A stretch of 64,000 nt of DNA from Aliishimia ponticola (GTDB taxonomy: Bacteria; Pseudomonadota; Alphaproteobacteria; Rhodobacterales; Rhodobacteraceae). Below the pieces are notes generated by a model that had not been told where the DNA came from, made no database searches, and was given only the letters and a program-made list of their open reading frames with translations. Within the stretch, counting starts at the first letter, position 1. The number at the start of each line of letters is the position of its first letter. Location of the stretch: assembly GCF_004803475.1 (NCBI RefSeq), contig NZ_SRKY01000002.1, positions 186,001 through 250,000 of the forward strand, given 5' to 3'. The position numbers and the translations under genes are program-made. Of this stretch, positions 1 through 64,000 are shown piece after piece.

Positions 1-1416
1 AATGCGTCCATCGGGGTGCATACGGCGATGCAGGACAGCGCGCCGATGCTGATTTTCGTCGGTCAGGTCGGAACGGATATGAAGGGGCGCGAAGCGTTTC
101 AGGAAATCGACTACCGCGCGATGTTCGGCACTGTCGCCAAATGGGCGGTTGAGATTGACCGCATCGACCGCATTCCCGAAATCGTCGCCCGCGCCTGGAG
201 CGTTGCTGTCAGCGGGCGGCCCGGTCCGGTCGTCATCGCGCTGCCCGAAGACATGTTGTCGTCCCAAAGCGATGTGGCCCCGCTTGCGGCCCCGCTGCGC
301 CTGACATCGCCGGTTGCGCCGGATGCGGCCGTGGGCGAGGCTCTGGACATGCTGCGCGCGGCCAAGCGCCCTCTCATCATGATGGGCGGTGCGAATTGGA
401 CGGAAGACGGGCGCGCCGCGCTGCAATCCTTTGCAGAAGCATCGGATATTCCTGTCATCTGCGCGTTCCGGTATCAGGACCAGTTCGACAATTTCTCGCC
501 GGTTTATGCGGGGGAGGCCGGTGTCGGAATGCCGGCCAACGTCAAACGGCTGATCACGCAGGCGGATGTCATCCTCGCGCTCAATCTGCGCTTCGGGGAA
601 ATGACGACCGATGGCTACAGCTTGCTGGATGTGCCTGTGCCGCGCCAAGCGTTGATTCACGTCCATGCCTCGGACGCGGAGATCGGCAAGATCTACGTGC
701 CGAGCCTGGGCATTCATGCGGGCCATAATGGTTTTGCCGCACAATTGCAGCCTGTTACCGGGGAGTGGGCCGCATGGCGCGCAGAAGCCCGTGCGGGGTT
801 CGAGGCCGGGTTCGATGCTCCGGCGCAGCCATCGCCGGTGGATATGGTCGCCGTCACCGCCCATCTGCGCGAGGTGCTGCCCGCCGATGCGATCCTGACC
901 AACGGGGCAGGGAATTTCACCGTCTGGCCGAACAAGTTCTTCAAATTCGGGCCGGAGGCGCGGCTGCTGGCCCCGCAATCGGGGGCGATGGGCTATGGCC
1001 TGCCCGCCGCAATTGCTGCCAAGGTCGCCGCCCCGGACCGATGCGTCGTCTGCTTTGCCGGTGACGGTGATTTCCAGATGAACTGCCAAGAGCTCGCAAC
1101 CGCGGCACAGGCCGGGGCACAGCCCATTGTTCTGGTGGTCAATAACGGCATCTATGGCACGATTCGCGCGCACCAGGAGCGACAATATCCGGGACGAGTC
1201 TCTGGCACCGATATGGTCAGCCCAGATTTCGCTCAACTGGCGCAGGCCTATGGCTTTCACGGCGAGCGGGTGGAGCGGACGGAAGATTTCGCCGCCGCCT
1301 TTGAACGCGCCCTCGCCGCGCCGAGCGGTGCAGTGCTGGATTTGAACGTCGCGGCAGAGGCGATCACCCCGCGCCAAACCCTTAGTCAGATTCGCGAAGC
1401 GTCCCTGCGGGGCTGA
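1..1416 (+). CDS. Thiamine-pyrophosphate-dependent enzyme, acetolactate synthase-like (5' partial)
   Basis: The reading frame is open from base 1, so the true start lies upstream of the window; 471 residues are visible. The order matches the middle and C-terminal domains of the acetolactate synthase/benzoylformate decarboxylase superfamily. A central nucleotide-binding-like domain comes first, then the TPP-binding domain with the GDGDF motif and the NNGIYGTI segment about 30 residues later, which together bind Mg-TPP. The missing N-terminal part would be the PYR domain, roughly 100 residues. The substrate cannot be told from this fragment; no small regulatory ilvN subunit follows. The next gene on this strand is a small ORF before murA, so it is probably the last gene of its operon. 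Confidence 0.85.
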   Translation, partial: NASIGVHTAMQDSAPMLIFVGQVGTDMKGREAFQEIDYRAMFGTVAKWAVEIDRIDRIPEIVARAWSVAVSGRPGPVVIALPEDMLSSQSDVAPLAAPLRLTSPVAPDAAVGEALDMLRAAKRPLIMMGGANWTEDGRAALQSFAEASDIPVICAFRYQDQFDNFSPVYAGEAGVGMPANVKRLITQADVILALNLRFGEMTTDGYSLLDVPVPRQALIHVHASDAEIGKIYVPSLGIHAGHNGFAAQLQPVTGEWAAWRAEARAGFEAGFDAPAQPSPVDMVAVTAHLREVLPADAILTNGAGNFTVWPNKFFKFGPEARLLAPQSGAMGYGLPAAIAAKVAAPDRCVVCFAGDGDFQMNCQELATAAQAGAQPIVLVVNNGIYGTIRAHQERQYPGRVSGTDMVSPDFAQLAQAYGFHGERVERTEDFAAAFERALAAPSGAVLDLNVAAEAITPRQTLSQIREASLRG

Positions 1417-1437
1417 CCGCACTTACCCGCAATTCAA

Positions 1438-1462
1438 GTCGCCCCGTTCAAAGCGGGGCGGC
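1438..1462. terminator. Hairpin, probable bidirectional terminator
   Basis: A GC-rich inverted repeat (core CGCCCCG at 1440-1446 and CGGGGCG at 1454-1460, extendable by two pairs) with a 7-nt loop lies 22 bases after the stop of the TPP enzyme. It is also downstream of the tRNA-Thr gene read on the other strand. There is no clear T-run, so the assignment rests on position and stem strength. Confidence 0.5.
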
Positions 1463-1543
1463 GCACCATTGCCAAGACCGGCTTGCGCCATAGCCCGCGC
1501 GTCGCGCTTCTGACTGGCGATTTCTTTATGCGGGGAAAGGGGA

Positions 1544-1618
<75 letters not shown>

Positions 1619-1708
1619 CAGATCCCGTGGCCCGCGCATGTAGCGGCATTCGCAGAACCGTGCAAGGGCTATCTGGACGGTTTTTGCCCCCTGCGTTAAC
1701 AAGGCGGC

Positions 1709-1876
1709 ATGGCAGATAAGAGCACGGGCAAAAAGCAGCCGGACCGCGAAGCACGGCTCAAGGCGGCATTGAAAGCGAACATGGCCCGGCGTAAGGCGCA
1801 GGCCAAGGCGCGTTCTGCGCAACAAATGGCGGCCTCGGGCGCGGAAAAGACAGGCAAGGACGAGCAAGATGGATAG
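1709..1876 (+). CDS. Small basic conserved hypothetical protein upstream of murA
   Basis: An ATG at 1709 opens a 55-residue frame that is very rich in Lys, Arg, Ala and Gln (it begins [20 protein letters not shown]), predicted to be a charged helix or disordered. Its stop overlaps the murA start by 8 bases (murA begins at 1869), which suggests translational coupling. No membrane segment or Cys pair is present. I recognise no function; the overlap and the strongly biased composition argue that it is a real gene. Confidence 0.65.
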
Positions 1877-3137
1877 CATTCTGGTCACGGGCAACGGCCC
1901 GCTTAACGGGCAAATCCCGATCGCGGGCGCGAAAAACGCGTGTTTGACGCTGATGCCGGCGACATTGCTGAGCGATGAGCCGCTGACTCTGACCAATGCG
2001 CCGCGACTCAGCGATATCCGCACGATGACGACGCTGTTGCAGTCCTTGGGGGCAGAGGTCTCTTCCCTCGCCGATGGCCGGGTTCTGGCATTGTCGAGCC
2101 ATGCCCTGACCAGTCAGACGGCGGAATACGACATCGTGCGCAAGATGCGGGCGTCGATTCTGGTGCTGGGGCCGCTTCTGGCGCGCTTCGGTCACGCGGT
2201 AGTTTCGCTGCCGGGTGGCTGTGCCATTGGGGCGCGGCCGGTTGATCTGCACCTCAAGGCGCTGGAAGCCATGGGCGCAGAGCTTGAGTTGAAAGACGGC
2301 TATGTGCACGCCAAGGCCCCGAACGGGTTGAAAGGCGGCGAAGTGAATTTCGCTTTTGCCAGCGTCGGTGCGACGGAAAACGCGCTGATGGCGGCGACGC
2401 TCGCCAAGGGAACGACAGTTCTGAAAAATGCTGCGCGCGAGCCGGAGATCGTGGATCTTGCGCGCTGCCTGCGGGCGATGGGCGCGCAGATCGAAGGCGA
2501 GGGCGAATCGACCATCACCATCCAGGGCGTCGATCGGCTGGGCGGGGCGACGCATCAGGTGGTCACGGACCGGATCGAACTTGGCACCTACATGCTTGCC
2601 CCCGCGATCTGCGGCGGCGAGGTCGAATTGCTGGGGGGGCGGATCGAACTGCTGTCGGCTTTCGTGGAAAAGCTGGACGCGGCGGGCGTGTCGGTCGAAG
2701 AAACCGAAGCGGGGCTGAAGGTGCGGCGCAAAAACGGCCGGATTCAGGCGGTCGATGTGACGACCGAACCCTTCCCCGGTTTCCCGACGGATCTTCAGGC
2801 GCAGATGATGGCGCTGCTTTGCACCGCCGAAGGAACCTCGGTTCTGGAAGAAAAGATTTTCGAAAACCGCTTCATGCACGCGCCGGAGCTGATGCGCATG
2901 GGTGCGCAGATCGACGTGCATGGCGGGACAGCGAAGGTGACGGGCGTCGACCGGCTCAAGGGGGCGCCAGTGATGGCGACGGACCTGCGGGCAAGCGTCA
3001 GTCTGATCCTTGCCGGTCTGGCGGCCGAGGGGGAGACTCGCGTGGCGCGGGTGTATCACCTTGACCGTGGTTACGAACATGTGGTGCGCAAGCTTTCCGG
3101 CGTCGGCGCCAAGATCGAACGGATTTCGGGCGAATGA
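1869..3137 (+). CDS. murA: UDP-N-acetylglucosamine 1-carboxyvinyltransferase
   Basis: MurA transfers enolpyruvate from PEP to UDP-GlcNAc, the first committed cytoplasmic step of peptidoglycan synthesis and the target of fosfomycin. The 422 residues are the normal length. The N-terminal substrate loop with KN (residues 22-23) and the catalytic loop [15 protein letters not shown] are present. The catalytic Cys is at 118, so fosfomycin sensitivity would be expected rather than the Asp-type resistance. It overlaps the preceding small ORF by 8 bases and the following DUF2948 gene by 4 bases (ATGA), indicating one transcription unit. Confidence 0.98.
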
Positions 3138-3604
3138 GCGAGGACGCACGGTTTGAAGACGGGCGCGAGGCGCCACTGAACCTTGGCGCACTGGACGCCG
3201 AGGATTTGAAGGTGATCTCCACGCTGGTTCAGGATGCCGTGTTTCCCGTGACGGAAATCGCTTGGCGGGCCAGCAAGCGGCAATTCGCGCTGCTGGTGAA
3301 CCGGTTCCGCTGGGAAGACGAAGGAAAGCAAAGGCACGCGCCTGAACGGGTGCAATCCGTGCTGGTCTTCGAAAATGTGCTGAGCGTGGCAAGCCAAGGG
3401 CTGGACCGGTCGGACAAGGATGTCATCCTTTCGCTTTTGTCCGTCACGTTCGAGCCGGGCGAGGACGCAGCCGGTGAAGTGCTTCTGACACTGGCCGGGG
3501 ATGGCGCGATTCGTCTGTCAGTGGAGGCGCTGGAAGCCGGGCTGCGCGACGTGACCCGGCCCTATAAGGCGCCCTCGGGCATGGCGCCGGGCCACACGCT
3601 TTAA
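3134..3604 (+). CDS. DUF2948 family protein
   Basis: This 156-residue soluble protein matches the alphaproteobacterial DUF2948 family, with the typical opening [22 protein letters not shown] and the later segment FRWEDE. It overlaps murA by 4 bases and is followed by hisD, a neighbourhood common in Rhodobacteraceae. There is no signal peptide or membrane helix. The family has no assigned biochemical function; the constant linkage to murA hints at co-expression with cell-wall synthesis but does not prove it. Confidence 0.88.
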
Positions 3605-3733
3605 CCACCTGCCAGCTTCAACCAAACGGAGCGCGCGTGCCGCGCGCAGTGTTCTTACGGGACGAATGGCCGGTGTTCTGGACATGTGCCAGTCGCAGCT
3701 ATATCGGCAGGCGTGACGACAGGAGAGAGCCAG

Positions 3734-5035
3734 ATGCCGCAGTTTCTTGAGACGACCGCAACGGATTTCGAGGCGCAGTTTCAAACCTTGTTGAACGCCA
3801 AGCGCGAAGACAGCCCCGATGTCGATGATGTCGTCGCCGGGATCATCGCCGATGTGCGGGCGCGCGGGGATGCCGCCGTGCTGGAGCTGACCGAACGTTT
3901 CGACCGTGTCGCCCTGACACCAGAAACCATGCGCATGACGCCCGAGGAGGTCGCGGCGGCGGCGGACGATGCGCCCGAAGAGGTGCGCGCGGCGCTGGTT
4001 CTGGCAGAAGAACGTATTCGCGCCTATCACGAACGGCAGATGCCTTCTGACGAAAGCTGGACCGATGAAAGCGGCGCGAGGCTGGGCTGGCGCTGGACAC
4101 CGGTTTCGGCGGCAGGGCTATATGTGCCCGGCGGGCTGGCGTCTTATCCGTCGTCGCTGCTGATGAATGCGGTTCCTGCGAAGGTGGCCGGGGTGCAGCG
4201 TCTGGCGATGGTCGTGCCGACCCCGGATGGCGCCGTGAACCCGGCGGTGATGGCGGCGGCGCAGATCGCAGGTGTCGATGAAATCTACCGTATTGGCGGG
4301 GCGCAGGCTGTTGCGGCATTGGCTTACGGCACGCAAACCATCGCGGCGGTCGACAAGATCACCGGGCCCGGCAATGCCTTTGTCGCAGCCGCCAAGCGCC
4401 GGGTTTTCGGACGTGTCGGCATCGACATGATCGCGGGCCCGTCGGAAATTCTGGTGATCGCCGATGGCGACAATGACCCTGATTGGATCGCCCTGGATTT
4501 GCTCAGCCAGGCCGAGCATGACGAAAGCGCGCAGTCGCTGCTGATCACCACGGATGCGGCGTTTGGCAAGGCGGTGGCCGAGGCGGTGGACAAACGGCTT
4601 GAGACACTGGAACGGCGCGCCATTGCTGGCATCAGTTGGCGCGACTACGGCGCTGTGATCGTGGCGCGGGATTTGGATGAGGCGGCTGCGCTGTCGGACC
4701 GGATCGCGCCCGAACACTTGGAGCTTTGCGTGGCCGATCCCGACGCCTTGGCCGAGAAGATCACCCATGCGGGCGCGATCTTCCTTGGGCAATGGACGCC
4801 CGAAGCAATCGGCGACTATATCGGCGGGCCGAACCACGTGCTGCCCACGGCGCGGTCGGCGCGGTTCTCTTCCGGTCTCAGCGTGATGGATTTTCTCAAG
4901 CGCACGACACTGGCGAAGATGAGCGCAGATAGCCTGCGTGCGATTGGCCCCGCGGCAGAGGTGCTTGCCACCTCCGAGAGCCTTGAGGCGCACGGGTTGT
5001 CCGTGACGGCGCGTCTATCCAAGCTGAACCGGTAA
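3734..5035 (+). CDS. hisD: Histidinol dehydrogenase
   Basis: HisD oxidises histidinol to histidine in two NAD-dependent steps, the end of histidine biosynthesis. From the ATG at 3734 the protein has 433 residues, the family length. That start has AGGAGAG 7 bases upstream, whereas the in-frame ATG at 3686 would add 16 atypical residues. Family motifs include the YVPGG loop, KITGPGN, the zinc/catalytic segments around PSEILVIAD and QAEHDESAQS, and the IAPEHLEL box. The rest of the his operon is not in the window. Confidence 0.97.
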   Translation: MPQFLETTATDFEAQFQTLLNAKREDSPDVDDVVAGIIADVRARGDAAVLELTERFDRVALTPETMRMTPEEVAAAADDAPEEVRAALVLAEERIRAYHERQMPSDESWTDESGARLGWRWTPVSAAGLYVPGGLASYPSSLLMNAVPAKVAGVQRLAMVVPTPDGAVNPAVMAAAQIAGVDEIYRIGGAQAVAALAYGTQTIAAVDKITGPGNAFVAAAKRRVFGRVGIDMIAGPSEILVIADGDNDPDWIALDLLSQAEHDESAQSLLITTDAAFGKAVAEAVDKRLETLERRAIAGISWRDYGAVIVARDLDEAAALSDRIAPEHLELCVADPDALAEKITHAGAIFLGQWTPEAIGDYIGGPNHVLPTARSARFSSGLSVMDFLKRTTLAKMSADSLRAIGPAAEVLATSESLEAHGLSVTARLSKLNR

Positions 5036-5194
5036 TCCTGCACGCGGCGCATCTGCGGCGGGCGGGTCAGCTTGCGAAATGCACAGCCCGCCCTGCGGTT
5101 GCGGCCGCGCGCCGCGTCATCGCTGATCCGTGATTGCCCAGCCTGCGGCAACCCGTTATGCAAAACGCCGAAGTTGGTCGAAAGGTCGTAACTT

Positions 5195-5674
5195 ATGTCC
5201 CGGATTACACAGATCGAGTTGGATGACGCCAACCTGCCGCCGCCCACGCCGGAGATCGCGCAAGAGCGGAAGGTTGCGCTGTTTGACCTGCTCGAGGACA
5301 ACACTTTCGTCTTGCCAGCGCGCGACGACCGCGCCGTTCCCGAGGGGCCGTACCACCTTGGCCTGTCCATTCGGGACAAGCGGCTGGTTTTCGACGTCAA
5401 CACAGAAGCCGATGAGCGCGCGGCGGAGTTCCACCTGTCTCTCAGCCCGTTTCGGCAGGTGGTGAAGGACTATTTCCAGATTTGCGAAAGCTACTTCGAG
5501 GCGGTGAAGACAGCGGCCCCCAGCCAGATCGAGACCATCGACATGGCGCGGCGCGGTATCCACAACGAAGGCAGCCGCGTTCTGCAGGAACGTCTGGAAG
5601 GCAAGGTGGAGATGGACCCCGACACGGCCCGCCGCCTGTTTACCCTGATCTGCGTGCTGCATTTCGGCGGTTAA
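5195..5674 (+). CDS. UPF0262 family protein
   Basis: The 159-residue soluble protein carries the UPF0262 signature: start SRITQIELDD, ARDDRAVPEGPYHL in the middle and IDMARRGIHNEG near residue 120. The family is restricted mainly to alphaproteobacteria and has no known activity. It lies 159 bases after hisD and 3 bases before the low-molecular-weight phosphatase gene, so those two are probably co-translated. The spacer before it holds a long-loop inverted repeat (5057-5063/5086-5092) that may end the hisD transcript. Confidence 0.88.
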   Translation: MSRITQIELDDANLPPPTPEIAQERKVALFDLLEDNTFVLPARDDRAVPEGPYHLGLSIRDKRLVFDVNTEADERAAEFHLSLSPFRQVVKDYFQICESYFEAVKTAAPSQIETIDMARRGIHNEGSRVLQERLEGKVEMDPDTARRLFTLICVLHFGG

Positions 5675-5677
5675 ACC

Positions 5678-6139
5678 ATGAACGGACTTCCTCAGTCGGT
5701 GCTGTTCTGCTGCGACCATAACGCGGTACGTTCGCCGATGGCGGAAGGCATCATGAAGAAGTTCTATGGCACGGGCACCTATGTGCAGTCGGTCGGCGTC
5801 CATAACGATATGGAGATCGATGGATTCTGCATCGCCGTGTGTCAGGAAAAGGGGGTCGAACTGTCGCGTCACCGCTCGCGCAGTTTCGATGAGATGGAAG
5901 AATGGGGCGATGACCTGTCCTCCTTCGATCTGGTGATTGCCTTATCCCCGGCCAGCCAGCGCCGGGCCCTGGAGCTGACGCGCTATTTCCATCTGGATGT
6001 GGAGTATTGGCCGATCCTCGATCCGACGGGGTTGGGCGAAACCCGCGAGGCCAAGCTGGAAAACTACCGCATGGCGCGTGACCAAATCATAGACCGGCTG
6101 ACCGAACGCTTCGGCGCGCCATTGGAGAGCAAATCGTGA
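5678..6139 (+). CDS. Low-molecular-weight phosphotyrosine phosphatase-like protein
   Basis: The 153-residue protein has the family fold order: an N-terminal P-loop of C-X5-R type (Cys12 to Arg18, sequence CDHNAVRS) followed by PMAEG, and a C-terminal acid loop ILDPTG containing the expected Asp-Pro. Both suggest an active phosphatase or arsenate-reductase-like enzyme. The loop lacks the usual G-N-x-C-R spelling. It follows the UPF0262 gene by 3 bases and overlaps the next gene by 4 bases. The substrate is unknown. Confidence 0.85.
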   Translation: MNGLPQSVLFCCDHNAVRSPMAEGIMKKFYGTGTYVQSVGVHNDMEIDGFCIAVCQEKGVELSRHRSRSFDEMEEWGDDLSSFDLVIALSPASQRRALELTRYFHLDVEYWPILDPTGLGETREAKLENYRMARDQIIDRLTERFGAPLESKS

Positions 6140-6525
6140 CAGTGATCGAAACCTATTTTGCAGCGTTCAACGCTGGCGATGTGCCCGGCATGTTGGACTG
6201 CTTGTCCGAGGATGTGGCCCATCACGTGAACGAGGGCGAGATTCGCCGCGGCAAGACGCTCTTTGCCGAGTTTTGCGCCCATATGAGCCGCTGCTACCGC
6301 GAGGAATTGACCGGTATGGTCGTCTTCGAGGCGCAAGGCGGCACGCGCGCGGCGGCGGAATACATCGTCAACGGCACTTATCTGGAAACCGATGCGGGAC
6401 TGCCTGAAGCGAAAGGTCAGACCTACCGTCTGCCCGCGGGGTCGTTCTTTGACGTGGCGGATGGCAAGATCACCCGCGTCACGACCTATTACAATCTCGC
6501 GGATTGGATGCGGCAGGTCGCCTGA
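6136..6525 (+). CDS. SnoaL/ketosteroid isomerase-like (NTF2-fold) protein
   Basis: A 129-residue protein of NTF2-like build: an N-terminal helix (YFAAFNAGDVPGMLDCL), the HHVNEGE strand, and a C-terminal FFDVADGKITRVTTYYN motif characteristic of SnoaL-type proteins. These bind small hydrophobic ligands or isomerise substrates. There is no signal peptide. The start codon overlaps the phosphatase stop, and its own stop overlaps the start of the acetyltransferase gene, so all three are one translation unit. The ligand cannot be deduced. Confidence 0.78.
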   Translation: MTVIETYFAAFNAGDVPGMLDCLSEDVAHHVNEGEIRRGKTLFAEFCAHMSRCYREELTGMVVFEAQGGTRAAAEYIVNGTYLETDAGLPEAKGQTYRLPAGSFFDVADGKITRVTTYYNLADWMRQVA

Positions 6526-7106
6526 TGAGGGTCCGGGCGCTGACCGGGGCGGCCCTGAGCGCGGCGTTGCCGGATGTGGCGCGTTTGCGGATCGAAGTGT
6601 TTCGCGACTGGCCCTATCTCTATGACGGGGACGCGGCCTATGAGGAGGCGTATCTGCGCCCCTATGCCGAAAGCGATCGTGCGATCGTCGTGGGCGCGTT
6701 TGATGGGGCGCGGCTTGTCGGGGCGTCGACCGGCGCGCCTTTGGCCGACCATGCAGAGGATTTCGCCGCTGCTTTCGATGACAGCGGTCTGGATTTGGCG
6801 CAGATATTCTATTGTGCGGAAAGCGTGCTGCTGCCGGGGTATCGTGGGCAAGGGTTCGGCCACGCCTTCTTCGATCATCGCGAAGCCCATGCGCGGCGTC
6901 TTGGTTTCACGGCCAGCGCCTTTTGCAGCGTGATGCGGCCGCAGGACCATCCGGCACGCCCGGCAGAATATCGGCCCCTTGACGGGTTCTGGCGCGCGCG
7001 CGGCTATGCGCCGCTGGATGGCGTCATTGCGCAATTTGACTGGAAAGATGTGGGCGCGGCGGCAGAAACCGCAAAGCCGCTGCAATTCTGGTATCGAACG
7101 CTTTAA
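6525..7106 (+). CDS. GNAT family N-acetyltransferase
   Basis: From the ATG at 6525 (overlapping the preceding TGA as TGATG) the protein has 193 residues. The acetyl-CoA binding motif A is visible as LLPGYRGQGFGHAFFDHREAHAR, the R/Q-x-x-G-x-G/A signature of GNAT enzymes, around residues 105-130. The acceptor substrate is unknown. An upstream in-frame start at 6504 would add only seven residues overlapping the SnoaL gene. The gene ends 7 bases from the convergent zinc-ribbon gene. Confidence 0.85.
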   Translation: MRVRALTGAALSAALPDVARLRIEVFRDWPYLYDGDAAYEEAYLRPYAESDRAIVVGAFDGARLVGASTGAPLADHAEDFAAAFDDSGLDLAQIFYCAESVLLPGYRGQGFGHAFFDHREAHARRLGFTASAFCSVMRPQDHPARPAEYRPLDGFWRARGYAPLDGVIAQFDWKDVGAAAETAKPLQFWYRTL

Positions 7107-7113
7107 GCCGGGG

Positions 7114-7449
7114 TCAGCCGGTCACTTTCTTCAGGAATTGCGACTTCAGCCCGATTTGGCCGTGGCCGGGCACTTTGCAGTCGATGTCGTGATCGCCCTC
7201 GACAAGCCGGATGCCGCGCACCTTCGTGCCGACCTTGATCGTGCTGGACGTGCCTTTGAGCTTTAGATCCTTGATGACCGTCACCGTGTCGCCATCGGCC
7301 AGAACATTGCCGACCGCGTCGCGGATTTCAGGGCCAGCGGTGGCGCCTGGCGACCATTCATGCCCACATTCGGGACACATCAGCAGGCTGGCCGCCTCAT
7401 AGGTATAGGCGGAACCGCATTCGGGGCAGGGTGGCAACGTGTCTGTCAT
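7114..7449 (-). CDS. Zinc-ribbon protein of the YjdM/PhnA family
   Basis: The 111-residue protein starts with two CPxCG knuckles (CPECGSAY and CPECGHEW, about 18 residues apart) forming a zinc ribbon. The PhnA C-terminal domain follows (DGDTVTVIKDLKLKGTSSTIKVGTKVRGIRLV). The family was once called alkylphosphonate utilisation protein PhnA, but that role is not supported and the true function is unknown. The start at 7449 was chosen because the ribbon begins directly after it; an upstream in-frame codon would add 19 residues unlike the family. Confidence 0.9.
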   Translation of the reverse strand: MTDTLPPCPECGSAYTYEAASLLMCPECGHEWSPGATAGPEIRDAVGNVLADGDTVTVIKDLKLKGTSSTIKVGTKVRGIRLVEGDHDIDCKVPGHGQIGLKSQFLKKVTG

Positions 7450-7529
7450 GGTGTCAGCTTTAGTCCCGCCCTTGCGTTTCGACCACTGCAAAGGCGCTGG
7501 GGCCAAGCGGCCAAAGGTCGCGGGGCGCG

Positions 7530-7727
7530 TCAGAAGTCGACGGCAAGGCCCTTTTTCTCCCAGTCGCCGTATCGGACGGGTTCCGGGCCATCGCGCCCGC
7601 CCAGTTCCTTCGGCATCGCAGCGGCCTCTGCTTCGGCCTTGGCACGGCGTTCGGCCGCTTCGGACAAAGCGCGTTGCGCCGCGGGCGGCAGGTCAGGGCG
7701 TTCTTTCGGGGTTTCCATGTCAGCCAT
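7530..7727 (-). CDS. DUF1674 protein, succinate dehydrogenase assembly factor 4 (SdhAF4)-like
   Basis: A 65-residue protein ending in GPEPVRYGDWEKKGLAVDF, the C-terminal signature of DUF1674 and of eukaryotic SDHAF4. SDHAF4 binds flavinylated SdhA and protects it before complex II assembly. The N-terminal half is a low-complexity, Ala/Glu/Lys-rich helix. ATG codons at 7727 and 7718 are both possible starts. The gene is divergent from rsmB with 42 bases between. No sdh genes are in the window, so the role is inferred from the motif alone. Confidence 0.85.
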   Translation of the reverse strand: MADMETPKERPDLPPAAQRALSEAAERRAKAEAEAAAMPKELGGRDGPEPVRYGDWEKKGLAVDF

Positions 7728-7769
7728 GGGGCTGATATACGCGCCCGGTTCAGCAAGGCAAGGGTTTCC

Positions 7770-9032
7770 ATGAGCGCAGATGGCATCGCGGCGCGTCGGA
7801 GCGCGGCATATCTTCTTGACCGGATTACCGGCGACGGGAAATTGATGAGCGATCTGATCGCGGGCGGCGCGTTGGAGCGTTTGTCCCCGCCCGACAGGGC
7901 CAGAGCGCAGCGATTGGCGACCGATGTGCTGCGCAACATGGACCGCGTGGATCGCCTGATGACTGATCACGTCCAAAAAACGCCCCCACTGCCCATACAC
8001 AATTTGCTGCGGATCGGCGCATTGGAATTGGCGCAAGGTGCGGCGGCCCATGGGGTCGTGAACGACCTTGTGTCCATCGCGTCGCGCAGCAAGCGGCACG
8101 GGCGGCTCAAGGGGCTGGTCAACGCGGTGCTGCGCAAGTTGGCGGACCATGCGGCTCAGGATTGGCTGACCCTGCCGACGCCGCGTATTCCCGATTGGCT
8201 GCGCGCCCCGCTTCTGGCGGCATGGGGCCGCGATACTGTCCGCGCGATGGAAGAGGCGCATGCGGCGGGCGCTCCGCTGGATCTTTCTGCGCGGGGCGAT
8301 GCGGCAGAACTGGCCAAGCAACTTGGCGGGACGCTGCTGCCCACGGGAACCGTGCGCCTGACCGATCCGGGGCAGGTGAGTGGCTTGCCCGGCTATACCG
8401 AGGGGGCGTGGTGGGTGCAGGATGCGGCTGCCGCAATTCCGGCGCGTCTTGTGGATGGCCACAAAGTACTTGACCTGTGCGCCGCGCCGGGGGGCAAGAC
8501 CATGCAGCTTGCCGCTGCGGGCAAGGATGTGACAGCGGTGGACTTGTCGGACAAGCGGCTAGAGCGCGTGCGCGAAAACCTCTCCCGGACCGGGCTGACG
8601 GCTGAACTGCTCCAATCGGATGCGCTTGAAGTGAGCGGACAATGGGATGCGGTGCTGCTGGATGCGCCCTGTTCGGCCACGGGCACCTTGCGGCGCCATC
8701 CCGATCTGCCCTTCGCCAAGGACGGGTCCGAGTTTTTCGGCCTGATCGACCTGCAAGCGCGGATGATCGACCACGCGGTGACGCTTCTGCGTCCGGGCGG
8801 GCAATTGGTGTTCTGCACGTGCTCTTTGCTGCCGGACGAGGGTGAGGTTCAGATCGAAGAGGCGCTGGAGCGTCATCCGGACCTGCAGATCGATACCGCC
8901 GCGCTGGAACAGCCGTGGATCGAGTCGGAATGGCGCAGCACGGAAGGCGGCCTGCGGCTGCGCCCCGATTTCTGGGCTGAGCAAGGCGGCATGGACGGGT
9001 TTTACATCGCGCCCTTGCGCAAACACGCCTGA
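7770..9032 (+). CDS. rsmB: 16S rRNA (cytosine-C5) methyltransferase RsmB
   Basis: RsmB methylates C967 (E. coli numbering) of 16S rRNA. From ATG 7770 there are 420 residues: an N-terminal NusB-like RNA-binding domain (about 1-135), a linker, and a Rossmann methyltransferase domain. The SAM motif is VLDLCAAPGGKT. The two family cysteines are Cys301 (DAPCSATGTLRRHPD) and Cys351 (FCTCSLLPDEGE). A start further upstream (7674) would run through the promoter region of the divergent SdhAF4-like gene and is rejected. The following gene is heparinase-like and then purH. Confidence 0.95.
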   Translation: MSADGIAARRSAAYLLDRITGDGKLMSDLIAGGALERLSPPDRARAQRLATDVLRNMDRVDRLMTDHVQKTPPLPIHNLLRIGALELAQGAAAHGVVNDLVSIASRSKRHGRLKGLVNAVLRKLADHAAQDWLTLPTPRIPDWLRAPLLAAWGRDTVRAMEEAHAAGAPLDLSARGDAAELAKQLGGTLLPTGTVRLTDPGQVSGLPGYTEGAWWVQDAAAAIPARLVDGHKVLDLCAAPGGKTMQLAAAGKDVTAVDLSDKRLERVRENLSRTGLTAELLQSDALEVSGQWDAVLLDAPCSATGTLRRHPDLPFAKDGSEFFGLIDLQARMIDHAVTLLRPGGQLVFCTCSLLPDEGEVQIEEALERHPDLQIDTAALEQPWIESEWRSTEGGLRLRPDFWAEQGGMDGFYIAPLRKHA

Positions 9033-9113
9033 CGCAAAATCAGACGGTGACTCGTGGTGCATCTGTCGGTATCCTGTGCCCAATTACGCCGGTAGAGCGT
9101 TGAAGGCAGGACA

Positions 9114-10859
9114 ATGAGCGATCCGATCAGTTTGAGCGCCCGCGGCGCCCGGCTTCTCGACCGCATTCATGCGCGGCTTGCGACGCGTGCGAAGGCGTCG
9201 TCTGCCTTTGTGACCGCGCCAGAACCCCGCACGATCGGCAGCTTTGCCCGTGGGCGACAACTGGTTGCGGGCAATTTCCTGTTTGCCGGCTATCTGGTGA
9301 CAGCGGAAAATCAAAGCATCTGGGAGATCACGCCGCCCGACTCGGCCTTCAAGGCGGAACTGCACGGCTTTGCGTGGCTGGACGATCTTGCCGCCGTCGG
9401 CGACCTGAAGGCGCGCGCCACCGCAACAGAATGGCTTTGGGCATGGATTGACCGATATGGCGGCGGTGTCGGGCCAGGCTGGACGCCTGACCTGACTGGG
9501 CGTCGCCTGATCCGTTGGATCAACCATGCGATCTTCCTGCTGCGTGGTCAGGAAAGCGCGCAGTCGAAGGCATTTCACCGGTCCTTGGCGCAGCAGACGC
9601 TGTTCCTGTCGCGTCGTTGGCATAGCGCCGCGCCGGGCCTGCCCCGGTTCGAGGCGCTGACCGGCCTGATCTATGCCGGGCTGGCGTTGGAAGGGTTGGA
9701 GCGTTTGGCCGAACCCGCCGTAGCGGCGCTTGCCAAGGAATGCGATGCCCAGATCAACGAAGAAGGCGGCGTGCCCACGCGCAATCCGCAGGAATTGCTC
9801 GAGGTCTTCACATTGCTGACATGGGCGGCAGCCGCCCTTAGCGAAGCGGAAAAGCCGCTGCCGAAAGCGCATTTGGGGGCGATTGACCGTATCGCGCCGA
9901 CACTTCGCACGTTGCGCCACGCGGATGGGTCGCTCGCGCGGTTCCATGGCGGCGGGCGCGGCATGGAAGGGCGTCTGGATCACGCTCTGGCGGCATCGGG
10001 TGTCAAAACCCGGGCGCCGGACGGTTTGTCGATGGGCTTTGCACGGCTGTCGGCGGGGCGCACCAGTGTCATCATCGATGCCAGCCCGCCACCGACCGGG
10101 GCTGCGAGCTTCAATGCCCATGCCTCGACCTTGGCCTTTGAAATGACCTCCGGGCGGCGGGCCCTGATCGTCAATTGCGGCTCGGGCGCGAGTTTTGGCG
10201 CGGATTGGCGACGGGCGGGGCGCGCGACGCCGTCCCATTCGACCCTTTGTCTGGATGGCTATTCCAGCGCGCGGTTGGGCGATGCTGACCGTGTCACGGC
10301 GCGCGAGATGCTGGTGGATACGCCGACTCATGTCCCGATCGAGATCAGCCACGCCTCGGACGGGTTGCGATTTCAGGGCGGGCATGACGGCTATGTGGCC
10401 ACGCATGGCCTGACACATGCGCGCACGCTGGAGCTGACCTTTGACGGGCGCGGGATGGCGGGCGAAGACCTTCTTCTGGCGCTGGAGGACGCGGATCGCC
10501 GGCGCTTTGACAAGGCGATGAACCAGAAGAAACTGGACGGTATCCCCTTTGACATCCGCTTTCATCTGCACCCGGAGGCGCATGCCACACTGGATTTGGG
10601 CGGGGCGGCGGTGTCTGTCGTGCTTAAAAGCGGCGAAGTCTGGGTGTTCCGCAGCGAAGGGCAGCCTGTCACGCTGGAGCCGTCGGTGTACCTCGAATCC
10701 AACCGGCTCAAACCCCGTGCAAGCCAGCAGATCGTGCTGTCCGGCAAAGCCGTCGATTACGCAACGCGGGTGCGCTGGTCCTTGTCGAAACCGCAAGATA
10801 CTGCCATAGGCGTGCGCGATCTCGTGCAGGATCATCTGCCGATGCCCCAAGACACATGA
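9114..10859 (+). CDS. Heparinase II/III family protein
   Basis: The 581 residues fit the heparinase II/III superfamily: an N-terminal alpha/alpha toroid (about 60-330) with [12 protein letters not shown], then a C-terminal beta-sandwich with [16 protein letters not shown] and the [14 protein letters not shown] segment, where the His is a candidate catalytic residue. Such proteins are polysaccharide lyases, but no signal peptide is visible, so a secreted scavenging enzyme is unlikely. It sits between rsmB and purH, with its stop overlapping a possible purH start. The substrate is unknown, possibly an envelope polymer. Confidence 0.88.
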
Positions 10860-10870
10860 CAGGACGTTCG

Positions 10871-12457
10871 ATGACCAATCTTTACCCCGTACGCCGCGCC
10901 TTGATTTCTGTATCCGACAAGACCGGACTTGCTGAATTCGGACAAGCGCTGATCGCGCGCGGTGTCGAATTGCTGTCGACCGGCGGCACGGCGAATGCGC
11001 TGCGGGCTGCGGGCTGCGAGGTCAAGGATGTCAGCGATGTGACGAACTTTCCCGAAATGATGGACGGCCGGGTCAAGACCCTGCACCCGGTTGTGCATGG
11101 TGGCCTGCTGGCGCTGCGCGACAATGACGATCACGTGGCATCGATGAACGAGCATGGCATCGGCGCAATCGATCTGGTCGTTGTGAACCTGTACCCGTTC
11201 GAAAAGGCTCTGGCGCGCGGCGCGGCCTATGACGAGATGATCGAGAATATCGACATTGGCGGCCCGGCGATGATCCGCTCGGCCGCAAAGAACCATGGCT
11301 TCGTCAATATCATCGTGGATGTCGAGGATTATGCGGTCTTCCTGTCGGAGCTCGAAGCGAATGACGGTTACACGACCTATGCCCTGCGCCAGCGGCTTGC
11401 ACAGACGGCCTATGCGCGCACGGCGGCCTATGACACGGCGGTAAGCACGTGGATGGCGGGTCAAGTTGGCGACGCGCCGCGTCGGCGCAGCTTTGGCGGC
11501 CAGTTGGTGCAGGAACTGCGCTATGGCGAAAACCCGCATCAGGCGGCCAGCTTTTATGCCGATGGATCGGGCCGCGCCGGCGTGGCGACGGCGCAGCAGC
11601 ATCAGGGCAAGGAACTGAGCTATAACAACATCAACGACACCGATGCCGCCTTTGAGCTGGTGAGCGAATTCGCCCCCAAGGATGGCCCGGCCTGTGTCAT
11701 CATCAAGCATGCCAACCCCTGCGGCGTCGCGACCGGCAGCACCGTGAAAGAGGCGTATCAGAAGGCGTTCGATTGCGACCGCACCTCTGCCTTCGGTGGC
11801 ATCGTTGCGTTGAACCAGCCGCTGGACGAGGAAACCGCCAAGGAAATCACCGGCATCTTTACCGAAGTCGTGATTGCTCCGGGTGCAAGCGATGCGGCGA
11901 AGGAAGTCTTCGCCGCCAAGAAGAACCTGCGCCTGCTCACCACAGATGGTCTGGCCGATCCGCGCGCGGCGGGATTGGCGGTCAAGCAACTCTCTGGCGG
12001 ATGGCTGGTGCAGGACAAGGACACGGGCTTCGTGCCTGCCGAAGAACTGCGCGTTGTGACCAAGGTGCAGCCCACGTCGGAACAGATGGCCGATCTGCGC
12101 TTTGCATGGACCGTGGCAAAGCATGTGAAGTCCAACGCGATTGTCTATGTGAAGAACGGCGCGACCGTCGGTGTGGGTGCAGGCCAGATGAGCCGTGTGG
12201 ATTCCGCGCTGATCGCGGCGAAAAAGGCTGAACGCATGGCCGAGGCGCTGGGCCTGCCCGCGCCGCTTACCCAAGGCAGCGCCGTGGCGTCGGATGCGTT
12301 CTTTCCCTTCCCGGACGGCTTGATGGAAGCGGCCGCGGCGGGGGCGACCTGCGTGATTCAGCCCGGCGGATCGATGCGCGACGACGAAGTGATCGCGGCA
12401 GCGGATGAGGCCGGTCTCGCGATGGTCTTCACCGGTATGCGACACTTCCGGCACTGA
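10871..12457 (+). CDS. purH: Bifunctional AICAR formyltransferase/IMP cyclohydrolase
   Basis: PurH carries out the last two steps of de novo purine synthesis, formylating AICAR with 10-formyl-THF and closing the ring to IMP. The protein has 528 residues from ATG 10871, the normal length. The N-terminal MGS-like cyclohydrolase domain shows [15 protein letters not shown] and [10 protein letters not shown]. The formyltransferase domain shows [16 protein letters not shown] and the [10 protein letters not shown] segment. An ATG at 10856 overlapping the previous stop would add five residues; AGGAC before 10871 supports the later start. Confidence 0.97.
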
Positions 12458-12458
12458 T

Positions 12459-12932
12459 ATGAACCTTGTTTTCTGGGCAGCAATGGTGGCGTTTCTGGCC
12501 GATCAGGCCAGCAAGTACATCGTCATCCATTCGATGGAGCTTTGGCGCGTCCTGTCGATCGACGTGCTGCCGCCCTTGCTGAACCTGCGCTACGGCGAAA
12601 ACCACGGGATCAATTTCGGGATCGGGGGCGACGCGGTGAACGCGTGGGTCTGGATCGGGCTGGCGCTGCTGGTCTGCGGCTGGGTTCTGTGGTGGGTCCG
12701 GCGCACGAGAATGTCGAGGCTCGGGCTGGTTTGCGCCGGGCTTCTCGTCGGCGGTGCCATGGGAAATGTCATTGATCGGGTCTTGTACGGCTATGTTCTG
12801 GATTTTCTGAACATGTCCTGCTGCGGCATCCGTAACCCCTACAGTTTCAACGTCGCGGACATCTTCATTTTCGCCGGGGCCATCGGGCTTGTGATCGTGA
12901 CACCGGATGGGCGCGCAGTGCGCAAACATTGA
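12459..12932 (+). CDS. lspA: Lipoprotein signal peptidase (signal peptidase II)
   Basis: LspA is the membrane aspartyl protease that removes signal peptides from prolipoproteins. The 157-residue protein has four hydrophobic segments. The two catalytic Asp residues are in the family motifs: Asp106 in GNVIDRV and Asp134 in FNVADIFI. The start at 12459 lies one base after the purH stop. The following gene, overlapping by position in the same unit, encodes a lipoprotein that would be a substrate. Confidence 0.96.
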
Positions 12933-12994
12933 CCCGTGACATTCCCCCGCCGCTTGGCGTAAGGAAGGTGGACGAAGGAGAGTGGAGCGCACGC

Positions 12995-13501
12995 ATGCGT
13001 CTGTTTCAGATCGGTTTGATCTTGGTGGCAATGACCCTTGTCTCGGCATGCGAGAACAAGAGTCTGCGCGAACTCGCGCGCCCCAGCGATGGGCCGGACG
13101 AATTCAAGATCACGCCCGGTAAGCCGTTGCAAGCGCCCGAAGATCTGTCCTCTTTGCCAGAACCGACGCCGGGTGGCGCGAACCGGACGGATCAATATCC
13201 GTTGCAGGATAGCGCGATTGCCTTGGGTGGACGCCGCGCTGCCGATACCGGGGTTATCCCCGGTGCCGATGGGGCGGTCGTGAACTATGCGTCTCGATTT
13301 GGACGTGAGGCAGCAATCCGGCAGGAACTTGCCGTTGCGGACGAGGATTTCCGCCGCCGCCGTGGGCGGTTTACTCAAATCCGCATCGTGCGCGAAGACA
13401 TCTACAACAATGTCTACCGGCGGCAGGCACTTGATGCGAAGGCGGAACAGCGTCGCTGGCGCCGTGCGGGCGCAAAAACTCCCAGCGCGCCTCCCGAGTA
13501 A
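12995..13501 (+). CDS. DUF3035 family lipoprotein
   Basis: The 168-residue protein begins with a short lipoprotein signal peptide, MRLFQIGLILVAMTLVSAC, in which Cys19 follows a typical lipobox (LVSA). The mature part has a Pro-rich stretch (FKITPGKPLQAPEDLSSLPEPTPGG), characteristic of DUF3035, and a basic, charged C-terminus. An upstream extension from 12929 would bury the signal peptide and is rejected. It directly follows lspA in the same transcription unit. Function unknown; outer-membrane anchoring is inferred from the lipobox. Confidence 0.85.
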   Translation: MRLFQIGLILVAMTLVSACENKSLRELARPSDGPDEFKITPGKPLQAPEDLSSLPEPTPGGANRTDQYPLQDSAIALGGRRAADTGVIPGADGAVVNYASRFGREAAIRQELAVADEDFRRRRGRFTQIRIVREDIYNNVYRRQALDAKAEQRRWRRAGAKTPSAPPE

Positions 13502-13581
13502 TCTCACATTAACGATACCGCGCTTGAATGGATCACGCGCGGGCGTACATTACCGTGCAACACCGCATGAAAGGATTGCCG

Positions 13582-14916
13582 ATGCTGCGCCGTGCTTTGA
13601 TTGCTGCCACCGTTCTATGTGCCCCCGTGGTTGCGTGGGCGGATGAGATGGTCACTCATTTCACCTTGGACAACGGGATGGAGGTTGTGGTCGTCGAAGA
13701 TCACCGCGCGCCGGTTGTCCAGCATATGGTCTGGTATCGGGCAGGATCGGCGGATGAACCTGCCGGGACGTCCGGCGTGGCGCATTTTCTTGAACACCTG
13801 CTGTTCAAAGCCACCGACACCTTGGAATCGGGTGAGTTTTCGCGCGTCGTGTCGGCCAATGGCGGTCAGGACAACGCTTTCACCAGCTATGACTACACCG
13901 CCTATTTCCAGCGCGTCGCAGCCGACCGGCTGGACCTGATGATGCAGATGGAAGCGGACCGGATGCGCAATATCCGTCTGACCGAAGATGACATCCTGAC
14001 GGAGCGGCAGGTCATTCTGGAAGAACGGAACCAGCGCACCGAAAATAACCCACGCGCTTTGTTCGGAGAGCAGCTGAACGCCTCGCAATACCTGAACCAT
14101 CGCTACGGCGTGCCGATCATTGGCTGGAAGCACGAGATGGAGCGTCTGGATATGGACGACGTTCTTGCCTTCTACGAAGCGCATTACGCGCCCAACAATG
14201 CGATCCTTGTGGTTTCGGGCGATGTCACGCCCGAGGAAGTGCGCACGCTGGCTGAACAGCATTACGGCGTGATCCCCGCAAACCCGGACATCCAGCCGCG
14301 CGCGCGCAGTGAAGAGCCGCCCCAAAACGCCGAACGCCGCGTGATCTTCCACGATCCGCGGGTTTCGACCGAATATGTCAGCCGCAGTTATATCGCGCCG
14401 GAACGCAATCCGGGCGATCAGGAGAAAGCCGCCGCGCTGCGTATCCTGGCCGAGCTTTTGGGCGGTGGCACCACCTCTTACCTGACAGAGAAACTCCAGT
14501 TCGAAGAACAGATCGCGATCTATACCGGCGCGTTCTATTCCGGCACCTCGCTGGACGAGACGACCTTTGATGTCGTGATCGTGCCACAACCGGGTATTGC
14601 GCTTGAGGATGCCGAAGCCGCGCTGGACCGGGTCTTGGCGCAGTTCATCGAAGATGGCGTCGATACGGAAGCGATGGACCGGATCAAGATGCAGGTTCGG
14701 GCGTCCGAAATCTATGCCCGCGACAATGTCGATGGGATTGCCAACCGCTATGGTCGGGCGATGACGTCTGGCCTGACGGTGGAAGATGTGCAGGTATGGC
14801 CTGACCTTTTGCAAGCCGTCACCGAAGAAGACGTGATCGAAGCTGCCCGCGCGGTGCTGCGCCCCGAAGGATCGGTGACAGGTTACTTGATGAAAGCCGC
14901 TGAGGTGTCCCAATGA
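13582..14916 (+). CDS. M16 family zinc metallopeptidase, catalytic subunit
   Basis: From ATG 13582 the protein has 444 residues with an N-terminal signal peptide (cleavage after about residue 20, VVAWA-DE), so it works in the periplasm. The inverted zinc motif HxxEH is complete (His68, Glu71, His72 in HFLEHLLFKAT), with a further Glu in the ERQVILEER helix as third ligand. The two-domain M16 layout follows. An ATG at 13567 is an alternative; AAAGGA before 13582 favours the later one. It overlaps the partner M16 gene by 4 bases. Confidence 0.92.
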   Translation: MLRRALIAATVLCAPVVAWADEMVTHFTLDNGMEVVVVEDHRAPVVQHMVWYRAGSADEPAGTSGVAHFLEHLLFKATDTLESGEFSRVVSANGGQDNAFTSYDYTAYFQRVAADRLDLMMQMEADRMRNIRLTEDDILTERQVILEERNQRTENNPRALFGEQLNASQYLNHRYGVPIIGWKHEMERLDMDDVLAFYEAHYAPNNAILVVSGDVTPEEVRTLAEQHYGVIPANPDIQPRARSEEPPQNAERRVIFHDPRVSTEYVSRSYIAPERNPGDQEKAAALRILAELLGGGTTSYLTEKLQFEEQIAIYTGAFYSGTSLDETTFDVVIVPQPGIALEDAEAALDRVLAQFIEDGVDTEAMDRIKMQVRASEIYARDNVDGIANRYGRAMTSGLTVEDVQVWPDLLQAVTEEDVIEAARAVLRPEGSVTGYLMKAAEVSQ

Positions 14917-16229
14917 AACATGTCGTCGCATTTCTCGTCGCTGCGTTCGTGGCTTTCCCCGCGTGGGCGGAGGTCGATATTCAGGAAGTTACTTCTCCCG
15001 GTGGGCTGAAAGCCTGGCTGGTCGAAGAACCCTCGATCCCCTTTGTTGCGCTGGAAATCCAGTTTCAAGGCGGCGCATCGCTGGATGTGCCCGGCAAACG
15101 CGGGTCGACGATCCTGATGACGTCGCTGCTGGAAGAAGGGGCGGGCGAACTCGACGCGCGGGCCTTTGCCCGCCGGGGCGAAGAGCTGGCAGCCTCTTTC
15201 GGTTTTGATGCGAGCGATGATAATATCTCTGTCACTGCGCGCTTTTTGACAGAGACACAGGACGAAGCGATCGAGCTTCTGCGCGCCGCCCTGCAAGAGC
15301 CGCGCTTTGACGATGACGCGATTGAACGTGTCCGCCGCCAGTTGCTGACCAATATTCGCTCCGATGAAACCGACCCGCGTGCCCTTGCGCGGCGGGCCTT
15401 CGATGCCGCGGCCTATGGGGATCATCCCTATGCGACGTCCCCGGATGGCACCGAAGACAGCGTATCGGCCCTGACCCGCGATGATCTGGTGACAGCGCAT
15501 CACAACGCCTTTGCGCGCGACCGGGTGGTCATCGGCGCGGCGGGCAATATCGATGCGGAAACGCTGGGCCGCGTGATCGACGCCGTGCTGGGCGACCTGC
15601 CCGAATCCGGTGCGCCGATGCCGACGCAGGCCGAGGTTTCGATCACCGGCGGAATTGAAGTCGTGCCCTTCGACACCCCGCAGTCGGTTGCGATTTTCGG
15701 CCATGCGGGGGTCGAACGGGACCACCCGGATTTCTTCGCGGCCTATCTGCTGAATCAAGTGCTTGGTGCGGGCGGGTTTGAAAGCCGTCTGACACAGGAA
15801 GTGCGCGTGAAACGTGGGCTGACCTACGGCGTTTATTCTTACCTGTCGCCCAAGGACTACGCCGCGACTTATCAGGGCAGCGTGTCCTCGGCCAATGACC
15901 GCATCGCCGAAGCGGTGGATGTGATCCGTGACGAGTGGTCCAAGATCGCTGAAAACGGCGTGACAGAGGAAGAATTGAACGCGGCGAAGCTCTATCTCAC
16001 AGGGGCCTATCCGCTGCGGTTCGACGGGAATTCCAACATTGCGGGCATCCTTGTGGGGATGCAGGCGCAGGGCCTGCCAATCGACTATATTGCGACGCGC
16101 AACGACAAGGTGAATGCCGTCACGCTGGAAGAGGCGAACGCGGTCGCCAAGTGGCTGTATCAGCCGGACAACCTGCGTTTTGTCGTTGTCGGCACGCCCG
16201 AAGGGTTGGAGACGACGGCCAGCAATTAA
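14913..16229 (+). CDS. M16 family peptidase-like protein, non-catalytic partner
   Basis: A 438-residue periplasmic protein (signal peptide about 1-19, ending FPAWA) homologous in layout to the upstream peptidase. At the position of HxxEH it reads TSLLEEGAG, so the zinc ligands are lost. It retains the C-terminal KRGLTYGVYSYL segment, which in M16 partner subunits helps close the substrate chamber. An active/inactive heterodimer like the mitochondrial processing peptidase is the likely arrangement. The start overlaps the catalytic subunit's stop (ATGA). Confidence 0.92.
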   Translation: MKHVVAFLVAAFVAFPAWAEVDIQEVTSPGGLKAWLVEEPSIPFVALEIQFQGGASLDVPGKRGSTILMTSLLEEGAGELDARAFARRGEELAASFGFDASDDNISVTARFLTETQDEAIELLRAALQEPRFDDDAIERVRRQLLTNIRSDETDPRALARRAFDAAAYGDHPYATSPDGTEDSVSALTRDDLVTAHHNAFARDRVVIGAAGNIDAETLGRVIDAVLGDLPESGAPMPTQAEVSITGGIEVVPFDTPQSVAIFGHAGVERDHPDFFAAYLLNQVLGAGGFESRLTQEVRVKRGLTYGVYSYLSPKDYAATYQGSVSSANDRIAEAVDVIRDEWSKIAENGVTEEELNAAKLYLTGAYPLRFDGNSNIAGILVGMQAQGLPIDYIATRNDKVNAVTLEEANAVAKWLYQPDNLRFVVVGTPEGLETTASN

Positions 16230-16238
16230 GGCCGCGCC

Positions 16239-18578
16239 TCACTCGCCGTAGGGAATCCAGATTGTCTTGATTTCGGTGGCCGCGTCCAGAAAGGCGCGGC
16301 CTTCGCCTTCGGGCTTGGACCAGTCGCGCGCAAGGCCGTTATTGACCCATGTCCGCTTCAGGTTGCCTGCTGCTTCCCGCTCTACCGTTTCGCTCAGCGC
16401 GCCGGATCCGAAGGACCAGACCGCATCAACGCCCAGATGGCGTGCCAGATGCGGGGCGGTGTCTGCATGAGGGCCGGAGAGGATATTGACGACGCCGGCG
16501 GGCACATCCGATGTTTCCAGCACCTGATAGAAATCCATTGCCGCCAGCGGGAAGGTTTCGGAAGCGCACAGCACGCTGCGGTTGCCCATCGCCATGGCAG
16601 GGGCCATCAGCGAGATCAGGCCAAGCAGCGGGGCTTCGGCCGGGCACAGCGCACCAATCACGCCCACCGGTTCCCGCATTGCAACGGCGACACCGCGAAT
16701 GGGAACGCCTTTTACCGCGCCATCGAACTTGTCGGCCCATGCGCCATAGGTGAACAGCCGTTCGATACAGGTTTGCACCTCTGCCGCGCCGTCGCGCTTG
16801 CCGGTCATCTCATTGATGCGGGCTGCGAACTCATCGGCGCGGGCCGACAGGTTTTCCGCTATGTAATAAAGGATCTGGGCGCGCAAATGCCCGGTCGTCC
16901 TGGCCCAGCCTGCGGCGGCTGTTGCGGCCTCTACCGCATTGCGCACATCCTTGCGCCCGGCGATCGAGGCATGGCCCAGAAGTTGGCCCTTTGCGCCCCA
17001 GACAGGGGCCGAATAGCCGCCATCGGGACGGGCTTGCTTGCCCCCGATATAAAGCTTTGATGTGCGGTCGATACCGGGTTCCGGCGCGCCATTCCCGGTG
17101 AAGGGCGCGGTGTCCTTGATTGGCTTGGCCTTGGTTTTGGGGCGGGTATAGGCTGTCAGCCCTTCCCAGCCGCCTTCACGTCCGAAGCCGCTTTCGCGCA
17201 CGCCGCCAAAGCCTGCCGCCGCGTCGAAGAGGTTGGTCGCATTGACCCAGACGACCCCCGCCGCAAGCTTGGGCGCGATATCGAGCGCGAGATTGACGTT
17301 TTCCGTCCACACGGTCGCAGCAAGCCCGTAGCGCGAGTTATTGGCGATCTCGACCGCCTCGGACGGGGTGCGGAACGTGGTGGAGACGAGGACCGGGCCG
17401 AAAATCTCTTCCTGCATCAGCGCGTCGGCGGGGGAGAGGTCGCGGATCAGTGTCGGCGGGTAATAGCAGCCCTCCGGCACGTCGCAGGCCGCCACATGCC
17501 GCGTGCCCTCGGTGTTCGCGTCGACCATCTGCGTGATCGTCCGCAGCTGGACCGGATCGACCACAGCGCCCACATCGATGGACTTGTCGAGCGGATCGCC
17601 CACGCGCAGCTTGTCCATGCGGGCGGTCAGCTTGGCATAGAAGGTATCGGCCACCGGTTCCTGTACCAGCAGGCGCGAGCCCGCGCAGCAGACCTGCCCC
17701 TGATTGAACCAGATCGCGTCCACCAGCCCCTCGACCGCACTGTCGAGATCGGCATCGTCGAACACGATGTAGGGGGATTTCCCGCCCAGTTCGAGGGTCA
17801 GCGCCTTGCCACTGCCAGCGGTGGCGGCGCGGATCTTGCGGCCTACTTCGGTCGAGCCGGTGAAGGCGATCTTGTCCACATCGGCGGCGGTGATCATCTC
17901 TCCGACTGCGCCATCGCCGGTCACGATGTTCAGAACGCCCGCTGGCAGCCCGGCCTGGCGCGAGATGTCGGCAAAGAGCAGCGCGGTCAGCGAGGTGTAT
18001 TCAGCAGGTTTCAGGACAACGGTGTTGCCCATCGCAAGCGCCGGTGCGACCTTCCAGGCCAGCATCAAAAGCGGGAAGTTCCACGGAATGATCTGACCGC
18101 AAACGCCAAGCGCCTCGCGGTCCGGCAATTCGGAATCCATCAGCTGCGCCATGCCGGCGTGGTAATAGAAATGTCGCTGGGCCAGCGGGATGTCGATGTC
18201 GCGCGACTCGCGGATCGGCTTGCCATTATCCAGCGTTTCGAGCACGGCAAAAAGCCGCGCGTGTTTCTGCAGCAACCGGGCCAGCGCATAGAGCACCTTG
18301 GCACGGCCATGCCCACCCAGTTTCGCCCATTTCGGCTGTGCTTTGCGCGCGGCAGCCACGGCGGCATCGACATCGCTTTGTGTCGCTTGCGAAAGCTTGG
18401 CAAGCACTTCGCCGGTGGCGGGGTTGCGCGAGTCGAACCCGTCTTGCGGGTCCGTGAAGGCACCGTCGATGAAATGGCCGAACCGGTCCCCTTGATCGAC
18501 AAGCCATGCCAGCGCCTCAGCCGCGCTTTCGGGGGCGGTGCCGTATTCCATGGACTCGAAGATTTCTTTTACACTCAT
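16239..18578 (-). CDS. Aldehyde dehydrogenase 16 family protein (tandem ALDH domains)
   Basis: The 779-residue protein has two ALDH-type regions. The first (about 30-500) is complete, with IIPWNFPLLM, FTGSTEVG, ELGGKSP (general base Glu264) and NQGQVCCAG (catalytic Cys297). The second (about 515-779) keeps a Rossmann-like half but stops before any catalytic Cys, so it is a pseudo-domain. This architecture defines ALDH16, which is known from bacteria including Loktanella and from animals. It is encoded just after deoC on the same strand, suggesting oxidation of acetaldehyde from deoxyribose-5-phosphate cleavage. The start at 18578 (MSVKEIFESM) is preferred over 18638, which lies beyond a hairpin. 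Confidence 0.93.
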   Translation of the reverse strand: MSVKEIFESMEYGTAPESAAEALAWLVDQGDRFGHFIDGAFTDPQDGFDSRNPATGEVLAKLSQATQSDVDAAVAAARKAQPKWAKLGGHGRAKVLYALARLLQKHARLFAVLETLDNGKPIRESRDIDIPLAQRHFYYHAGMAQLMDSELPDREALGVCGQIIPWNFPLLMLAWKVAPALAMGNTVVLKPAEYTSLTALLFADISRQAGLPAGVLNIVTGDGAVGEMITAADVDKIAFTGSTEVGRKIRAATAGSGKALTLELGGKSPYIVFDDADLDSAVEGLVDAIWFNQGQVCCAGSRLLVQEPVADTFYAKLTARMDKLRVGDPLDKSIDVGAVVDPVQLRTITQMVDANTEGTRHVAACDVPEGCYYPPTLIRDLSPADALMQEEIFGPVLVSTTFRTPSEAVEIANNSRYGLAATVWTENVNLALDIAPKLAAGVVWVNATNLFDAAAGFGGVRESGFGREGGWEGLTAYTRPKTKAKPIKDTAPFTGNGAPEPGIDRTSKLYIGGKQARPDGGYSAPVWGAKGQLLGHASIAGRKDVRNAVEAATAAAGWARTTGHLRAQILYYIAENLSARADEFAARINEMTGKRDGAAEVQTCIERLFTYGAWADKFDGAVKGVPIRGVAVAMREPVGVIGALCPAEAPLLGLISLMAPAMAMGNRSVLCASETFPLAAMDFYQVLETSDVPAGVVNILSGPHADTAPHLARHLGVDAVWSFGSGALSETVEREAAGNLKRTWVNNGLARDWSKPEGEGRAFLDAATEIKTIWIPYGE

Positions 18579-18599
18579 GTCGCGACCTTCGGATTGTGG

Positions 18600-18622
18600 C
18601 CGTTTTCCGTCGCGGAAAACGG
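18600..18622 (-). repeat. Perfect hairpin 1 in the deoC-ALDH16 spacer
   Basis: CCGTTTTCC and GGAAAACGG form a perfect 9-bp stem around a 5-nt loop (18609-18613). It is 22 bases upstream of the ALDH16 start on the minus strand. It may be a mRNA processing or attenuating structure between deoC and ALDH16, or part of a dispersed intergenic repeat. Confidence 0.6.
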
Positions 18623-18623
18623 A

Positions 18624-18645
18624 CCGGAATTTCTGCAAATTCCGG
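18624..18645 (-). repeat. Perfect hairpin 2 in the deoC-ALDH16 spacer
   Basis: CCGGAATTT and AAATTCCGG form a perfect 9-bp stem with a 4-nt loop, one base away from hairpin 1 and 17 bases after the deoC stop. Two adjacent perfect stems in an 84-base spacer are unlikely by chance. There is no T-run typical of an intrinsic terminator on the minus strand. Confidence 0.6.
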
Positions 18646-18662
18646 CGCCAGGCGGCACCGGT

Positions 18663-19667
18663 TCAGCTCATGGCGTGGCGGTAGCCAGCCGAATAGGCGC
18701 CGGTCAGGTGGTGTTCCAACTGCCGTTCGATATCCCCCAAGAGCGAGGATGCGCCAAAGCGGAACAGATCGGGTCTGAGCCAGCGGTCGCCCAGTTCCTC
18801 CTTGATCAGTGCCAGATACAGCAGTGCGTCCTTCGCCTTGGAAATCCCGCCCGCAGGTTTGTAACCCACGCGGAAGCCCGTGCGTTCGTGGAATTCGCGG
18901 ATCGCGCGCAGCATCACCAGTGTGACGGGCAGCGTGGCGTTCACGCTTTCCTTGCCGGTCGAGGTCTTGATGAAGTCCGCCCCCGCCAACATGCAGATCA
19001 CCGAGGCGCGGGCCACGTTGCGCAGCGTGCCAAGTTCGCCGGTGGCGAGGATGGCTTTGACATGGGCGTGTCCGCAGGCTTCGCGCATCTGGCACATCTC
19101 GTCGTAGAGGGCCTGCCAATTGCCTTCCAGCACATGACGGCGCGAGATCACGATGTCGATTTCCTCGGCGCCGGCAGCGACGCTTTCGTGGATTTCCTGA
19201 AGGCGCAGGTGAAAGGGCGACAGACCGGCGGGAAACCCGGTGGAGACCGCCGCCACGGGAATGCCGGAGCCCTTCAGCGCGTTGACGGCTGTCGGCACCA
19301 TTTCGTGATAGACGCAGACCGCGCCCGTGGTCAGGCCGTCCAGCCCCAGCGCGTGCAGGATTTCAGTGCGTACCGGGTGGCGGGCCTTGGCGCAAAGGCG
19401 TTCGACGCGGCGCGCGGTGTCATCGCCTGACAGTGTTGTCAGGTCGATGCACGTGATCGCCCGCGCGAGCCAAGCGGCTTGGTGATCTTTCTTGATCGAC
19501 CGGCGGCCCGGCAGCGTCGCGGCGCGGCGTTCGATGGCCGAGGTATTGGCGCGCAGATTCCGCACCCATCCAAGGTCCAGCTCAAAGCCGGGATTGCGCG
19601 GTTCGGTCACTTGCGGAAGCTGTGCGGTCGTGGCCGTGCCGCGTGTTTTTTCTGGTGTAATTGTCAT
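18663..19667 (-). CDS. deoC: Deoxyribose-phosphate aldolase
   Basis: DeoC cleaves 2-deoxyribose-5-phosphate to glyceraldehyde-3-phosphate and acetaldehyde. The 334-residue protein is the long form of the family. The Schiff-base Lys is in DFIKTSTGKESVNA, and the second active-site Lys in VGYKPAGGIS. A long N-terminal extension (about 60 residues) with ERRAATLPGRRSIKKDHQ precedes the TIM barrel. ATG 19667 was chosen because sequence upstream is atypical. ALDH16 lies downstream on the same strand, giving a likely deoxynucleoside catabolic pair. Confidence 0.95.
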   Translation of the reverse strand: MTITPEKTRGTATTAQLPQVTEPRNPGFELDLGWVRNLRANTSAIERRAATLPGRRSIKKDHQAAWLARAITCIDLTTLSGDDTARRVERLCAKARHPVRTEILHALGLDGLTTGAVCVYHEMVPTAVNALKGSGIPVAAVSTGFPAGLSPFHLRLQEIHESVAAGAEEIDIVISRRHVLEGNWQALYDEMCQMREACGHAHVKAILATGELGTLRNVARASVICMLAGADFIKTSTGKESVNATLPVTLVMLRAIREFHERTGFRVGYKPAGGISKAKDALLYLALIKEELGDRWLRPDLFRFGASSLLGDIERQLEHHLTGAYSAGYRHAMS

Positions 19668-19827
19668 GGCGTGGGCCTTGTTCGCAGTTGCGCGGACAGT
19701 GCCATGTGGCAGGGCGGGGTGCAAGGCGATGGGTCTGCACAAGCTCTGCACGAATTTACCCGCACCCCCTGCACGGCGGCGCGCGAAAACCGGTGAAACA
19801 CCTGCCAAAAAGGAAGGAGCCGGGACA

Positions 19828-21363
19828 ATGAAATCTTATCTGGTGCGCGGGGTGCCGCTGCGGTTGCAACAGGATGGGTGGTGGCTGTCCGCCCCCGTGG
19901 CGGAGCCTGCGGGCCCGCCGGTGGACACGGGGCGTCAGGGCTGGCTTGGCGAGAGCCATCTGCCCAATCTGGCATTGCTGGTCGCCTTGGTCGCGCTGGC
20001 GGATCAGTTGGTCTGGAATGTCGCGCCGGGTTTGTCACTGGCGGTCTTCGTCGCTGTTTGCATCGCCGCCGCGGCAGAGCTGTTGCCCGGTCGCATTCCG
20101 GCGCGCCGTCGTTTTCTGGCGGCCGCAATTGCGCTGATCGCCTGTTTGCCCGTCATCGAACTGGTGCAGCCCTTATCGCTGCTGTTCTATTTCGCGGGCT
20201 TGCCGCTTGCCCTGATGGCCCTGACCGGGCGGCGCCTTCGCGGGGCTTTTCGGTTCTGGTGGCTGGCACCGATCTTTTCCTGCAGTGACGCGGCCCAAGC
20301 GGTTCGGGCTCCCGAAGCGGCGCAGGACATGGCGGGACGGGCACGTTCGGCACTGATGGGCTGGGCGCTGCCTTTGGGGGTCGGCATTGTCTTTTGCGGT
20401 CTGCTGCTTTCGGCCAATCCGGTGCTGGATCAATGGGCGCGCGGTGTGCTGGACTGGAGCCCGCAAGCCCCGGACCTGCGGCGCATGGTGCTGTGGTTTT
20501 GCCTTGCGCTTTGCATCTGGCCGCTGGTCAACCTGGCGCGGTTCGCGCCGCAGCTTTCCCCCGATCCGAAACCTGCCAAATTCGGGCCGGTCCGCGTGCC
20601 GGGTATCATCAATGGCGGTGCCATCGCGCGCAGTCTTATCCTCTTCAACGGGCTTTTTGCGCTGCAAAATACGCTGGACGTCGCGGTTCTGGCCGCCGGG
20701 ATCGGCCTGCCCGACGGGATGAGTTATGCCGAATATGCGCATCGCGGTGCTTACCCTCTGGTCATATTGGCGCTGCTGTCCGGTGGTTTCGCGCTGCTGG
20801 CCCGGCCCTTCATCACTGCGGCGCCGTTTCTGCGTTACTTGCTGCTGATCTGGGTGGCCCAGACCGTATGGCTGACCTGTTCGTCGCTGCTGCGGCTGGA
20901 TCTTTACGTGGAAACTTATGGCCTGACCCGGATGCGCATGGCGGCGGCAATCTGGATGGGGCTGGTTGCGGCGGGGCTTGCATTGACCCTGTGGCAAATC
21001 CTGCGGGGCCAAAGCAATCTGTGGCTGCTCCAACGCAGCGCGGCACTTGGGGCTGGCGTGGTTTGGCTGTGCTGCTTCGTCAGTTTCGACAGGGCAATCG
21101 CGCATTACAACCTGACCCACGATGTCCAGCAGGATTGGCGCTATTTGTGCCGCCTTGGCGATGGGGCGCGTCTGCCGGTCCTTGTCCATACCGGCCGCAG
21201 TTTGGCCGATACATGCGGCTTGCATCACCCGCTGGCCGGACCAATCAGCGCGCCCGCAGACTGGCGGGAATGGGGGTTTCGCAACGCGCGCCTGCGGCGT
21301 AGCCTCGCCACGTTCGAAGCAGAGATGGCGACAGATGTCCGATCCTCAGATCCTCATTATTGA
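19828..21363 (+). CDS. DUF4173 domain polytopic membrane protein
   Basis: The 511-residue protein has about ten hydrophobic segments spread over residues 45-425, followed by a soluble C-terminal tail of about 80 residues. The middle part carries the DUF4173 features (LFNGLFALQNTLD, GMSYAEYAHRGAYPLV, RLDLYVETYGLTRMRM). AAGGAAGG lies 9-13 bases before ATG 19828. Its last 29 bases overlap the start of the response regulator gene, and that gene overlaps a histidine kinase, so the three are a tightly coupled unit. Function is unknown; it could be the sensor or the target of the two-component system. Confidence 0.82.
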   Translation: MKSYLVRGVPLRLQQDGWWLSAPVAEPAGPPVDTGRQGWLGESHLPNLALLVALVALADQLVWNVAPGLSLAVFVAVCIAAAAELLPGRIPARRRFLAAAIALIACLPVIELVQPLSLLFYFAGLPLALMALTGRRLRGAFRFWWLAPIFSCSDAAQAVRAPEAAQDMAGRARSALMGWALPLGVGIVFCGLLLSANPVLDQWARGVLDWSPQAPDLRRMVLWFCLALCIWPLVNLARFAPQLSPDPKPAKFGPVRVPGIINGGAIARSLILFNGLFALQNTLDVAVLAAGIGLPDGMSYAEYAHRGAYPLVILALLSGGFALLARPFITAAPFLRYLLLIWVAQTVWLTCSSLLRLDLYVETYGLTRMRMAAAIWMGLVAAGLALTLWQILRGQSNLWLLQRSAALGAGVVWLCCFVSFDRAIAHYNLTHDVQQDWRYLCRLGDGARLPVLVHTGRSLADTCGLHHPLAGPISAPADWREWGFRNARLRRSLATFEAEMATDVRSSDPHY

Positions 21364-22033
21364 TGACGACGCGCAAATCCGCGAGGTGTTGCGGATCGCG
21401 GTTCGGCAGGCGGGAATGGTCTGCGACGAGGCGGGCGATGGCGCAGAAGGGCTTGCAAAGGCGCGCTCTGGCAGGTTCGATCTGCTGGTGCTGGATATCG
21501 GCCTGCCGCGAATGGACGGGCTGGCCGTTTGCCGCGAACTGCGGACGACGTCGGACGTGCCGGTGCTGTTCCTGACCGCCCGCGATGACGAGATCGACCG
21601 CGTCTTGGGCTTTGAACTGGGCGGCGACGATTATGTGAGCAAGCCTTTCTCGCCGCGCGAACTGGTGGGGCGGATCAAGGCGATCCTCAAGCGGACTCGC
21701 GACGCGGCGCCGGTTGTGGGCACTGACGGATATGCACGGGGGCGGCTGCGGCTGCACCCGGAACGGCACCATTGCGATGTGGGCGGGGTGCCTATCGGTC
21801 TGACCGGGCGCGAGATGGATATTCTGGCGCTGCTCATGGCGCAGCCAGAGCGCGTCTTTGCCCGGCCCGCGCTGGTGGACCGGGTCTGGGGCGCGGGCAT
21901 GGTCGTTTCGGACCGGACACTCGACAGTCATCTGCGTAACCTGCGCTTCAAGCTGACAGAGGCCGGTTGCCCTGACGCCATCGAAACGCTGCATGGGGTC
22001 GGAATTCGGATGGGCGCATGTCGCGGCGGGTAA
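21335..22033 (+). CDS. OmpR/PhoB-family response regulator
   Basis: A 232-residue regulator with a receiver domain (acidic pair at Asp10-12, phospho-acceptor Asp54 in LLVLDIGLP, Thr81, Lys103 in SKPFSP) and a winged-helix DNA-binding domain (about 130-228) with LTGREMDILALLM and DSHLRNLRFKL. The ATG at 21335 is inside the end of the DUF4173 gene; the histidine kinase begins 16 bases before its stop. The cognate kinase is therefore clear. The target promoters are not obvious from the sequence. Confidence 0.93.
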   Translation: MSDPQILIIDDDAQIREVLRIAVRQAGMVCDEAGDGAEGLAKARSGRFDLLVLDIGLPRMDGLAVCRELRTTSDVPVLFLTARDDEIDRVLGFELGGDDYVSKPFSPRELVGRIKAILKRTRDAAPVVGTDGYARGRLRLHPERHHCDVGGVPIGLTGREMDILALLMAQPERVFARPALVDRVWGAGMVVSDRTLDSHLRNLRFKLTEAGCPDAIETLHGVGIRMGACRGG

Positions 22034-22986
22034 GGCGGAAATGGCGGCCACCGCTTTTGCTGGTGCTGGGCGGGACGCTGCTGGCGGTGCTGGCCTTGCC
22101 GATCCTTGGGCTGACGGTGTTCCGTCTGGCGGGCGACATTCTGGGTTGGGCGGAAACGGCTTGGCTGATCTTCTGGCTTGCGGTGGTGGCGACCGCCGCG
22201 CTGGCATGGTTGCTGTCCCGATTGGTGTTGCGCCCTGTCTGGGCGCTGACCGCTCACGCGCAGGCCATGAAGGTGGCGCGGGATGTGCCGCCGCCAGACC
22301 GTTTCGGCACCGCGGAATTGTCCGATCTGGGCCAAAGCGTGATCGAGATGGGCGCGACGCTGCATGGGCGCGCACGCGGGCTTTCGGCCTATGCAGATCA
22401 CGTCACGCATGAGCTGAAATCGCCCCTGACCGCTATTCGCGGCGCGGCGGAAATGCTGGATGATCCGGGGCTTGCGCCCGGGGATCGCGCCCGCTTGTTG
22501 CAGACAATCCACAACTCTGGCGCGCGGATGCAGCGGCTCTTGGATGATCTGCGCGCCCATGCGGCGGTGCGTCTGACCGCCGCGCAGGGTGAATGCACCC
22601 TGGCAGAGGCGTTGGCGGCGGCGGAGCTTCCCGGTGGTCTGGACCTCAAGGCGACGTCGCAGGCCCGGTTGCCCATCGCAGCCCAAGACCTTGCCCGTGT
22701 GATCACGCAACTTGCCCGGAACGCCGCGGAGGCCGGGGCGCAGGCCATGGTGATCTCCGACGTGGATGCGGGTTTGCGGGTCGCGGATGACGGGCCGGGC
22801 ATCGCCGAAGGTGACCGGGACCGGGTGTTCGATCCGTTCTTCACCTCGCGCCGCGATGCAGGCGGGTCTGGGATGGGCTTATCCGTGGTTCAAAGCCTGA
22901 TAGAAGCGGCAGGCGGGCAGATCACGCTGGAGCCATCTGGCGCCGTGTCCACGGAAGGCGCCTCTTTTCTCATCGAATTCACGTAA
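22018..22986 (+). CDS. Intramembrane-type sensor histidine kinase
   Basis: The 322-residue kinase has two membrane helices (about 12-38 and 47-70) separated by fewer than 10 residues, so it has practically no periplasmic sensor domain. A HAMP-like linker follows, then the H-box with phospho-acceptor His131 (HVTHELKSPLTA), the N-box (ITQLARNAAEAG), G1 (VADDGPGI), F (DPFF) and G2 (GGSGMGLSVV). All catalytic boxes are intact. It overlaps the regulator gene by 16 bases. The signal is probably sensed within the membrane or via the DUF4173 protein. Confidence 0.92.
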   Translation: MSRRVRRKWRPPLLLVLGGTLLAVLALPILGLTVFRLAGDILGWAETAWLIFWLAVVATAALAWLLSRLVLRPVWALTAHAQAMKVARDVPPPDRFGTAELSDLGQSVIEMGATLHGRARGLSAYADHVTHELKSPLTAIRGAAEMLDDPGLAPGDRARLLQTIHNSGARMQRLLDDLRAHAAVRLTAAQGECTLAEALAAAELPGGLDLKATSQARLPIAAQDLARVITQLARNAAEAGAQAMVISDVDAGLRVADDGPGIAEGDRDRVFDPFFTSRRDAGGSGMGLSVVQSLIEAAGGQITLEPSGAVSTEGASFLIEFT

Positions 22987-23001
22987 GCCGGACATTTTTA
23001 T

Positions 23002-23016
23002 TGCGAATAATTCGCA
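23002..23016 (+). promoter_or_regulatory. Fur/Mur-like operator, distal
   Basis: TGCGAATAATTCGCA is a 15-base near-perfect palindrome (only the central base breaks it) resembling Fur-family boxes such as the Mn-responsive Mur site of alphaproteobacteria. It is 62 bases upstream of the metal-binding protein start and just before a TTGACT (23022-23027) that could be the -35 element. Confidence 0.7.
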
Positions 23017-23030
23017 GGAACTTGACTTCT

Positions 23031-23045
23031 TGCGAATTGTTCTCA
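23031..23045 (+). promoter_or_regulatory. Fur/Mur-like operator, proximal
   Basis: TGCGAATTGTTCTCA is a second, less symmetric copy of the same box, 29 bases (close to three helical turns) from the first. The two sites bracket the putative -35 hexamer, a good arrangement for repression by a metal-loaded Fur/Mur dimer. Confidence 0.68.
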
Positions 23046-23077
23046 TTTTGTGATGTGGCAGTGAGGAAAGGTCTGAA

Positions 23078-24052
23078 ATGCTGACACGTCGCGAACTGAT
23101 TGGTGCATCTCTTGCCGCTTTGGCGGTTCCGAAGGCGGCATTGGCGCAGCAAAAGCTGAACGTCGTGGCGACGACCGGCATGATCGCGGACACGGTGTCG
23201 CGGATCGGCGGGGATGCTGTCGATGTGCGCGGCCTGATGGGGCCGGGCATCGACCCGCATTCCTATCGGCAGACCCGTAGCGATATCGTCACGATGACGC
23301 GGGCGGATATTGTTCTGTGGAACGGTCTGTTCCTCGAAGCGCAGATGAAGGACGTGCTGGAACGTCTGGCCAAGCGTCAGCCGGTTGTCGCTGTGTCGGA
23401 TCGGCTCGAAGCGGCGGCGCGGGCGGGGGGCGCCACGCCGCTTATCGCACATGCCGAATACCATGATGCCTTCGATCCGCATATCTGGATGGATCCCGCG
23501 ATCTGGGGCGGGATCGCCGCCCGCACGGCAGAGGCCCTGACCGAGCTTCGGCCAGATGACGCGGCCACGTTCGACGCAAACCTCGCGGCATTCCAAGCCG
23601 ATCTTGACGCGCTGACCGCCTACGGGCTGGACGCGATGGACAAAGTGCCGGAGCATCGGCGCGTTCTGGTCACGGCACATGATGCGTTTTCCTATTTCGG
23701 GCGGGCTTTTGGATTGGAAGTCCACGGCGTTCAGGGCATTTCCACAAATAGCGAAGCGGGCTTGCATCGCATCCGCGAATTGGTCGAGATGCTGGCAGAG
23801 CGCGAGATCAAGGCGGTCTTCGTGGAAAGTTCGGTGTCGGATCGCAATATCCGCGCGCTGATCGAAGGGGTCGCGGCCAAGGGCGGCACACTGTCGCTGG
23901 GCGGGCAACTTTACAGTGACGCGATGGGTACGGCTGGCACCTATGAAGGGACATATGTCGGAATGCTCGACCACAATATCACGACCATTGCGCGTGCGCT
24001 TGGGGCCGATGTGCCTGCGGCCGGGCTCAATGGCGAATTGATCCAGAGTTAA
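23078..24052 (+). CDS. Metal ABC transporter substrate-binding protein (Zn/Mn/Fe family, TroA-like)
   Basis: A 324-residue periplasmic cluster A-I binding protein. The signal peptide has a twin-arginine-like start (MLTRRELIGASLAALA) and cleavage after about residue 23 (ALA). The expected metal ligands are His61 (DPHSYR), His135 (FDPHIWMDP), His201 (TAHDAFSYF) and Asp281 (QLYSDAMG); the His at the third position is TroA-like rather than the Glu of PsaA/SitA. The ATPase and two permeases follow directly. Two Fur/Mur-like boxes upstream suggest repression by metal, probably manganese. Confidence 0.93.
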   Translation: MLTRRELIGASLAALAVPKAALAQQKLNVVATTGMIADTVSRIGGDAVDVRGLMGPGIDPHSYRQTRSDIVTMTRADIVLWNGLFLEAQMKDVLERLAKRQPVVAVSDRLEAAARAGGATPLIAHAEYHDAFDPHIWMDPAIWGGIAARTAEALTELRPDDAATFDANLAAFQADLDALTAYGLDAMDKVPEHRRVLVTAHDAFSYFGRAFGLEVHGVQGISTNSEAGLHRIRELVEMLAEREIKAVFVESSVSDRNIRALIEGVAAKGGTLSLGGQLYSDAMGTAGTYEGTYVGMLDHNITTIARALGADVPAAGLNGELIQS

Positions 24053-24056
24053 CTAC

Positions 24057-24839
24057 ATGGTGCCAGAAGACAGGTCCGGGGCCGCCACTGCTGCCCCGTT
24101 GGAGGTCCACGGGATCACGGTGACCTATGGCGAAAAGCCAGCGGTATTTTCCGCAGACATGACGGTGCGAGCCGGAGAGTTGACGGCCATCGTCGGCCCG
24201 AACGGCGCCGGGAAATCGACGCTGCTCAAGGCGGTGCTGGGGATCGTGATGCCGCTGGCGGGGCAGGTGCAGTTCTTCGGCCTTCCGCTGGACAAGGCGC
24301 GCGACCGCATTGCCTATGTGCCGCAGCGGGCCAGTGTGGACTGGGATTTCCCCACACGGGTGATCGATGTGGTGCTGATGGGCATGTATCGGCAGTTGGG
24401 CCTTCTGGGCCGAGTGCGACAGGCCCATCGGGATGCGGCCTTGCATTGCCTGACGCGCGTCGGGATGCAGGATTTTGCCGAACGGCAGATTGGCCAGCTT
24501 TCGGGGGGGCAGCAACAGCGCGTGTTTCTGGCCCGCGCGCTGGCGCAGCAGGCGGATCTTTACCTTTTGGACGAACCCTTCGCGGGTGTGGATGCCGCGA
24601 CCGAGAAGGCGATTATCGGTGTTCTCAAGGAATTGGCGGAAGAGGGCCGGACCGTCGTCGCCGTGCATCACGATCTGTCCACAGTGCCGGAATATTTCGA
24701 CAACGTGCTGCTTCTGGCCACGCAGGTCATTGCAGAAGGGCCAGTAAGCACGACCTTCGTGCCCGAGCTTTTGCACAAGGCTTATGGTGGGCGTCTGGGC
24801 GCGGGTCAGGTTATCGGTGCTTTGGCGGAAACGGTCTGA
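24057..24839 (+). CDS. Metal ABC transporter ATP-binding protein
   Basis: The 260-residue ATPase has Walker A GPNGAGKST (about 43-51), a Q-loop at VPQRASVDWDFP, the signature LSGGQQQR, Walker B LYLLDEPFAGVD and a switch His in VAVHHDLS. The DWDFP segment after the Q-loop is typical of Zn/Mn importers (MntB/TroB/SitB type). It starts 4 bases after the binding-protein stop and is followed 3 bases later by the first permease gene. Confidence 0.95.
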   Translation: MVPEDRSGAATAAPLEVHGITVTYGEKPAVFSADMTVRAGELTAIVGPNGAGKSTLLKAVLGIVMPLAGQVQFFGLPLDKARDRIAYVPQRASVDWDFPTRVIDVVLMGMYRQLGLLGRVRQAHRDAALHCLTRVGMQDFAERQIGQLSGGQQQRVFLARALAQQADLYLLDEPFAGVDAATEKAIIGVLKELAEEGRTVVAVHHDLSTVPEYFDNVLLLATQVIAEGPVSTTFVPELLHKAYGGRLGAGQVIGALAETV

Positions 24840-24842
24840 TCC

Positions 24843-26045
24843 ATGTTGAGTGACGCGCTGCTGCTGCAACTTGGGTATAACGCGACCCTTGTGACCTTGG
24901 GCGCCATGATGCTGGGGCTATCCGCAGGCGTTGCAGGCACCTTCCTGTTTCTGCGCAAGCGCGCCCTTGTCAGCGATGCGATCAGCCACGCCACCCTTCC
25001 GGGGATTGCGCTGGCCTTTCTGGTGATGGTCGCGCTGGGCGGCGATGGTCGGTCCTTGCCCGGACTTCTTGTGGGGGCTGTCGGCTCCGCCGGGCTTGGT
25101 CTGGCGGCGGTCAGCTTCTTGTCGAACCGGACACGGCTGGGCGAAGATACGGCCATCGGATCGGTTTTGTCGGTCTTTTTCGGCTTCGGCATTGTGCTTT
25201 TGACCGTCGTGCAAAGCGTGGGGCAGGGGCAGCAGGCGGGGCTTGAGGGCTTTTTGCTGGGTTCAACCGCCGGAATGCTGCGCGGCGATGCCACGCTGAT
25301 TGCGCTGAGCGCCGGGCTGACCTTCGCCGTGATCCTGTTGATGCGCCGCCCCTTGACGCTGGCCGCGTTCGATCCCGGTTTCGCCGAGGTCGCCGGGCAC
25401 AACCCGCGCCGGTCCGAGGCGATCCTGATGGCCGTGGTGCTGGCCGTGACGGTTGTCGGGCTCAAGATCGTCGGCCTTATCCTGATCGTGGCCCTGCTGA
25501 TCATTCCGCCCGTCGCCGCCCGGTTCTGGAGCGAGCAAAGCGACCGTGTGCTGTTGATCGCGGGCCTGATTGGCGGCGTTTCGGGCTATGTGGGGGCGGC
25601 GATTTCAGCGATTGCACCGGATCTGCCGACAGGTCCGATCATCGTGTTGAGTTGTTTTGGCCTCTTCGCGCTGTCTTTCCTGCTTGCGCCGCAGCGCGGG
25701 GTTTTGGCGATGGCGCTGCGCCATATCCGGTTTCGGCGCGAGGTTCATTTGCAGCAAGGGCTGCTTGCGATTGCGCAGGGTCAACCGATCTATGAAAGCC
25801 TGACGCGCCGCCTTCTCATCCGCGAAGGTCTAATCCGCGCCGATGGGGTCGCAACGCCGGAAGGGCGCGCCGAAGCCTCTCGCCGGTTGCGCGATGTGGC
25901 CCGCTGGCGCGAAATCCGCAACGATCCGGCATTGGAGCGGGAAGCAGCGCTGTATGACGGGTTGACCAATATCGAAACCGTGTTGACCCCGGACCAACTG
26001 GATGCGCTTGACGCGCGCTTGTCCCCACAGGCGGAGATAGGATGA
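24843..26045 (+). CDS. Metal ABC transporter permease with C-terminal DtxR-like extension
   Basis: The 400-residue protein has an ABC-3 type permease domain (about 1-285; eight or nine hydrophobic segments, SDAISHATLPG near residue 40, and GLKIVGLILIVALLIIPPVAA). A roughly 110-residue soluble tail follows. It contains LTRRLLIREGLIRADGVATPEGRAEASRRLRDVARW, resembling the winged-helix/linker region of DtxR/MntR regulators, and is far beyond the usual 280-300 residue length. It overlaps the second permease gene (ATGATG). The tail may be a cytosolic metal or accessory domain. Confidence 0.9.
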   Translation: MLSDALLLQLGYNATLVTLGAMMLGLSAGVAGTFLFLRKRALVSDAISHATLPGIALAFLVMVALGGDGRSLPGLLVGAVGSAGLGLAAVSFLSNRTRLGEDTAIGSVLSVFFGFGIVLLTVVQSVGQGQQAGLEGFLLGSTAGMLRGDATLIALSAGLTFAVILLMRRPLTLAAFDPGFAEVAGHNPRRSEAILMAVVLAVTVVGLKIVGLILIVALLIIPPVAARFWSEQSDRVLLIAGLIGGVSGYVGAAISAIAPDLPTGPIIVLSCFGLFALSFLLAPQRGVLAMALRHIRFRREVHLQQGLLAIAQGQPIYESLTRRLLIREGLIRADGVATPEGRAEASRRLRDVARWREIRNDPALEREAALYDGLTNIETVLTPDQLDALDARLSPQAEIG

Positions 26046-26956
26046 TGGGTATGGAATTCGTCAGCCTGTCACTCGTCCCGATGCTGATCGGGATTTGCGT
26101 CGCGATTGCGTGCGCGCTGCCGGGGAACTTCCTGATCCTGCGGGGGCAGGCATTGATCGGCGATGCCATCAGCCATGTTGTGCTGCCGGGCATTGTCGTC
26201 GGCTTTCTTGTCGCCGGAACGGTGTCCAGCACCGTCATGATGCTGGGCGCGGCGGCGGCAGCGGTCCTGTCGATGGTCGCTATCGAAACCATTCGCCGCT
26301 TGGGCCGGATCGAGGCCGGGGCCGCCATGGGCGTCGTCTTCACCACCATGTTCGCGCTTGGCGTTCTGTTGCTGGAACAGGCCGATACCTCCGGGGTTCA
26401 TCTGGATGTCGAACACGCGCTTTACGGCAATCTTGAAGGGCTGATCTGGTTGGACGCGATCGGCTGGGATTCCCTGCTGGATCCGGTCGCACTGGCGGGG
26501 CTGCCCGCCGAATTGCCGCGAATGGTGCTGGTTCTGCTGGTCATTGTCGCATTTACAGTGATCCTGTGGCGTCCACTTGCGATGATGAGCTTTGACGAAG
26601 GACATGCCCGGACACTTGGTCTGCGCACGACTGCATTAAGCGCAGCGCTGGTGATCCTGTCTGCGGTGGCGGCGGTTGCGGCCTTTGATGCGGTCGGCTC
26701 CATCATCGTGATTGCCATGTTCATCTGCCCACCGGCGGCGGCGCGGCTGATGACCAACCGGCTGGGGAGCCAGGTGCTTGTATCCGTCGTGATCGCGGCG
26801 CTCACCGCCGTGGTCGGATATGTGCTTGCCGGATACGGGCCGCTTTGGATCGGGCAAACGGCGTCCGTCAGCGCGGCAGGTATGATTGCGACGGTGTCCG
26901 GTGTTGCGCTGGCGCTGGCGGCGATCTGGGGCCCGCATCGGCGGCGGGTCCGTTGA
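26042..26956 (+). CDS. Metal ABC transporter permease
   Basis: A 304-residue ABC-3 family permease of normal length, with SLVPMLIGICVAIACALPGNFLIL at the N-terminus, GDAISHVVLPGIVVG, and VGSIIVIAMFICPPAAA. It completes a four-gene importer (binding protein, ATPase, two permeases) like troABCD/sitABCD and probably forms a heterodimeric channel with the upstream permease. Its start overlaps the stop of that gene by 4 bases. No regulator gene is adjacent. Confidence 0.93.
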   Translation: MMGMEFVSLSLVPMLIGICVAIACALPGNFLILRGQALIGDAISHVVLPGIVVGFLVAGTVSSTVMMLGAAAAAVLSMVAIETIRRLGRIEAGAAMGVVFTTMFALGVLLLEQADTSGVHLDVEHALYGNLEGLIWLDAIGWDSLLDPVALAGLPAELPRMVLVLLVIVAFTVILWRPLAMMSFDEGHARTLGLRTTALSAALVILSAVAAVAAFDAVGSIIVIAMFICPPAAARLMTNRLGSQVLVSVVIAALTAVVGYVLAGYGPLWIGQTASVSAAGMIATVSGVALALAAIWGPHRRRVR

Positions 26957-27033
26957 TCGGCCCGGCGATGCACGGCTGGCGGGCAGTTGCGCGCCAGAGC
27001 CGCTGGAATCCTTGAAAATCCTTGATCTGAGCA

Positions 27034-27060
27034 TTGCCCGGCTCTCATAGTTCCGGGCAA
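27034..27060 (+). other. Leader hairpin upstream of the xanthine/uracil permease
   Basis: TTGCCCGG and CCGGGCAA make a perfect 8-bp stem around an 11-nt loop, 36 bases before the permease start. It could end the metal-importer transcript or act in the permease leader. It does not look like a known purine riboswitch, since no three-way junction was seen. Confidence 0.4.
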
Positions 27061-27096
27061 CCCGCGACAGACGGGGACCAGAACAAGGGACCGAAG

Positions 27097-28428
27097 ATGA
27101 CACATGCCGATCTGTATGACGACGCCGATGAAATGCCGCCGCTGGGTCAGGCCATTCCGCTGGGTATCCAGCACGTCCTGGCGATGTTCGCCTCCAACGT
27201 GACGCCGGCGATCATCGTCGCGGGCGCGGCGGGGTTCGGCTTTGGCTCGAACAGCCCGGATTTCCCAATGATGATCTACATGATCCAGATGTCGATGCTG
27301 TTTGCAGGTGTCGCCACGCTGTTTCAGACGGTTGGCTTGGGGCCGGTCGGCGCGCGGCTGCCGATCATGCAGGGCACGTCCTTTGCCTTTCTGCCGGTGA
27401 TGATCCCGGCAGTGGCCGGGCAGGGCGTTGCCGGGTTGGCCGGGTTGATGACCGGCGTGATTATCGGTGGGATCTTCCATTTCTTCATCGGGACATTCGT
27501 GGGACGCATCCGCTTTGCCCTGCCGCCATTGGTGACCGGTCTGATCGTGTTGATGATCGGCCTGTCGCTGGTCAAGGTCGGCATCCAATACGCGGCGGGT
27601 GGCGTTCCATTGATCGGCAAGCCGGAATTCGGCTCGCTTGCCATGTGGACACCGGCGCTGGTGGTGATCGTGGTGACGCTTGCGATCAAGTTCTTCACAC
27701 GCGGGATGCTCTCCGTCTCGGCCGTGCTGATCGGCCTGATCGTCGGCTACCTCGTGGCGCTGGCCATGGGGCAGGTGAATTTCGGCAATATCGGCCGGGC
27801 GGCATCCTTTGCGGTGCCCGAGCCATTCAAATGGGGATATGCCTTCGATTCCGCGATCATCATCGGGATGTGCTTCATGGCGATCATCTCGGCGATTGAA
27901 ACAGTCGGCGATGTCAGCGGCATCACCAAGGGCGGCGCGGGCCGCGAGGCGACAGACCGCGAAATTTCCGGCGCGACCTATGCCGATGGGCTTGGCACCG
28001 CCATCTCCGGCATCTTCGGCGGGCTGCCCAATACCTCCTTCAGTCAGAATGTCGGCCTGATCTCCATGACCGGGGTGATGAGCCGCCATGTCGTTACCAT
28101 CGGTGCGCTGATCCTGATCCTGTGCGGTCTGGTGCCCAAGGTTGGCGCTGCCGTGTCTACCGTGCCGATCAACGTGCTGGGGGGCGGTGTCATCGTGATG
28201 TTCGGAATGGTCGCGGCTGCGGGCGTGAATATGCTGTCGGATGTGAATTGGAGCCGCCGCAACATGGTGATCTTCGCCGTGTCGCTTTCTGTGGGCTTTG
28301 GGTTGCAACTCGTGCCAGAGGCGTTGCAACACATGCCACGCACGGCGCAGATCCTCCTGACCTCCGGGCTGTTGCCAGCGGCGTTCCTGTCCATCGTGCT
28401 TAACCTGGCCCTGCCAGACGAAGACTAA
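27097..28428 (+). CDS. Nucleobase:cation symporter-2 family (xanthine/uracil-type) permease
   Basis: The 443-residue membrane protein has about twelve or more hydrophobic segments and NCS2/NAT family motifs: QHVLAMFASNVTPAII near the start, PIMQGTSFAFLPVMIPA, and the substrate-site helix SAIETVGDVSGITKGG followed by GLGTAISGIFGGLPNTSFSQNVGLI. The family imports xanthine, uric acid or uracil with protons or sodium. AAGGGA before 27097 supports this start. A class III aminotransferase follows on the same strand, compatible with a pyrimidine/beta-alanine or purine link, but this is only an inference. Confidence 0.93.
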   Translation: MTHADLYDDADEMPPLGQAIPLGIQHVLAMFASNVTPAIIVAGAAGFGFGSNSPDFPMMIYMIQMSMLFAGVATLFQTVGLGPVGARLPIMQGTSFAFLPVMIPAVAGQGVAGLAGLMTGVIIGGIFHFFIGTFVGRIRFALPPLVTGLIVLMIGLSLVKVGIQYAAGGVPLIGKPEFGSLAMWTPALVVIVVTLAIKFFTRGMLSVSAVLIGLIVGYLVALAMGQVNFGNIGRAASFAVPEPFKWGYAFDSAIIIGMCFMAIISAIETVGDVSGITKGGAGREATDREISGATYADGLGTAISGIFGGLPNTSFSQNVGLISMTGVMSRHVVTIGALILILCGLVPKVGAAVSTVPINVLGGGVIVMFGMVAAAGVNMLSDVNWSRRNMVIFAVSLSVGFGLQLVPEALQHMPRTAQILLTSGLLPAAFLSIVLNLALPDED

Positions 28429-28543
28429 CCGCAGGGCGAAATCAACCAAAGGTCCAAGCATCGGGGCGGGCTGCGTTGTGCAAGGCTTGCCCCGGGCCGG
28501 GTTTCGTGGCCTGCTTACCGAAAATGAACAAGGAGTCGGCCCC

Positions 28544-29893
28544 GTGAAAGACGATAATTTCTTACGTGAGAACAACGCCCGTCACATGTGGCACCCGATG
28601 GGTCATCCGGGCGCCGCGATGGAGCATCCGCCGACGGTGATCATGGGCGCGCAAGGCTCTACCATCACCGATCTGGACGGGGCGACCGTGGTCGATGCGG
28701 TGGGCGGCCTGTGGTGCGTGAACCTTGGCTATTCCAACGACAAGGTGAAAGAGGCGGTTGCCAAGCAGCTTTACGATCTGCCCTATTATTCGGCCTTTGC
28801 GGGCACCACGAACCCGGCCGCGATCGAAGCGTCGTATCTGGTGCGCGAATTCTTTGCTGAAGACGGGATCGAACGGGTGTTCTTTACCTCCGGCGGGTCG
28901 GACAGTGTCGATACCTGCCTGCGGCTGGCCCGGCAATATCATCGCCTGCGAGGAGAGCCGAACCGCACCAAGTTCATGTCGCTGAAAAAGGGCTATCACG
29001 GGACGCATTTCGGCGGCGCATCGGTCAATGGCAACAACCGGTTCCGCATCAATTACGAGCCGCTTCTGGCAGGATGTTTCCACCTGACGGCGCCTTATAC
29101 CTATCGCAACCCCTATGACGAAACGGACCCTGCGCGGCTGGCGCAACTGATTGCACAAGCGGCAGAGGACGAAATCCAGTTCCAGGGGCCGGGCTCCATC
29201 GCGGCGTTCATCATGGAGCCGATCCTTGGTGCGGGCGGCGTTCTTGTGCCGCATGAGACCTTCATGCCGCTGATGCGTGACATCTGCGACCGTCACGGAA
29301 TCCTGATGATCGCGGATGAGGTGATCTGCGGCTTCGGGCGCACCGGCGATTGGAGCGGGTCGCGTCATTGGGGCGTCAAGCCGGACCTCATGTCGGCGGC
29401 CAAGGGCATCACCTCGGGTTACTTCCCCGTCGGGGCGGCGCTGATTTCCGGCAAGGTGGCAGAGGTGTTCGAAAAGTCGGACGAGGCCGGGGCGATTTAC
29501 CACGGCTACACCTATTCGGCGCATCCGGTTGGGGCGGCGGCGGTGATTGCCTGCCTTGAGGAAACGCTGCGTCTGGATACCAAGACCAACGCGGCGGCGC
29601 GCGGCACCCAGCTTTACGAAGGCTGCCTGAAACTTGCGGAGAAATACGATGTCATCGGTGATGTCCGCGGTGGTCACGGGCTGATGACCGGGCTGGAGGT
29701 CGTCAGCGACCCAGCGGCGAAAACGCCGATGGGCAATGACGCCATGCAACGGCTGCACAAAGCGACCTATGAGGCGGGTACGATGGTGCGGGTCGGGGGC
29801 AACAACATCATGATGTCGCCGCCGCTGGTCATTACCGAGGCCGAGGTCGATAGCATTCTGGATGCGCTTGATGCCGGTTTTGCCGCCATCTGA
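28544..29893 (+). CDS. Class III omega-aminotransferase (PLP-dependent), copy 1
   Basis: A 449-residue fold-type I aminotransferase. The start is GTG 28544 with AAGGAG 10 bases upstream; it gives [18 protein letters not shown], matching the N-terminus of the second copy at 53661-55013. Motifs: [19 protein letters not shown] for PLP phosphate, [13 protein letters not shown] with the PLP-binding Asp, and the Schiff-base Lys in [15 protein letters not shown]. Relatives act on beta-alanine, taurine, putrescine or other omega-amines. Position after an NCS2 permease would fit beta-alanine from uracil breakdown, but the other rut/pyd genes are absent. Confidence 0.93.
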
Positions 29894-29991
29894 TACGCGG
29901 GCCGACAAAATGGTATTCCGGCGCGATTGAGTTTGCGCCGGAGCCCAATTGCGGGTTCAGAATCGCCCGCGCCCGTGCTAGATATCGCGGA

Positions 29992-31824
29992 ATGGCGCAT
30001 CTAGACCCCAACATAAGCGAAAATCACCCTGTCATCCGGCAACTGGACGAGGCGGCAATCAACCGTATCGCCGCCGGGGAGGTCGTGGAACGGCCTGCCT
30101 CTGCCGTGAAGGAACTGGTGGAAAACGCGCTGGATGCGGGCGCGCGCCGGATCACCGTGGATTGTGCCGACGGCGGCAAGCGTCTGATCCGGGTCACGGA
30201 TGACGGCTGCGGGATTGCCGCTGACGATCTGCCGCTGGCCCTGTCACGCCACGCCACGTCCAAAATCGACGGCACGGACCTGCTGAACATTCACACATTC
30301 GGATTCCGGGGCGAGGCGCTGCCATCTTTGGGCGCTGTGGGGCGCTTGACCGTCACCAGCCGCGTGGCCGGGCAGGATGCCGCAGAAATTCTGGTTGAAG
30401 GCGGGACGGTCAATGCCGTGCGTCCAGCCGCGCTGAACAGCGGCACCGTGGTAACCCTGCGCGAGCTTTTCTATGCGACCCCGGCGCGGCTCAAGTTCCT
30501 GCGGACGGACCGCGCGGAATCGCAGGCGATTGCAGATGTGGTCAAACGTTTGTCGATGGCGGAGCCTTTCGTGCAGTTCATCCTGCGCGACGTGTCCGGC
30601 GACGCTCCGCGAGAGATCTTCCGGGCCGAGGGCGAAACCGGCGATCTGTTCGATGCGCTGCATGGGCGCCTGTCCGGGGTGATCGGGCGCGAATTCGCGG
30701 AAAACGCGCTACGCATCGATGCGGAGCGGGAAGGGCTGCACCTGACGGGCTATGCGGCGCTGCCCACCTATTCGCGCGGGGCCGCGGTTGCGCAATACTT
30801 GTTCGTCAACGGGCGGCCAGTGCGCGACAAGCTGTTGGTCGGTGCGCTCCGGGCGGCCTATTTCGATTTCCTCAGCCGGGATCGTCACCCCGTCGCGGCG
30901 CTGTTTCTGGACTGTGATCCGAAGCTGGTGGACGTCAATGTGCACCCCGCCAAGTCCGAAGTGCGCTTCCGCGATCCGGGTATGGCGCGGGGGTTGATCG
31001 TCTCGGCGCTGCGCCATGCCCTGGCCGAGGCCGGGCATCGCGCATCGACCACGGTCGCTGGGGCGACGCTGGGCGCGATGCGGCCCGAACCCACGGGCGC
31101 GCGGGTCTATCAGATGGACCGGCCCGGACCCGTGGCGCGCAGCCTGTCTTATGATGCGCAAATGCCGGTCTTCGAGGAAACCGCGCCGGTCTTTGCCCGT
31201 GTCGATGCGCTGCCGGAGCAATCTGCCGATCAGCCCGAACCGGACTATCCGCTGGGCGCGGCGCGCGGCCAGGTGCACGAGAATTACATCATCGCGCAGA
31301 CTGCATCGGGTATGGTGATTGTCGATCAGCACGCGGCGCATGAACGGCTGGTTTATGAAAAGCTGAAACGTCAGATGGCGGAAAACGGCGTTGCCGCGCA
31401 GGCATTGCTGATCCCCGAAATCGTTGAGCTTTCCGCCGGCGACCGTGCCCGCCTGCTGGAGGTCGCCGAAGACTTGGCGCGCTTCGGCCTTGGGGTGGAA
31501 CCCTTTGGCGGCAACGCCATTGCGGTGCGTGAAACCCCGGCCTTGCTGGGCGAAGTCAACGCGCGGGCGCTAGTGCTCGATATTCTGGATGAACTCAGCG
31601 ATCAGGGCGAAAGCCTGCTGGTTCAGGCCAAGCTGGAAGCGATCCTTAGCCGGGTGGCCTGTCACGGGTCGATCCGGTCCGGGCGCCGGATGCGCGCCGA
31701 TGAGATGAACGCGCTGCTGCGCGAGATGGAGGCCACGCCGCATTCCGGGCAATGCAATCACGGGCGGCCGACCTATGTGGAATTGAAACTCGCCGATATC
31801 GAAAGGCTTTTCGGACGCACATGA
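29992..31824 (+). CDS. mutL: DNA mismatch repair protein MutL
   Basis: The 610-residue protein has the GHKL ATPase core ([46 protein letters not shown]), a transducer domain, a Pro-rich linker and a C-terminal dimerisation domain. The latter carries [14 protein letters not shown] and [11 protein letters not shown], the metal-binding endonuclease motifs found in bacteria that lack MutH. It couples MutS mismatch recognition to strand nicking. The stop overlaps the rmuC start by 4 bases. Confidence 0.97.
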
Positions 31825-33053
31825 TTCAAATCGGCGAATACAGTTTCTCGCTCGAAGACCCGCTTGTGATCGCGGGGCTGGTCGGGGCGGGGCTGATGCT
31901 TTTGGTTCTGGTTTTGCTGATCCTTGCCGTTGTGCGGGCGGGACGCTCTGCCCGCCTGACAGAGCCGCTGGCCGCGCAGATGGTGCAGCTTGGCCGCAAT
32001 GTGCAAACGCTGGCGCAGGGGCAGACAGAACTGCGCGGCGGGCTGCAGATGGTGTCGGATACGGCGACCTCCGGGCAGGCGCAATTGGCGCAACTGGTCG
32101 AACAACGCTTGGCCGGGGTTCAGTCGCAGATGCAAGACCGGCTTGCGGATAACGCGATGCGTGCGCAGCGGGCGATGACCGAAATGCAAGAACGGATGCG
32201 TGAAACGCTGCATGGGTCGTCCAAGCAGACCGCTACCTCGTTGAGCGCGCTGCAAGAGCGTCTGGCCGCCATCGACAAGGCGCAGGACAATATCACCAAG
32301 CTTTCCGGCGATGTTCTAAGCCTTCAGGATATTCTGTCGAACAAGCAGCGGCGCGGCATGTTTGGCGAGATTCAGCTTCAGGACATCGTCAGTCAGGCGT
32401 TGCCCTCCGATGCCTATGCGTTTCAGGCGACGCTTTCCAACGGGCGGCGCGCCGATTGTCTGATCCATTTGCCGAACCCGCCGGGGCCGATCGTGATCGA
32501 CGCGAAATTCCCGCTGGAGGACTTCGAAGCGCTGGCGCAGGCGGAAACGAAGGAGGCGGCTGACCGTGCTCTCAAAGGTTTCGGCAATGCGGTGCGGGTG
32601 CATATCCGGGCTATCGCGGAACGCTATATCATTGATGGTGAAACCGCCGATGGCGCGCTGATGTTCGTGCCTTCCGAAGCGATTTATGCCGAGTTGCATG
32701 CCCGGTTGCCGCATGTGGTCCGCGAAGGGTTCGAGGCGCGTGTCTGGATCGTGTCACCAACCACCTGCATGGCCACGCTTAACACCATGCGGGCGGTTCT
32801 GAAGGACGCGCGGATGCGGGAACAGGCCGGGGAAATCCGGAAAATGCTGCGGCAGTTGCATCGCGATGTGGAGCTTGTCGTCGAACGCGCTGGCAAGCTG
32901 GAAACCCATTTCGACCAGGCGCGGCGCGATGTCGAAGGGATCACAACGGCGGCGGAACGTGCCGGAAAACGCGCGACACGGCTGGAGAATTTCGACTTCG
33001 AGGATGTCGCCGATAGCAATATCGTATCGCTGGGCAAGCCTGAACCGCGATAA
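31821..33053 (+). CDS. rmuC: DNA recombination protein RmuC
   Basis: A 410-residue RmuC family protein: an N-terminal membrane anchor (about residues 14-36), a coiled-coil region (about 50-160), then the conserved nuclease-like domain with [28 protein letters not shown] and [14 protein letters not shown]. RmuC limits recombination at short inverted repeats. ATG 31821 overlaps the mutL stop, so the two repair-linked genes are co-translated. It ends next to a bidirectional terminator shared with the convergent flagellin gene. Confidence 0.95.
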
Positions 33054-33082
33054 CCGGCCCCCCGGTTGAACAAGGGGGCCGG
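33054..33082. terminator. Bidirectional terminator between rmuC and flagellin
   Basis: CCGGCCCCC (33054-33062) pairs with GGGGGCCGG (33074-33082) in a perfect 9-bp stem with an 11-nt loop. It lies immediately after the rmuC stop and 46 bases past the flagellin stop on the other strand. A T-run is weak on both sides. Confidence 0.65.
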
Positions 33083-33127
33083 CTTCTGAGGTCGGGCGGA
33101 TAGGTTGAGGGGACCGCCCAGAGGGTC

Positions 33128-33952
33128 TTAGCGGAACAGCTGCAGGATGGTCTGCGGCGACTGGTTCGCGATGGACAGCGACTGAACCGCCAGCGATTGC
33201 TGGGTTTGCAACGCTGTCAATCGGGCCGAGGCCTCTTCCATATCCGCATCGACGAGCGAGCCAATGCCGGTTTGCATCGCATCAGTCACGCGCGAGATGA
33301 ATTCCGACTGGTCGGAAATCCGGCTGGACGAGGCACCCAGGGCCGCGGCCGCATCGACGGCGGTCTGGATGTGGGCTTCGATCGCTGCTATCGACGTTTC
33401 CGCAGCGCTGGCGGAGCTGACATCAATGTCGCTCAGGTCAAGGTTCGACGTGAAATCCACAGCCGTCACGGTGATGTTCGCCGCTGTCACGCCGCCGGAG
33501 CTATCCCGGTCGATGGAGGACAGAACCGTCAGATCCACGCCATCGTCGTTCAGCAGGTTCATGCCGTTGAACTGAGAGGCGGAGATGATGGACGTCACCT
33601 GATTGGACAGCTCGAGCACGTCGTTGCCCAGTTTGGTGTAGTCGACGTTTTCACCGGTTGCGGCGACGACCTTTTCCTTGATGTCGTTGAGCACGTTGAC
33701 GATTTGCTCGGCACCGGCAGAGGCAACAGCCAGCGTGGATTCGCCAAGGGCCAGCGAGTCGGACACGGCCTTGAAGCCGGACACGTCGGATTCCATGACC
33801 TTGGAAATCGCCCAGATGGACGAGTTGTCTTTGGCGCTGTTGATGTCCTTACCGGTCGAGATCGCGGTTTGCGTGCTCGACAGGTCGTTGTTTACAGAGC
33901 GCAGAGTTTGAAGCGCAGTCATTGCGCTTGTGTTCGTAAGAATGCTCGACAT
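33128..33952 (-). CDS. Flagellin
   Basis: The 274-residue protein has conserved flagellin ends. The N-terminal D0/D1 helix is SSILTNTSAMTALQTLRSVNNDL with TAISTGKDINSAKDN; the C-terminal D1/D0 part ends in QTQQSLAVQSLSIANQSPQTILQLFR. The central region is short, so the variable domains are minimal, as in many alphaproteobacteria. ATG 33952 has GGAAGG 8-13 bases upstream. No other flagellar or chemotaxis gene lies in the window, so this filament gene is separated from any flagellar cluster. Export is by the flagellar type III system, without a cleaved signal. Confidence 0.95.
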   Translation of the reverse strand: MSSILTNTSAMTALQTLRSVNNDLSSTQTAISTGKDINSAKDNSSIWAISKVMESDVSGFKAVSDSLALGESTLAVASAGAEQIVNVLNDIKEKVVAATGENVDYTKLGNDVLELSNQVTSIISASQFNGMNLLNDDGVDLTVLSSIDRDSSGGVTAANITVTAVDFTSNLDLSDIDVSSASAAETSIAAIEAHIQTAVDAAAALGASSSRISDQSEFISRVTDAMQTGIGSLVDADMEEASARLTALQTQQSLAVQSLSIANQSPQTILQLFR

Positions 33953-34322
33953 GTCTATTCCTTCCGTTCGTGACATTCGACAAAAATCGCCGCGGTATTT
34001 AGCGGCGGACGGTCAGTCTTTCTGACGAGTGCAACGACCGGATGCCGATCCTGCGCCACCCTTCAACGAGGATGCGGCGTTAACATGTGCGTTAAACTGT
34101 TAAGAGATGCCTAACGTCCGGGGGGATTTCGGGGGGGTATGCGGAAAACTTCGCGAACAAAGGGCTGAATCCCTGCAAGCCCATGGAATCGCTGCGAAGT
34201 TTAATTGAGGAACAGCCAGATTTTCCCGCCAGAAAAGCGAAATGCCGGTGTCACCTGCCTGCTCTACGCGGGAGTGCGGCGTTTACGTGTTTTAATGCGG
34301 ACGCGAATGCAGCGAGGCTGCG
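33953..34322. other. Gene-free region upstream of flagellin
   Basis: These 370 bases contain no convincing coding frame. The part next to flagellin is its leader and promoter region, including the hairpin at 33988-34007; the AT-richer stretch around 34080-34115 (GTTAAC and TTAAGAG repeats) could hold the promoter, but I cannot identify a sigma-28 or sigma-54 consensus. The far part is the downstream flank of the SDR gene. Confidence 0.5.
33988..34007 (-). other. Hairpin in the flagellin mRNA leader
   Basis: CGCCGC and GCGGCG form a 6-bp GC stem with an 8-nt AT-rich loop, 36 bases before the flagellin start codon. Flagellin leaders in alphaproteobacteria can be targets of the post-transcriptional regulator FlbT; this structure is a candidate site, not a proven one. 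Confidence 0.4.
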
Positions 34323-35087
34323 TCAGGATTGTGGCAAATCCTTACGAAGCGCCGGCAGACCGATTCCAGTGGATTCGAATCCCCCATCCACGGCGAGTAT
34401 CTGCCCGGTGATGTAACTGGCGTCCTCCGACACCAGAAAACAGATCGCATTGGCCAGTTCCTGTTCGCTGCCATAGCGGTTCAACGGGATCGCGGCGTGG
34501 TAGGCATCGATGATATCCTGGGTATGCACGGCCATGGCCAACTTCGTGCGCACGGGGCCCGGCGCAACGGCATTGACGCGAATGCCGACCTCGCCAAGTT
34601 CGACAGCCTGCTGCTTGGTCAGGTGTTCCAGCGCGGCCTTGGAAGTGCCGTAGGCCACGCGCAGGGTCGATGCACGCAAGCCAGAGATCGACGTGATGTT
34701 GACCACGGACGCGCCGGTTGCGGCCTCCAGCATTGGGCGGAATTTCTGCACCATCAGGAAAGGCGCATCGAGATTGGTCGCCATGACCTCGCGCCAAAGC
34801 GCGTGATCCATGTCCGCCATGGGGCCGAACCGCGCGATGCCAGCATTGTTCACTAGGGCGGTCAGCGCGGGCCATTCGGCTTGTAGCTTGTCGTGAAGCG
34901 CGTCGATTTCATCGGGTTTTGACACATCGGTGATGCAGGCGCGCGCGTTCTCCAGCCCCTCTGACGCGCGGACGAGTTCTTCGCCGTCGTAATCGACCAT
35001 CGCCACATGCCAGCCCCGGTCCAGCAGCGTTTTCGCCGTCGCCAGACCAATGCCGCGCGCCGCGCCTGTGATCAACGCTGTCTTCAT
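34323..35087 (-). CDS. Short-chain dehydrogenase/reductase
   Basis: The 254-residue classical SDR has the cofactor motif TGAARGIG near residues 8-14, the NNAG motif, a catalytic Ser in NITSISG, the YxxxK pair in YGTSK, and the PGPVRT segment. The C-terminal ITGQILAVDGGF is typical of 3-oxoacyl-ACP-reductase-like or sugar/alcohol SDRs. An acidic residue after beta-2 (VDYDG) suggests NAD rather than NADP. AGGAGAAG lies just before ATG 35087. The substrate is unknown. A terminator separates it from the upstream chrR gene, so it is its own unit. Confidence 0.92.
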   Translation of the reverse strand: MKTALITGAARGIGLATAKTLLDRGWHVAMVDYDGEELVRASEGLENARACITDVSKPDEIDALHDKLQAEWPALTALVNNAGIARFGPMADMDHALWREVMATNLDAPFLMVQKFRPMLEAATGASVVNITSISGLRASTLRVAYGTSKAALEHLTKQQAVELGEVGIRVNAVAPGPVRTKLAMAVHTQDIIDAYHAAIPLNRYGSEQELANAICFLVSEDASYITGQILAVDGGFESTGIGLPALRKDLPQS

Positions 35088-35145
35088 GGGCTTCTCCTCC
35101 GCTCTATCCCTGACACGACATTGCCGTGCGATGCCGGAAATAGAA

Positions 35146-35174
35146 AGGCCCCGACCGGGGGATGGTCGGGGCCT
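35146..35174 (-). terminator. Terminator of the rpoE-chrR operon
   Basis: AGGCCCCGACC (35146-35156) and GGTCGGGGCCT (35164-35174) form a perfect 11-bp stem with a 7-nt loop, 40 bases after the chrR stop. On the minus strand the stem is followed by TTCTATTTCC, a weak U-rich tract. Confidence 0.8.
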
Positions 35175-35213
35175 ATTGCCCTCGGGTCGGACCGTGGCGC
35201 GGGGAGCCCGAGG

Positions 35214-35870
35214 TCAAATTCTCAAGAGTGGCTGGATCAGGCGGGGGATGATGCCGGTGAAGCGAAGCGGCGCATCCGTCACCGCAAGGCAGATGCAGTC
35301 TTCGTGGATATCCGCGACGGGAGTGTGCTGCGTGTCGGTATCTGCCGTTTCGACGTCGCCGCGACCGAAATATTCATCCTCATCTGCGAAGGCGCCTTGC
35401 AGCACCATCGTCAGTTCGGTGCCCTTGTGGCCGTGATCGGGCATGGCAGTTCCTGCCGGGATATACAGCATCCGGGCGGTGGCGCTGCGCGATGTGGTCA
35501 GAATTGCCTGTTTCACCCCCATGCCGACAGGCCGCCAGCGGATCTGGTCCAGATCGCCGCCAATATAGTCGCGCAGCGGCGCGGGAAGGATAGAGTCGGA
35601 GGGGCCGGGCGCTGCGCGCTCTTGCACGGGGCCAGCCGCGATACGGGCCATCGTCGCCTCAAGGCTGTCCGAGGCCATGTCCATCGGCGCGGCGATGGTA
35701 TCCTCCAGCACAGCGCCACCCAACGCATCATAGCTTGCCGCTTCGGCGCGGCAGGTATCGCAAAGCGACAGGTGCGACGCGACCATCAGGTTAAACGCTT
35801 CGGGCAGTGTCCCGGCGGCATAGGCCATCAGGATCTCCGGCGTAAGGTGGTGTTTAATTTTCTCAACCAT
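35214..35870 (-). CDS. chrR: ChrR family anti-sigma factor
   Basis: A 218-residue ZAS-type anti-sigma factor. The N-terminal anti-sigma domain has the zinc site: an N-terminal His plus HLSLCDTC (H-x3-C-x2-C). The C-terminal cupin domain contains the metal-binding segment PDHGHKGTELTMVLQG. In Rhodobacter sphaeroides ChrR holds RpoE inactive and releases it on singlet oxygen stress. It begins 6 bases after the rpoE stop, the expected operon order. The metal motifs in both domains are preserved, so the same singlet-oxygen logic is likely. Confidence 0.94.
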   Translation of the reverse strand: MVEKIKHHLTPEILMAYAAGTLPEAFNLMVASHLSLCDTCRAEAASYDALGGAVLEDTIAAPMDMASDSLEATMARIAAGPVQERAAPGPSDSILPAPLRDYIGGDLDQIRWRPVGMGVKQAILTTSRSATARMLYIPAGTAMPDHGHKGTELTMVLQGAFADEDEYFGRGDVETADTDTQHTPVADIHEDCICLAVTDAPLRFTGIIPRLIQPLLRI

Positions 35871-35876
35871 GACTAT

Positions 35877-36428
35877 TCACTTCATCACGTGGCGCAGGCG
35901 GTCCAGCGCCAACCGTATTCTCGATTTGATCGTGCCCAGCGGCAGACCGGTTTCAGATGCGATTTCGGAATGGGACATGTCTCCGAAATACGCTTTTTCA
36001 ATCAATTCCCGTTGTGCATCCGGCAAGTCCTTGATGGCGTTGCCAAGTTGCTGACATTCTTGTTGCAGTGCCAAGACATCGGATTGCTCTGGCGCGGCTT
36101 CGGGACCCCAGGGCAGATCCTCGGGCTCCGGGCGGCGTTCCCGGCGCAGAATGTCGATCCGGCGATTTCGCGCGATGGTGAAGATCCATGTCGATACCGA
36201 CGCACGCGAGGGATCGAACATATGTGCCTTCAACCAGACCGTCGCCATAACGTCCTGCGCGCATTCTTCCGCCAGTGCGGCATCCGCGCCGGACTTCATC
36301 AGGAACCCCTTCACCCGTGGTGCGAAGTGACCGAACAGCTCGGCAAAGGCCTGACGATCCTTGTTGTCTCGAACCCTTTCAATCTGCGCGACCCAAACCG
36401 CGGTGCCGTTACATTTCTCTTTGTCCAT
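35877..36428 (-). CDS. rpoE: RNA polymerase ECF sigma factor RpoE (ChrR-controlled, ECF11 type)
   Basis: From ATG 36428 the protein has 183 residues. Region 2 includes AFAELFGHFAPRVKGFLMKSG, the -10 binding helix STWIFTIARNRRIDILRR, and region 4 is LPDAQRELIEKAYFGDMSHSEIASETGLPLGTIKSRIRLALDRLR. It closely resembles the singlet-oxygen sigma factor of Rhodobacter. A longer frame begins at 36542, but the promoter-like -10 at 36547-36552 would start transcription almost on that codon, and the extra residues are atypical. It shares a divergent regulatory region with the FAD oxidoreductase operon. Confidence 0.93.
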   Translation of the reverse strand: MDKEKCNGTAVWVAQIERVRDNKDRQAFAELFGHFAPRVKGFLMKSGADAALAEECAQDVMATVWLKAHMFDPSRASVSTWIFTIARNRRIDILRRERRPEPEDLPWGPEAAPEQSDVLALQQECQQLGNAIKDLPDAQRELIEKAYFGDMSHSEIASETGLPLGTIKSRIRLALDRLRHVMK

Positions 36429-36546
36429 GCTCACCGGTTTGGTGTCCTCGACGATCCTGTCCAGACCCTCCTGGGCCTGAATGCCAACAAGCGCCTGTTG
36501 CGGCGTCGTTTCGGCAAGGTCCGTATCCATCTCAGTAAACATGTTC

Positions 36547-36576
36547 TGCTTACGGAGTGCCAGCGCGCTTGGATCA
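36547..36576 (-). promoter_or_regulatory. rpoE: RpoE-type promoter for rpoE-chrR (autoregulation)
   Basis: On the minus strand TGATCC (36576-36571) is followed after exactly 18 bases by TAAGCA (36552-36547). This agrees with the Rhodobacter RpoE promoter type (TGATCC-N18-TAAGA). Its distance to the rpoE start at 36428 leaves a leader of about 110 bases. Confidence 0.75.
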
Positions 36577-36600
36577 AAAAAAAAACGTCAAAAAAGTGGA

Positions 36601-36631
36601 TGATCCTTCGCGCGGCAGAAAAACCTGAGAA
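36601..36631 (+). promoter_or_regulatory. RpoE-type promoter for the FAD oxidoreductase operon
   Basis: TGATCC at 36601-36606 is followed after 19 bases by TGAGAA (36626-36631), a one-mismatch relative of the RpoE -10. It points to the operon beginning at 36697 and stands back to back with the rpoE promoter, 24 bases apart. Confidence 0.6.
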
Positions 36632-36696
36632 TAAATCATCCAATCGGCAGCCTCTCGCGTAGAAGGAAAGAACGCAAAATGAGCAGGTGAGACTAT

Positions 36697-37998
36697 ATGC
36701 CGTTTGAATCCGTGGTAACTGGCCCGCGCAGGGTCGCTGTAATTGGTGGTGGCATCTCTGGCATGGGCGCGGCCTATCGGTTGAGTCAGTCCCACGCCGT
36801 CACGCTGATCGAGGCGGAGCCGCGCCTTGGCGGTCATGCGCGCACGATCATGGCGGGCAAGCGGGGAGATCAACCGGTCGATACCGGATTTCTTGTCTTC
36901 AACTATGCAAATTACCCGCATCTGACGGCGCTGTTCGACGAGTTGTCCGTCCCGGTCGTCCCATCGAACATGAGCTTCGGCGCATCCATTTCCGGCGGAC
37001 GTCTGGAATATGGGCTCAAATCGCTGGACGCGCTCTTTGCGCAGCGCCGCAACGCGTTCAATCCGAAGTTTCTGCGGATGGTGCGGGATGTCGTCCATTT
37101 CAATCAGAATGCTCTGCGTATCGCGCAAGAGGACAAGACCCGCACCATCGGGCAGTTCCTGCACCGTATGGGGACGGGCAACTGGTTCCGTGACTACTAT
37201 CTGCTGCCGCTTTCCGGTGCGATCTGGTCCACGCCTGTCGAAAAGATCATGGATTTCCCGGCCCTTGCGATGATGCAGTTTTTCGAGAACCACGCGCTGT
37301 TGCAAAGCACCGGCCAGCATCAGTGGTACACGGTGGACGGCGGTTCGGTTCAGTATGTGGAACGGCTGCAAGCGGCGATGCAAGCGCGCGGTGTCGATAT
37401 TCGGCTGGGCGCACCGGTGCAATCGGTGCGGCGGGTCGCGGATGGTGTGCAGGTAAAGCTGCCCGGCGGCGCGTGGGAAGCTTTCGACGAGGTCGTCTTT
37501 GCCACCCATTCCGACATCACGCTGCGCCTGTTGGACGATCCTTTGCCGCATGAGACGGCGGCGCTGGGCGCGGTGAAGTATCAGCCCAACGACATTACGC
37601 TGCATTGCGACGAAGCGATCATGCCCAGCTCGCGCAAGGTCTGGTCCAGCTGGAACTACGCCGAGGATCACGGCGCGGCGTCGGACCGGATCGATCTGAC
37701 CTACTGGATCAATTCCCTGCAGCCGGTGCCGATGGATGATCCGCATTTTGTCACGCTCAACACGCGGCGCACCATCCGGGACGCGTGTATTTATGACCAG
37801 ACCGTGCTGCACCACCCGATCTATGATCTTGAGGTGTTGGATGCGCAACAGCAGGTCCGGGGCTTCAACGGCACGGCGCGCACATGGTTCTGTGGCGCGT
37901 GGATGCAGCACGGCTTTCACGAAGACGGTCTGGCCAGCGGCATCGAGGTCGCTGACCGGATCATGTCGCGTGATACGGTCGCATTGGCGGCGGAATGA
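36697..37998 (+). CDS. FAD-dependent oxidoreductase (NAD(P)-binding Rossmann, amine oxidase/desaturase-like)
   Basis: The 433-residue protein starts with a dinucleotide-binding motif VAVIGGGISGMGAAYRLS (about 9-26) and an acidic end of beta-2 (IEAEPRLGGHART), then DTGFLVFNYANYPHL, and ends with WFCGAWMQHGFHEDGLASG, which contacts the flavin. This is the amine oxidase/phytoene desaturase-like group found next to rpoE-chrR in Rhodobacteraceae, where the cluster has been linked to membrane fatty-acid modification. It is first in a putative RpoE-driven operon and overlaps the DUF1365 gene by 4 bases. Confidence 0.9.
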   Translation: MPFESVVTGPRRVAVIGGGISGMGAAYRLSQSHAVTLIEAEPRLGGHARTIMAGKRGDQPVDTGFLVFNYANYPHLTALFDELSVPVVPSNMSFGASISGGRLEYGLKSLDALFAQRRNAFNPKFLRMVRDVVHFNQNALRIAQEDKTRTIGQFLHRMGTGNWFRDYYLLPLSGAIWSTPVEKIMDFPALAMMQFFENHALLQSTGQHQWYTVDGGSVQYVERLQAAMQARGVDIRLGAPVQSVRRVADGVQVKLPGGAWEAFDEVVFATHSDITLRLLDDPLPHETAALGAVKYQPNDITLHCDEAIMPSSRKVWSSWNYAEDHGAASDRIDLTYWINSLQPVPMDDPHFVTLNTRRTIRDACIYDQTVLHHPIYDLEVLDAQQQVRGFNGTARTWFCGAWMQHGFHEDGLASGIEVADRIMSRDTVALAAE

Positions 37999-38786
37999 CA
38001 GCCGGGATCGATCATATCAGCGGCGTGACGTTCCACGGACGCAAAGGGGCGATACGCAATGCGTTCCGCTATTCCATCGATTACGTCCTGCTGGATGCCG
38101 AGGCCGAAATCCGTGGCCCGACCCTGTTTCGTCGCAACGCACGGGCGCTGTTGGCGCTGGATGATGCCGATCATGGCGGTGCGCCGGGGCAGGGGCGCGG
38201 TGCGCCGTGGGTGCGCGACGTCTTGGCAGAGCATCAGATCAGCGGTGTCGCCCGGATCGAGCTTTTGGCGCAGCCCAAGCTGCTGGGTCACGTGTTCAAT
38301 CCAGTCTCTTTCTGGCTCTGCCGCCGCGCCGATGACGCGCTGCTTGCGGTGATCTGCGAGGTGACAAACACCTTTGGCGAGCGGCATTCCTATCTGTGTG
38401 CCCATGGCGATCTGCGTCCTATCGCGGCGCAGGATCGGATCAAGGCGCAGAAGATATTCTATGTCTCGCCCTTCCAGCCAATTGAAGGCGGGTATGAGTT
38501 CCGCTTCGACATTGGTGCGGACCGTGTCGGCATCTGGATCGACTACACGCAGGCCGAGGGCGGGCTGATCGCGACCCTGACCGGGGAACGCAAGCCGCTG
38601 TCCAATCTCTCGATCGTGCGGGCGGCGTTGCGGCGGCCTTTCGGGTCACGGCGCGTTCTGGCCCTGATCCATTGGCAGGCGCTCAAGCTGTGGGTCAAGA
38701 AAGCGATCTACCGTGTGCGGCCCGAGCCGCCGAAAGCGCCGGTCAGCCGGGGTTGGTCGTCATCGGACAATGTTCCGGGCGAATAG
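37995..38786 (+). CDS. DUF1365 family protein
   Basis: A 263-residue protein with DUF1365 features: GVTFHGRKGAIRNAFRYSIDYVLLD at the N-terminus, LLGHVFNPVSFWLC, EVTNTFGERHSYL and KIFYVSPFQPIEGGYEFRF. The family regularly follows the FAD oxidoreductase seen here and usually precedes a cyclopropane-fatty-acid synthase-like methyltransferase. That gene is missing from this cluster. No membrane helix is clear. It starts within the stop codon of the upstream gene (ATGA). Biochemical role unknown; a lipid-related one is inferred from context. Confidence 0.9.
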   Translation: MTAGIDHISGVTFHGRKGAIRNAFRYSIDYVLLDAEAEIRGPTLFRRNARALLALDDADHGGAPGQGRGAPWVRDVLAEHQISGVARIELLAQPKLLGHVFNPVSFWLCRRADDALLAVICEVTNTFGERHSYLCAHGDLRPIAAQDRIKAQKIFYVSPFQPIEGGYEFRFDIGADRVGIWIDYTQAEGGLIATLTGERKPLSNLSIVRAALRRPFGSRRVLALIHWQALKLWVKKAIYRVRPEPPKAPVSRGWSSSDNVPGE

Positions 38787-38831
38787 GTCCGGCCTTGCCC
38801 GACCAATGCGACAGGAAAGGAGGAACGACCA

Positions 38832-39416
38832 ATGGACGGAGTGCTTTTTGCAGCTTTAGGCGGCTTGATCGTCATCCTTGCGTTGCGCTTGATCCGCCGC
38901 TTTGTCGGGTTCGAAACCCAGACGCCCGCAGATTACGCCGAGGGCAAATCCGGGCAGTTCGACCTGCGCAAGCACTTGAACGGGCCGCTGATTTGCGAGG
39001 GCGTCATCTATGGCCCGCTGGGCCGCGTCAACAGCCGTTTCGTGGCGGAGTTCGACTGCCGCTGGGATGGCAATATCGGCGTGATGGATGAGGTGTTCCG
39101 CTATGACAACGGAACGGAACAGACCCGCGCGTGGCATCTTCGGCTTGGCAATGACGGGCGCATCGTGGCGACGGCTGCGGATGTGATCGGCGAGGGGCAC
39201 GGCACGCAATCAGGCGATTCCGTGCAGCTTTTGTATCAGCTGCGATTGCCCGAAGATGCGGGCGGTCATGTGCTGAAAGTCACCGATTGGATGTATCTGG
39301 CGCCCAATGGGACGATTATCAATCGCTCTCAGTTCCGGAAATTTGGTATAAAGGTCGCGGAATTGGTCGCCGTGATGCGGCCGAATCAATCTTTGGTGGA
39401 AGGACGAGTGGCGTGA
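38832..39416 (+). CDS. DUF3833 family protein
   Basis: The 194-residue protein begins with a hydrophobic helix (about residues 4-19) and then the DUF3833 core: FDLRKHLNGPLICEGVIYGPLGRVNSRF, DEVFRYDNGTEQTRAWHLR and LKVTDWMYLAPNGTIINRS, probably a lipocalin-like beta-barrel anchored to the membrane. AGGAAAGGAGG lies upstream of ATG 38832. It overlaps the next SDR gene by 4 bases. Its place in the RpoE-linked cluster suggests a part in the membrane stress response. Confidence 0.87.
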   Translation: MDGVLFAALGGLIVILALRLIRRFVGFETQTPADYAEGKSGQFDLRKHLNGPLICEGVIYGPLGRVNSRFVAEFDCRWDGNIGVMDEVFRYDNGTEQTRAWHLRLGNDGRIVATAADVIGEGHGTQSGDSVQLLYQLRLPEDAGGHVLKVTDWMYLAPNGTIINRSQFRKFGIKVAELVAVMRPNQSLVEGRVA

Positions 39417-40144
39417 CGGCGTGGATCGGTAAGACGTATTGGTTGGTAGGGGCGAGTGAAGGTCTGGGCGAGGCCCTTGCGCATGTCATAAGCCGGGCAG
39501 GGGCAGAGGTCATCGTCTCCGCCCGCGACGGTGACAAGCTGGCAGAGGTCGTGTCGAGCGTTCCGGGGCACGCACGCGCGGTCACCATGGACATCTCGGA
39601 TATGGAAAGCGTCAAAGCCGCCGCCGCCGATGTGGGCGAGGTCGACGGCATTGTCCTGCTGGCCGGGGTCTATTGGCCGATGAGCGCCAAGGAATGGGAC
39701 GCGGAAAAGGCCGTGCAGATGGCCGATGTGAACTTCACCGGTTTCCTGCGCGTGCTGGGCCAGGTCGTGCCGGGCATGGTGGAAAAAGACGCGGGCCATA
39801 TCGTCATCACGTCCAGCATCAGCGGTTATCGCGGGCTGGCCGGTTCGATTGGCTATACCGCGTCGAAGGCGGCGACGATGTCGCTGGCGGAATGCATGTA
39901 TGCCGATTTGCGGGACACGGGCGTCAAGGTGCAGGTGGCCAATCCCGGCTTCATCCGCACGCGGTTGACCGACAAGAACGATTTCAAGATGCCCGCGATC
40001 ATGGAACCGGAGGCCGCCGCACGCGAAATGTTCGAGTTGATGAACTCCGACGCGCGCAAAAAGAGCTTTCCGGCGCTGTTCTCGCTTTTGTTCCGGGGCG
40101 CGCAGTTCCTGCCCGATTGGCTGTATTACCGCATCTTTTCCTGA
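39413..40144 (+). CDS. SDR family oxidoreductase of the RpoE-linked cluster
   Basis: The 243-residue SDR starts at GTG 39413, which overlaps the DUF3833 stop (GTGA) and has GAAGGACGAG just upstream. The motifs are GASEGLGEAL for the cofactor, a catalytic Ser in ITSSISGYRG, YTASK as YxxxK, and NPGFIRTRL. The C-terminus (FPALFSLLFRGAQFLPDWLYYRIF) is hydrophobic and may sit on the membrane. A frame running further upstream from 39287 would overlap DUF3833 by 130 bases and is rejected. The substrate is unknown. Confidence 0.9.
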   Translation: MTAWIGKTYWLVGASEGLGEALAHVISRAGAEVIVSARDGDKLAEVVSSVPGHARAVTMDISDMESVKAAAADVGEVDGIVLLAGVYWPMSAKEWDAEKAVQMADVNFTGFLRVLGQVVPGMVEKDAGHIVITSSISGYRGLAGSIGYTASKAATMSLAECMYADLRDTGVKVQVANPGFIRTRLTDKNDFKMPAIMEPEAAAREMFELMNSDARKKSFPALFSLLFRGAQFLPDWLYYRIFS

Positions 40145-40243
40145 CCCGCTCGGCCTGCCGCGCCCCGCGTATTGATCGGTATCAATGTGCGGCGCGTGCG
40201 CCCGTGCTTGTCTGCCAACAGGCAACACTCGGGAGGTCGAGAC

Positions 40244-40567
40244 ATGGAAAACTTGGAAATTTCACCGCAATCGGTGGCGCAAGTGGCTTTGATGGCGCGC
40301 GAGATCAAGCGGGCGGAGCCAGAGCTGCGCGCCTTTATCGAACGGATGGATCAACAAGCGCAGGCCGAACTGGTCGCGTTGATGTGGATTGGACGCGGTG
40401 CGTTCGAACCCGACGATCTGGAAGAGGCGGTGCGCACGGCGCGGGCCGAAGCTTCGACACCGACGGCGGATTACCTGATCGGAACACCGCTTCTTAGCGA
40501 TCACCTCGAAGCGGCGCTGGATGCGTTCGGTGTGAACGTGGCCGACGCGGAAGATACGCTTATGTGA
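40244..40567 (+). CDS. DUF3775 family protein
   Basis: A 107-residue, strongly acidic, mostly helical protein of the DUF3775 type, with LEISPQSVAQVALMAREIKRAEPE at the N-terminus and ALMWIGRGAFEPDDLEEAVRTARAE in the middle. GGGAGG lies 9-14 bases before ATG 40244. There are no membrane helices or Cys residues. It ends by overlapping 8 bases with the convergent saccharopine dehydrogenase gene. The family has no known function. It may still be read from the RpoE operon, but a 99-base gap leaves that open. Confidence 0.8.
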   Translation: MENLEISPQSVAQVALMAREIKRAEPELRAFIERMDQQAQAELVALMWIGRGAFEPDDLEEAVRTARAEASTPTADYLIGTPLLSDHLEAALDAFGVNVADAEDTLM

Positions 40568-41618
40568 GATCGGCCAGCGCGTCGTCGTAAAACCGCTTGG
40601 CGCGCTGCCAGACCGGGGCCTGTGGATCATTCAGGCTTTGCAGCACGGGCAGCAATTGCCCGGCATAATCCTGCGAGCTTTCCAGCGGCAGCAGGGATGG
40701 CAGGTTGTCGATGGCCGTCACGTCGAGCGGCGGCGCATTGTGGACTCGTAATGCCGGAGCATCCCACGTCGTGGTGCGGTCATAGACCTTGATCGGGGAA
40801 AAGTCGCTGTCCGGGTCGCAAGCGATATCCCCGATGACAGACAGCCGCCGCGCGTCCTCGCAGGCAGAAGCGGGCACGAATAGGGGGGTGCCGGGCCGGG
40901 CAAGGATGCAGTTCAGGAAAATCTCGTGATCCAGAATTTCGGGAAAGGGCGCGCCTTTGGCGGTTTCCGCCATGTCCCATTTGGTGCAATCGACACCCAT
41001 CTGCGCACACAGGTCCGCCGCGCCGGTGCCAACGCGGCCAAGCGCACCAATGATGATCGCGCGGGGCATGGGCGTGTCGGATGCGCTCAGCCGGGCGCGC
41101 AAATCGGCTTGCAGCGCCGCCGCGTTTTCGAAGGCGTCGATCGGCCCGCAAATCGTGCCCGCTTGCTGCGCGGCCCAGCAGCGCAGCGCAACCGCCGCGC
41201 CCGCATATCCCGCCCAATAGCCGAATGCGGCAAGGCGGCGGCCATCGCCATCCACAAGGTATTCAAGGTCAAGCAGCGTGCCACCCCCGGCCTGTAATCG
41301 GCGCAGAAGGCGCTGACCGGCAGGTTGGCCCTTATAGGCATGGCCGAACATGATGTGCCGATGGGGCAGGGGCGTCTCTGTCTCGGGCAGTTCCTTCAGT
41401 CCGAAAATGATCGCGTCTGTTGGGGCCTCTGGCCATGATCCTTCGGGCGCGATGGTCGCCCCGGCGGCGCGATAGGCCTCCGTGGCGATGACGCGCGACG
41501 GGCTGTCCTCGACCGTCACTGTGAACCCGGCGCGCATCAGTTCGGATGCCCCGTCCGGCGTCAGCCCGACGCGGGTTTCATTCGGGCGCTGTTCTGCGCG
41601 CAGCCACAGATGGGTCAT
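40560..41618 (-). CDS. Saccharopine dehydrogenase (NAD+, L-lysine-forming type)
   Basis: The 352-residue protein matches fungal LYS1-type saccharopine dehydrogenase/alanine dehydrogenase-like folds. The N-terminal segment has WLRAEQRPNETRVGLTPDGASELMRAGF with the conserved R-x-x-E-x-R-x-x-L-x-P pattern; HIMFGHAYKGQ and IIIGALGRVGTGAADL (nucleotide-binding) follow. It interconverts saccharopine and lysine plus 2-oxoglutarate. In bacteria that make lysine via diaminopimelate this enzyme is unexpected, so a catabolic or osmolyte-related role is possible. It overlaps the GST gene start/stop by 4 bases. Confidence 0.9.
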   Translation of the reverse strand: MTHLWLRAEQRPNETRVGLTPDGASELMRAGFTVTVEDSPSRVIATEAYRAAGATIAPEGSWPEAPTDAIIFGLKELPETETPLPHRHIMFGHAYKGQPAGQRLLRRLQAGGGTLLDLEYLVDGDGRRLAAFGYWAGYAGAAVALRCWAAQQAGTICGPIDAFENAAALQADLRARLSASDTPMPRAIIIGALGRVGTGAADLCAQMGVDCTKWDMAETAKGAPFPEILDHEIFLNCILARPGTPLFVPASACEDARRLSVIGDIACDPDSDFSPIKVYDRTTTWDAPALRVHNAPPLDVTAIDNLPSLLPLESSQDYAGQLLPVLQSLNDPQAPVWQRAKRFYDDALADLT

Positions 41619-42226
41619 GCCAGCATCCCTTTCTCACGGACGGTCTTGACGCTTTGGCGCGCTTCCATCGCCTCACGGAAAGCGGCGATACGGGCAAAGC
41701 GCGACACGTCCACGCCGTCGCCTTCCAGCCATGTGCAGATCACGAAAAGATACGGGTCTGCGAGGCTGAACGCCTCTCCTGCGACCAAGGGGCCGGTAAT
41801 GCAGTTGTCTTCGACATAGGCGGCAGAGGCGGTCATGGTTTCAGGCACTTTCGCGGCCATGTCCTGCCAGCTGTCTTCGCGGTCGGCCCAACGGTGGCCG
41901 CGCATCTTGTGCGCGTGGTTCACATGCATGGTCGACGCAAGATAGAACATCACGGCCCGCATACGCGCGGCCTCAACCGCGTCTTCCGGCACCAGCTGCG
42001 GCGCTTGCGCGCCGATATATTCGAGGATCGCGCCCGTCTCTGTCAGGATGGGCCCGCCCAGATCCAGCGCGGGGACACGGCCTTTGGGATTGATCTGCTG
42101 ATAATCCGGCGTCGTCTGCTGTGCGGTGGCGAAATCGACCAGCACCGGGGTGTAGTCCAGCCCGGCTTCCTCAAGCGCGATGGCGACAGCGACAGAAATG
42201 GTGCCGGGGGCGTAATACAGGCGCAT
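41615..42226 (-). CDS. Glutathione S-transferase family protein
   Basis: From ATG 42226 there are 203 residues: an N-terminal thioredoxin-fold domain (MRLYYAPGTISVAVAIALEEAGL; INPKGRVPALDLGGPILTETGAILEYI, with the cis-Pro and the Glu-Thr glutathione site) and a C-terminal helical domain with LADPYLF. GAGGA is 5-9 bases upstream. Tyr4/Ser-type catalytic residue choice is uncertain. Between the histidine phosphatase gene and the saccharopine dehydrogenase gene it forms a compact minus-strand unit. Substrate unknown. Confidence 0.92.
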   Translation of the reverse strand: MRLYYAPGTISVAVAIALEEAGLDYTPVLVDFATAQQTTPDYQQINPKGRVPALDLGGPILTETGAILEYIGAQAPQLVPEDAVEAARMRAVMFYLASTMHVNHAHKMRGHRWADREDSWQDMAAKVPETMTASAAYVEDNCITGPLVAGEAFSLADPYLFVICTWLEGDGVDVSRFARIAAFREAMEARQSVKTVREKGMLA

Positions 42227-42234
42227 CGGAATCC

Positions 42235-42888
42235 TCATACATGGGTTTGGGCGTGGTGCCGTTCCGGGTGTTCCAGATGCGGCACGGCGTTGAACATGAC
42301 GGGCGACCACATGCCGCCAATCGGATGGAGCCGGTGCATCGACGCATTCATGATGGACAGCGACACGTTGCACATCGCCGGGATATCGAGCCCAAGATGA
42401 AGCCGCATCGACATGGCGATCACCGCGCCAGAGGTCACGACCAGCGCCGGGCCATCCCCGGACCCGATCTCTGCCATCACGTCGCGAATCCGCGTTTCGA
42501 AATCGGAAAAGGTTTCGGGGGCGCCTTCGATGATGCCGTCCTGCCACGCGCCCAGAACCTTGGGGAAGTGATGGACGAAATCGGCCGGTTCCCGTGGTGC
42601 GCTGATGCCATGTTCGGCCTCGAGGGCTTGCGACATGGTGAAGTATTCGATCTCGTTCAGGCGCGGGTCTTCGTGGCAATCCATGCCCATATCCATCGCG
42701 GCAGCGGTCTGCTGGTGGCGGCGCAAGGTGCCGGAATACAGGCGGGTATGGTGGCTATGCGTGTCGCGCAGGTACGTGCCCAGCCACGCGGCTTGCTGCT
42801 GGCCCAGCGGGCTGAGCCGGTCGTAGTCGTCTTCGGTTTGTGCGTGGCTGTTAGCCTGACCGTGGCGAATAAGAGTAATGTGGGACAT
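42235..42888 (-). CDS. Histidine phosphatase superfamily protein (phosphoglycerate mutase-like)
   Basis: The 217-residue protein has the RHG motif LIRHGQANS with phospho-acceptor His9, the LSPLGQQQA segment and the SGTLRRHQQTA arginine site, so the branch-1 fold is clear. At the usual second catalytic His (normally in V-S-H-G-G) it reads VVTSGAVIAMS, so that His is replaced by Ser. Enzymatic activity may differ from classical phosphatases. It is first in a minus-strand unit with the GST gene, 8 bases apart. Confidence 0.88.
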   Translation of the reverse strand: MSHITLIRHGQANSHAQTEDDYDRLSPLGQQQAAWLGTYLRDTHSHHTRLYSGTLRRHQQTAAAMDMGMDCHEDPRLNEIEYFTMSQALEAEHGISAPREPADFVHHFPKVLGAWQDGIIEGAPETFSDFETRIRDVMAEIGSGDGPALVVTSGAVIAMSMRLHLGLDIPAMCNVSLSIMNASMHRLHPIGGMWSPVMFNAVPHLEHPERHHAQTHV

Positions 42889-43118
42889 AGAGCGCCTTCA
42901 ATCGTTCTGGTGATTTGATAGGCGACCATGCCGGGCGTTGCCAGTGGTGACGGTGCGGCGAACATGCAATTTGCGGCAGGGTGGTTACGATACAAGCGTT
43001 CTTTATCGGAAACCTGCCGGGCCGCTTTGCCGTGATTTCGAGAACGCATGTCGGAATTGGGCCTCTGCCCATGTGCGAAGCGGGGTTATAGTTCCAAGAC
43101 CATCAGGAGAGTTGCGCG

Positions 43119-45887
43119 ATGTCAGACAAGGTGCGGTTCACGCTCGACGGGGAACAGGTCGAAGCGGAAAAAGGCATGACGATTTGGGAAGTCGCGCATG
43201 GGCGCGGTCTGGTGATCCCGCATCTGTGCCACAAGCCCGCGCCGGGGTATCGCCCCGACGGCAACTGCCGCGCCTGCATGGTCGAGATCGAGGGCGAGCG
43301 CACGCTGGCGGCATCCTGCATCCGCGAGCCATCCGAAGGGATGGTCGTCACCACCGCCTCGGACCGTGCGACAAGCGCCCGCAAGATGGTGGTCGAAATG
43401 TTGTTGGCCGATCAGCCGGAACGGGATGCCGCGCATGATCGCTCCTCGCATCTGTGGGACATGGCTGCGCTGAACGGTGTGACCGAAAGCCGTCTGCCCA
43501 CACTGGAGGCTGAGCGGGTTCCGCTCTTGGATGACAGCCATGTGGCGATGCGGGTCAACCTTGACGCCTGCATCCAGTGCAACCTGTGTGTGCGGGCCTG
43601 CCGCGAGGTTCAGGTCAATGACGTGATCGGCATGGCGGGCCGGGGGCATGATGCCTATCCGGTGTTTGATATGGATGACCCGATGGGCGATTCCACCTGT
43701 GTGGCGTGCGGCGAATGCGTGCAGGCCTGCCCGACCGGCGCGTTGATGCCCGCCACCGTGCTGGACGCGGCCCAGACCGGGGACAGCGCCGACTATGATA
43801 GCGAAGTCGCCAGCGTCTGCCCGTTCTGCGGTGTTGGCTGCCAGGTGTCGCTTAAGGTCAAGGATGGCCGCATCAAATATGTCGAAGGGATCGATGGGCC
43901 CGCGAATGAAGGGCGGCTTTGCGTCAAAGGGCGCTTTGGCTTCGACTATATCCACCACACGCACCGCCTGACCAAGCCGCTGATCCGGCGCGACGATGCC
44001 CCCGCCAAGGGGCTGAACGTCGATCCGGGCAATTGGCAGACCCATTTCCGGGAGGCAACATGGGAAGAGGCGCTGGATGTTGCGGCGAACGGGCTCAAGG
44101 GCCGGGGGCGCGAGGTCGCGGGCTTCGGCTCTGCCAAGTGCACGAATGAAGAAGCCTATCTGTTTCAGAAGTTCATCCGGCAAGGCTTTGGCCACAACAA
44201 CGTGGATCATTGCACCCGGCTCTGCCACGCGTCCTCTGTCGCGGCACTGATGGAGAATATCGGCTCTGGCGGGGTGACGGCGACGTTCAACGAGATCGAA
44301 AACGCCGATGTCGCCATCGTCATCGGGGCCAATCCAATCGAAAACCACCCCGTCGCGGCGACCTATTTCAAGCAGTTCGCCAAGCGGGGCGGCAAGTTGA
44401 TCGTGATGGACCCGCGCGGCCAGGCGCTTAGCCGGTTTGCGACGCATATGCTGCAGTTCAAGCCGGGCGCGGATGTGTCGATGCTGAACGCGATCATGCA
44501 TACGATCGTGGATGAGCACCTTTATGACCAGCAATATATCGACGCCTATACCGAGAACTGGGACGCCGAAAAGGCGCATCTGAAAGACTTCTCGCCTGAG
44601 CGGATGGAACGGCTCTGCGGCATTCCGGCCGAGACATTGCGCGCCGTTGCCCGTGATTTCGCGCGGGCCAAGGCGGCGATGATCTTTTGGGGGATGGGCG
44701 TCAGTCAGCACATCCACGGCACCGACAATTCGCGCTGCCTGATCAGCCTTGCGCTGATGACCGGCCATGTGGGTCGCCCCGGTACGGGTCTGCACCCGCT
44801 GCGCGGTCAGAACAACGTGCAAGGCGCGTCCGATGCCGGGCTGATCCCGATGTTCCTGCCGGACTATCAGACAGTGACCGATGATGGCGTCCGCTCTGCC
44901 TTTACCGAAGTCTGGGGATCAGGGGATTTCTCAAACGAGAAAGGCCTTACCGTGACAGAGATCATGGATGCGGTTCATGATGGGGCGATCAAGGCGATGT
45001 ATGTTCTGGGCGAAAACCCGGCCATGTCGGACCCCGATGTGGAACATGCGCGCGACGCGCTGGCCAAGCTGGATCACCTTGTGGTGCAGGACATCTTCAT
45101 CACCGAAACCGCGAATTATGCGGATGTGATCCTGCCGGCCTCCGCCTTTGCGGAGAAGACCGGGACCGTCACCAATACCAACCGGCAGGTGCAGATGGGG
45201 CGCCCTGCCATGTCGCCGCCGGGCAAGGCGCGCGAGGATTGGGCGATCACCACCGAACTGGCAAGGCGTTGCGGGCTGGGCTGGACCTATTCCCACCCGT
45301 CGGAAGTGTTTGCCGAAATGAAGCAGAACATGGCGTCGCTCGATAATATTACATGGGACCGGCTGGAAGCGCAGAATGCGGTCACCTATCCGTCGCTCTC
45401 GCCGGAAGATCCGGGGCAGGCCATCGTGTTCGGCGATGGGTTCCCCCGGCCTCAGGGGCGGGCGCGTTTCACGCCGGCTTCGGTAATCCCGCCGGATGAT
45501 CTGCCGGACGCGGAATATCCGATGGTGCTGACCACAGGGCGGCAGTTGGAACACTGGCACACCGGGTCGATGACCCGTCGTTCGACCGTGCTGGATGCGG
45601 TGGAGCCAGAGGCGAACTGCTCTCTCCATCCTTCCGCCTTGCGCAAACTGGGCGTCGCGCCGGGCGGCATGATCCGGCTGACCACCAAGCGTGGTTCGAT
45701 CACGCTGATGGCCCGTGCGGACCGTGCCGTGTCCCCCGATATGGTGTTCCTGCCCTTCGCTTATGTCGAAGCGGCGGCGAATATCCTTACGAACCCGGCG
45801 GTCGATCCCTATGGCAAGATCCCCGAGTTCAAGTTCTGCGCGGTGCGCGTCGAAAACGCTGAAGACAGTGTCGCGGCGGCGGAGTAG
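43119..45887 (+). CDS. Molybdenum-dependent formate dehydrogenase, alpha subunit
   Basis: The 922-residue protein reads as: a [2Fe-2S] ferredoxin domain (Cys37, 50, 53, 67), two [4Fe-4S] ferredoxin clusters (Cys151/154/157/161 and 194/197/200/204), and the bis-MGD molybdopterin domain with its own [4Fe-4S] (Cys234/237/241/268). The Mo ligand is Cys369 followed by His370 (HCTRLCH), the Cys form of the formate dehydrogenase active site. The His-Cys3 [4Fe-4S] motif usually near residue 108 is absent. It oxidises formate to CO2. No beta/gamma/delta subunit or fdhD chaperone is adjacent. The downstream gene is the convergent LacI regulator. Confidence 0.92.
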   Translation: MSDKVRFTLDGEQVEAEKGMTIWEVAHGRGLVIPHLCHKPAPGYRPDGNCRACMVEIEGERTLAASCIREPSEGMVVTTASDRATSARKMVVEMLLADQPERDAAHDRSSHLWDMAALNGVTESRLPTLEAERVPLLDDSHVAMRVNLDACIQCNLCVRACREVQVNDVIGMAGRGHDAYPVFDMDDPMGDSTCVACGECVQACPTGALMPATVLDAAQTGDSADYDSEVASVCPFCGVGCQVSLKVKDGRIKYVEGIDGPANEGRLCVKGRFGFDYIHHTHRLTKPLIRRDDAPAKGLNVDPGNWQTHFREATWEEALDVAANGLKGRGREVAGFGSAKCTNEEAYLFQKFIRQGFGHNNVDHCTRLCHASSVAALMENIGSGGVTATFNEIENADVAIVIGANPIENHPVAATYFKQFAKRGGKLIVMDPRGQALSRFATHMLQFKPGADVSMLNAIMHTIVDEHLYDQQYIDAYTENWDAEKAHLKDFSPERMERLCGIPAETLRAVARDFARAKAAMIFWGMGVSQHIHGTDNSRCLISLALMTGHVGRPGTGLHPLRGQNNVQGASDAGLIPMFLPDYQTVTDDGVRSAFTEVWGSGDFSNEKGLTVTEIMDAVHDGAIKAMYVLGENPAMSDPDVEHARDALAKLDHLVVQDIFITETANYADVILPASAFAEKTGTVTNTNRQVQMGRPAMSPPGKAREDWAITTELARRCGLGWTYSHPSEVFAEMKQNMASLDNITWDRLEAQNAVTYPSLSPEDPGQAIVFGDGFPRPQGRARFTPASVIPPDDLPDAEYPMVLTTGRQLEHWHTGSMTRRSTVLDAVEPEANCSLHPSALRKLGVAPGGMIRLTTKRGSITLMARADRAVSPDMVFLPFAYVEAAANILTNPAVDPYGKIPEFKFCAVRVENAEDSVAAAE

Positions 45888-45892
45888 GGCGG

Positions 45893-46909
45893 TCAGCCTG
45901 CATCCGAGCCGCGGATATCCTTGACGGAGGCGCGCTGCACGATCGCTGCCTCCAGATGGGTGGAGCGGAGCGGCGCGCCGTTCTCAAGATGATCGATGAA
46001 TTGCGCGGCAACCGCCCGGCCTATTTGCGCCGCAGGCAGGTTGATCGTGGTCAGCGCGGGGTGCGTTTCCTTGGCCCAGTCCAGATTGTCGAACCCCATC
46101 ACTGACATATCCTCGGGGATGCGCAGACCTGCCTCTGCCAACCCGAAATAGACGCCAAGCGCCAGTACATCCGAAAAGCACAGCACGGCGGTAGGGCGGT
46201 CATCCTTGGCCAGAACATCACTGATCGCCTTGCGCCCACCGGTGACGGAGAGGTCGGTTTCGATGAATGTCATCTTGGTCCCACCGGAATGTCGGGACTG
46301 CGCGCCTTCACGGCGGGCAAGCGTGCGGTCGCTGTTCGACAATGGGCCATGGATCACCACGATGCGCCGGTGTCCGAGCGACGAAAGGTAATCGACCGCC
46401 TCGGCAGCAAGTGCGCTGTTGTCATAGCCAATGGTCGGGTGGGTGCTTTTCGCATCCCAGACGGATGTCAGCGCGAAGGGCACGCGCCGCCGTTCCAGCA
46501 GATCTAGCAGGGCGGGGCTATGCGCAGCGCCACTCAGGATGAACCCTTCGGCCCCCATGCCCAGCAATTTGCGGGCGGCGGCCAATTCTTCCTCAGGGTC
46601 GCCATTCGAGATCGCCATGACCAGCGAATAATCCTGCGCACTTAGCGTGTTTTCGATGCCGGAAATGAACTTTGCAAAGACCGAGTGTTCGATGGTCGGA
46701 ATGATCGCGGCCACGGTTCTGGACTTCGCCGTCGACAACGCACGTGCGGCGGGATTGGGAAGATAGTCGAGCCGTTCGCAAGCCTCCAGAACGCGCTGCC
46801 GGGTTTGCGGGCTGACATTCTTTGACCCGTTCATCACCCGGGAAATCGTGGCAATCGACAAGCCCGTTTCTTTGGCAACGTCCCTGATCCTGCCCGGTGG
46901 GTTACTCAT
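45893..46909 (-). CDS. LacI family transcriptional regulator
   Basis: From ATG 46909 the protein has 338 residues: a helix-turn-helix (IRDVAKETGLSIATISRVMNGSKNVSPQTRQRV) with hinge helix (PNPAARALSTAKS), then a periplasmic-binding-like ligand domain ending SVMGFDNLDWAKETHPALTTINLP. A longer frame from 46963 would run into an operator and is not used. The gene is divergent from the DUF1989-GcvT/betaine-transport operon, and two ACCGGT-centred palindromes lie between them, so it is the likely local repressor and self-regulator. The ligand is not known. Confidence 0.93.
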   Translation of the reverse strand: MSNPPGRIRDVAKETGLSIATISRVMNGSKNVSPQTRQRVLEACERLDYLPNPAARALSTAKSRTVAAIIPTIEHSVFAKFISGIENTLSAQDYSLVMAISNGDPEEELAAARKLLGMGAEGFILSGAAHSPALLDLLERRRVPFALTSVWDAKSTHPTIGYDNSALAAEAVDYLSSLGHRRIVVIHGPLSNSDRTLARREGAQSRHSGGTKMTFIETDLSVTGGRKAISDVLAKDDRPTAVLCFSDVLALGVYFGLAEAGLRIPEDMSVMGFDNLDWAKETHPALTTINLPAAQIGRAVAAQFIDHLENGAPLRSTHLEAAIVQRASVKDIRGSDAG

Positions 46910-46963
46910 TTTTCGGAACTCTTTCCGCAATTTTCTTGACGAATCTCCTTTCGTAGGGGTCAC

Positions 46964-46977
46964 TGAAACCGGTTACA
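46964..46977. promoter_or_regulatory. LacI-type operator, lacI-proximal
   Basis: TGAAACCGGTTACA is centred on CCGG with near-symmetric arms and shares AACCGGTTACAT with the larger palindrome at 47021-47052. The centres are 66 bases apart. It lies 54 bases from the lacI start, so it may serve autoregulation or loop with the second site. Confidence 0.7.
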
Positions 46978-47020
46978 TGTCAACTCAGTGGTTTCTTGGT
47001 GCGTCAATTGAATAGGTCCA

Positions 47021-47052
47021 GACCGCCCATGTAACCGGTTACATGGGCGGTC
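47021..47052. promoter_or_regulatory. Perfect 32-bp palindromic operator
   Basis: The left arm GACCGCCCATGTAACC (47021-47036) is mirrored exactly by the right arm (47037-47052), giving a 32-bp perfect palindrome whose core ATGTAACCGGTTACAT has the CpG-centred form preferred by LacI-family repressors. It is 44 bases before the DUF1989-GcvT start, overlapping the expected promoter or leader. Confidence 0.85.
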
Positions 47053-47096
47053 AATGCGGAGATTCGGGAAGAAATGCCGACGATATCGCACATCCC

Positions 47097-49421
47097 ATGC
47101 TGAACAGAGTTTCAGCACAGCCCGGCCTTACCAGCCGCTATGCGGGTCTGCTTCAGCCGAACGTCCTGCGCGCCGATGTGGGCTATGGCGCAGTGGAAAG
47201 CCTGCGCGTGCCTGCGGGGGCCGTTGTGGCGATCACCCAGATTGACGGCGGGGCACAGGCGTGGGTGACGGCCCTGGCCGATGACGCCGCCACTTTGGGC
47301 GTCACGACGCTTGAGGGGTCGGCGGCGGCGTCCATCCCGCTGGACAGTTCCGGCTTTGATAGCCGGATGCTGGAGGCTTTGACCAATGCCCGCGGCGGCG
47401 CGCTTGCCGATGCACGAGGGCTTTTGATCTTCGATCCGATGACTGCGGCGGGCGAAAGCCACATCTTTCGGATGCCACAGGCTGCCCGGATTTTCGTTGC
47501 CGCGCCCGTGCGCCCCGGCTTTATCGAAACCGGCGGCGGCGGCGCATTCCGTGTGGAGATCAAGCTGCCGGACGTGGCCGCCAACGACATCAGTCTGCCC
47601 GACCCGTTGGGCAAAGTCGTGGACGAATGGCGCATCCCGCGTGGCACGGCGACGGCCTATGAGTTGCAGAAGGGCCAATTCGTCCAGATCATCGATGTTG
47701 AGGGGCAGCAATGCTCTGACTTCATGGCCATGCGTTCCGAGGCGCTGGACAAGGGGGTGGAGCGGTTCATCGACTCCACCGTATCGCGCACCATGGCGCG
47801 CAGCGCCTATCCGCTGCCGGGTCTGCACGACAAGTTCTATGATCAGGACATTCGTCCGCTGCTGGCGGTGCGGCAAGATACAGTCGGACGGCATGATACC
47901 TTTGCGCTGGCCTGCACCGCGCGCGGGTACGAGGAGCGCGGTTTTCCCGGACATCTCAACTGCTCGGACAACATCTCAGATGCGTTCGCGCCTTATGGCA
48001 TCGGGCGCCGGGCGGCGTGGCCTGCCATCAACCTGTTCTTCAATTCGTGGATCGCTCCGGCTGACCATGCCATCGCCAGCGACGAAGCGTGGTCCCGGCC
48101 CGGGGATTACGTCGCGATGCAGGCGATGAGCGATCTGGTCTGCGTCTCAACCGCCTGCCCGGATGATGTGGACCCGATCAATGGTTGGAATCCTACCGAT
48201 ATCCACATCCGCATTTACGAAGAAACCAGCACCATCACGCATGCCGTCGCATGGCGCGCCAACCCCGAGGATGCCGCGAAAATGACCGCCCATTCCGCGT
48301 TTCATCCCAGAACCTCGAAGCTGACATCCTCTTATCATGTCGCGCGCGATCTCTGGATGCCGGCCCATTTCGACGCCACCGGCGCGGTCGAAGAATACTG
48401 GGCCTGCAAGAAGGCCGCGACGCTTCAGGATATGTCCGGACTGCGCAAGTTCGACATCGTCGGACCCGATGCCGTCGCGCTGCTGCAGCACTGCCTGACG
48501 CGGGATGTCTCCAAGCTGTCTGTGCATCGGGGGTTCTATGCATTGATGTGTGACGCACGCGGTTCGGTGCTGGATGACGGCACGTTGTTCCGCCTTGAAG
48601 ATACCGCGTTCCGCTGGTGTTGCGGGTCGGATCATTCAGCACTGCACTTGCGCGAACAGGCCGAGGCCTTGGGTCTGAACGCGCGGGTTCTGTCGCTGGG
48701 GGGGCGGATGGTCAATCTGGCGCTGCAAGGGCCGAAGTCGCGGGATATTCTGCGCGAGGTCGTGTTCACCCAGCCCTCGCGCCCATCGCTCGACAACCTC
48801 AAATGGTTCGGCTTCACCATCGCGCGTCTGCACGATCGGGATGGGCCGATGTTCATGCTGTGTCGGTCCGGCTTTACCGGTGAACTGGGCTATGAGCTGT
48901 TTTGCGACCGCGACGATGCGCTGACGATCTGGGATGGCCTCATGGCTGCTGGCGCGCCCGAAGGGCTGGTCCCGATGGGCGGTCAGGCGCTGGATATGCT
49001 GCGGATCGAAGCGGGTCTGATGATTGCGGGGGCCGAGTTCGGGCCAGATGCCGATGCGATGGAATCCGGGCTTGGTTTCGCGGTGGATTTCAAAAAGCCC
49101 GATTTCATTGGCCGCGCCGCGCTGGAGCGCAACGCCGCCGCCACCCGGCGCAAGCTTGTCGGTCTGCACCTTGCAGGGAACGAAGTGCCCCATCACGGCG
49201 ACGGTATCTTCGTCGGGCGCGAGCAGGTCGGCACCATAACCAGCGGTACATATTCGCCCCAGATGGGCCATGCCATCGCCATGGCGCGCATCGCGGTCGA
49301 AAACGCCGCCCCAGGGGCGGAACTGGAGGTCGGCAAACTGGACGGCCACATGAAGCGATTGGCCGCGAAAGTGGTCGATCTCCCCTTTCTTGACCCCAAA
49401 AGAGAGAAGGCACGCGCGTGA
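47097..49421 (+). CDS. DUF1989-GcvT fusion protein (putative folate-dependent demethylase/aminomethyltransferase)
   Basis: The 774-residue protein has three parts. Residues 1-170 look like a degenerate DUF1989-like half. Residues about 176-365 form a good DUF1989 domain (VQIIDVEGQQCSDF, DTVGRHDTFALAC, NCSDN, SRPGDYV, NGWNPT); DUF1989 includes the carboxyguanidine deiminases CgdA/CgdB. Residues about 400-770 are a GcvT-type domain with GSVLDDGTLFRL (Asp493/Asp494 at the catalytic position) and SGFTGELGYELF. GcvT-family enzymes transfer C1 or methyl groups to tetrahydrofolate. It heads a betaine-type ABC transporter operon under a LacI repressor. ATG 47097 is chosen since 47043 lies inside the operator; no strong RBS is seen. 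The substrate is unproven. Confidence 0.85.
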   Translation: MLNRVSAQPGLTSRYAGLLQPNVLRADVGYGAVESLRVPAGAVVAITQIDGGAQAWVTALADDAATLGVTTLEGSAAASIPLDSSGFDSRMLEALTNARGGALADARGLLIFDPMTAAGESHIFRMPQAARIFVAAPVRPGFIETGGGGAFRVEIKLPDVAANDISLPDPLGKVVDEWRIPRGTATAYELQKGQFVQIIDVEGQQCSDFMAMRSEALDKGVERFIDSTVSRTMARSAYPLPGLHDKFYDQDIRPLLAVRQDTVGRHDTFALACTARGYEERGFPGHLNCSDNISDAFAPYGIGRRAAWPAINLFFNSWIAPADHAIASDEAWSRPGDYVAMQAMSDLVCVSTACPDDVDPINGWNPTDIHIRIYEETSTITHAVAWRANPEDAAKMTAHSAFHPRTSKLTSSYHVARDLWMPAHFDATGAVEEYWACKKAATLQDMSGLRKFDIVGPDAVALLQHCLTRDVSKLSVHRGFYALMCDARGSVLDDGTLFRLEDTAFRWCCGSDHSALHLREQAEALGLNARVLSLGGRMVNLALQGPKSRDILREVVFTQPSRPSLDNLKWFGFTIARLHDRDGPMFMLCRSGFTGELGYELFCDRDDALTIWDGLMAAGAPEGLVPMGGQALDMLRIEAGLMIAGAEFGPDADAMESGLGFAVDFKKPDFIGRAALERNAAATRRKLVGLHLAGNEVPHHGDGIFVGREQVGTITSGTYSPQMGHAIAMARIAVENAAPGAELEVGKLDGHMKRLAAKVVDLPFLDPKREKARA

Positions 49422-50479
49422 GTGATATGAACAAGGAAGGCGTCGTCGTCACACGGAATGTCTGGAAAATCTTCGGCGACCGGGCCGAGGAAGCGATGGA
49501 AGCCGTCCGCCGGGAGAAACTGTCCAAGGCCGAAGTGCTGGAACGCTACGAAGCGGTGGTCGGGGTCAAGGACGTGTCGATCTCTGTCGGGGAGGGCGAG
49601 GTGTTCTGCATCATGGGCCTGTCCGGCTCTGGCAAGTCGACGCTGGTGCGCCACATCAACCGGCTGATCGAACCTACCGGCGGGGAAATCCTGATCAACG
49701 GTGTGAATGTCGGTGAGTTGAATGCCGAGGAACTGCGGATTTTGCGCGCCGACAAGATCGGGATGGTGTTTCAGAACATGGCCCTGCTGCCGCACCGCAC
49801 AGTGCGCGACAACGTGGCTTTCGCGCTGGAGCTGCGCAATGTCGATGCCTTTACCCGCGCGCAACATGCGGAGCGTGTGATCGAACTGGTTCATCTGGAA
49901 GGTTACGGGGACCGCCTGCCCAGTGAACTGTCCGGCGGGATGCAACAGCGCGTGGGTCTGGCCCGCGCCATGGCGGCGGACCCGGATATCCTGCTGATGG
50001 ATGAGCCGTTCAGCGCGCTTGATCCCCTGATCCGCCGTGGGTTGCAGGACGAGTTTCTTGAGCTGTCGAAGACGATGAAGAAGACGACGCTGTTCATCAC
50101 CCACGATCTGGATGAGGCCATCCGAATGGGCAGCCGTATCGCGATCATGAAAGACGGCGAGATCGTTCAGACCGGCACCCCAGAAGAGATCGTGACCAAG
50201 CCTGCCGACGACTATGTCGCGGATTTCGTCGCGGGAATTTCAAAGCTGAAGCTGGTCTTCGCGCATACCGTGATGCAGCCGGTCGAAGCCTACGAGACCG
50301 GTGGGCGCACCTTGCCGCCAATCGACGCCTGCCCGACAGCAGGGCCAGAGGACAATCTGGATGTGCTGGTGTCGCTGGCTGTGGATCAAGAGAACCCCAT
50401 CGTGATCGTCGATGATGACAAGCCGGTGGGCGTGGTGACGAAGGACTCCCTTCTGCACGGCATCAAGGGGGAGGTTTAA
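49418..50479 (+). CDS. Glycine betaine/L-proline-type ABC transporter ATP-binding protein
   Basis: The 353-residue ATPase starts at GTG 49418, overlapping the fusion-gene stop. It has the ProV/OpuAA layout: an N-terminal extension (VWKIFGDRAEEAMEAV), Walker A GLSGSGKST, FQNMALLPHRTV, signature LSGGMQQR, Walker B ILLMDEPFSALD and His-switch ITHDLDEAIRMG. A C-terminal CBS-like tail (about 275-350) can sense ionic strength in this family. The permease follows 4 bases later. Linked to the DUF1989-GcvT gene, it probably imports that enzyme's substrate. Confidence 0.95.
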   Translation: MSDMNKEGVVVTRNVWKIFGDRAEEAMEAVRREKLSKAEVLERYEAVVGVKDVSISVGEGEVFCIMGLSGSGKSTLVRHINRLIEPTGGEILINGVNVGELNAEELRILRADKIGMVFQNMALLPHRTVRDNVAFALELRNVDAFTRAQHAERVIELVHLEGYGDRLPSELSGGMQQRVGLARAMAADPDILLMDEPFSALDPLIRRGLQDEFLELSKTMKKTTLFITHDLDEAIRMGSRIAIMKDGEIVQTGTPEEIVTKPADDYVADFVAGISKLKLVFAHTVMQPVEAYETGGRTLPPIDACPTAGPEDNLDVLVSLAVDQENPIVIVDDDKPVGVVTKDSLLHGIKGEV

Positions 50480-50483
50480 GGTC

Positions 50484-52028
50484 ATGGCAACCGAACAAGA
50501 GCTTCGTAAACCGTTCCTCGATTTCGCGGGGCCCAATGGCGCCTATTACGCGGATACGTTCCTGAAAATTCAGAAGAACGCACTTGGCCGATGGCATATC
50601 AACGTCGCGGCGATGCTGGGCAGCTTTGTCTGGGCGGCGCTGCGCGGCAGTTGGCTGCTGTTCCTGATTTCGTTCGTGATCGACCTGATCGCCGCAGTGA
50701 ATCTGGCGTTGGTCTACAAATACTCCAAAGCCGCCGCCGACAATGCGGACAAGGACTTTCTTGTGGCCCGCTATGAGGGGTGGAGCGATTCAAGCCTGAT
50801 CGGTGCAATCGTCGTCTTCGTGCTTGGCCGCTTGGCTTTTGGCTGGCTCGCGGACCGGCTATACGCGCGCCAATACGAACGCTGGCGGGTCGATCATTCC
50901 GTGAACAGCGGATTGCGCCGAAGTCGCCTTGGTCTGGCCGGGCTGATCGTGCTGCTGATCGTGCCGCTGATGATCTACCGGACCACGCAATTCGCCCCGG
51001 ACGAACGGACCTGCATCAAGCAGAACCGCGCGATTGCCCAAGGCGAAGAGGTCGGTTTCAAGGATCGGTTCGACTGCGCCGTGATCGGTGAATTCCCGAC
51101 GCTGTTCTGGATCGACCGGCCCGACAAGGTGACCTTCCCCCGTGACGAGGATGGCAATCGCATCGTGCAGCGGGAACCCGCGCGCGAAGGCGCGCCGCCG
51201 GTGAACCTGAATACCTATGTCAGTCAGGCGATTGATGACAGCATTGCCTATGTCACCGTGTTCTATGGCTTCCTGTTCGACGGGATCACCAAGTTCCTGC
51301 GCGGAATGCTCAGTGCCATATCCTCTGTCACGGTGGGTACGCCGTGGCCGATCACGATGGGGGTGCTTGTGCTTATGGCCTACAAGATGGCGGGGCCGCG
51401 GGTAACGATATTCGTGGCGGCCTCGCTGATCTATCTGGCGTTGTTCGGCTTTTGGCAAACCGCGATGGACACACTGTCGCTGGTGCTTGCCGCGTCGATC
51501 ATCTGCGTGGTGATCGGGTTGCCACTTGGCATCTGGGTCGGCAAATCGCAGCGCGGTCATGCCATCATGACGCCCATTCTCGATGTGATGCAGACGATCC
51601 CCAGCTTCGTTTACCTGCTGCCTGCGATTGCGTTTTTCTCCATCGGGAAGCCGCCGGGCATTCTGGCCACCATGATCTTTGCCATGCCGCCGATGGTTCG
51701 CCTGACGGCGCTTGGCATCCGGCAGGTCGGGGAAAGCACGAAGGAGGCGGCGCTCGCCTTCGGGGCCAACCCGCGCCAACTGCTGACCAAGGTGGAACTG
51801 CCGCTGGCGCTGCCGTCGATCATGGCCGGGATCAACCAGGTGGTGATGATGAGCCTGTCCATGGTGGTCATCGCCGCGCTGATCGGCGCGGGGGGCATGG
51901 GGTATGTCGTGACCGAAGCGCTTGAAAACACGGAAACCGGGCGGGGCATCCTGGCCGGTATCGGAATTGCACTCTTGGCGATGATGATCGACCGAGTGGT
52001 ACAGAAGGCGAATAAAACTCGCCGATAA
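50484..52028 (+). CDS. Glycine betaine/L-proline-type ABC transporter permease with long N-terminal extension
   Basis: The 514-residue protein has a normal ProW/OpuAB binding-protein-dependent domain at about 290-505 (ASIICVVIGLPLGIWVGKSQRG, MQTIPSFVYLLPAIAFFSIG, EAALAFGANPRQLLTKVELPLALPSIMAGINQ with the EAA loop). In front is an extra region of about 230 residues with at least three hydrophobic segments and a soluble stretch. Its first part (HINVAAMLGSFVWAALRGSWLLFL) recalls DUF2628. A hairpin follows the gene before the binding-protein gene. Confidence 0.9.
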   Translation: MATEQELRKPFLDFAGPNGAYYADTFLKIQKNALGRWHINVAAMLGSFVWAALRGSWLLFLISFVIDLIAAVNLALVYKYSKAAADNADKDFLVARYEGWSDSSLIGAIVVFVLGRLAFGWLADRLYARQYERWRVDHSVNSGLRRSRLGLAGLIVLLIVPLMIYRTTQFAPDERTCIKQNRAIAQGEEVGFKDRFDCAVIGEFPTLFWIDRPDKVTFPRDEDGNRIVQREPAREGAPPVNLNTYVSQAIDDSIAYVTVFYGFLFDGITKFLRGMLSAISSVTVGTPWPITMGVLVLMAYKMAGPRVTIFVAASLIYLALFGFWQTAMDTLSLVLAASIICVVIGLPLGIWVGKSQRGHAIMTPILDVMQTIPSFVYLLPAIAFFSIGKPPGILATMIFAMPPMVRLTALGIRQVGESTKEAALAFGANPRQLLTKVELPLALPSIMAGINQVVMMSLSMVVIAALIGAGGMGYVVTEALENTETGRGILAGIGIALLAMMIDRVVQKANKTRR

Positions 52029-52034
52029 GAAAGG

Positions 52035-52055
52035 CGCAGCGTCTCGTGCGCTGCG
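52035..52055 (+). other. Hairpin between permease and binding-protein genes
   Basis: CGCAGCG and CGCTGCG form a perfect 7-bp stem with a 7-nt loop, 6 bases after the permease stop and 21 bases before the binding-protein start. Such structures often stabilise the separate mRNA of the binding protein, which is needed in excess. Confidence 0.5.
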
Positions 52056-52076
52056 TGTCCAACAGAAAGGAATGTT

Positions 52077-53024
52077 ATGAAACTGATGAAAACAGTGCTG
52101 ACAGCAACCGCAATCTGCGCCGCGTCCGGCGCATGGGCACAGGAAACCGTGAAGATCGGCGATCTGACATGGACAGGTGCGCGGGCCATTGGCCACGTGA
52201 TCCAGGCCGTGATCGAAGGGCCGCTGGGCGGGGAGGCAGAAATCGTCTCTGGCCTGAGCGACGGATCGGTGATCGCCGCCGGGATGGATAAGGGGGACGG
52301 ATCGGTGGATGTCTATACCGATCTGTGGATGCCGAACCGCCAGGGCGTCTGGGACGAATATGTGGACGGGGCCAAAACCGTTGGCGTGAACCAGCCCTAT
52401 CTGGGCACCCAGAAGATGTATGTGCCGTCCTATATGGCCGACAAGGTCAAATCGATCGAGGATCTGGCAAAGCCCGAAATCGCCGCGATGTTCGACAAGG
52501 ATGGCAACGGCAAGGGCGAATACTGGGCCGGGGATGCGGGCTGGAAATCCACGCGTATGTGGCAGGTGAAGTTTAAGGATTACGGCCTGTCCGAGTTGTG
52601 GGAAGCCGAGGTTCTGCCTGACGCCACCTTCAAGGCGCAGCTCAAGACCTCGATCCAGCGCGAACAGCCGATCCTGTTCTACTACTGGACCCCGGAATGG
52701 GTGCATGCGGCTTATGAAATCTCGCCCATCGAAGAACCCGCGCGGTTCGAGGGCTGCGAGGATCACAACCTTGATGCCGAAGACTGGCTGGAGACATCGA
52801 AATTCGCCTGCGAAAGTTCGGACGCGATGATCTATGTGGCCTATTCCAAGTCGCTGGAAGAACGGAACCCGCCGGTCGCGAAGTTCCTCAGCCAGATGCA
52901 GCTTGATCCGGCCGTGGTGAACCAGTGGATTCTGCAAATCGGGCGTGACGAAGAAGACCCGCGCGATGTGGCCGAAAACTGGGTCGCAGCGAACATGGAC
53001 ACCGTGAACGCGTGGATCAAGTAA
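52077..53024 (+). CDS. Glycine betaine/L-proline-type ABC transporter substrate-binding protein
   Basis: A 315-residue periplasmic protein: signal peptide (MKLMKTVLTATAICAASGAWA, cleaved after about 21) and the OpuAC/ProX domain with KIGDLTWTGARAIGHVIQAVIE, VDVYTDLWMPNRQGVWDEYV, KSTRMWQVKFKDYGL and FYYWTPEWVHAAYEI. Several Trp and Tyr residues in those segments could form the aromatic cage used to bind quaternary ammonium groups. AGAAAGGAA is upstream of ATG 52077. It is the last gene of the operon and is followed by a hairpin. Confidence 0.93.
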   Translation: MKLMKTVLTATAICAASGAWAQETVKIGDLTWTGARAIGHVIQAVIEGPLGGEAEIVSGLSDGSVIAAGMDKGDGSVDVYTDLWMPNRQGVWDEYVDGAKTVGVNQPYLGTQKMYVPSYMADKVKSIEDLAKPEIAAMFDKDGNGKGEYWAGDAGWKSTRMWQVKFKDYGLSELWEAEVLPDATFKAQLKTSIQREQPILFYYWTPEWVHAAYEISPIEEPARFEGCEDHNLDAEDWLETSKFACESSDAMIYVAYSKSLEERNPPVAKFLSQMQLDPAVVNQWILQIGRDEEDPRDVAENWVAANMDTVNAWIK

Positions 53025-53036
53025 CTTGAAGGACGG

Positions 53037-53065
53037 GCCCGGCGCGCAGCATTGTTGCGCCGGGC
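53037..53065 (+). terminator. Probable terminator after the transporter operon
   Basis: GCCCGGCGC (53037-53045) and GCGCCGGGC (53057-53065) form a perfect 9-bp stem with an 11-nt loop, 12 bases after the binding-protein stop. There is no immediate T-run. It lies between convergent genes. Confidence 0.65.
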
Positions 53066-53105
53066 TGATCCAAAGCGTGCTTTTGGGGGCCGGGACTGCG
53101 TGCGG

Positions 53106-53444
53106 TCACGCCAGGCGGCTCATCAGAAGCATGGACAAAAGCGCGCAGCCGAGCCCCGCATATTCGCGCGCATAAAGCGGTTCACCGAACCAGATGGCCC
53201 CGATCAGAGCGAGCGCCAGCAGCGTCAGCATCGAATAGGCCACGCCCGCTTGTGCAAGCGTGACGTGATGCATGGCATAGAACCAGAACAGCGCTGAAAC
53301 CGCGTAGAAGACGACGCCGGCGATCACGAAGAATGACGAGATCGAGCGGCCTGTATCGGCAGCGGTCTTGAGTGCGAAATCACCGGCGACGACAATAACG
53401 GCCGTGAAAAGCGTGAAGGCATAGCCAAATAAAATTTGGGACAT
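53106..53444 (-). CDS. Small four-helix membrane protein of SMR/EamA type
   Basis: The 112-residue protein consists of four hydrophobic helices (about 5-24, 35-56, 62-82, 90-110) and ends in the GLGCALLSMLLMSRLA pattern of small multidrug resistance proteins. The membrane-embedded Glu14 of EmrE is missing: the equivalent helix reads FTAVIVVAGDFALK, with Asp22 as the only acidic residue there. Drug/proton antiport as in EmrE is therefore doubtful. It is convergent with the betaine transporter operon and stands alone. Confidence 0.8.
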   Translation of the reverse strand: MSQILFGYAFTLFTAVIVVAGDFALKTAADTGRSISSFFVIAGVVFYAVSALFWFYAMHHVTLAQAGVAYSMLTLLALALIGAIWFGEPLYAREYAGLGCALLSMLLMSRLA

Positions 53445-53660
53445 GGTAACTCCGTCATATGAAAAAGGTCTTCGATTAATCCTTTCATTCTACCACAATC
53501 GGGCTGCTCTGACGCGGGTTAATTCCGGTCATCGCGCTGGCCGGTTGCCGATGCGCCGCGCGCTGCATGGCCGCGATGGGATTGTGATACGTGGCCGGGC
53601 GGCATCTCAGTGACGAAGCCCGGCCCATGTGCCGTGCGGGCGATTGGCCCCAAAGCCGGT

Positions 53661-55013
53661 TCAGACCGCCGACAGCCCCGCATCCAGACCGTCAAGGATC
53701 ACCGCGATGTCCTCTTTCGAAATGATCAGGGGCGGCGACAGGATGATATTGGGACCAGACACGCGGATCATCGTGCCGTTCTGATAGGCGACGTCTTGCA
53801 CCTTCAGGCCGGTGGCCTTGTCGATCGGCCTCTTGCTGGCCCGGTCCGCGACCAGTTCAATGGCGCACATCAGGCCGTGACCGCCGCGCACATCTCCGAT
53901 GATGTCGTGTTTCTCAGCCAAACGCTTCAACCCTTCGTACAGTTCTGTCCCGCGCTCTGCGGCGTTGTCTTTGACGTTGAGGCGCAGCGTTTCCTTGAGG
54001 CAGGCAACAGCGGCGGCCGCGCCAACCGGGTGGCCGGAATAGGTGTATCCCGACCCGATTGCGGCCGCGCCGCTTTTGTCGTTCTCAAAGGTTTCGACCA
54101 CATGATCGGCGATCATGGCCGCACCGAAGGGGAAGTAGCCATTGGTGATCGCCTTTGCCGTCGCCATGAAATCCGGCTGCACGCCCCAGTGGCGTGATCC
54201 CGTCCAACTTCCGGTACGGCCAAAGGCGGTGATGACCTCATCGGCGATCAACAGGATACCGTGGCGCGAACAAATCTCGCGCACGCCGGGCATAAAGCTT
54301 TCATGTGGCGGGATCACACCACCGGCGCCCAGAACAGGTTCCATGATGAAGGCGGCAATCGTGCTGGCCCCTTGAAAGGCGATCTCGTCCTCCAGTGCGT
54401 TCAGGCAAAGCTGGGCGAGTTTTTCGGGATCGGTTTCGTTGAACGGATTCCGATAGGTGTAGGGCGCCGGGATATGAAAACAGCCGGGCATCAAGGGTTC
54501 ATAAGCGGTGCGGAAGTTGGCGTTGCCATTGACCGAAGCGCCGCCCGTATGCGTGCCGTGATAGCCCTTTTTCAGCGAAAGATACTTCGTGCGCCCGGCC
54601 TCCCCGCGTATCTTGTGATATTGGCGCGCCAAGCGCAGGCAGATCTCGACGCTGTCCGACCCGCCAGAGGTAAAGAACGCTCGGCTGAGCCCATCGGGGC
54701 CGTAGAAATCGCGCAGCATGTAGCTGAGTTCGATCACCTGATCGTTCGAGGTGCCCCGAAATGTCGAATAATACGGCAAGGCATCAAGCTGCGCGGCGAT
54801 GGCCGCTTTCACTGGCGCGCAGGAGTAGCCAAGGTTCACGTTCCACAGCCCGCCAACCGCATCGACCGCTTCGTGGCCATCCACATCGCGGATGCGCACG
54901 CCTTCGCCGCCGGTGATGATCGCGGGCGGGTTGGTCAGTGAGTCCGCCGGGTGCGCCATCGGGTGCCACATATGGCGGGCATTGTTTTCCTTCAGAAAGT
55001 TACCGTCTTTCAT
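53661..55013 (-). CDS. Class III omega-aminotransferase (PLP-dependent), copy 2
   Basis: The 450-residue aminotransferase is a paralogue of the one at 28544-29893; the N-termini agree almost fully ([15 protein letters not shown]) and motifs correspond throughout. [19 protein letters not shown] binds the phosphate, IADEVITAFGRTG holds the PLP Asp, and the Schiff-base Lys is in ATAKAITNGYFPFGA. Its start overlaps the iclR stop by 4 bases, so an IclR-aminotransferase operon is clear. The likely substrate is an omega-amino compound; the betaine-type importer nearby suggests, but does not show, that it belongs to the same pathway. Confidence 0.93.
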   Translation of the reverse strand: MKDGNFLKENNARHMWHPMAHPADSLTNPPAIITGGEGVRIRDVDGHEAVDAVGGLWNVNLGYSCAPVKAAIAAQLDALPYYSTFRGTSNDQVIELSYMLRDFYGPDGLSRAFFTSGGSDSVEICLRLARQYHKIRGEAGRTKYLSLKKGYHGTHTGGASVNGNANFRTAYEPLMPGCFHIPAPYTYRNPFNETDPEKLAQLCLNALEDEIAFQGASTIAAFIMEPVLGAGGVIPPHESFMPGVREICSRHGILLIADEVITAFGRTGSWTGSRHWGVQPDFMATAKAITNGYFPFGAAMIADHVVETFENDKSGAAAIGSGYTYSGHPVGAAAAVACLKETLRLNVKDNAAERGTELYEGLKRLAEKHDIIGDVRGGHGLMCAIELVADRASKRPIDKATGLKVQDVAYQNGTMIRVSGPNIILSPPLIISKEDIAVILDGLDAGLSAV

Positions 55014-55810
55014 CCTAAGGTCTCCTTTAGTGGCTGGTCCGGCCCCGGCAGCGTGCCGCCAAGGTCTCGGGTGATCGCTTGCGCGGCAATGCGCAGGGCT
55101 TGGTCAATTCGGTTTTGCAGATCCGGGGTCATCCGCATCGACACGGCGGCCACCGCAATCGCGCCGATCGGCGTGCCTGCGGGGCCGAAAATGGGGGCGG
55201 CGGTGCCGATAACATCGTCTTCGAACGTGCCATGCGCATGGCTGACGCCGGTGGCGCGACATTCGGCCAACAGCTTTTTCAGCGCGCCCGCGTTTTGCGG
55301 CGTATGTTTGGTGAAGGCTGCGTGATCCTGCCGGTTCACGACCGCGTCCTGCTTGTCTTTGGAGGAGAAAGCCGTGATCGCAATGCCCGAAGCCGTGGCA
55401 TGTGCCGGCAACTCCGCTGACGGATCGACATAGACGCGCAGCGCCCGGTCCGGCTCGCTGATGGCGGCGGTGATCAAGGCGTCACCTGTGATCAACGTGG
55501 CATGGGCCGTTTCGCCCAGTGCGTCGGCCAGTTCATCAAGATACCGCTTGATCACGGATTGCACCGGAAAGGACTGTTCGCGGATCTGCGCCAGATTGAT
55601 CGGCGCAAGCCCAAGTCGGTATTTCCGGCTTTGCGCATCCTGTTCGACGAAGCCGTTTCGCTCCAGCGCGGTCAGGCATCTGAGCGTTGTGGTTTTGTCG
55701 TACCCTGCGAGGCGGGAAAGCTCACTCAGCCCAAGCTCGGGGCTTTGAACCGAAAAATGCCGGAGCAATCCGAGCGCCTTATCGACTGTGCTCATTGCCG
55801 TTTTCGTCAT
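55010..55810 (-). CDS. IclR family transcriptional regulator
   Basis: The 266-residue regulator has an N-terminal winged helix (STVDKALGLLRHFSVQSPELGLSELSRLAGYDKTTTLRCLTALERNGFV) and a C-terminal effector domain (HATLITGDALITAAISEPDRALRVYVD; IGTAAPIFGPAGTPIGAIAVAAVSMRM). It is the first gene of an operon with aminotransferase copy 2 and is divergent from the UPF0261 gene with 266 bases between, so it may control both directions. The effector is unknown. Confidence 0.93.
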   Translation of the reverse strand: MTKTAMSTVDKALGLLRHFSVQSPELGLSELSRLAGYDKTTTLRCLTALERNGFVEQDAQSRKYRLGLAPINLAQIREQSFPVQSVIKRYLDELADALGETAHATLITGDALITAAISEPDRALRVYVDPSAELPAHATASGIAITAFSSKDKQDAVVNRQDHAAFTKHTPQNAGALKKLLAECRATGVSHAHGTFEDDVIGTAAPIFGPAGTPIGAIAVAAVSMRMTPDLQNRIDQALRIAAQAITRDLGGTLPGPDQPLKETLG

Positions 55811-56076
55811 CTTTTCTTGCGCACTCCAACGGTGTTTTCCGGTTTCGATGAAGGATCACAGCTTGTTCGTTGACAGAAGTTTTTCTGCTGCGCAATTTGA
55901 TTGTGCCGACGGTAACAATAATGAACCGCTTTCGATTTCGGCGTTGGAACCAGATGGGGGCCACAGTGGCTGGATTTCATGAAGGCCATTCTGGGCGGAG
56001 CGAGGCCGCGTTGCGATCCGCAAGGCGAAGAAATGCGTGGCTGGCGCGCGGGCGAAACGGCCAGAGGGGATAGAGC

Positions 56077-57312
56077 ATGACAAAGACCGTTCTGGTCATC
56101 GGCACCTACGACACTAAAGACGAGGAACTGCACTATATTTGCGACTGTATTCGGGCGCAGGGCGGCGCGGTGGTGTCAATGGATGTGAGTGTGCTTGGCG
56201 ATCCGTCGCAGCCAGCGGATGTGTCGAAACATGCCGTGGCCGCAGCCGCCGGGGCCTCCATTCAGGAGGCCATGGATGCGGGCGACGAAAACCATGCCAT
56301 GCAGATCATGGCGCGCGGTGCGGCGGCCTTGACGGCGCAGCTTTATGCCGAGGGCAGGATCGAAGCGATGCTGGCGCTTGGCGGGACGATGGGCACGGAT
56401 TTGGCGCTGGATTGTGCGCAGGCATTGCCACTGGGCGTGCCGAAATACGTGGTGTCCACCGTCAGTTTCTCACCTCTGATCCCGGCGGACCGCCTTAGCC
56501 CCGACATTCAGATGATCCTGTGGGCCGGTGGGCTTTACGGGCTGAACTCGGTTTGCAAATCCTCTCTGTCACAGGCCGCCGGGGCGGTGCTGGGCGCTGC
56601 GAAGGCGGTTGAAACACCGAATGCGGATCGTCCGGTGATCGGCATGATGAGCCTTGGATCATCCTGCCTGAAATACATGAAACACTTGCGCGACCCGCTG
56701 CAAGCGCGGGGCTTTGAGGTCGCCGTGTTTCACGCCACCGGCATGGGCGGTATGGCCTTCGAGGCCTTGGCGCGGCAAGGCTACTTCGCCGCCGTCATGG
56801 ATTTCGCGTTGCCCGAACTTGGCAATCTGATGGTCGGCTCGGTCGTCAATGGCGGTCCGGACCGTCTGACAAATGCGGGCGCGCTTGGCATCCCGCAGAT
56901 CGTGGCGCCGGGATGTACGGACCTGATCGACTTCGCGGGCTGGCAGGACATCCCTGACGCCTATGCAGACCGTCCCTTCCACGCCCATAACCGGCTGATC
57001 AAATCCTCTGGCCTGTCCCCGGACGAGCGCCGCGCGTTGGTCCGCGACATTGCCGGCCGTCTGGCCCAAGCTAAGGGGCCGGTGCATGTGCTGATGCCCA
57101 TGCAAGGCGTCGAGGAATGGGACCGCGAGGGGCAACCCGCCCATGATCCAGAAGGGCTGGCCGCGATGGTCGATGAGATGGGCAAGGCGATTACGGCACC
57201 GGCGACGCTGACGATGCTTGACTGCCACATCAACGACCCCGCATTTGCCGACGCCGCGCTTGCCGTGGTGGATGGCTGGCTTGCGGACGGGACGGTGAAA
57301 CCCGATTTGTGA
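56077..57312 (+). CDS. UPF0261/Tm-1-like ATP-binding domain protein
   Basis: The 411-residue protein starts KTVLVIGTYDTKDEELHYICDCI, the UPF0261 signature, followed by LALGGTMGTDLALDCAQALPLGVPKYVVST and a second lobe with VFHATGMGGMAFEALARQGYFAAVMDFALPELGN. This is the fold of the N-terminal ATP-binding domain of tomato Tm-1. In many bacteria it is followed by, or fused to, a TIM-barrel PEP-hydrolase-like partner, which is absent here. It is divergent from the iclR-aminotransferase unit, a hint of a shared catabolic role. No specific reaction can be assigned. Confidence 0.88.
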   Translation: MTKTVLVIGTYDTKDEELHYICDCIRAQGGAVVSMDVSVLGDPSQPADVSKHAVAAAAGASIQEAMDAGDENHAMQIMARGAAALTAQLYAEGRIEAMLALGGTMGTDLALDCAQALPLGVPKYVVSTVSFSPLIPADRLSPDIQMILWAGGLYGLNSVCKSSLSQAAGAVLGAAKAVETPNADRPVIGMMSLGSSCLKYMKHLRDPLQARGFEVAVFHATGMGGMAFEALARQGYFAAVMDFALPELGNLMVGSVVNGGPDRLTNAGALGIPQIVAPGCTDLIDFAGWQDIPDAYADRPFHAHNRLIKSSGLSPDERRALVRDIAGRLAQAKGPVHVLMPMQGVEEWDREGQPAHDPEGLAAMVDEMGKAITAPATLTMLDCHINDPAFADAALAVVDGWLADGTVKPDL

Positions 57313-57375
57313 TCGCAGGCGAAGGCACGGGCAGATTGGGTGCGATAGCATGGGCTGGCGCCATCAGACGGTGTG

Positions 57376-58140
57376 TCAGCCCCGACGGCGCCATTCCGTC
57401 GGCGTCATGCCGCTTTGGCGTCGGAACGCCGCGACAAAGGCCGATGGGCTTGAATACCCCAGCGTCGCAGCAAGCGAGGTGCTGCTGTGCCCCAGTTGAA
57501 GCCCCTCAAGCGCCAGAACGAAGCGCATCCTGTCGCGCCAATCGCGCCATGTCAGTCCAGTCTGCCGTAGGAAAAGCCGGCTGAGCGTGCGTTCGCTTGT
57601 GCCGGTCACGCGCGCCAAATGGTCAAGGCTGTTTGCCTCATGCGGGGTGGCCATCACGCGCGCCATGACGGCGGCGACACGCGGATCACGGCTGCCGGGC
57701 AGGTGCAGGTCGGGGCGTTCCAGCCGGGCAAATTCGTCCAGGACGACCCAGCCCAACCGTCGCGCTTCAGCATCCGGCAAGGGATCGGTTTGCATCATGC
57801 GCCGCGCGACCCCGCGAATGAGAGGCGTCGCCCGCAACACAGTCGGTTGGTCAGGCATCGCGATGCGATCGGCGAACTTCGGGTGCAGTTGAAACGCCTG
57901 AAATTCGATATGGCCCACCGGTTCGACCACGGGCGTCGTGTTTGCCGGCAGCCATATCCCGTAGCGGTCGGGAATGAACCACCGGTCCTGAGAGACCTCA
58001 ACGCGCATCAGCCCGTCAAAGCAAAACAGCACCATGTCCCTGTCGCTATGCGGGGTGAACTGGTCTCCGCCCGGCATGGGGCCAGACCACGCGACAACCG
58101 GCAGGCGGTGATTTGGCGGAAAAACGACATAATTTGGCAT
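57376..58140 (-). CDS. AraC family transcriptional regulator
   Basis: The 254-residue protein has an N-terminal cupin sensor domain (about 1-110) and a C-terminal AraC DNA-binding domain with two helix-turn-helix units: NSLDHLARVTGTSERTLSRLFLRQTGLTWRDWRDRMRF and STSLAATLGYSSPSAFVAAFRRQSGMTPTEWR. It is divergent from the SLC13 transporter gene with 68 bases between starts, so it probably regulates that gene. An inverted repeat overlapping its own start codon could be its operator. Confidence 0.92.
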   Translation of the reverse strand: MPNYVVFPPNHRLPVVAWSGPMPGGDQFTPHSDRDMVLFCFDGLMRVEVSQDRWFIPDRYGIWLPANTTPVVEPVGHIEFQAFQLHPKFADRIAMPDQPTVLRATPLIRGVARRMMQTDPLPDAEARRLGWVVLDEFARLERPDLHLPGSRDPRVAAVMARVMATPHEANSLDHLARVTGTSERTLSRLFLRQTGLTWRDWRDRMRFVLALEGLQLGHSSTSLAATLGYSSPSAFVAAFRRQSGMTPTEWRRRG

Positions 58141-58149
58141 TTTGTCGTT
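58123..58149. promoter_or_regulatory. Inverted repeat over the araC start codon
   Basis: AACGACA (58123-58129) and TGTCGTT (58143-58149) form a 7-bp inverted repeat with a 13-base spacer, centred two bases inside the AraC gene and 60 bases before the transporter start. The geometry suits a dimer binding site for autorepression or for control of the divergent promoter. Confidence 0.5.
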
Positions 58150-58208
58150 CTAGCACAGGGTGTCCCGCCGGGGTAGGGCTTGGGCAAACTCTGATGTTGA
58201 GGCCCCCC

Positions 58209-59582
58209 ATGTTCCGTTTCAAAGAAGCCGTCTTTGTCCTCTCGCTGGTCCTGGCGGTTTGGGCATCCATCGCGCATCCCGTTGGTATGACGGCGGATCA
58301 GGGCATGACCTTTGCAATCGTGCTGATCACGCTTGCACTGTGGGGGACTGGGCTTGTTCCGGGCTATGTGGCGTCTACCTTCCTGTTCGTCGCGCTGATC
58401 CTCACCGGAGTGTCCGCCCCGCAAGAGGTGTTCTCCAGTTTCTCATCGACGGCCATCTGGCTGGTTGTGGCGGGCTTCGTCATCGGCGCGGCGATCACGC
58501 ATTCCGGGCTTGGTGCGCGCATGGGGGCGCTGGCGCGTCCGCATTTGTCCAAAAGCTATGCCGCGCTGATCGGGGGCTTGATGGTGTTGGGCATGGCCTT
58601 GGGCTTCGTGATGCCGTCTTCGCTGGGGCGGGCGGCGGTACTCGTGCCGATCGGCATGGCGCTGGCCGATACGCTTGGCCTTGAAAAGGGCTCTCCGGGG
58701 CGTACGGGGGTGGCCGTTATTATCGCGATCGGCACCAATATGCCCAGCTTTGCGATCCTTCCGTCCAACATCCCCAACATCATCCTGTCCGGCGTGGCCG
58801 AGCAATCGCTGGGCGCGCATTTCAGCTATACGGACTATCTGCTGCTGCATTATCCGGTGCTTGGCCTGCTGAAATCCGCAGTCATCGTCGGCCTGGTGCT
58901 GCTGTTCTTTCCCGCCCGCGTCGGCGCGGCCGTGCAGGACCACGCCCCCGTTACCGGGTCAAAGCGCGACCCCTTGGCGGTTCTGGCGATCTTGTTGGTG
59001 ACATTGGGCTTTTGGTCCACGGATCAGCTTCACGGGATCAACGCGGCCTGGATAGGGCTGGCGGCATCCTTGGTGCTGATGGTGCCGCAACTGGGATTCG
59101 TGCCGCCGCCGGTCTTCAAGACTTCGGTCGATTTCTCGATGATCCTGTTCGTCGCGGGGGCGCTGACACTTGGCACCGTGGTGAACAGCAGCGGCTTGGG
59201 CGATATCATCGCACATGCTGTCTTGCAGTTCTTGCCGTTCCAGGCGGGCAGCGATTTCCTGAACTTCATCTCGCTGTCCTTTCTGGGAATTGCCACGGCC
59301 ATCTTCACGACCGCGCCGGGAATGCCGGCCGTGTTGACGCCGCTCGCACTGGAACTGGCCCAGACAACGGGCTTTTCGACTGGCGCGATTCTGATGACGC
59401 AGGTGATCGGCTTTTCGACCATCCTGTTTCCCTATCAGGTCGGACCGCTGATCGTTGCGATGGGGCTTGCCGGGGAAAGCAGCCGGCCTTTACTGAAGAT
59501 TACCCTGTCACTCTTTGTGATCACGGTTCTGATTCTGCTGCCGCTGGATTTCCTGTGGTGGAAGCTGTTGGGAGAGATCTGA
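58209..59582 (+). CDS. SLC13 (DASS) family permease
   Basis: The 457-residue membrane protein has about eleven or twelve hydrophobic segments in the anion:sodium symporter pattern, with PSSLGRAAVLVPIGMALAD and TNMPSFAILPSNIPNIILSG in the first half, matching the second-half TTAPGMPAVLTPLALELAQ and MTQVIGFSTILFPYQVGPLIV. These are the two re-entrant SNT-like regions that bind sodium and substrate. Dicarboxylates, sulfate or similar anions are possible. ATG 58209 is preferred (TTGAGG upstream); 58194 is an alternative. The AraC regulator is divergent. Confidence 0.88.
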   Translation: MFRFKEAVFVLSLVLAVWASIAHPVGMTADQGMTFAIVLITLALWGTGLVPGYVASTFLFVALILTGVSAPQEVFSSFSSTAIWLVVAGFVIGAAITHSGLGARMGALARPHLSKSYAALIGGLMVLGMALGFVMPSSLGRAAVLVPIGMALADTLGLEKGSPGRTGVAVIIAIGTNMPSFAILPSNIPNIILSGVAEQSLGAHFSYTDYLLLHYPVLGLLKSAVIVGLVLLFFPARVGAAVQDHAPVTGSKRDPLAVLAILLVTLGFWSTDQLHGINAAWIGLAASLVLMVPQLGFVPPPVFKTSVDFSMILFVAGALTLGTVVNSSGLGDIIAHAVLQFLPFQAGSDFLNFISLSFLGIATAIFTTAPGMPAVLTPLALELAQTTGFSTGAILMTQVIGFSTILFPYQVGPLIVAMGLAGESSRPLLKITLSLFVITVLILLPLDFLWWKLLGEI

Positions 59583-59688
59583 GCGCCCGCAGGCCGCGCG
59601 GCCACGTGCAAATGCCACAACGCTGCGTCAGGGACGCTGTCCCCATGCCCAAACGGGTAGTTTAAACATGTGTCTGAGAGGGTGAGAA

Positions 59689-59764
59689 TGGTGGAGCATA
59701 GCGGGATCGAACCGCTGACCTCCTGCATGCCATGCAGGCGCTCTCCCAGCTGAGCTAATGCCCC
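59689..59764 (-). tRNA. tRNA-Ala (anticodon GGC)
   Basis: The minus strand folds as a 76-nt cloverleaf with encoded CCA. Acceptor stem GGGGCAT/ATGCTCC (one G-U pair), D-arm GCTC/GAGC, anticodon stem CCTGC/GCAGG with loop ATGGCAT, T-arm AGCGG/CCGCT with loop TTCGATC. Position 34-36 reads GGC, decoding alanine GCC/GCT. Confidence 0.97.
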
Positions 59765-59856
59765 ATTCTCTGGTCACGGATCGCTCCGTGGAGTGCTCAT
59801 TAAGCTGCGCAGGCGGCGGGATCAAGCGGAAATTCCGCCCCCGCCGCCGCTGTTTT

Positions 59857-60186
59857 TCAGGATTCTTCGTCCTCGGACGCGACGTCGGCGATTTCGTCGA
59901 GCGAGACGTTGTCGTCATCTGCATCATCGTCGAGCAGATCATCGTCCAGCTCCACATCGACATCCGAGTCATCATCTTCCAGCACGACATCCTCACCGTC
60001 AGATGCAGCACGGGTTTTGGCCGTGGCCGCGTCTTCCGCGTCAGCGGCGATCATGCGGGATTTGCTTGTGTCCAATTCGACCACTTCGCCGGTATAAGGG
60101 CTAACGATCGGATCGGCATTCAGGTCATAGAACCGCTTACCGGTCGTGGGGCAGACACGCTTGGTGCCCCATTCTTCCTTGGGCAT
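59857..60186 (-). CDS. TIGR02300 (FYDLN acid) family protein
   Basis: From ATG 60186 the 109-residue protein begins PKEEWGTKRVCPTTGKRFYDLNADPIVSPYTGE, the FYDLN motif of TIGR02300, and continues with an extremely acidic Asp/Glu tail (residues about 65-109). It is a small cytoplasmic protein of alphaproteobacteria with no assigned function. A longer frame from 60243 would add a basic segment unlike the family. It is divergent from the YgjP-type peptidase and convergent with nothing else before the tRNA. Confidence 0.92.
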   Translation of the reverse strand: MPKEEWGTKRVCPTTGKRFYDLNADPIVSPYTGEVVELDTSKSRMIAADAEDAATAKTRAASDGEDVVLEDDDSDVDVELDDDLLDDDADDDNVSLDEIADVASEDEES

Positions 60187-60286
60187 GGATAATCCCTCTT
60201 GAAAACTTTGGCAGTCTTGTCGACGATTCCGGCCAACTGCCATATGGGGGGCAGAGTGTCAAAGCCTATCGCGCAGGTCAGGTGGG

Positions 60287-60973
60287 ATGAGCAACATGAT
60301 TCTTCAAGGGGAACCACCCGTCGAGGTGACAATTCGCCGGTCCGCAAGGGCGCGGCGGATGACGCTGCGCGTGTCGCGGATGGATGGCCGGGTGACGCTG
60401 ACCCTGCCGCGTGGGGCAAGCGAGGCCGAGGCGCGCGCCTTTGCCGGGGCGCGGGCGGACTGGATTCGCAAGCATCTGGCCGAAACCGCCCCGCATCATG
60501 GGGTGGGCATTGGGTCTGACATTCCAATCCTTGGGGAAATGCGCCACATCGTGCCGGGCGCGGGGCGGCGCGTGGTGTTGCAGGACAGCCAGATCGCCAT
60601 TCCGGGGCCGCCCGATCAGGCGGGCCGCAAGCTGGAGGCGTGGCTGAAGCAGACCGCACGGTCCAAACTTGCCTATGCGTCGGACCAATATGCGCAGCGG
60701 CTGGGCCGCGAATACAGCCGGATCACCTTGCGCGACACACGCTCTCGCTGGGGATCGTGCAGCAGTGCGGGGGCGCTTATGTATTCGTGGCGGCTGATCA
60801 TGGCCCCGGCCGAGGTGCTGACATATGTCGCCGCACATGAAGTCGCGCACCTGGCCGAGATGAACCACTCCAAGGCGTTCTGGGATACGGTGCAGCGCAT
60901 CTATGGCGATTATGACGCGGCGCGGGGCTGGTTGCGCGCCGACGGGCATCGTTTGCATCAGTATCGCTTCTGA
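60287..60973 (+). CDS. YgjP-type (M48/DUF45) metallopeptidase domain protein
   Basis: The 228-residue soluble protein has the YgjP/WLM-like layout: an N-terminal beta domain (VTIRRSARARRMTLRVSRMDGRVTLTLP), the RWGSC motif (154-158) and a zinc site H184-E185-x-x-H188 with a third His194 (AHEVAHLAEMNHSKAFW). The zinc ligands and catalytic Glu are intact, so it is probably an active metallopeptidase. There is no signal peptide. Physiological substrates are unknown. Confidence 0.9.
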   Translation: MSNMILQGEPPVEVTIRRSARARRMTLRVSRMDGRVTLTLPRGASEAEARAFAGARADWIRKHLAETAPHHGVGIGSDIPILGEMRHIVPGAGRRVVLQDSQIAIPGPPDQAGRKLEAWLKQTARSKLAYASDQYAQRLGREYSRITLRDTRSRWGSCSSAGALMYSWRLIMAPAEVLTYVAAHEVAHLAEMNHSKAFWDTVQRIYGDYDAARGWLRADGHRLHQYRF

Positions 60974-61012
60974 TTTCGGCAGAATGCGCGGCGGCAGTTG
61001 ACCTTTGCGCGT

Positions 61013-61026
61013 TTTGTGATCACGAA
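61013..61026. promoter_or_regulatory. Palindrome upstream of the GntR gene (possible auto-operator)
   Basis: GTGATCAC (61016-61023) is a perfect 8-base palindrome inside a nearly symmetric 14-base site, ending only 7 bases before the GntR start. FadR/VanR-type regulators often bind similar sites in their own leader. A TTGACC at 60998-61003 may be the -35 element. Confidence 0.45.
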
Positions 61027-61032
61027 TTCCGA

Positions 61033-61683
61033 ATGGCGCGGAAACCCAATATCTCCAACGTGACGAGTGCGGCACATGATCAGGTGTATCGGCGGCTGCG
61101 CAGCCGGATCATGCATGGGGATATCCTGCCCGGACAGGCGCTGACGCTGCGCGGGATCGGTCAGGAATACGGTGTGTCCATGACCCCCGCCCGCGAGGCC
61201 GTGCGCCGCTTGGTGGCGGAGGGCGCTTTGTCGCTGTCGTCTTCCGGGCGAGTATCGACCCCGGAACTCTCCGCCGAGCGAATCGAGGAACTGGCCGCAC
61301 TTCGGGCGCTGATCGAGGTTGAACTGGCTTCTCGTGCCTTGCCGCGCGCGCATATCGCGCTGATCGAGCGGTTGCAGGCGATCAATGGCGAAGTGGCCGA
61401 AGCCGTCGCGCACCGGGATGCGGTCCGCTATATCCGCACCAATCTGGAATTTCACCGCACGCTGTATCTGCGCGCTCAAGCCCCCGCGATGCTGGCCATG
61501 ACAGAGACTGTGTGGCTGCAAATGGGGCCGACGATGCGCAGCCTTTATGGCCGGTTGCGTCGCACCGAGCCGCCGCAATATCACCGCCATATCATCGCGG
61601 CGCTGCGTGCGGGCGATGAGCCGGGGCTGCGCCTTGCGGTGCGGTCCGACGTAACGCAGGGCTTGCGGATGCTGGCGCGTTAA
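61033..61683 (+). CDS. GntR family regulator, FCD (FadR/VanR) subfamily
   Basis: The 216-residue regulator has an N-terminal winged helix (DQVYRRLRSRIMHGDILPGQALTLRGIGQEYGVSMTPAREAVRRLVAEGAL) and a helical FCD effector domain (about 80-210) with RALIEVELASRALP and NLEFHRTLYLRA, which includes the His/Asp positions used for metal and carboxylate effectors. It overlaps by 4 bases with the convergent 2OG oxygenase gene, so no operon partner is evident. The effector is unknown. Confidence 0.92.
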   Translation: MARKPNISNVTSAAHDQVYRRLRSRIMHGDILPGQALTLRGIGQEYGVSMTPAREAVRRLVAEGALSLSSSGRVSTPELSAERIEELAALRALIEVELASRALPRAHIALIERLQAINGEVAEAVAHRDAVRYIRTNLEFHRTLYLRAQAPAMLAMTETVWLQMGPTMRSLYGRLRRTEPPQYHRHIIAALRAGDEPGLRLAVRSDVTQGLRMLAR

Positions 61684-62666
61684 TCGGCGCTTTCGGGCGG
61701 GTGCACCACGCCTTTCCAGATGTCCCGCTTGGAGAACGTGTCGAGCAATTGCCAGCCATAGGTTTCGCGCGCGCTGGTCTCGCCGCTGTAATCCGCCGGG
61801 GTGACGGGGGCGCTTAGGGCCGGTTCAAGGAAAAACCCGACCGATTGGCGCGCGCTGCCATCACCGGCCAGCACCCGGTGCGGCGTTGCGGGCACGGTGC
61901 CGCGGGTCAAGCCGGTCATCACCCCGCCCACATGCACGGAAATCGCGTTCTCCACCATCGGGATATCCCGAAACACGCCGTCCTGGCCCCGCGCTTGCAG
62001 CCCCGGCTGCGCTTGCCACAGAAGCGACAGCCCGGATTCGTCCGTATGCTGCCCGCCTGACACAACCGCACCATCGGGTTCCTGCCGCGGCGAGGTCGCC
62101 CCGGCGGGATAGCTGAGAAAGCGCAGCGTCGAATGATCCCCGTCAAAGCGCGCGCGGATCGCGGCCTCGTCAAACCCGGCAGAGCGACCGATCGATACGA
62201 TCATCGCCTGCGCCACCCGGTTGAGATGCGCGTAATGGGCGCGCACGGTCTCGCGCCAGCCGGGGGCTGGCTCCGGGTCAGGCCACGGGGTCGCTTCGGT
62301 GAAGATGTCCATCTGCGGCAAATCCGGGCCGGGGGCAGGGGTTTCGGGGCCGACGTCATAGAATTCATTTTGCAGCAGGCCGGTTTCCCGGCGCGGCCAG
62401 AACCCGCGATAGGTATTGGGGTTGCCCGGCACCATCACGCGCGAGGCGATCGCGCGCTTGGCCGTATCGCTCAGATCAAAAATCTTCAAGCCGGTTCGGG
62501 CACGCTGATCGACCTTCGCCGCATCAGGATAGCCGGTGATCACCACCGCGCCGGTCCGTTTCAGCCCTTGCCACAATGCGGCGTCGCAAGCCTCCCGAGC
62601 CTTTCCGGGCGGGCCGAACAAGGCGCTGATATCCACCGTTTCCACATGCTGCGACTGCGGGCTCAT
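61680..62666 (-). CDS. 2-oxoglutarate/Fe(II)-dependent oxygenase (IPNS-like)
   Basis: The 328-residue protein shows an N-terminal DIOX_N-type domain (VETVDISALFGPPGKAREACDAAL) and a 2OG-Fe(II) oxygenase jelly roll with iron ligands His207 and Asp209 (GGQHTDESGLSLL) and His263 (TPHRV), and Arg273 (RQSVGFFLEP) for the 2-oxoglutarate carboxylate. All catalytic residues are intact. Relatives hydroxylate or cyclise small molecules. The gene is alone between the GntR regulator and accA; the substrate is unknown. Confidence 0.92.
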   Translation of the reverse strand: MSPQSQHVETVDISALFGPPGKAREACDAALWQGLKRTGAVVITGYPDAAKVDQRARTGLKIFDLSDTAKRAIASRVMVPGNPNTYRGFWPRRETGLLQNEFYDVGPETPAPGPDLPQMDIFTEATPWPDPEPAPGWRETVRAHYAHLNRVAQAMIVSIGRSAGFDEAAIRARFDGDHSTLRFLSYPAGATSPRQEPDGAVVSGGQHTDESGLSLLWQAQPGLQARGQDGVFRDIPMVENAISVHVGGVMTGLTRGTVPATPHRVLAGDGSARQSVGFFLEPALSAPVTPADYSGETSARETYGWQLLDTFSKRDIWKGVVHPPESAD

Positions 62667-62774
62667 CTGGGGCGCTTTCTTTGCGTGTCACGCCATGAGG
62701 AGCACGTTTCGCCTGATCCGTCCAAGGTTTTTCCACCTCAGCCAGGGCAGTCGCCGTGCTTTGCCAAGAAAACA

Positions 62775-62792
62775 GCCCCCGTCGCCGGGGGC
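62775..62792 (-). terminator. Intrinsic terminator of accA
   Basis: GCCCCCG (62775-62781) and CGGGGGC (62786-62792) form a perfect 7-bp stem with a TCGC loop, 22 bases past the accA stop. On the minus strand it is followed by TGTTTTCTT, a good U-tract. Confidence 0.82.
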
Positions 62793-62814
62793 CTCTCACA
62801 TCATTGGCATAGGA

Positions 62815-63780
62815 TTAAGCGGCCAGTCCGCCACGTCCCATATCCAGGAACTTGCGGCGGCGGTTCGCCATCAAGTCTTCGGGCGGCTGATCGACCAATT
62901 CGTCCAGCAGCTTTCCGATGGCGTCCCGTGCCGCATCCAGCGTTGCGGTCCGGTTGCGATGCGCGCCGCCCAGCGGTTCGGGAACGATCCGGTCGATCAC
63001 GCCCAGCTTTTGCAAATCCTGCGCGGTAAGGCGCAGCGCCTCTGCCGCCTCGCGCATCTTTTCGGAATCCTTCCACAGGATCGACGCGCAGCCTTCCGGT
63101 GAAATCACGGAATAGATCGAATGTTCCAGCATCGCGACACGGTTCGCCGTTGCAAAGGCCACCGCCCCGCCAGAGCCGCCTTCACCAATGATCAGCGATA
63201 CCATCGGCACCCGCAATTGCAGGCATTTCTCGGTCGAGCGGGCAATCGCTTCGGACTGGCCCCGTTCTTCCGCGCCCTTGCCGGGATAGGCGCCGGGTGT
63301 ATCGACCAAGGCGATCACAGGCAGGCCAAACCGATCCGCCAAATCCATCAGGCGGATGGCCTTGCGGTATCCTTCGGGCCGCGCCATGCCGAAATTCCGT
63401 TCGATGCGGGATTTCGTGTCGTCGCCCTTTTCGTGGCCGATCACCACGACGGGACGATCCTCGAACCGGGCCAGACCGCCCATGACGGCGTGATCGTCGG
63501 CAAAGTTCCGATCCCCGGCCAGCGGCGTGTATTCGGTAAAGAGCGCGCTGATGTAATCCTTGCAATGTGGCCGATCCGGGTGCCGCGCCACCTGGCATTT
63601 GCGCCACGGTGTCAGCGACTTGTAAAGATCCGCAAGCAGGGCGGAGGCTTTCTTGTCCAGCGCCTCTGCCTCTTGCGAGACATCCATTTCCTCTTCCGAG
63701 GCCCGCGCAATCGCGCGCAGTTCCTCTGCTTTGCCTTCGATCTCGGCCAGCGGTTTTTCGAAATCCAGGTACTGTGTCAT
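62815..63780 (-). CDS. accA: Acetyl-CoA carboxylase carboxyltransferase subunit alpha
   Basis: AccA with AccD transfers carboxyl from carboxybiotin to acetyl-CoA, making malonyl-CoA for fatty acid synthesis. The 321-residue length is normal. Family segments include [63 protein letters not shown], the [21 protein letters not shown] active-site region and [12 protein letters not shown]. It ends at an intrinsic terminator; a LysE-type gene lies upstream on the same strand, 56 bases away. Confidence 0.97.
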
Positions 63781-63836
63781 TGCCTCAACGTCCCGATTGC
63801 TGCCGCCTATATGGCAGCGACGGGCGCGCTCTGCAA

Positions 63837-64000
63837 TCAGTGCCGCAGAACGGGGTAGAGCGAGGCGACCAGCAGCGCCGCCATGGTGACGTTGAACGCG
63901 ACCCGGCGGCGCGGGTTGGTCAGCCAGCGCGCCATCTGCTGGCCCATGATCGTCCAGGTGGAGACCGAAGGCAGGTTGATCAGGCCGAACACGGCAGCCA
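63837..64000 (-). CDS. LysE family translocator (5' partial)
   Basis: Only the last 54 codons are in the window; the frame is open to the right edge. The C-terminus reads [21 protein letters not shown], then [25 protein letters not shown], the ending of LysE/RhtB amino-acid exporters (conserved NLPSVS-W and a final membrane helix before the short tail). The exported compound cannot be told. Confidence 0.8.

Follow-up and report, generated by a model that had tools for sequence, protein, structure and literature searches.

We report an operon of three overlapping genes that we read, with a probability of roughly two in three, as a Cre-like two-component system whose output is a DUF4153 membrane protein, a non-homologous stand-in for CreD. 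The trio appears to be distantly related to the E. coli Cre system, with an uncharacterised membrane protein apparently occupying CreD's place as the product that is switched on, and not that of a sensor. In those parts of two earlier studies on which we draw (PMC4689548, PMC2654508), the gene under tight control that CreBC systems have in common is creD, and the function of the CreD protein is little studied. An apparent and unrelated replacement for CreD under a similar promoter offers a handle on that function: if the stand-in holds, DUF4153 should share the role of CreD, whatever that role is. It would also give DUF4153, the family to which E. coli YhgE belongs, its first functional lead. 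In addition, the predicted binding site makes the regulon testable in Rhodobacterales.

The operon lies in the window, the whole 64,000-nucleotide stretch of DNA that was analysed, where it comprises the following genes and upstream elements:

19735..19752, forward strand: cre-tag-like direct repeat CTGCAC-A-AGCT-CTGCAC-G, with a TGCAC at 19736, 92 bp ahead of the DUF4153 start
19770..19774, forward strand: third TGCAC half-site, 34 bp downstream of the first half-site (33 in most relatives)
19828..21363, forward strand: gene for a DUF4153 polytopic membrane protein, 511 aa
21335..22033, forward strand: gene for an OmpR/PhoB-type response regulator, 232 aa, best called a sister lineage of CreB
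22018..22986, forward strand: gene for a histidine kinase without a periplasmic sensor, 322 aa, best NCBIfam model CreC

The coordinates and the two overlaps, 29 bases between the DUF4153 and regulator genes and 16 bases between the regulator and kinase genes, both reproduce what a sequence-only reading of this DNA had given. A sigma-70 promoter scan over 19600-23150 found none. The same reading had named the membrane protein DUF4173, a name that is probably wrong: Pfam assigns the 511-aa protein to DUF4153 (PF13687; 202.6 bits against a cut-off of 27, residues 98-449) and to no other family at E<=0.1. The protein carries an N-terminal motif, RGVPxxLxxDGWW, ahead of its first membrane helix, and a single DUF4153 copy was found in its own genome. 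Its AlphaFold model (pLDDT 84.1, pTM 0.79) is a good one, but none of the matches that it returned pointed to a known fold: the best PDB match in Foldseek had an E of 0.39, and the best in VIA-align, to unrelated helical repeats, had a Z of 9.4 over 110 residues, a score that for a helical protein is uninformative in either direction. Homology to CreD (PF06123) was considered and rejected, profile comparison with hhalign giving a probability of 0.2% and an E of 0.38; membership of DUF4153 in the Cache superfamily had already been rejected, as far as the available part of PMC4822843 goes.

The three genes travel together. In a first survey DUF4153 was present in 18 of 149 genomes of the family, its own genome included, and in 18/18 the regulator and kinase lay next to it in the same order, one trio falling across a contig break and two having a split DUF4153 gene. 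The flanking deoC, aldehyde dehydrogenase and metal transporter genes were variable among these 18 loci. The downstream metal transporter, tried as a partner of the trio, was rejected, adjoining it in only 4/18 genomes, with one further contig that ends too soon to tell. A larger survey of 394 family genomes, among them those of the first, used thresholds of E<=1e-30 for the kinase and E<=1e-10 for DUF4153 and returned the kinase in 82 genomes and DUF4153 in 47. All 47 were among the 82, with DUF4153 beside the kinase in 47/47, and the regulator and kinase occurred without DUF4153 in the other 35. A pattern scan of named genomes gave at least 579 confirmed relatives; among the best 80 of these, the ones examined, the regulator and kinase were downstream of DUF4153 in 79, the exception being a 3,819-base contig that carries DUF4153 and the regulator alone. 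These 80 loci come from genera that we take to be Rhodobacterales and otherwise from alphaproteobacterial bins, and 11 of them are the same places as loci in the other survey set.

Beyond the family, a class-level draw found DUF4153 in 31 of 289 genomes, and the complete trio was present in other families as well (L080, L082, L083 and L084). A strong DUF4153 match in another family (L079) had no adjoining two-component genes, and none of the 14 weaker matches whose neighbourhoods were examined (L085-L098, on contigs that in some cases span 3.6 to 8 kb, the weakest matches being outside the neighbourhood check) had the trio. The linkage to two-component genes, whose absence would have refuted the sequence-only reading, holds for the window's DUF4153 subfamily and does not extend to these 14 relatives or to YhgE. 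The surveys scored the best few candidates per genome (15, 5 or 3, by survey), so distant copies may be missed, and some genomes are incomplete (the trio on two contigs in G132, a split DUF4153 in G123 and G013, short contigs in G445 and G620). The suggestion that the trio is an undescribed module agrees with its conservation and with the accessible parts of the literature on DUF4153, PF13687 and CreD/CreBC in alphaproteobacteria, preprints and most subscription journals aside, in which we found no description of it; the covered parts of PMC4822843, PMC12151479 and PMC12542696 likewise held nothing on the module.

The closest described relatives of the regulator and kinase belong to the Cre system. 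The regulator consists of a receiver and a winged-helix domain, and CreB (NF008296) was its best NCBIfam model, top of 99 at E<=0.01, with 214.5 bits, below the cut-off of 273. For the kinase the best model was CreC (NF008312) with 117.4 bits, below the cut-off of 356; the match starts at model position 188, the periplasmic sensor being missing. CreB and CreC were also the best models for a further four trios, three from other families, always below the cut-offs. In BLAST searches against E. coli the window regulator scored 154 with PhoB, 152 with BaeR and 142 with CreB, and the two best matches of E. coli CreB in the window's own genome were other regulators. In a tree of 73 regulators, in which the module is represented by 28 rows chosen from loci and several long branches are unreliable, one branch at 100/98 sets off the module regulators and another at 100/98 sets off CreB, and CreB, BaeR and the module regulators join at an unresolved fork. 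On the NCBIfam cut-off and this tree, CreB orthology of the regulator was rejected; from the sub-cut-off models, the separate clade and the BLAST scores together, we regard the regulator as sister to CreB and not as part of CreBC itself. In the same tree another regulator of the window's own genome (L247) groups among the module rows, with weak support.

A direct-repeat box precedes the operon. In the window it reads CTGCACAAGCTCTGCACG at 19735-19752, with the third TGCAC at 19770. A TGCAC-N6-TGCAC box (at least 9 of 10 matches, searched over 130 bp) was found in 97 of 108 DUF4153 upstream rows (59/69 from named genomes and 38/39 of the remaining rows), at -113 to -66 with a median of -86, against a background of 0.87% of random stretches from the same loci; 18 rows in which the gene start was unplaceable or the upstream DNA too short were left out of the count. 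After removal of nine duplicate rows the box stands in 88 of 99 distinct operons, although box counts are inflated by close relatives and the motif was defined partly on the same promoters. Among the 88 box-bearing operons, 67 have the third half-site at +33 with at least 4/5 matches, 1.9% being expected at a fixed place. The trios of other families, for which 800 bp were searched, also have the box near the gene start (9/10 matches in L080; 10/10 in L082, L083 and L084). At loci without DUF4153 it was found, by a laxer score, upstream of the regulator in 18/22 with a short kinase and 4/12 with a long one (the two kinase classes are defined below). The corresponding cre/blr tag of Cre systems is TTCAC-N6-TTCAC upstream of creD, at -80 to -65 in S. 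maltophilia (both from passages of PMC4689548), and as a positive control our scan recovered the cre tag TTCACCGTCACTTCAC at -77 of E. coli creD.

Scanned over the window's own genome, the exact short pattern matched at 5 sites versus 3 in a reversed control, and a longer pattern at a single site. The longer pattern was also applied to 36 kinase-bearing genomes, in which it gave 47 sites in 31 genomes versus 5 for the reversed pattern; these 36 were hand-chosen from the 82, most having a short kinase and many a previously detected box, so that 31/36 is no frequency estimate. Twenty-nine of the 47 sites lie at the operon, 3 at creD and 15 elsewhere, and the last have no clear common target in the 36 genomes. 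It might be supposed from the 18 of 47 sites that fall outside the operon in these chosen genomes, and from the weaker DUF4153 relatives that lie away from two-component genes, that DUF4153 is a housekeeping protein unrelated to the regulator, which would mainly control other genes, the neighbourhood being an accident. However, linkage and order are kept while the flanking genes change, most distinct operons (88/99) have the box before DUF4153, and the own genome has only one longer-pattern site; we regard such an accident as very improbable.

The box is also found before creD genes in relatives. Scan sites before unlinked creD genes in three genomes (G112, G474 and G020; one creD scoring 381.5 bits in Pfam) prompted a test of creD promoters. 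In kinase-bearing genomes, a box with at least 9 matches lies upstream of creD in 15 of 29, at -74 to -90 (background 0.8%), or in 12/26 without the three genomes that prompted the test; with at least 8 matches the count is 22/29 (background 5.9%). The remaining 14 of the 29 promoters have fewer than 9 matches. In kinase-less genomes a box with at least 9 matches was seen in 0/4, the fifth creD being a fragment, and the comparison with 15/29 is not significant alone (p 0.11). Among the 149 family genomes of the first survey creD occurs in 13, namely 8/27 kinase-bearing versus 5/122 kinase-less (p 3e-4, relatedness ignored), and of the remaining 55 kinase-bearing genomes 21 carry it; no creD match was obtained in the window's own genome.

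Across the kinase-bearing genomes, DUF4153 and CreD tend to occur in place of one another. creD is present in 8/47 genomes with DUF4153 versus 21/35 without it (Fisher p 7e-5, relatedness ignored); 8 of the 82 have both proteins and 14 have neither. The tree implies 14 changes for DUF4153 and 19 for creD, and in 14 non-overlapping contrasts creD was confined to the DUF4153-less side in 8 and to the DUF4153 side in 0, with creD on both sides in 2 and on neither in 4 (sign test 0.008). The box upstream of both DUF4153 and creD puts DUF4153 in CreD's place, that of an output.

The kinase itself lacks a periplasmic sensor, a point on which hydropathy and Pfam agree with the sequence-only reading. 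Hydropathy with fixed 19-residue windows places hydrophobic stretches at residues 14-32 and 48-66, which leaves a gap of 15 residues between the fixed windows and of about 10 between the visible hydrophobic runs; Pfam recognises HisKA and HATPase_c, as well as HAMP at 24.3 bits, under the cut-off of 25. By both methods the protein has the architecture of intramembrane-sensing kinases, namely a pair of helices linked by a very short loop, without a sensor domain. Kinases of the module come in two size classes, with about 125 versus about 310-320 residues from the regulator stop to the phosphorylated histidine. Four long kinases were scanned, and a dCache_3 match in one and GAF matches in three were all below cut-off; E. 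coli CreC has Cache matches just below cut-off. In the 82 genomes the short kinase accompanies DUF4153 in 38 and occurs without it in 23, and the long kinase does so in 9 and 12, respectively, after correction of G123 (a split regulator reading) and G651 (no histidine motif found). The short form corresponds to one change on the midpoint-rooted regulator-plus-kinase tree of the 82 genomes, on which loss of the periplasmic sensor is a single derived event. In the L084 trio, from another family, the kinase is likewise short and the regulator branches away from the main short group in its tree, which makes a further sensor loss likely. As the kinase lost its periplasmic sensor, its signal would be read inside the membrane or through another protein.

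That other protein was proposed by the sequence-only reading to be DUF4153, as a sensor or transport partner in the manner of Bce and Lia systems. BceAB is the partner of BceS, and LiaF that of LiaS. An intramembrane kinase that senses the state of membrane-embedded DUF4153 would fit the loss of the kinase's own sensor and the fact that, in the 394 family genomes, DUF4153 of the window's subfamily is always accompanied by the kinase. The loop between the kinase helices has an identity of 0.40 in DUF4153-bearing genomes versus 0.25 in those without, with 0/300 label shuffles as extreme, and DUF4153 or CreD is present in the genome for 55/61 short kinases versus 13/21 long ones (Fisher p 0.006, relatedness ignored). 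Yet the label shuffles ignore relatedness, and in 12 tree-independent pairs the loop signal vanishes (R36 2:1, G39 4:4). Moreover, the same trio is found with a long, sensor-bearing kinase in 9/47 genomes, the regulator and kinase persist in 35/82 genomes without DUF4153, 23 of them retaining the short kinase, and L079 has a DUF4153 protein with no two-component genes adjoining. The partner claim is consequently not supported, and we consider a sensing role of this kind unlikely. Rather doubtful also is a broader version, in which the sensorless kinase would read the membrane through DUF4153 or CreD, whichever is present, the two being interchangeable and non-homologous, and the regulator would have been re-partnered many times in Rhodobacterales. 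Feedback of the CpxP type is a known pattern, and DUF4153 might be both an output and a negative regulator, made upon regulator activity and then inhibiting the kinase in the membrane; the box ahead of the operon's own promoter region and the weak partner signals are in keeping with such a loop, whereas the kinase survives without DUF4153 in the 35 genomes mentioned, and we hold it to be quite improbable. Some part for DUF4153 in feedback or sensing is possible.

According to the reading that we prefer, a Cre-like system with DUF4153 as its output, the kinase would phosphorylate the regulator, which would then bind the TGCAC direct repeats 11 bp apart and would switch on its own operon, with DUF4153 as the first and main product. 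In relatives the same regulator would switch on a creD gene encoded elsewhere. DUF4153 and CreD would thus substitute for each other without visible homology, and the conserved job of the regulator would be to upregulate its own operon together with an inner-membrane protein, either DUF4153 or CreD. By analogy with CreD, envelope stress may induce DUF4153 as an inner-membrane protein that keeps the envelope intact, and the module may respond to an envelope signal. Passages of PMC2654508 report that in P. aeruginosa loss of PBP4 activates CreBC and that creD is the sole gene with a more than twofold change besides ampC and its co-transcribed neighbour. In Stenotrophomonas, according to parts of PMC4689548, loss of CreD weakens the envelope and inactivation of creBC raises creD. 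In the relevant part of PMC7394356, Evo3A, an ampicillin-tolerant, filamenting E. coli population, has a start-codon mutation in yhgE among its three mutations, which fits an envelope role of DUF4153 and proves nothing.

Three known systems invite comparison. E. coli YhgE resembles the window protein in that both are DUF4153 proteins (109.6 bits for YhgE), but yhgE adjoins pck and hslO, is without an adjacent regulator of this kind and has no cre tag upstream, the best match being 8/10 at -378. The BceS, LiaS and SaeS systems share with the module a kinase whose two helices are separated by a very short loop, as well as a polytopic membrane protein in the operon; they differ in that the neighbour of the window kinase is DUF4153 and not an ABC permease, that this kinase often persists without its neighbour, and that its short form derives from a sensor-bearing kinase. 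CreBC-CreD of gammaproteobacteria (also BlrAB-BlrD) differs in its half-site, TTCAC there and TGCAC here; in the module, moreover, the membrane protein is DUF4153 and comes first in the operon, the regulator forms a separate clade, the kinase has no sensor, and no creD was found in the own genome. On the other hand, both have an OmpR-type regulator and a kinase, those of the module being closest to the CreB and CreC models, and in both a direct-repeat box with an 11-bp period lies at an equal distance before the gene of an inner-membrane protein; in relatives, the box of the module also precedes creD itself.

Two cysteines in the C-terminal part of DUF4153 (residues 441 and 463; window 21148-21216) are invariant across 56 aligned sequences, all from Rhodobacterales-type loci, and are missing from the five outgroup sequences. 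Cysteines 441 and 463 could possibly form a disulfide or a metal-binding pair. The domain is also encountered in another family, where locus L079 encodes a strong DUF4153 protein (201.6 bits) and two-component genes are absent from the immediate locus beside it.

Among the 34 loci devoid of DUF4153, nine retain a short open frame that carries the N-terminal motif of this protein (L..D.WW), as revealed by a scan that took in only frames ending at most 40 bases from the regulator start:

L045, L047, L049, L106, L112, L123, L149, L154 and L155: motif-bearing short frames, upstream of the regulator

These frames may be scars left by deletion of the gene, a remnant that is still functional, or a coupling leader.

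In the genomes of loci L316 and L317, an identical copy of the predicted regulator box, CTGCACATTTGCTGCACA, precedes a small conserved gene (MESGTRPVKGT...), which is a possible further member of the regulon.

Downstream of the kinase, an inverted repeat (TTGCGAAT..TTCGCA) lies within window 23000-23050, in the region separating this gene from a manganese/zinc-type ABC operon:

23078-24052: binding protein of the manganese/zinc-type ABC operon

We take this inverted repeat to resemble a Fur/Mur-type site.
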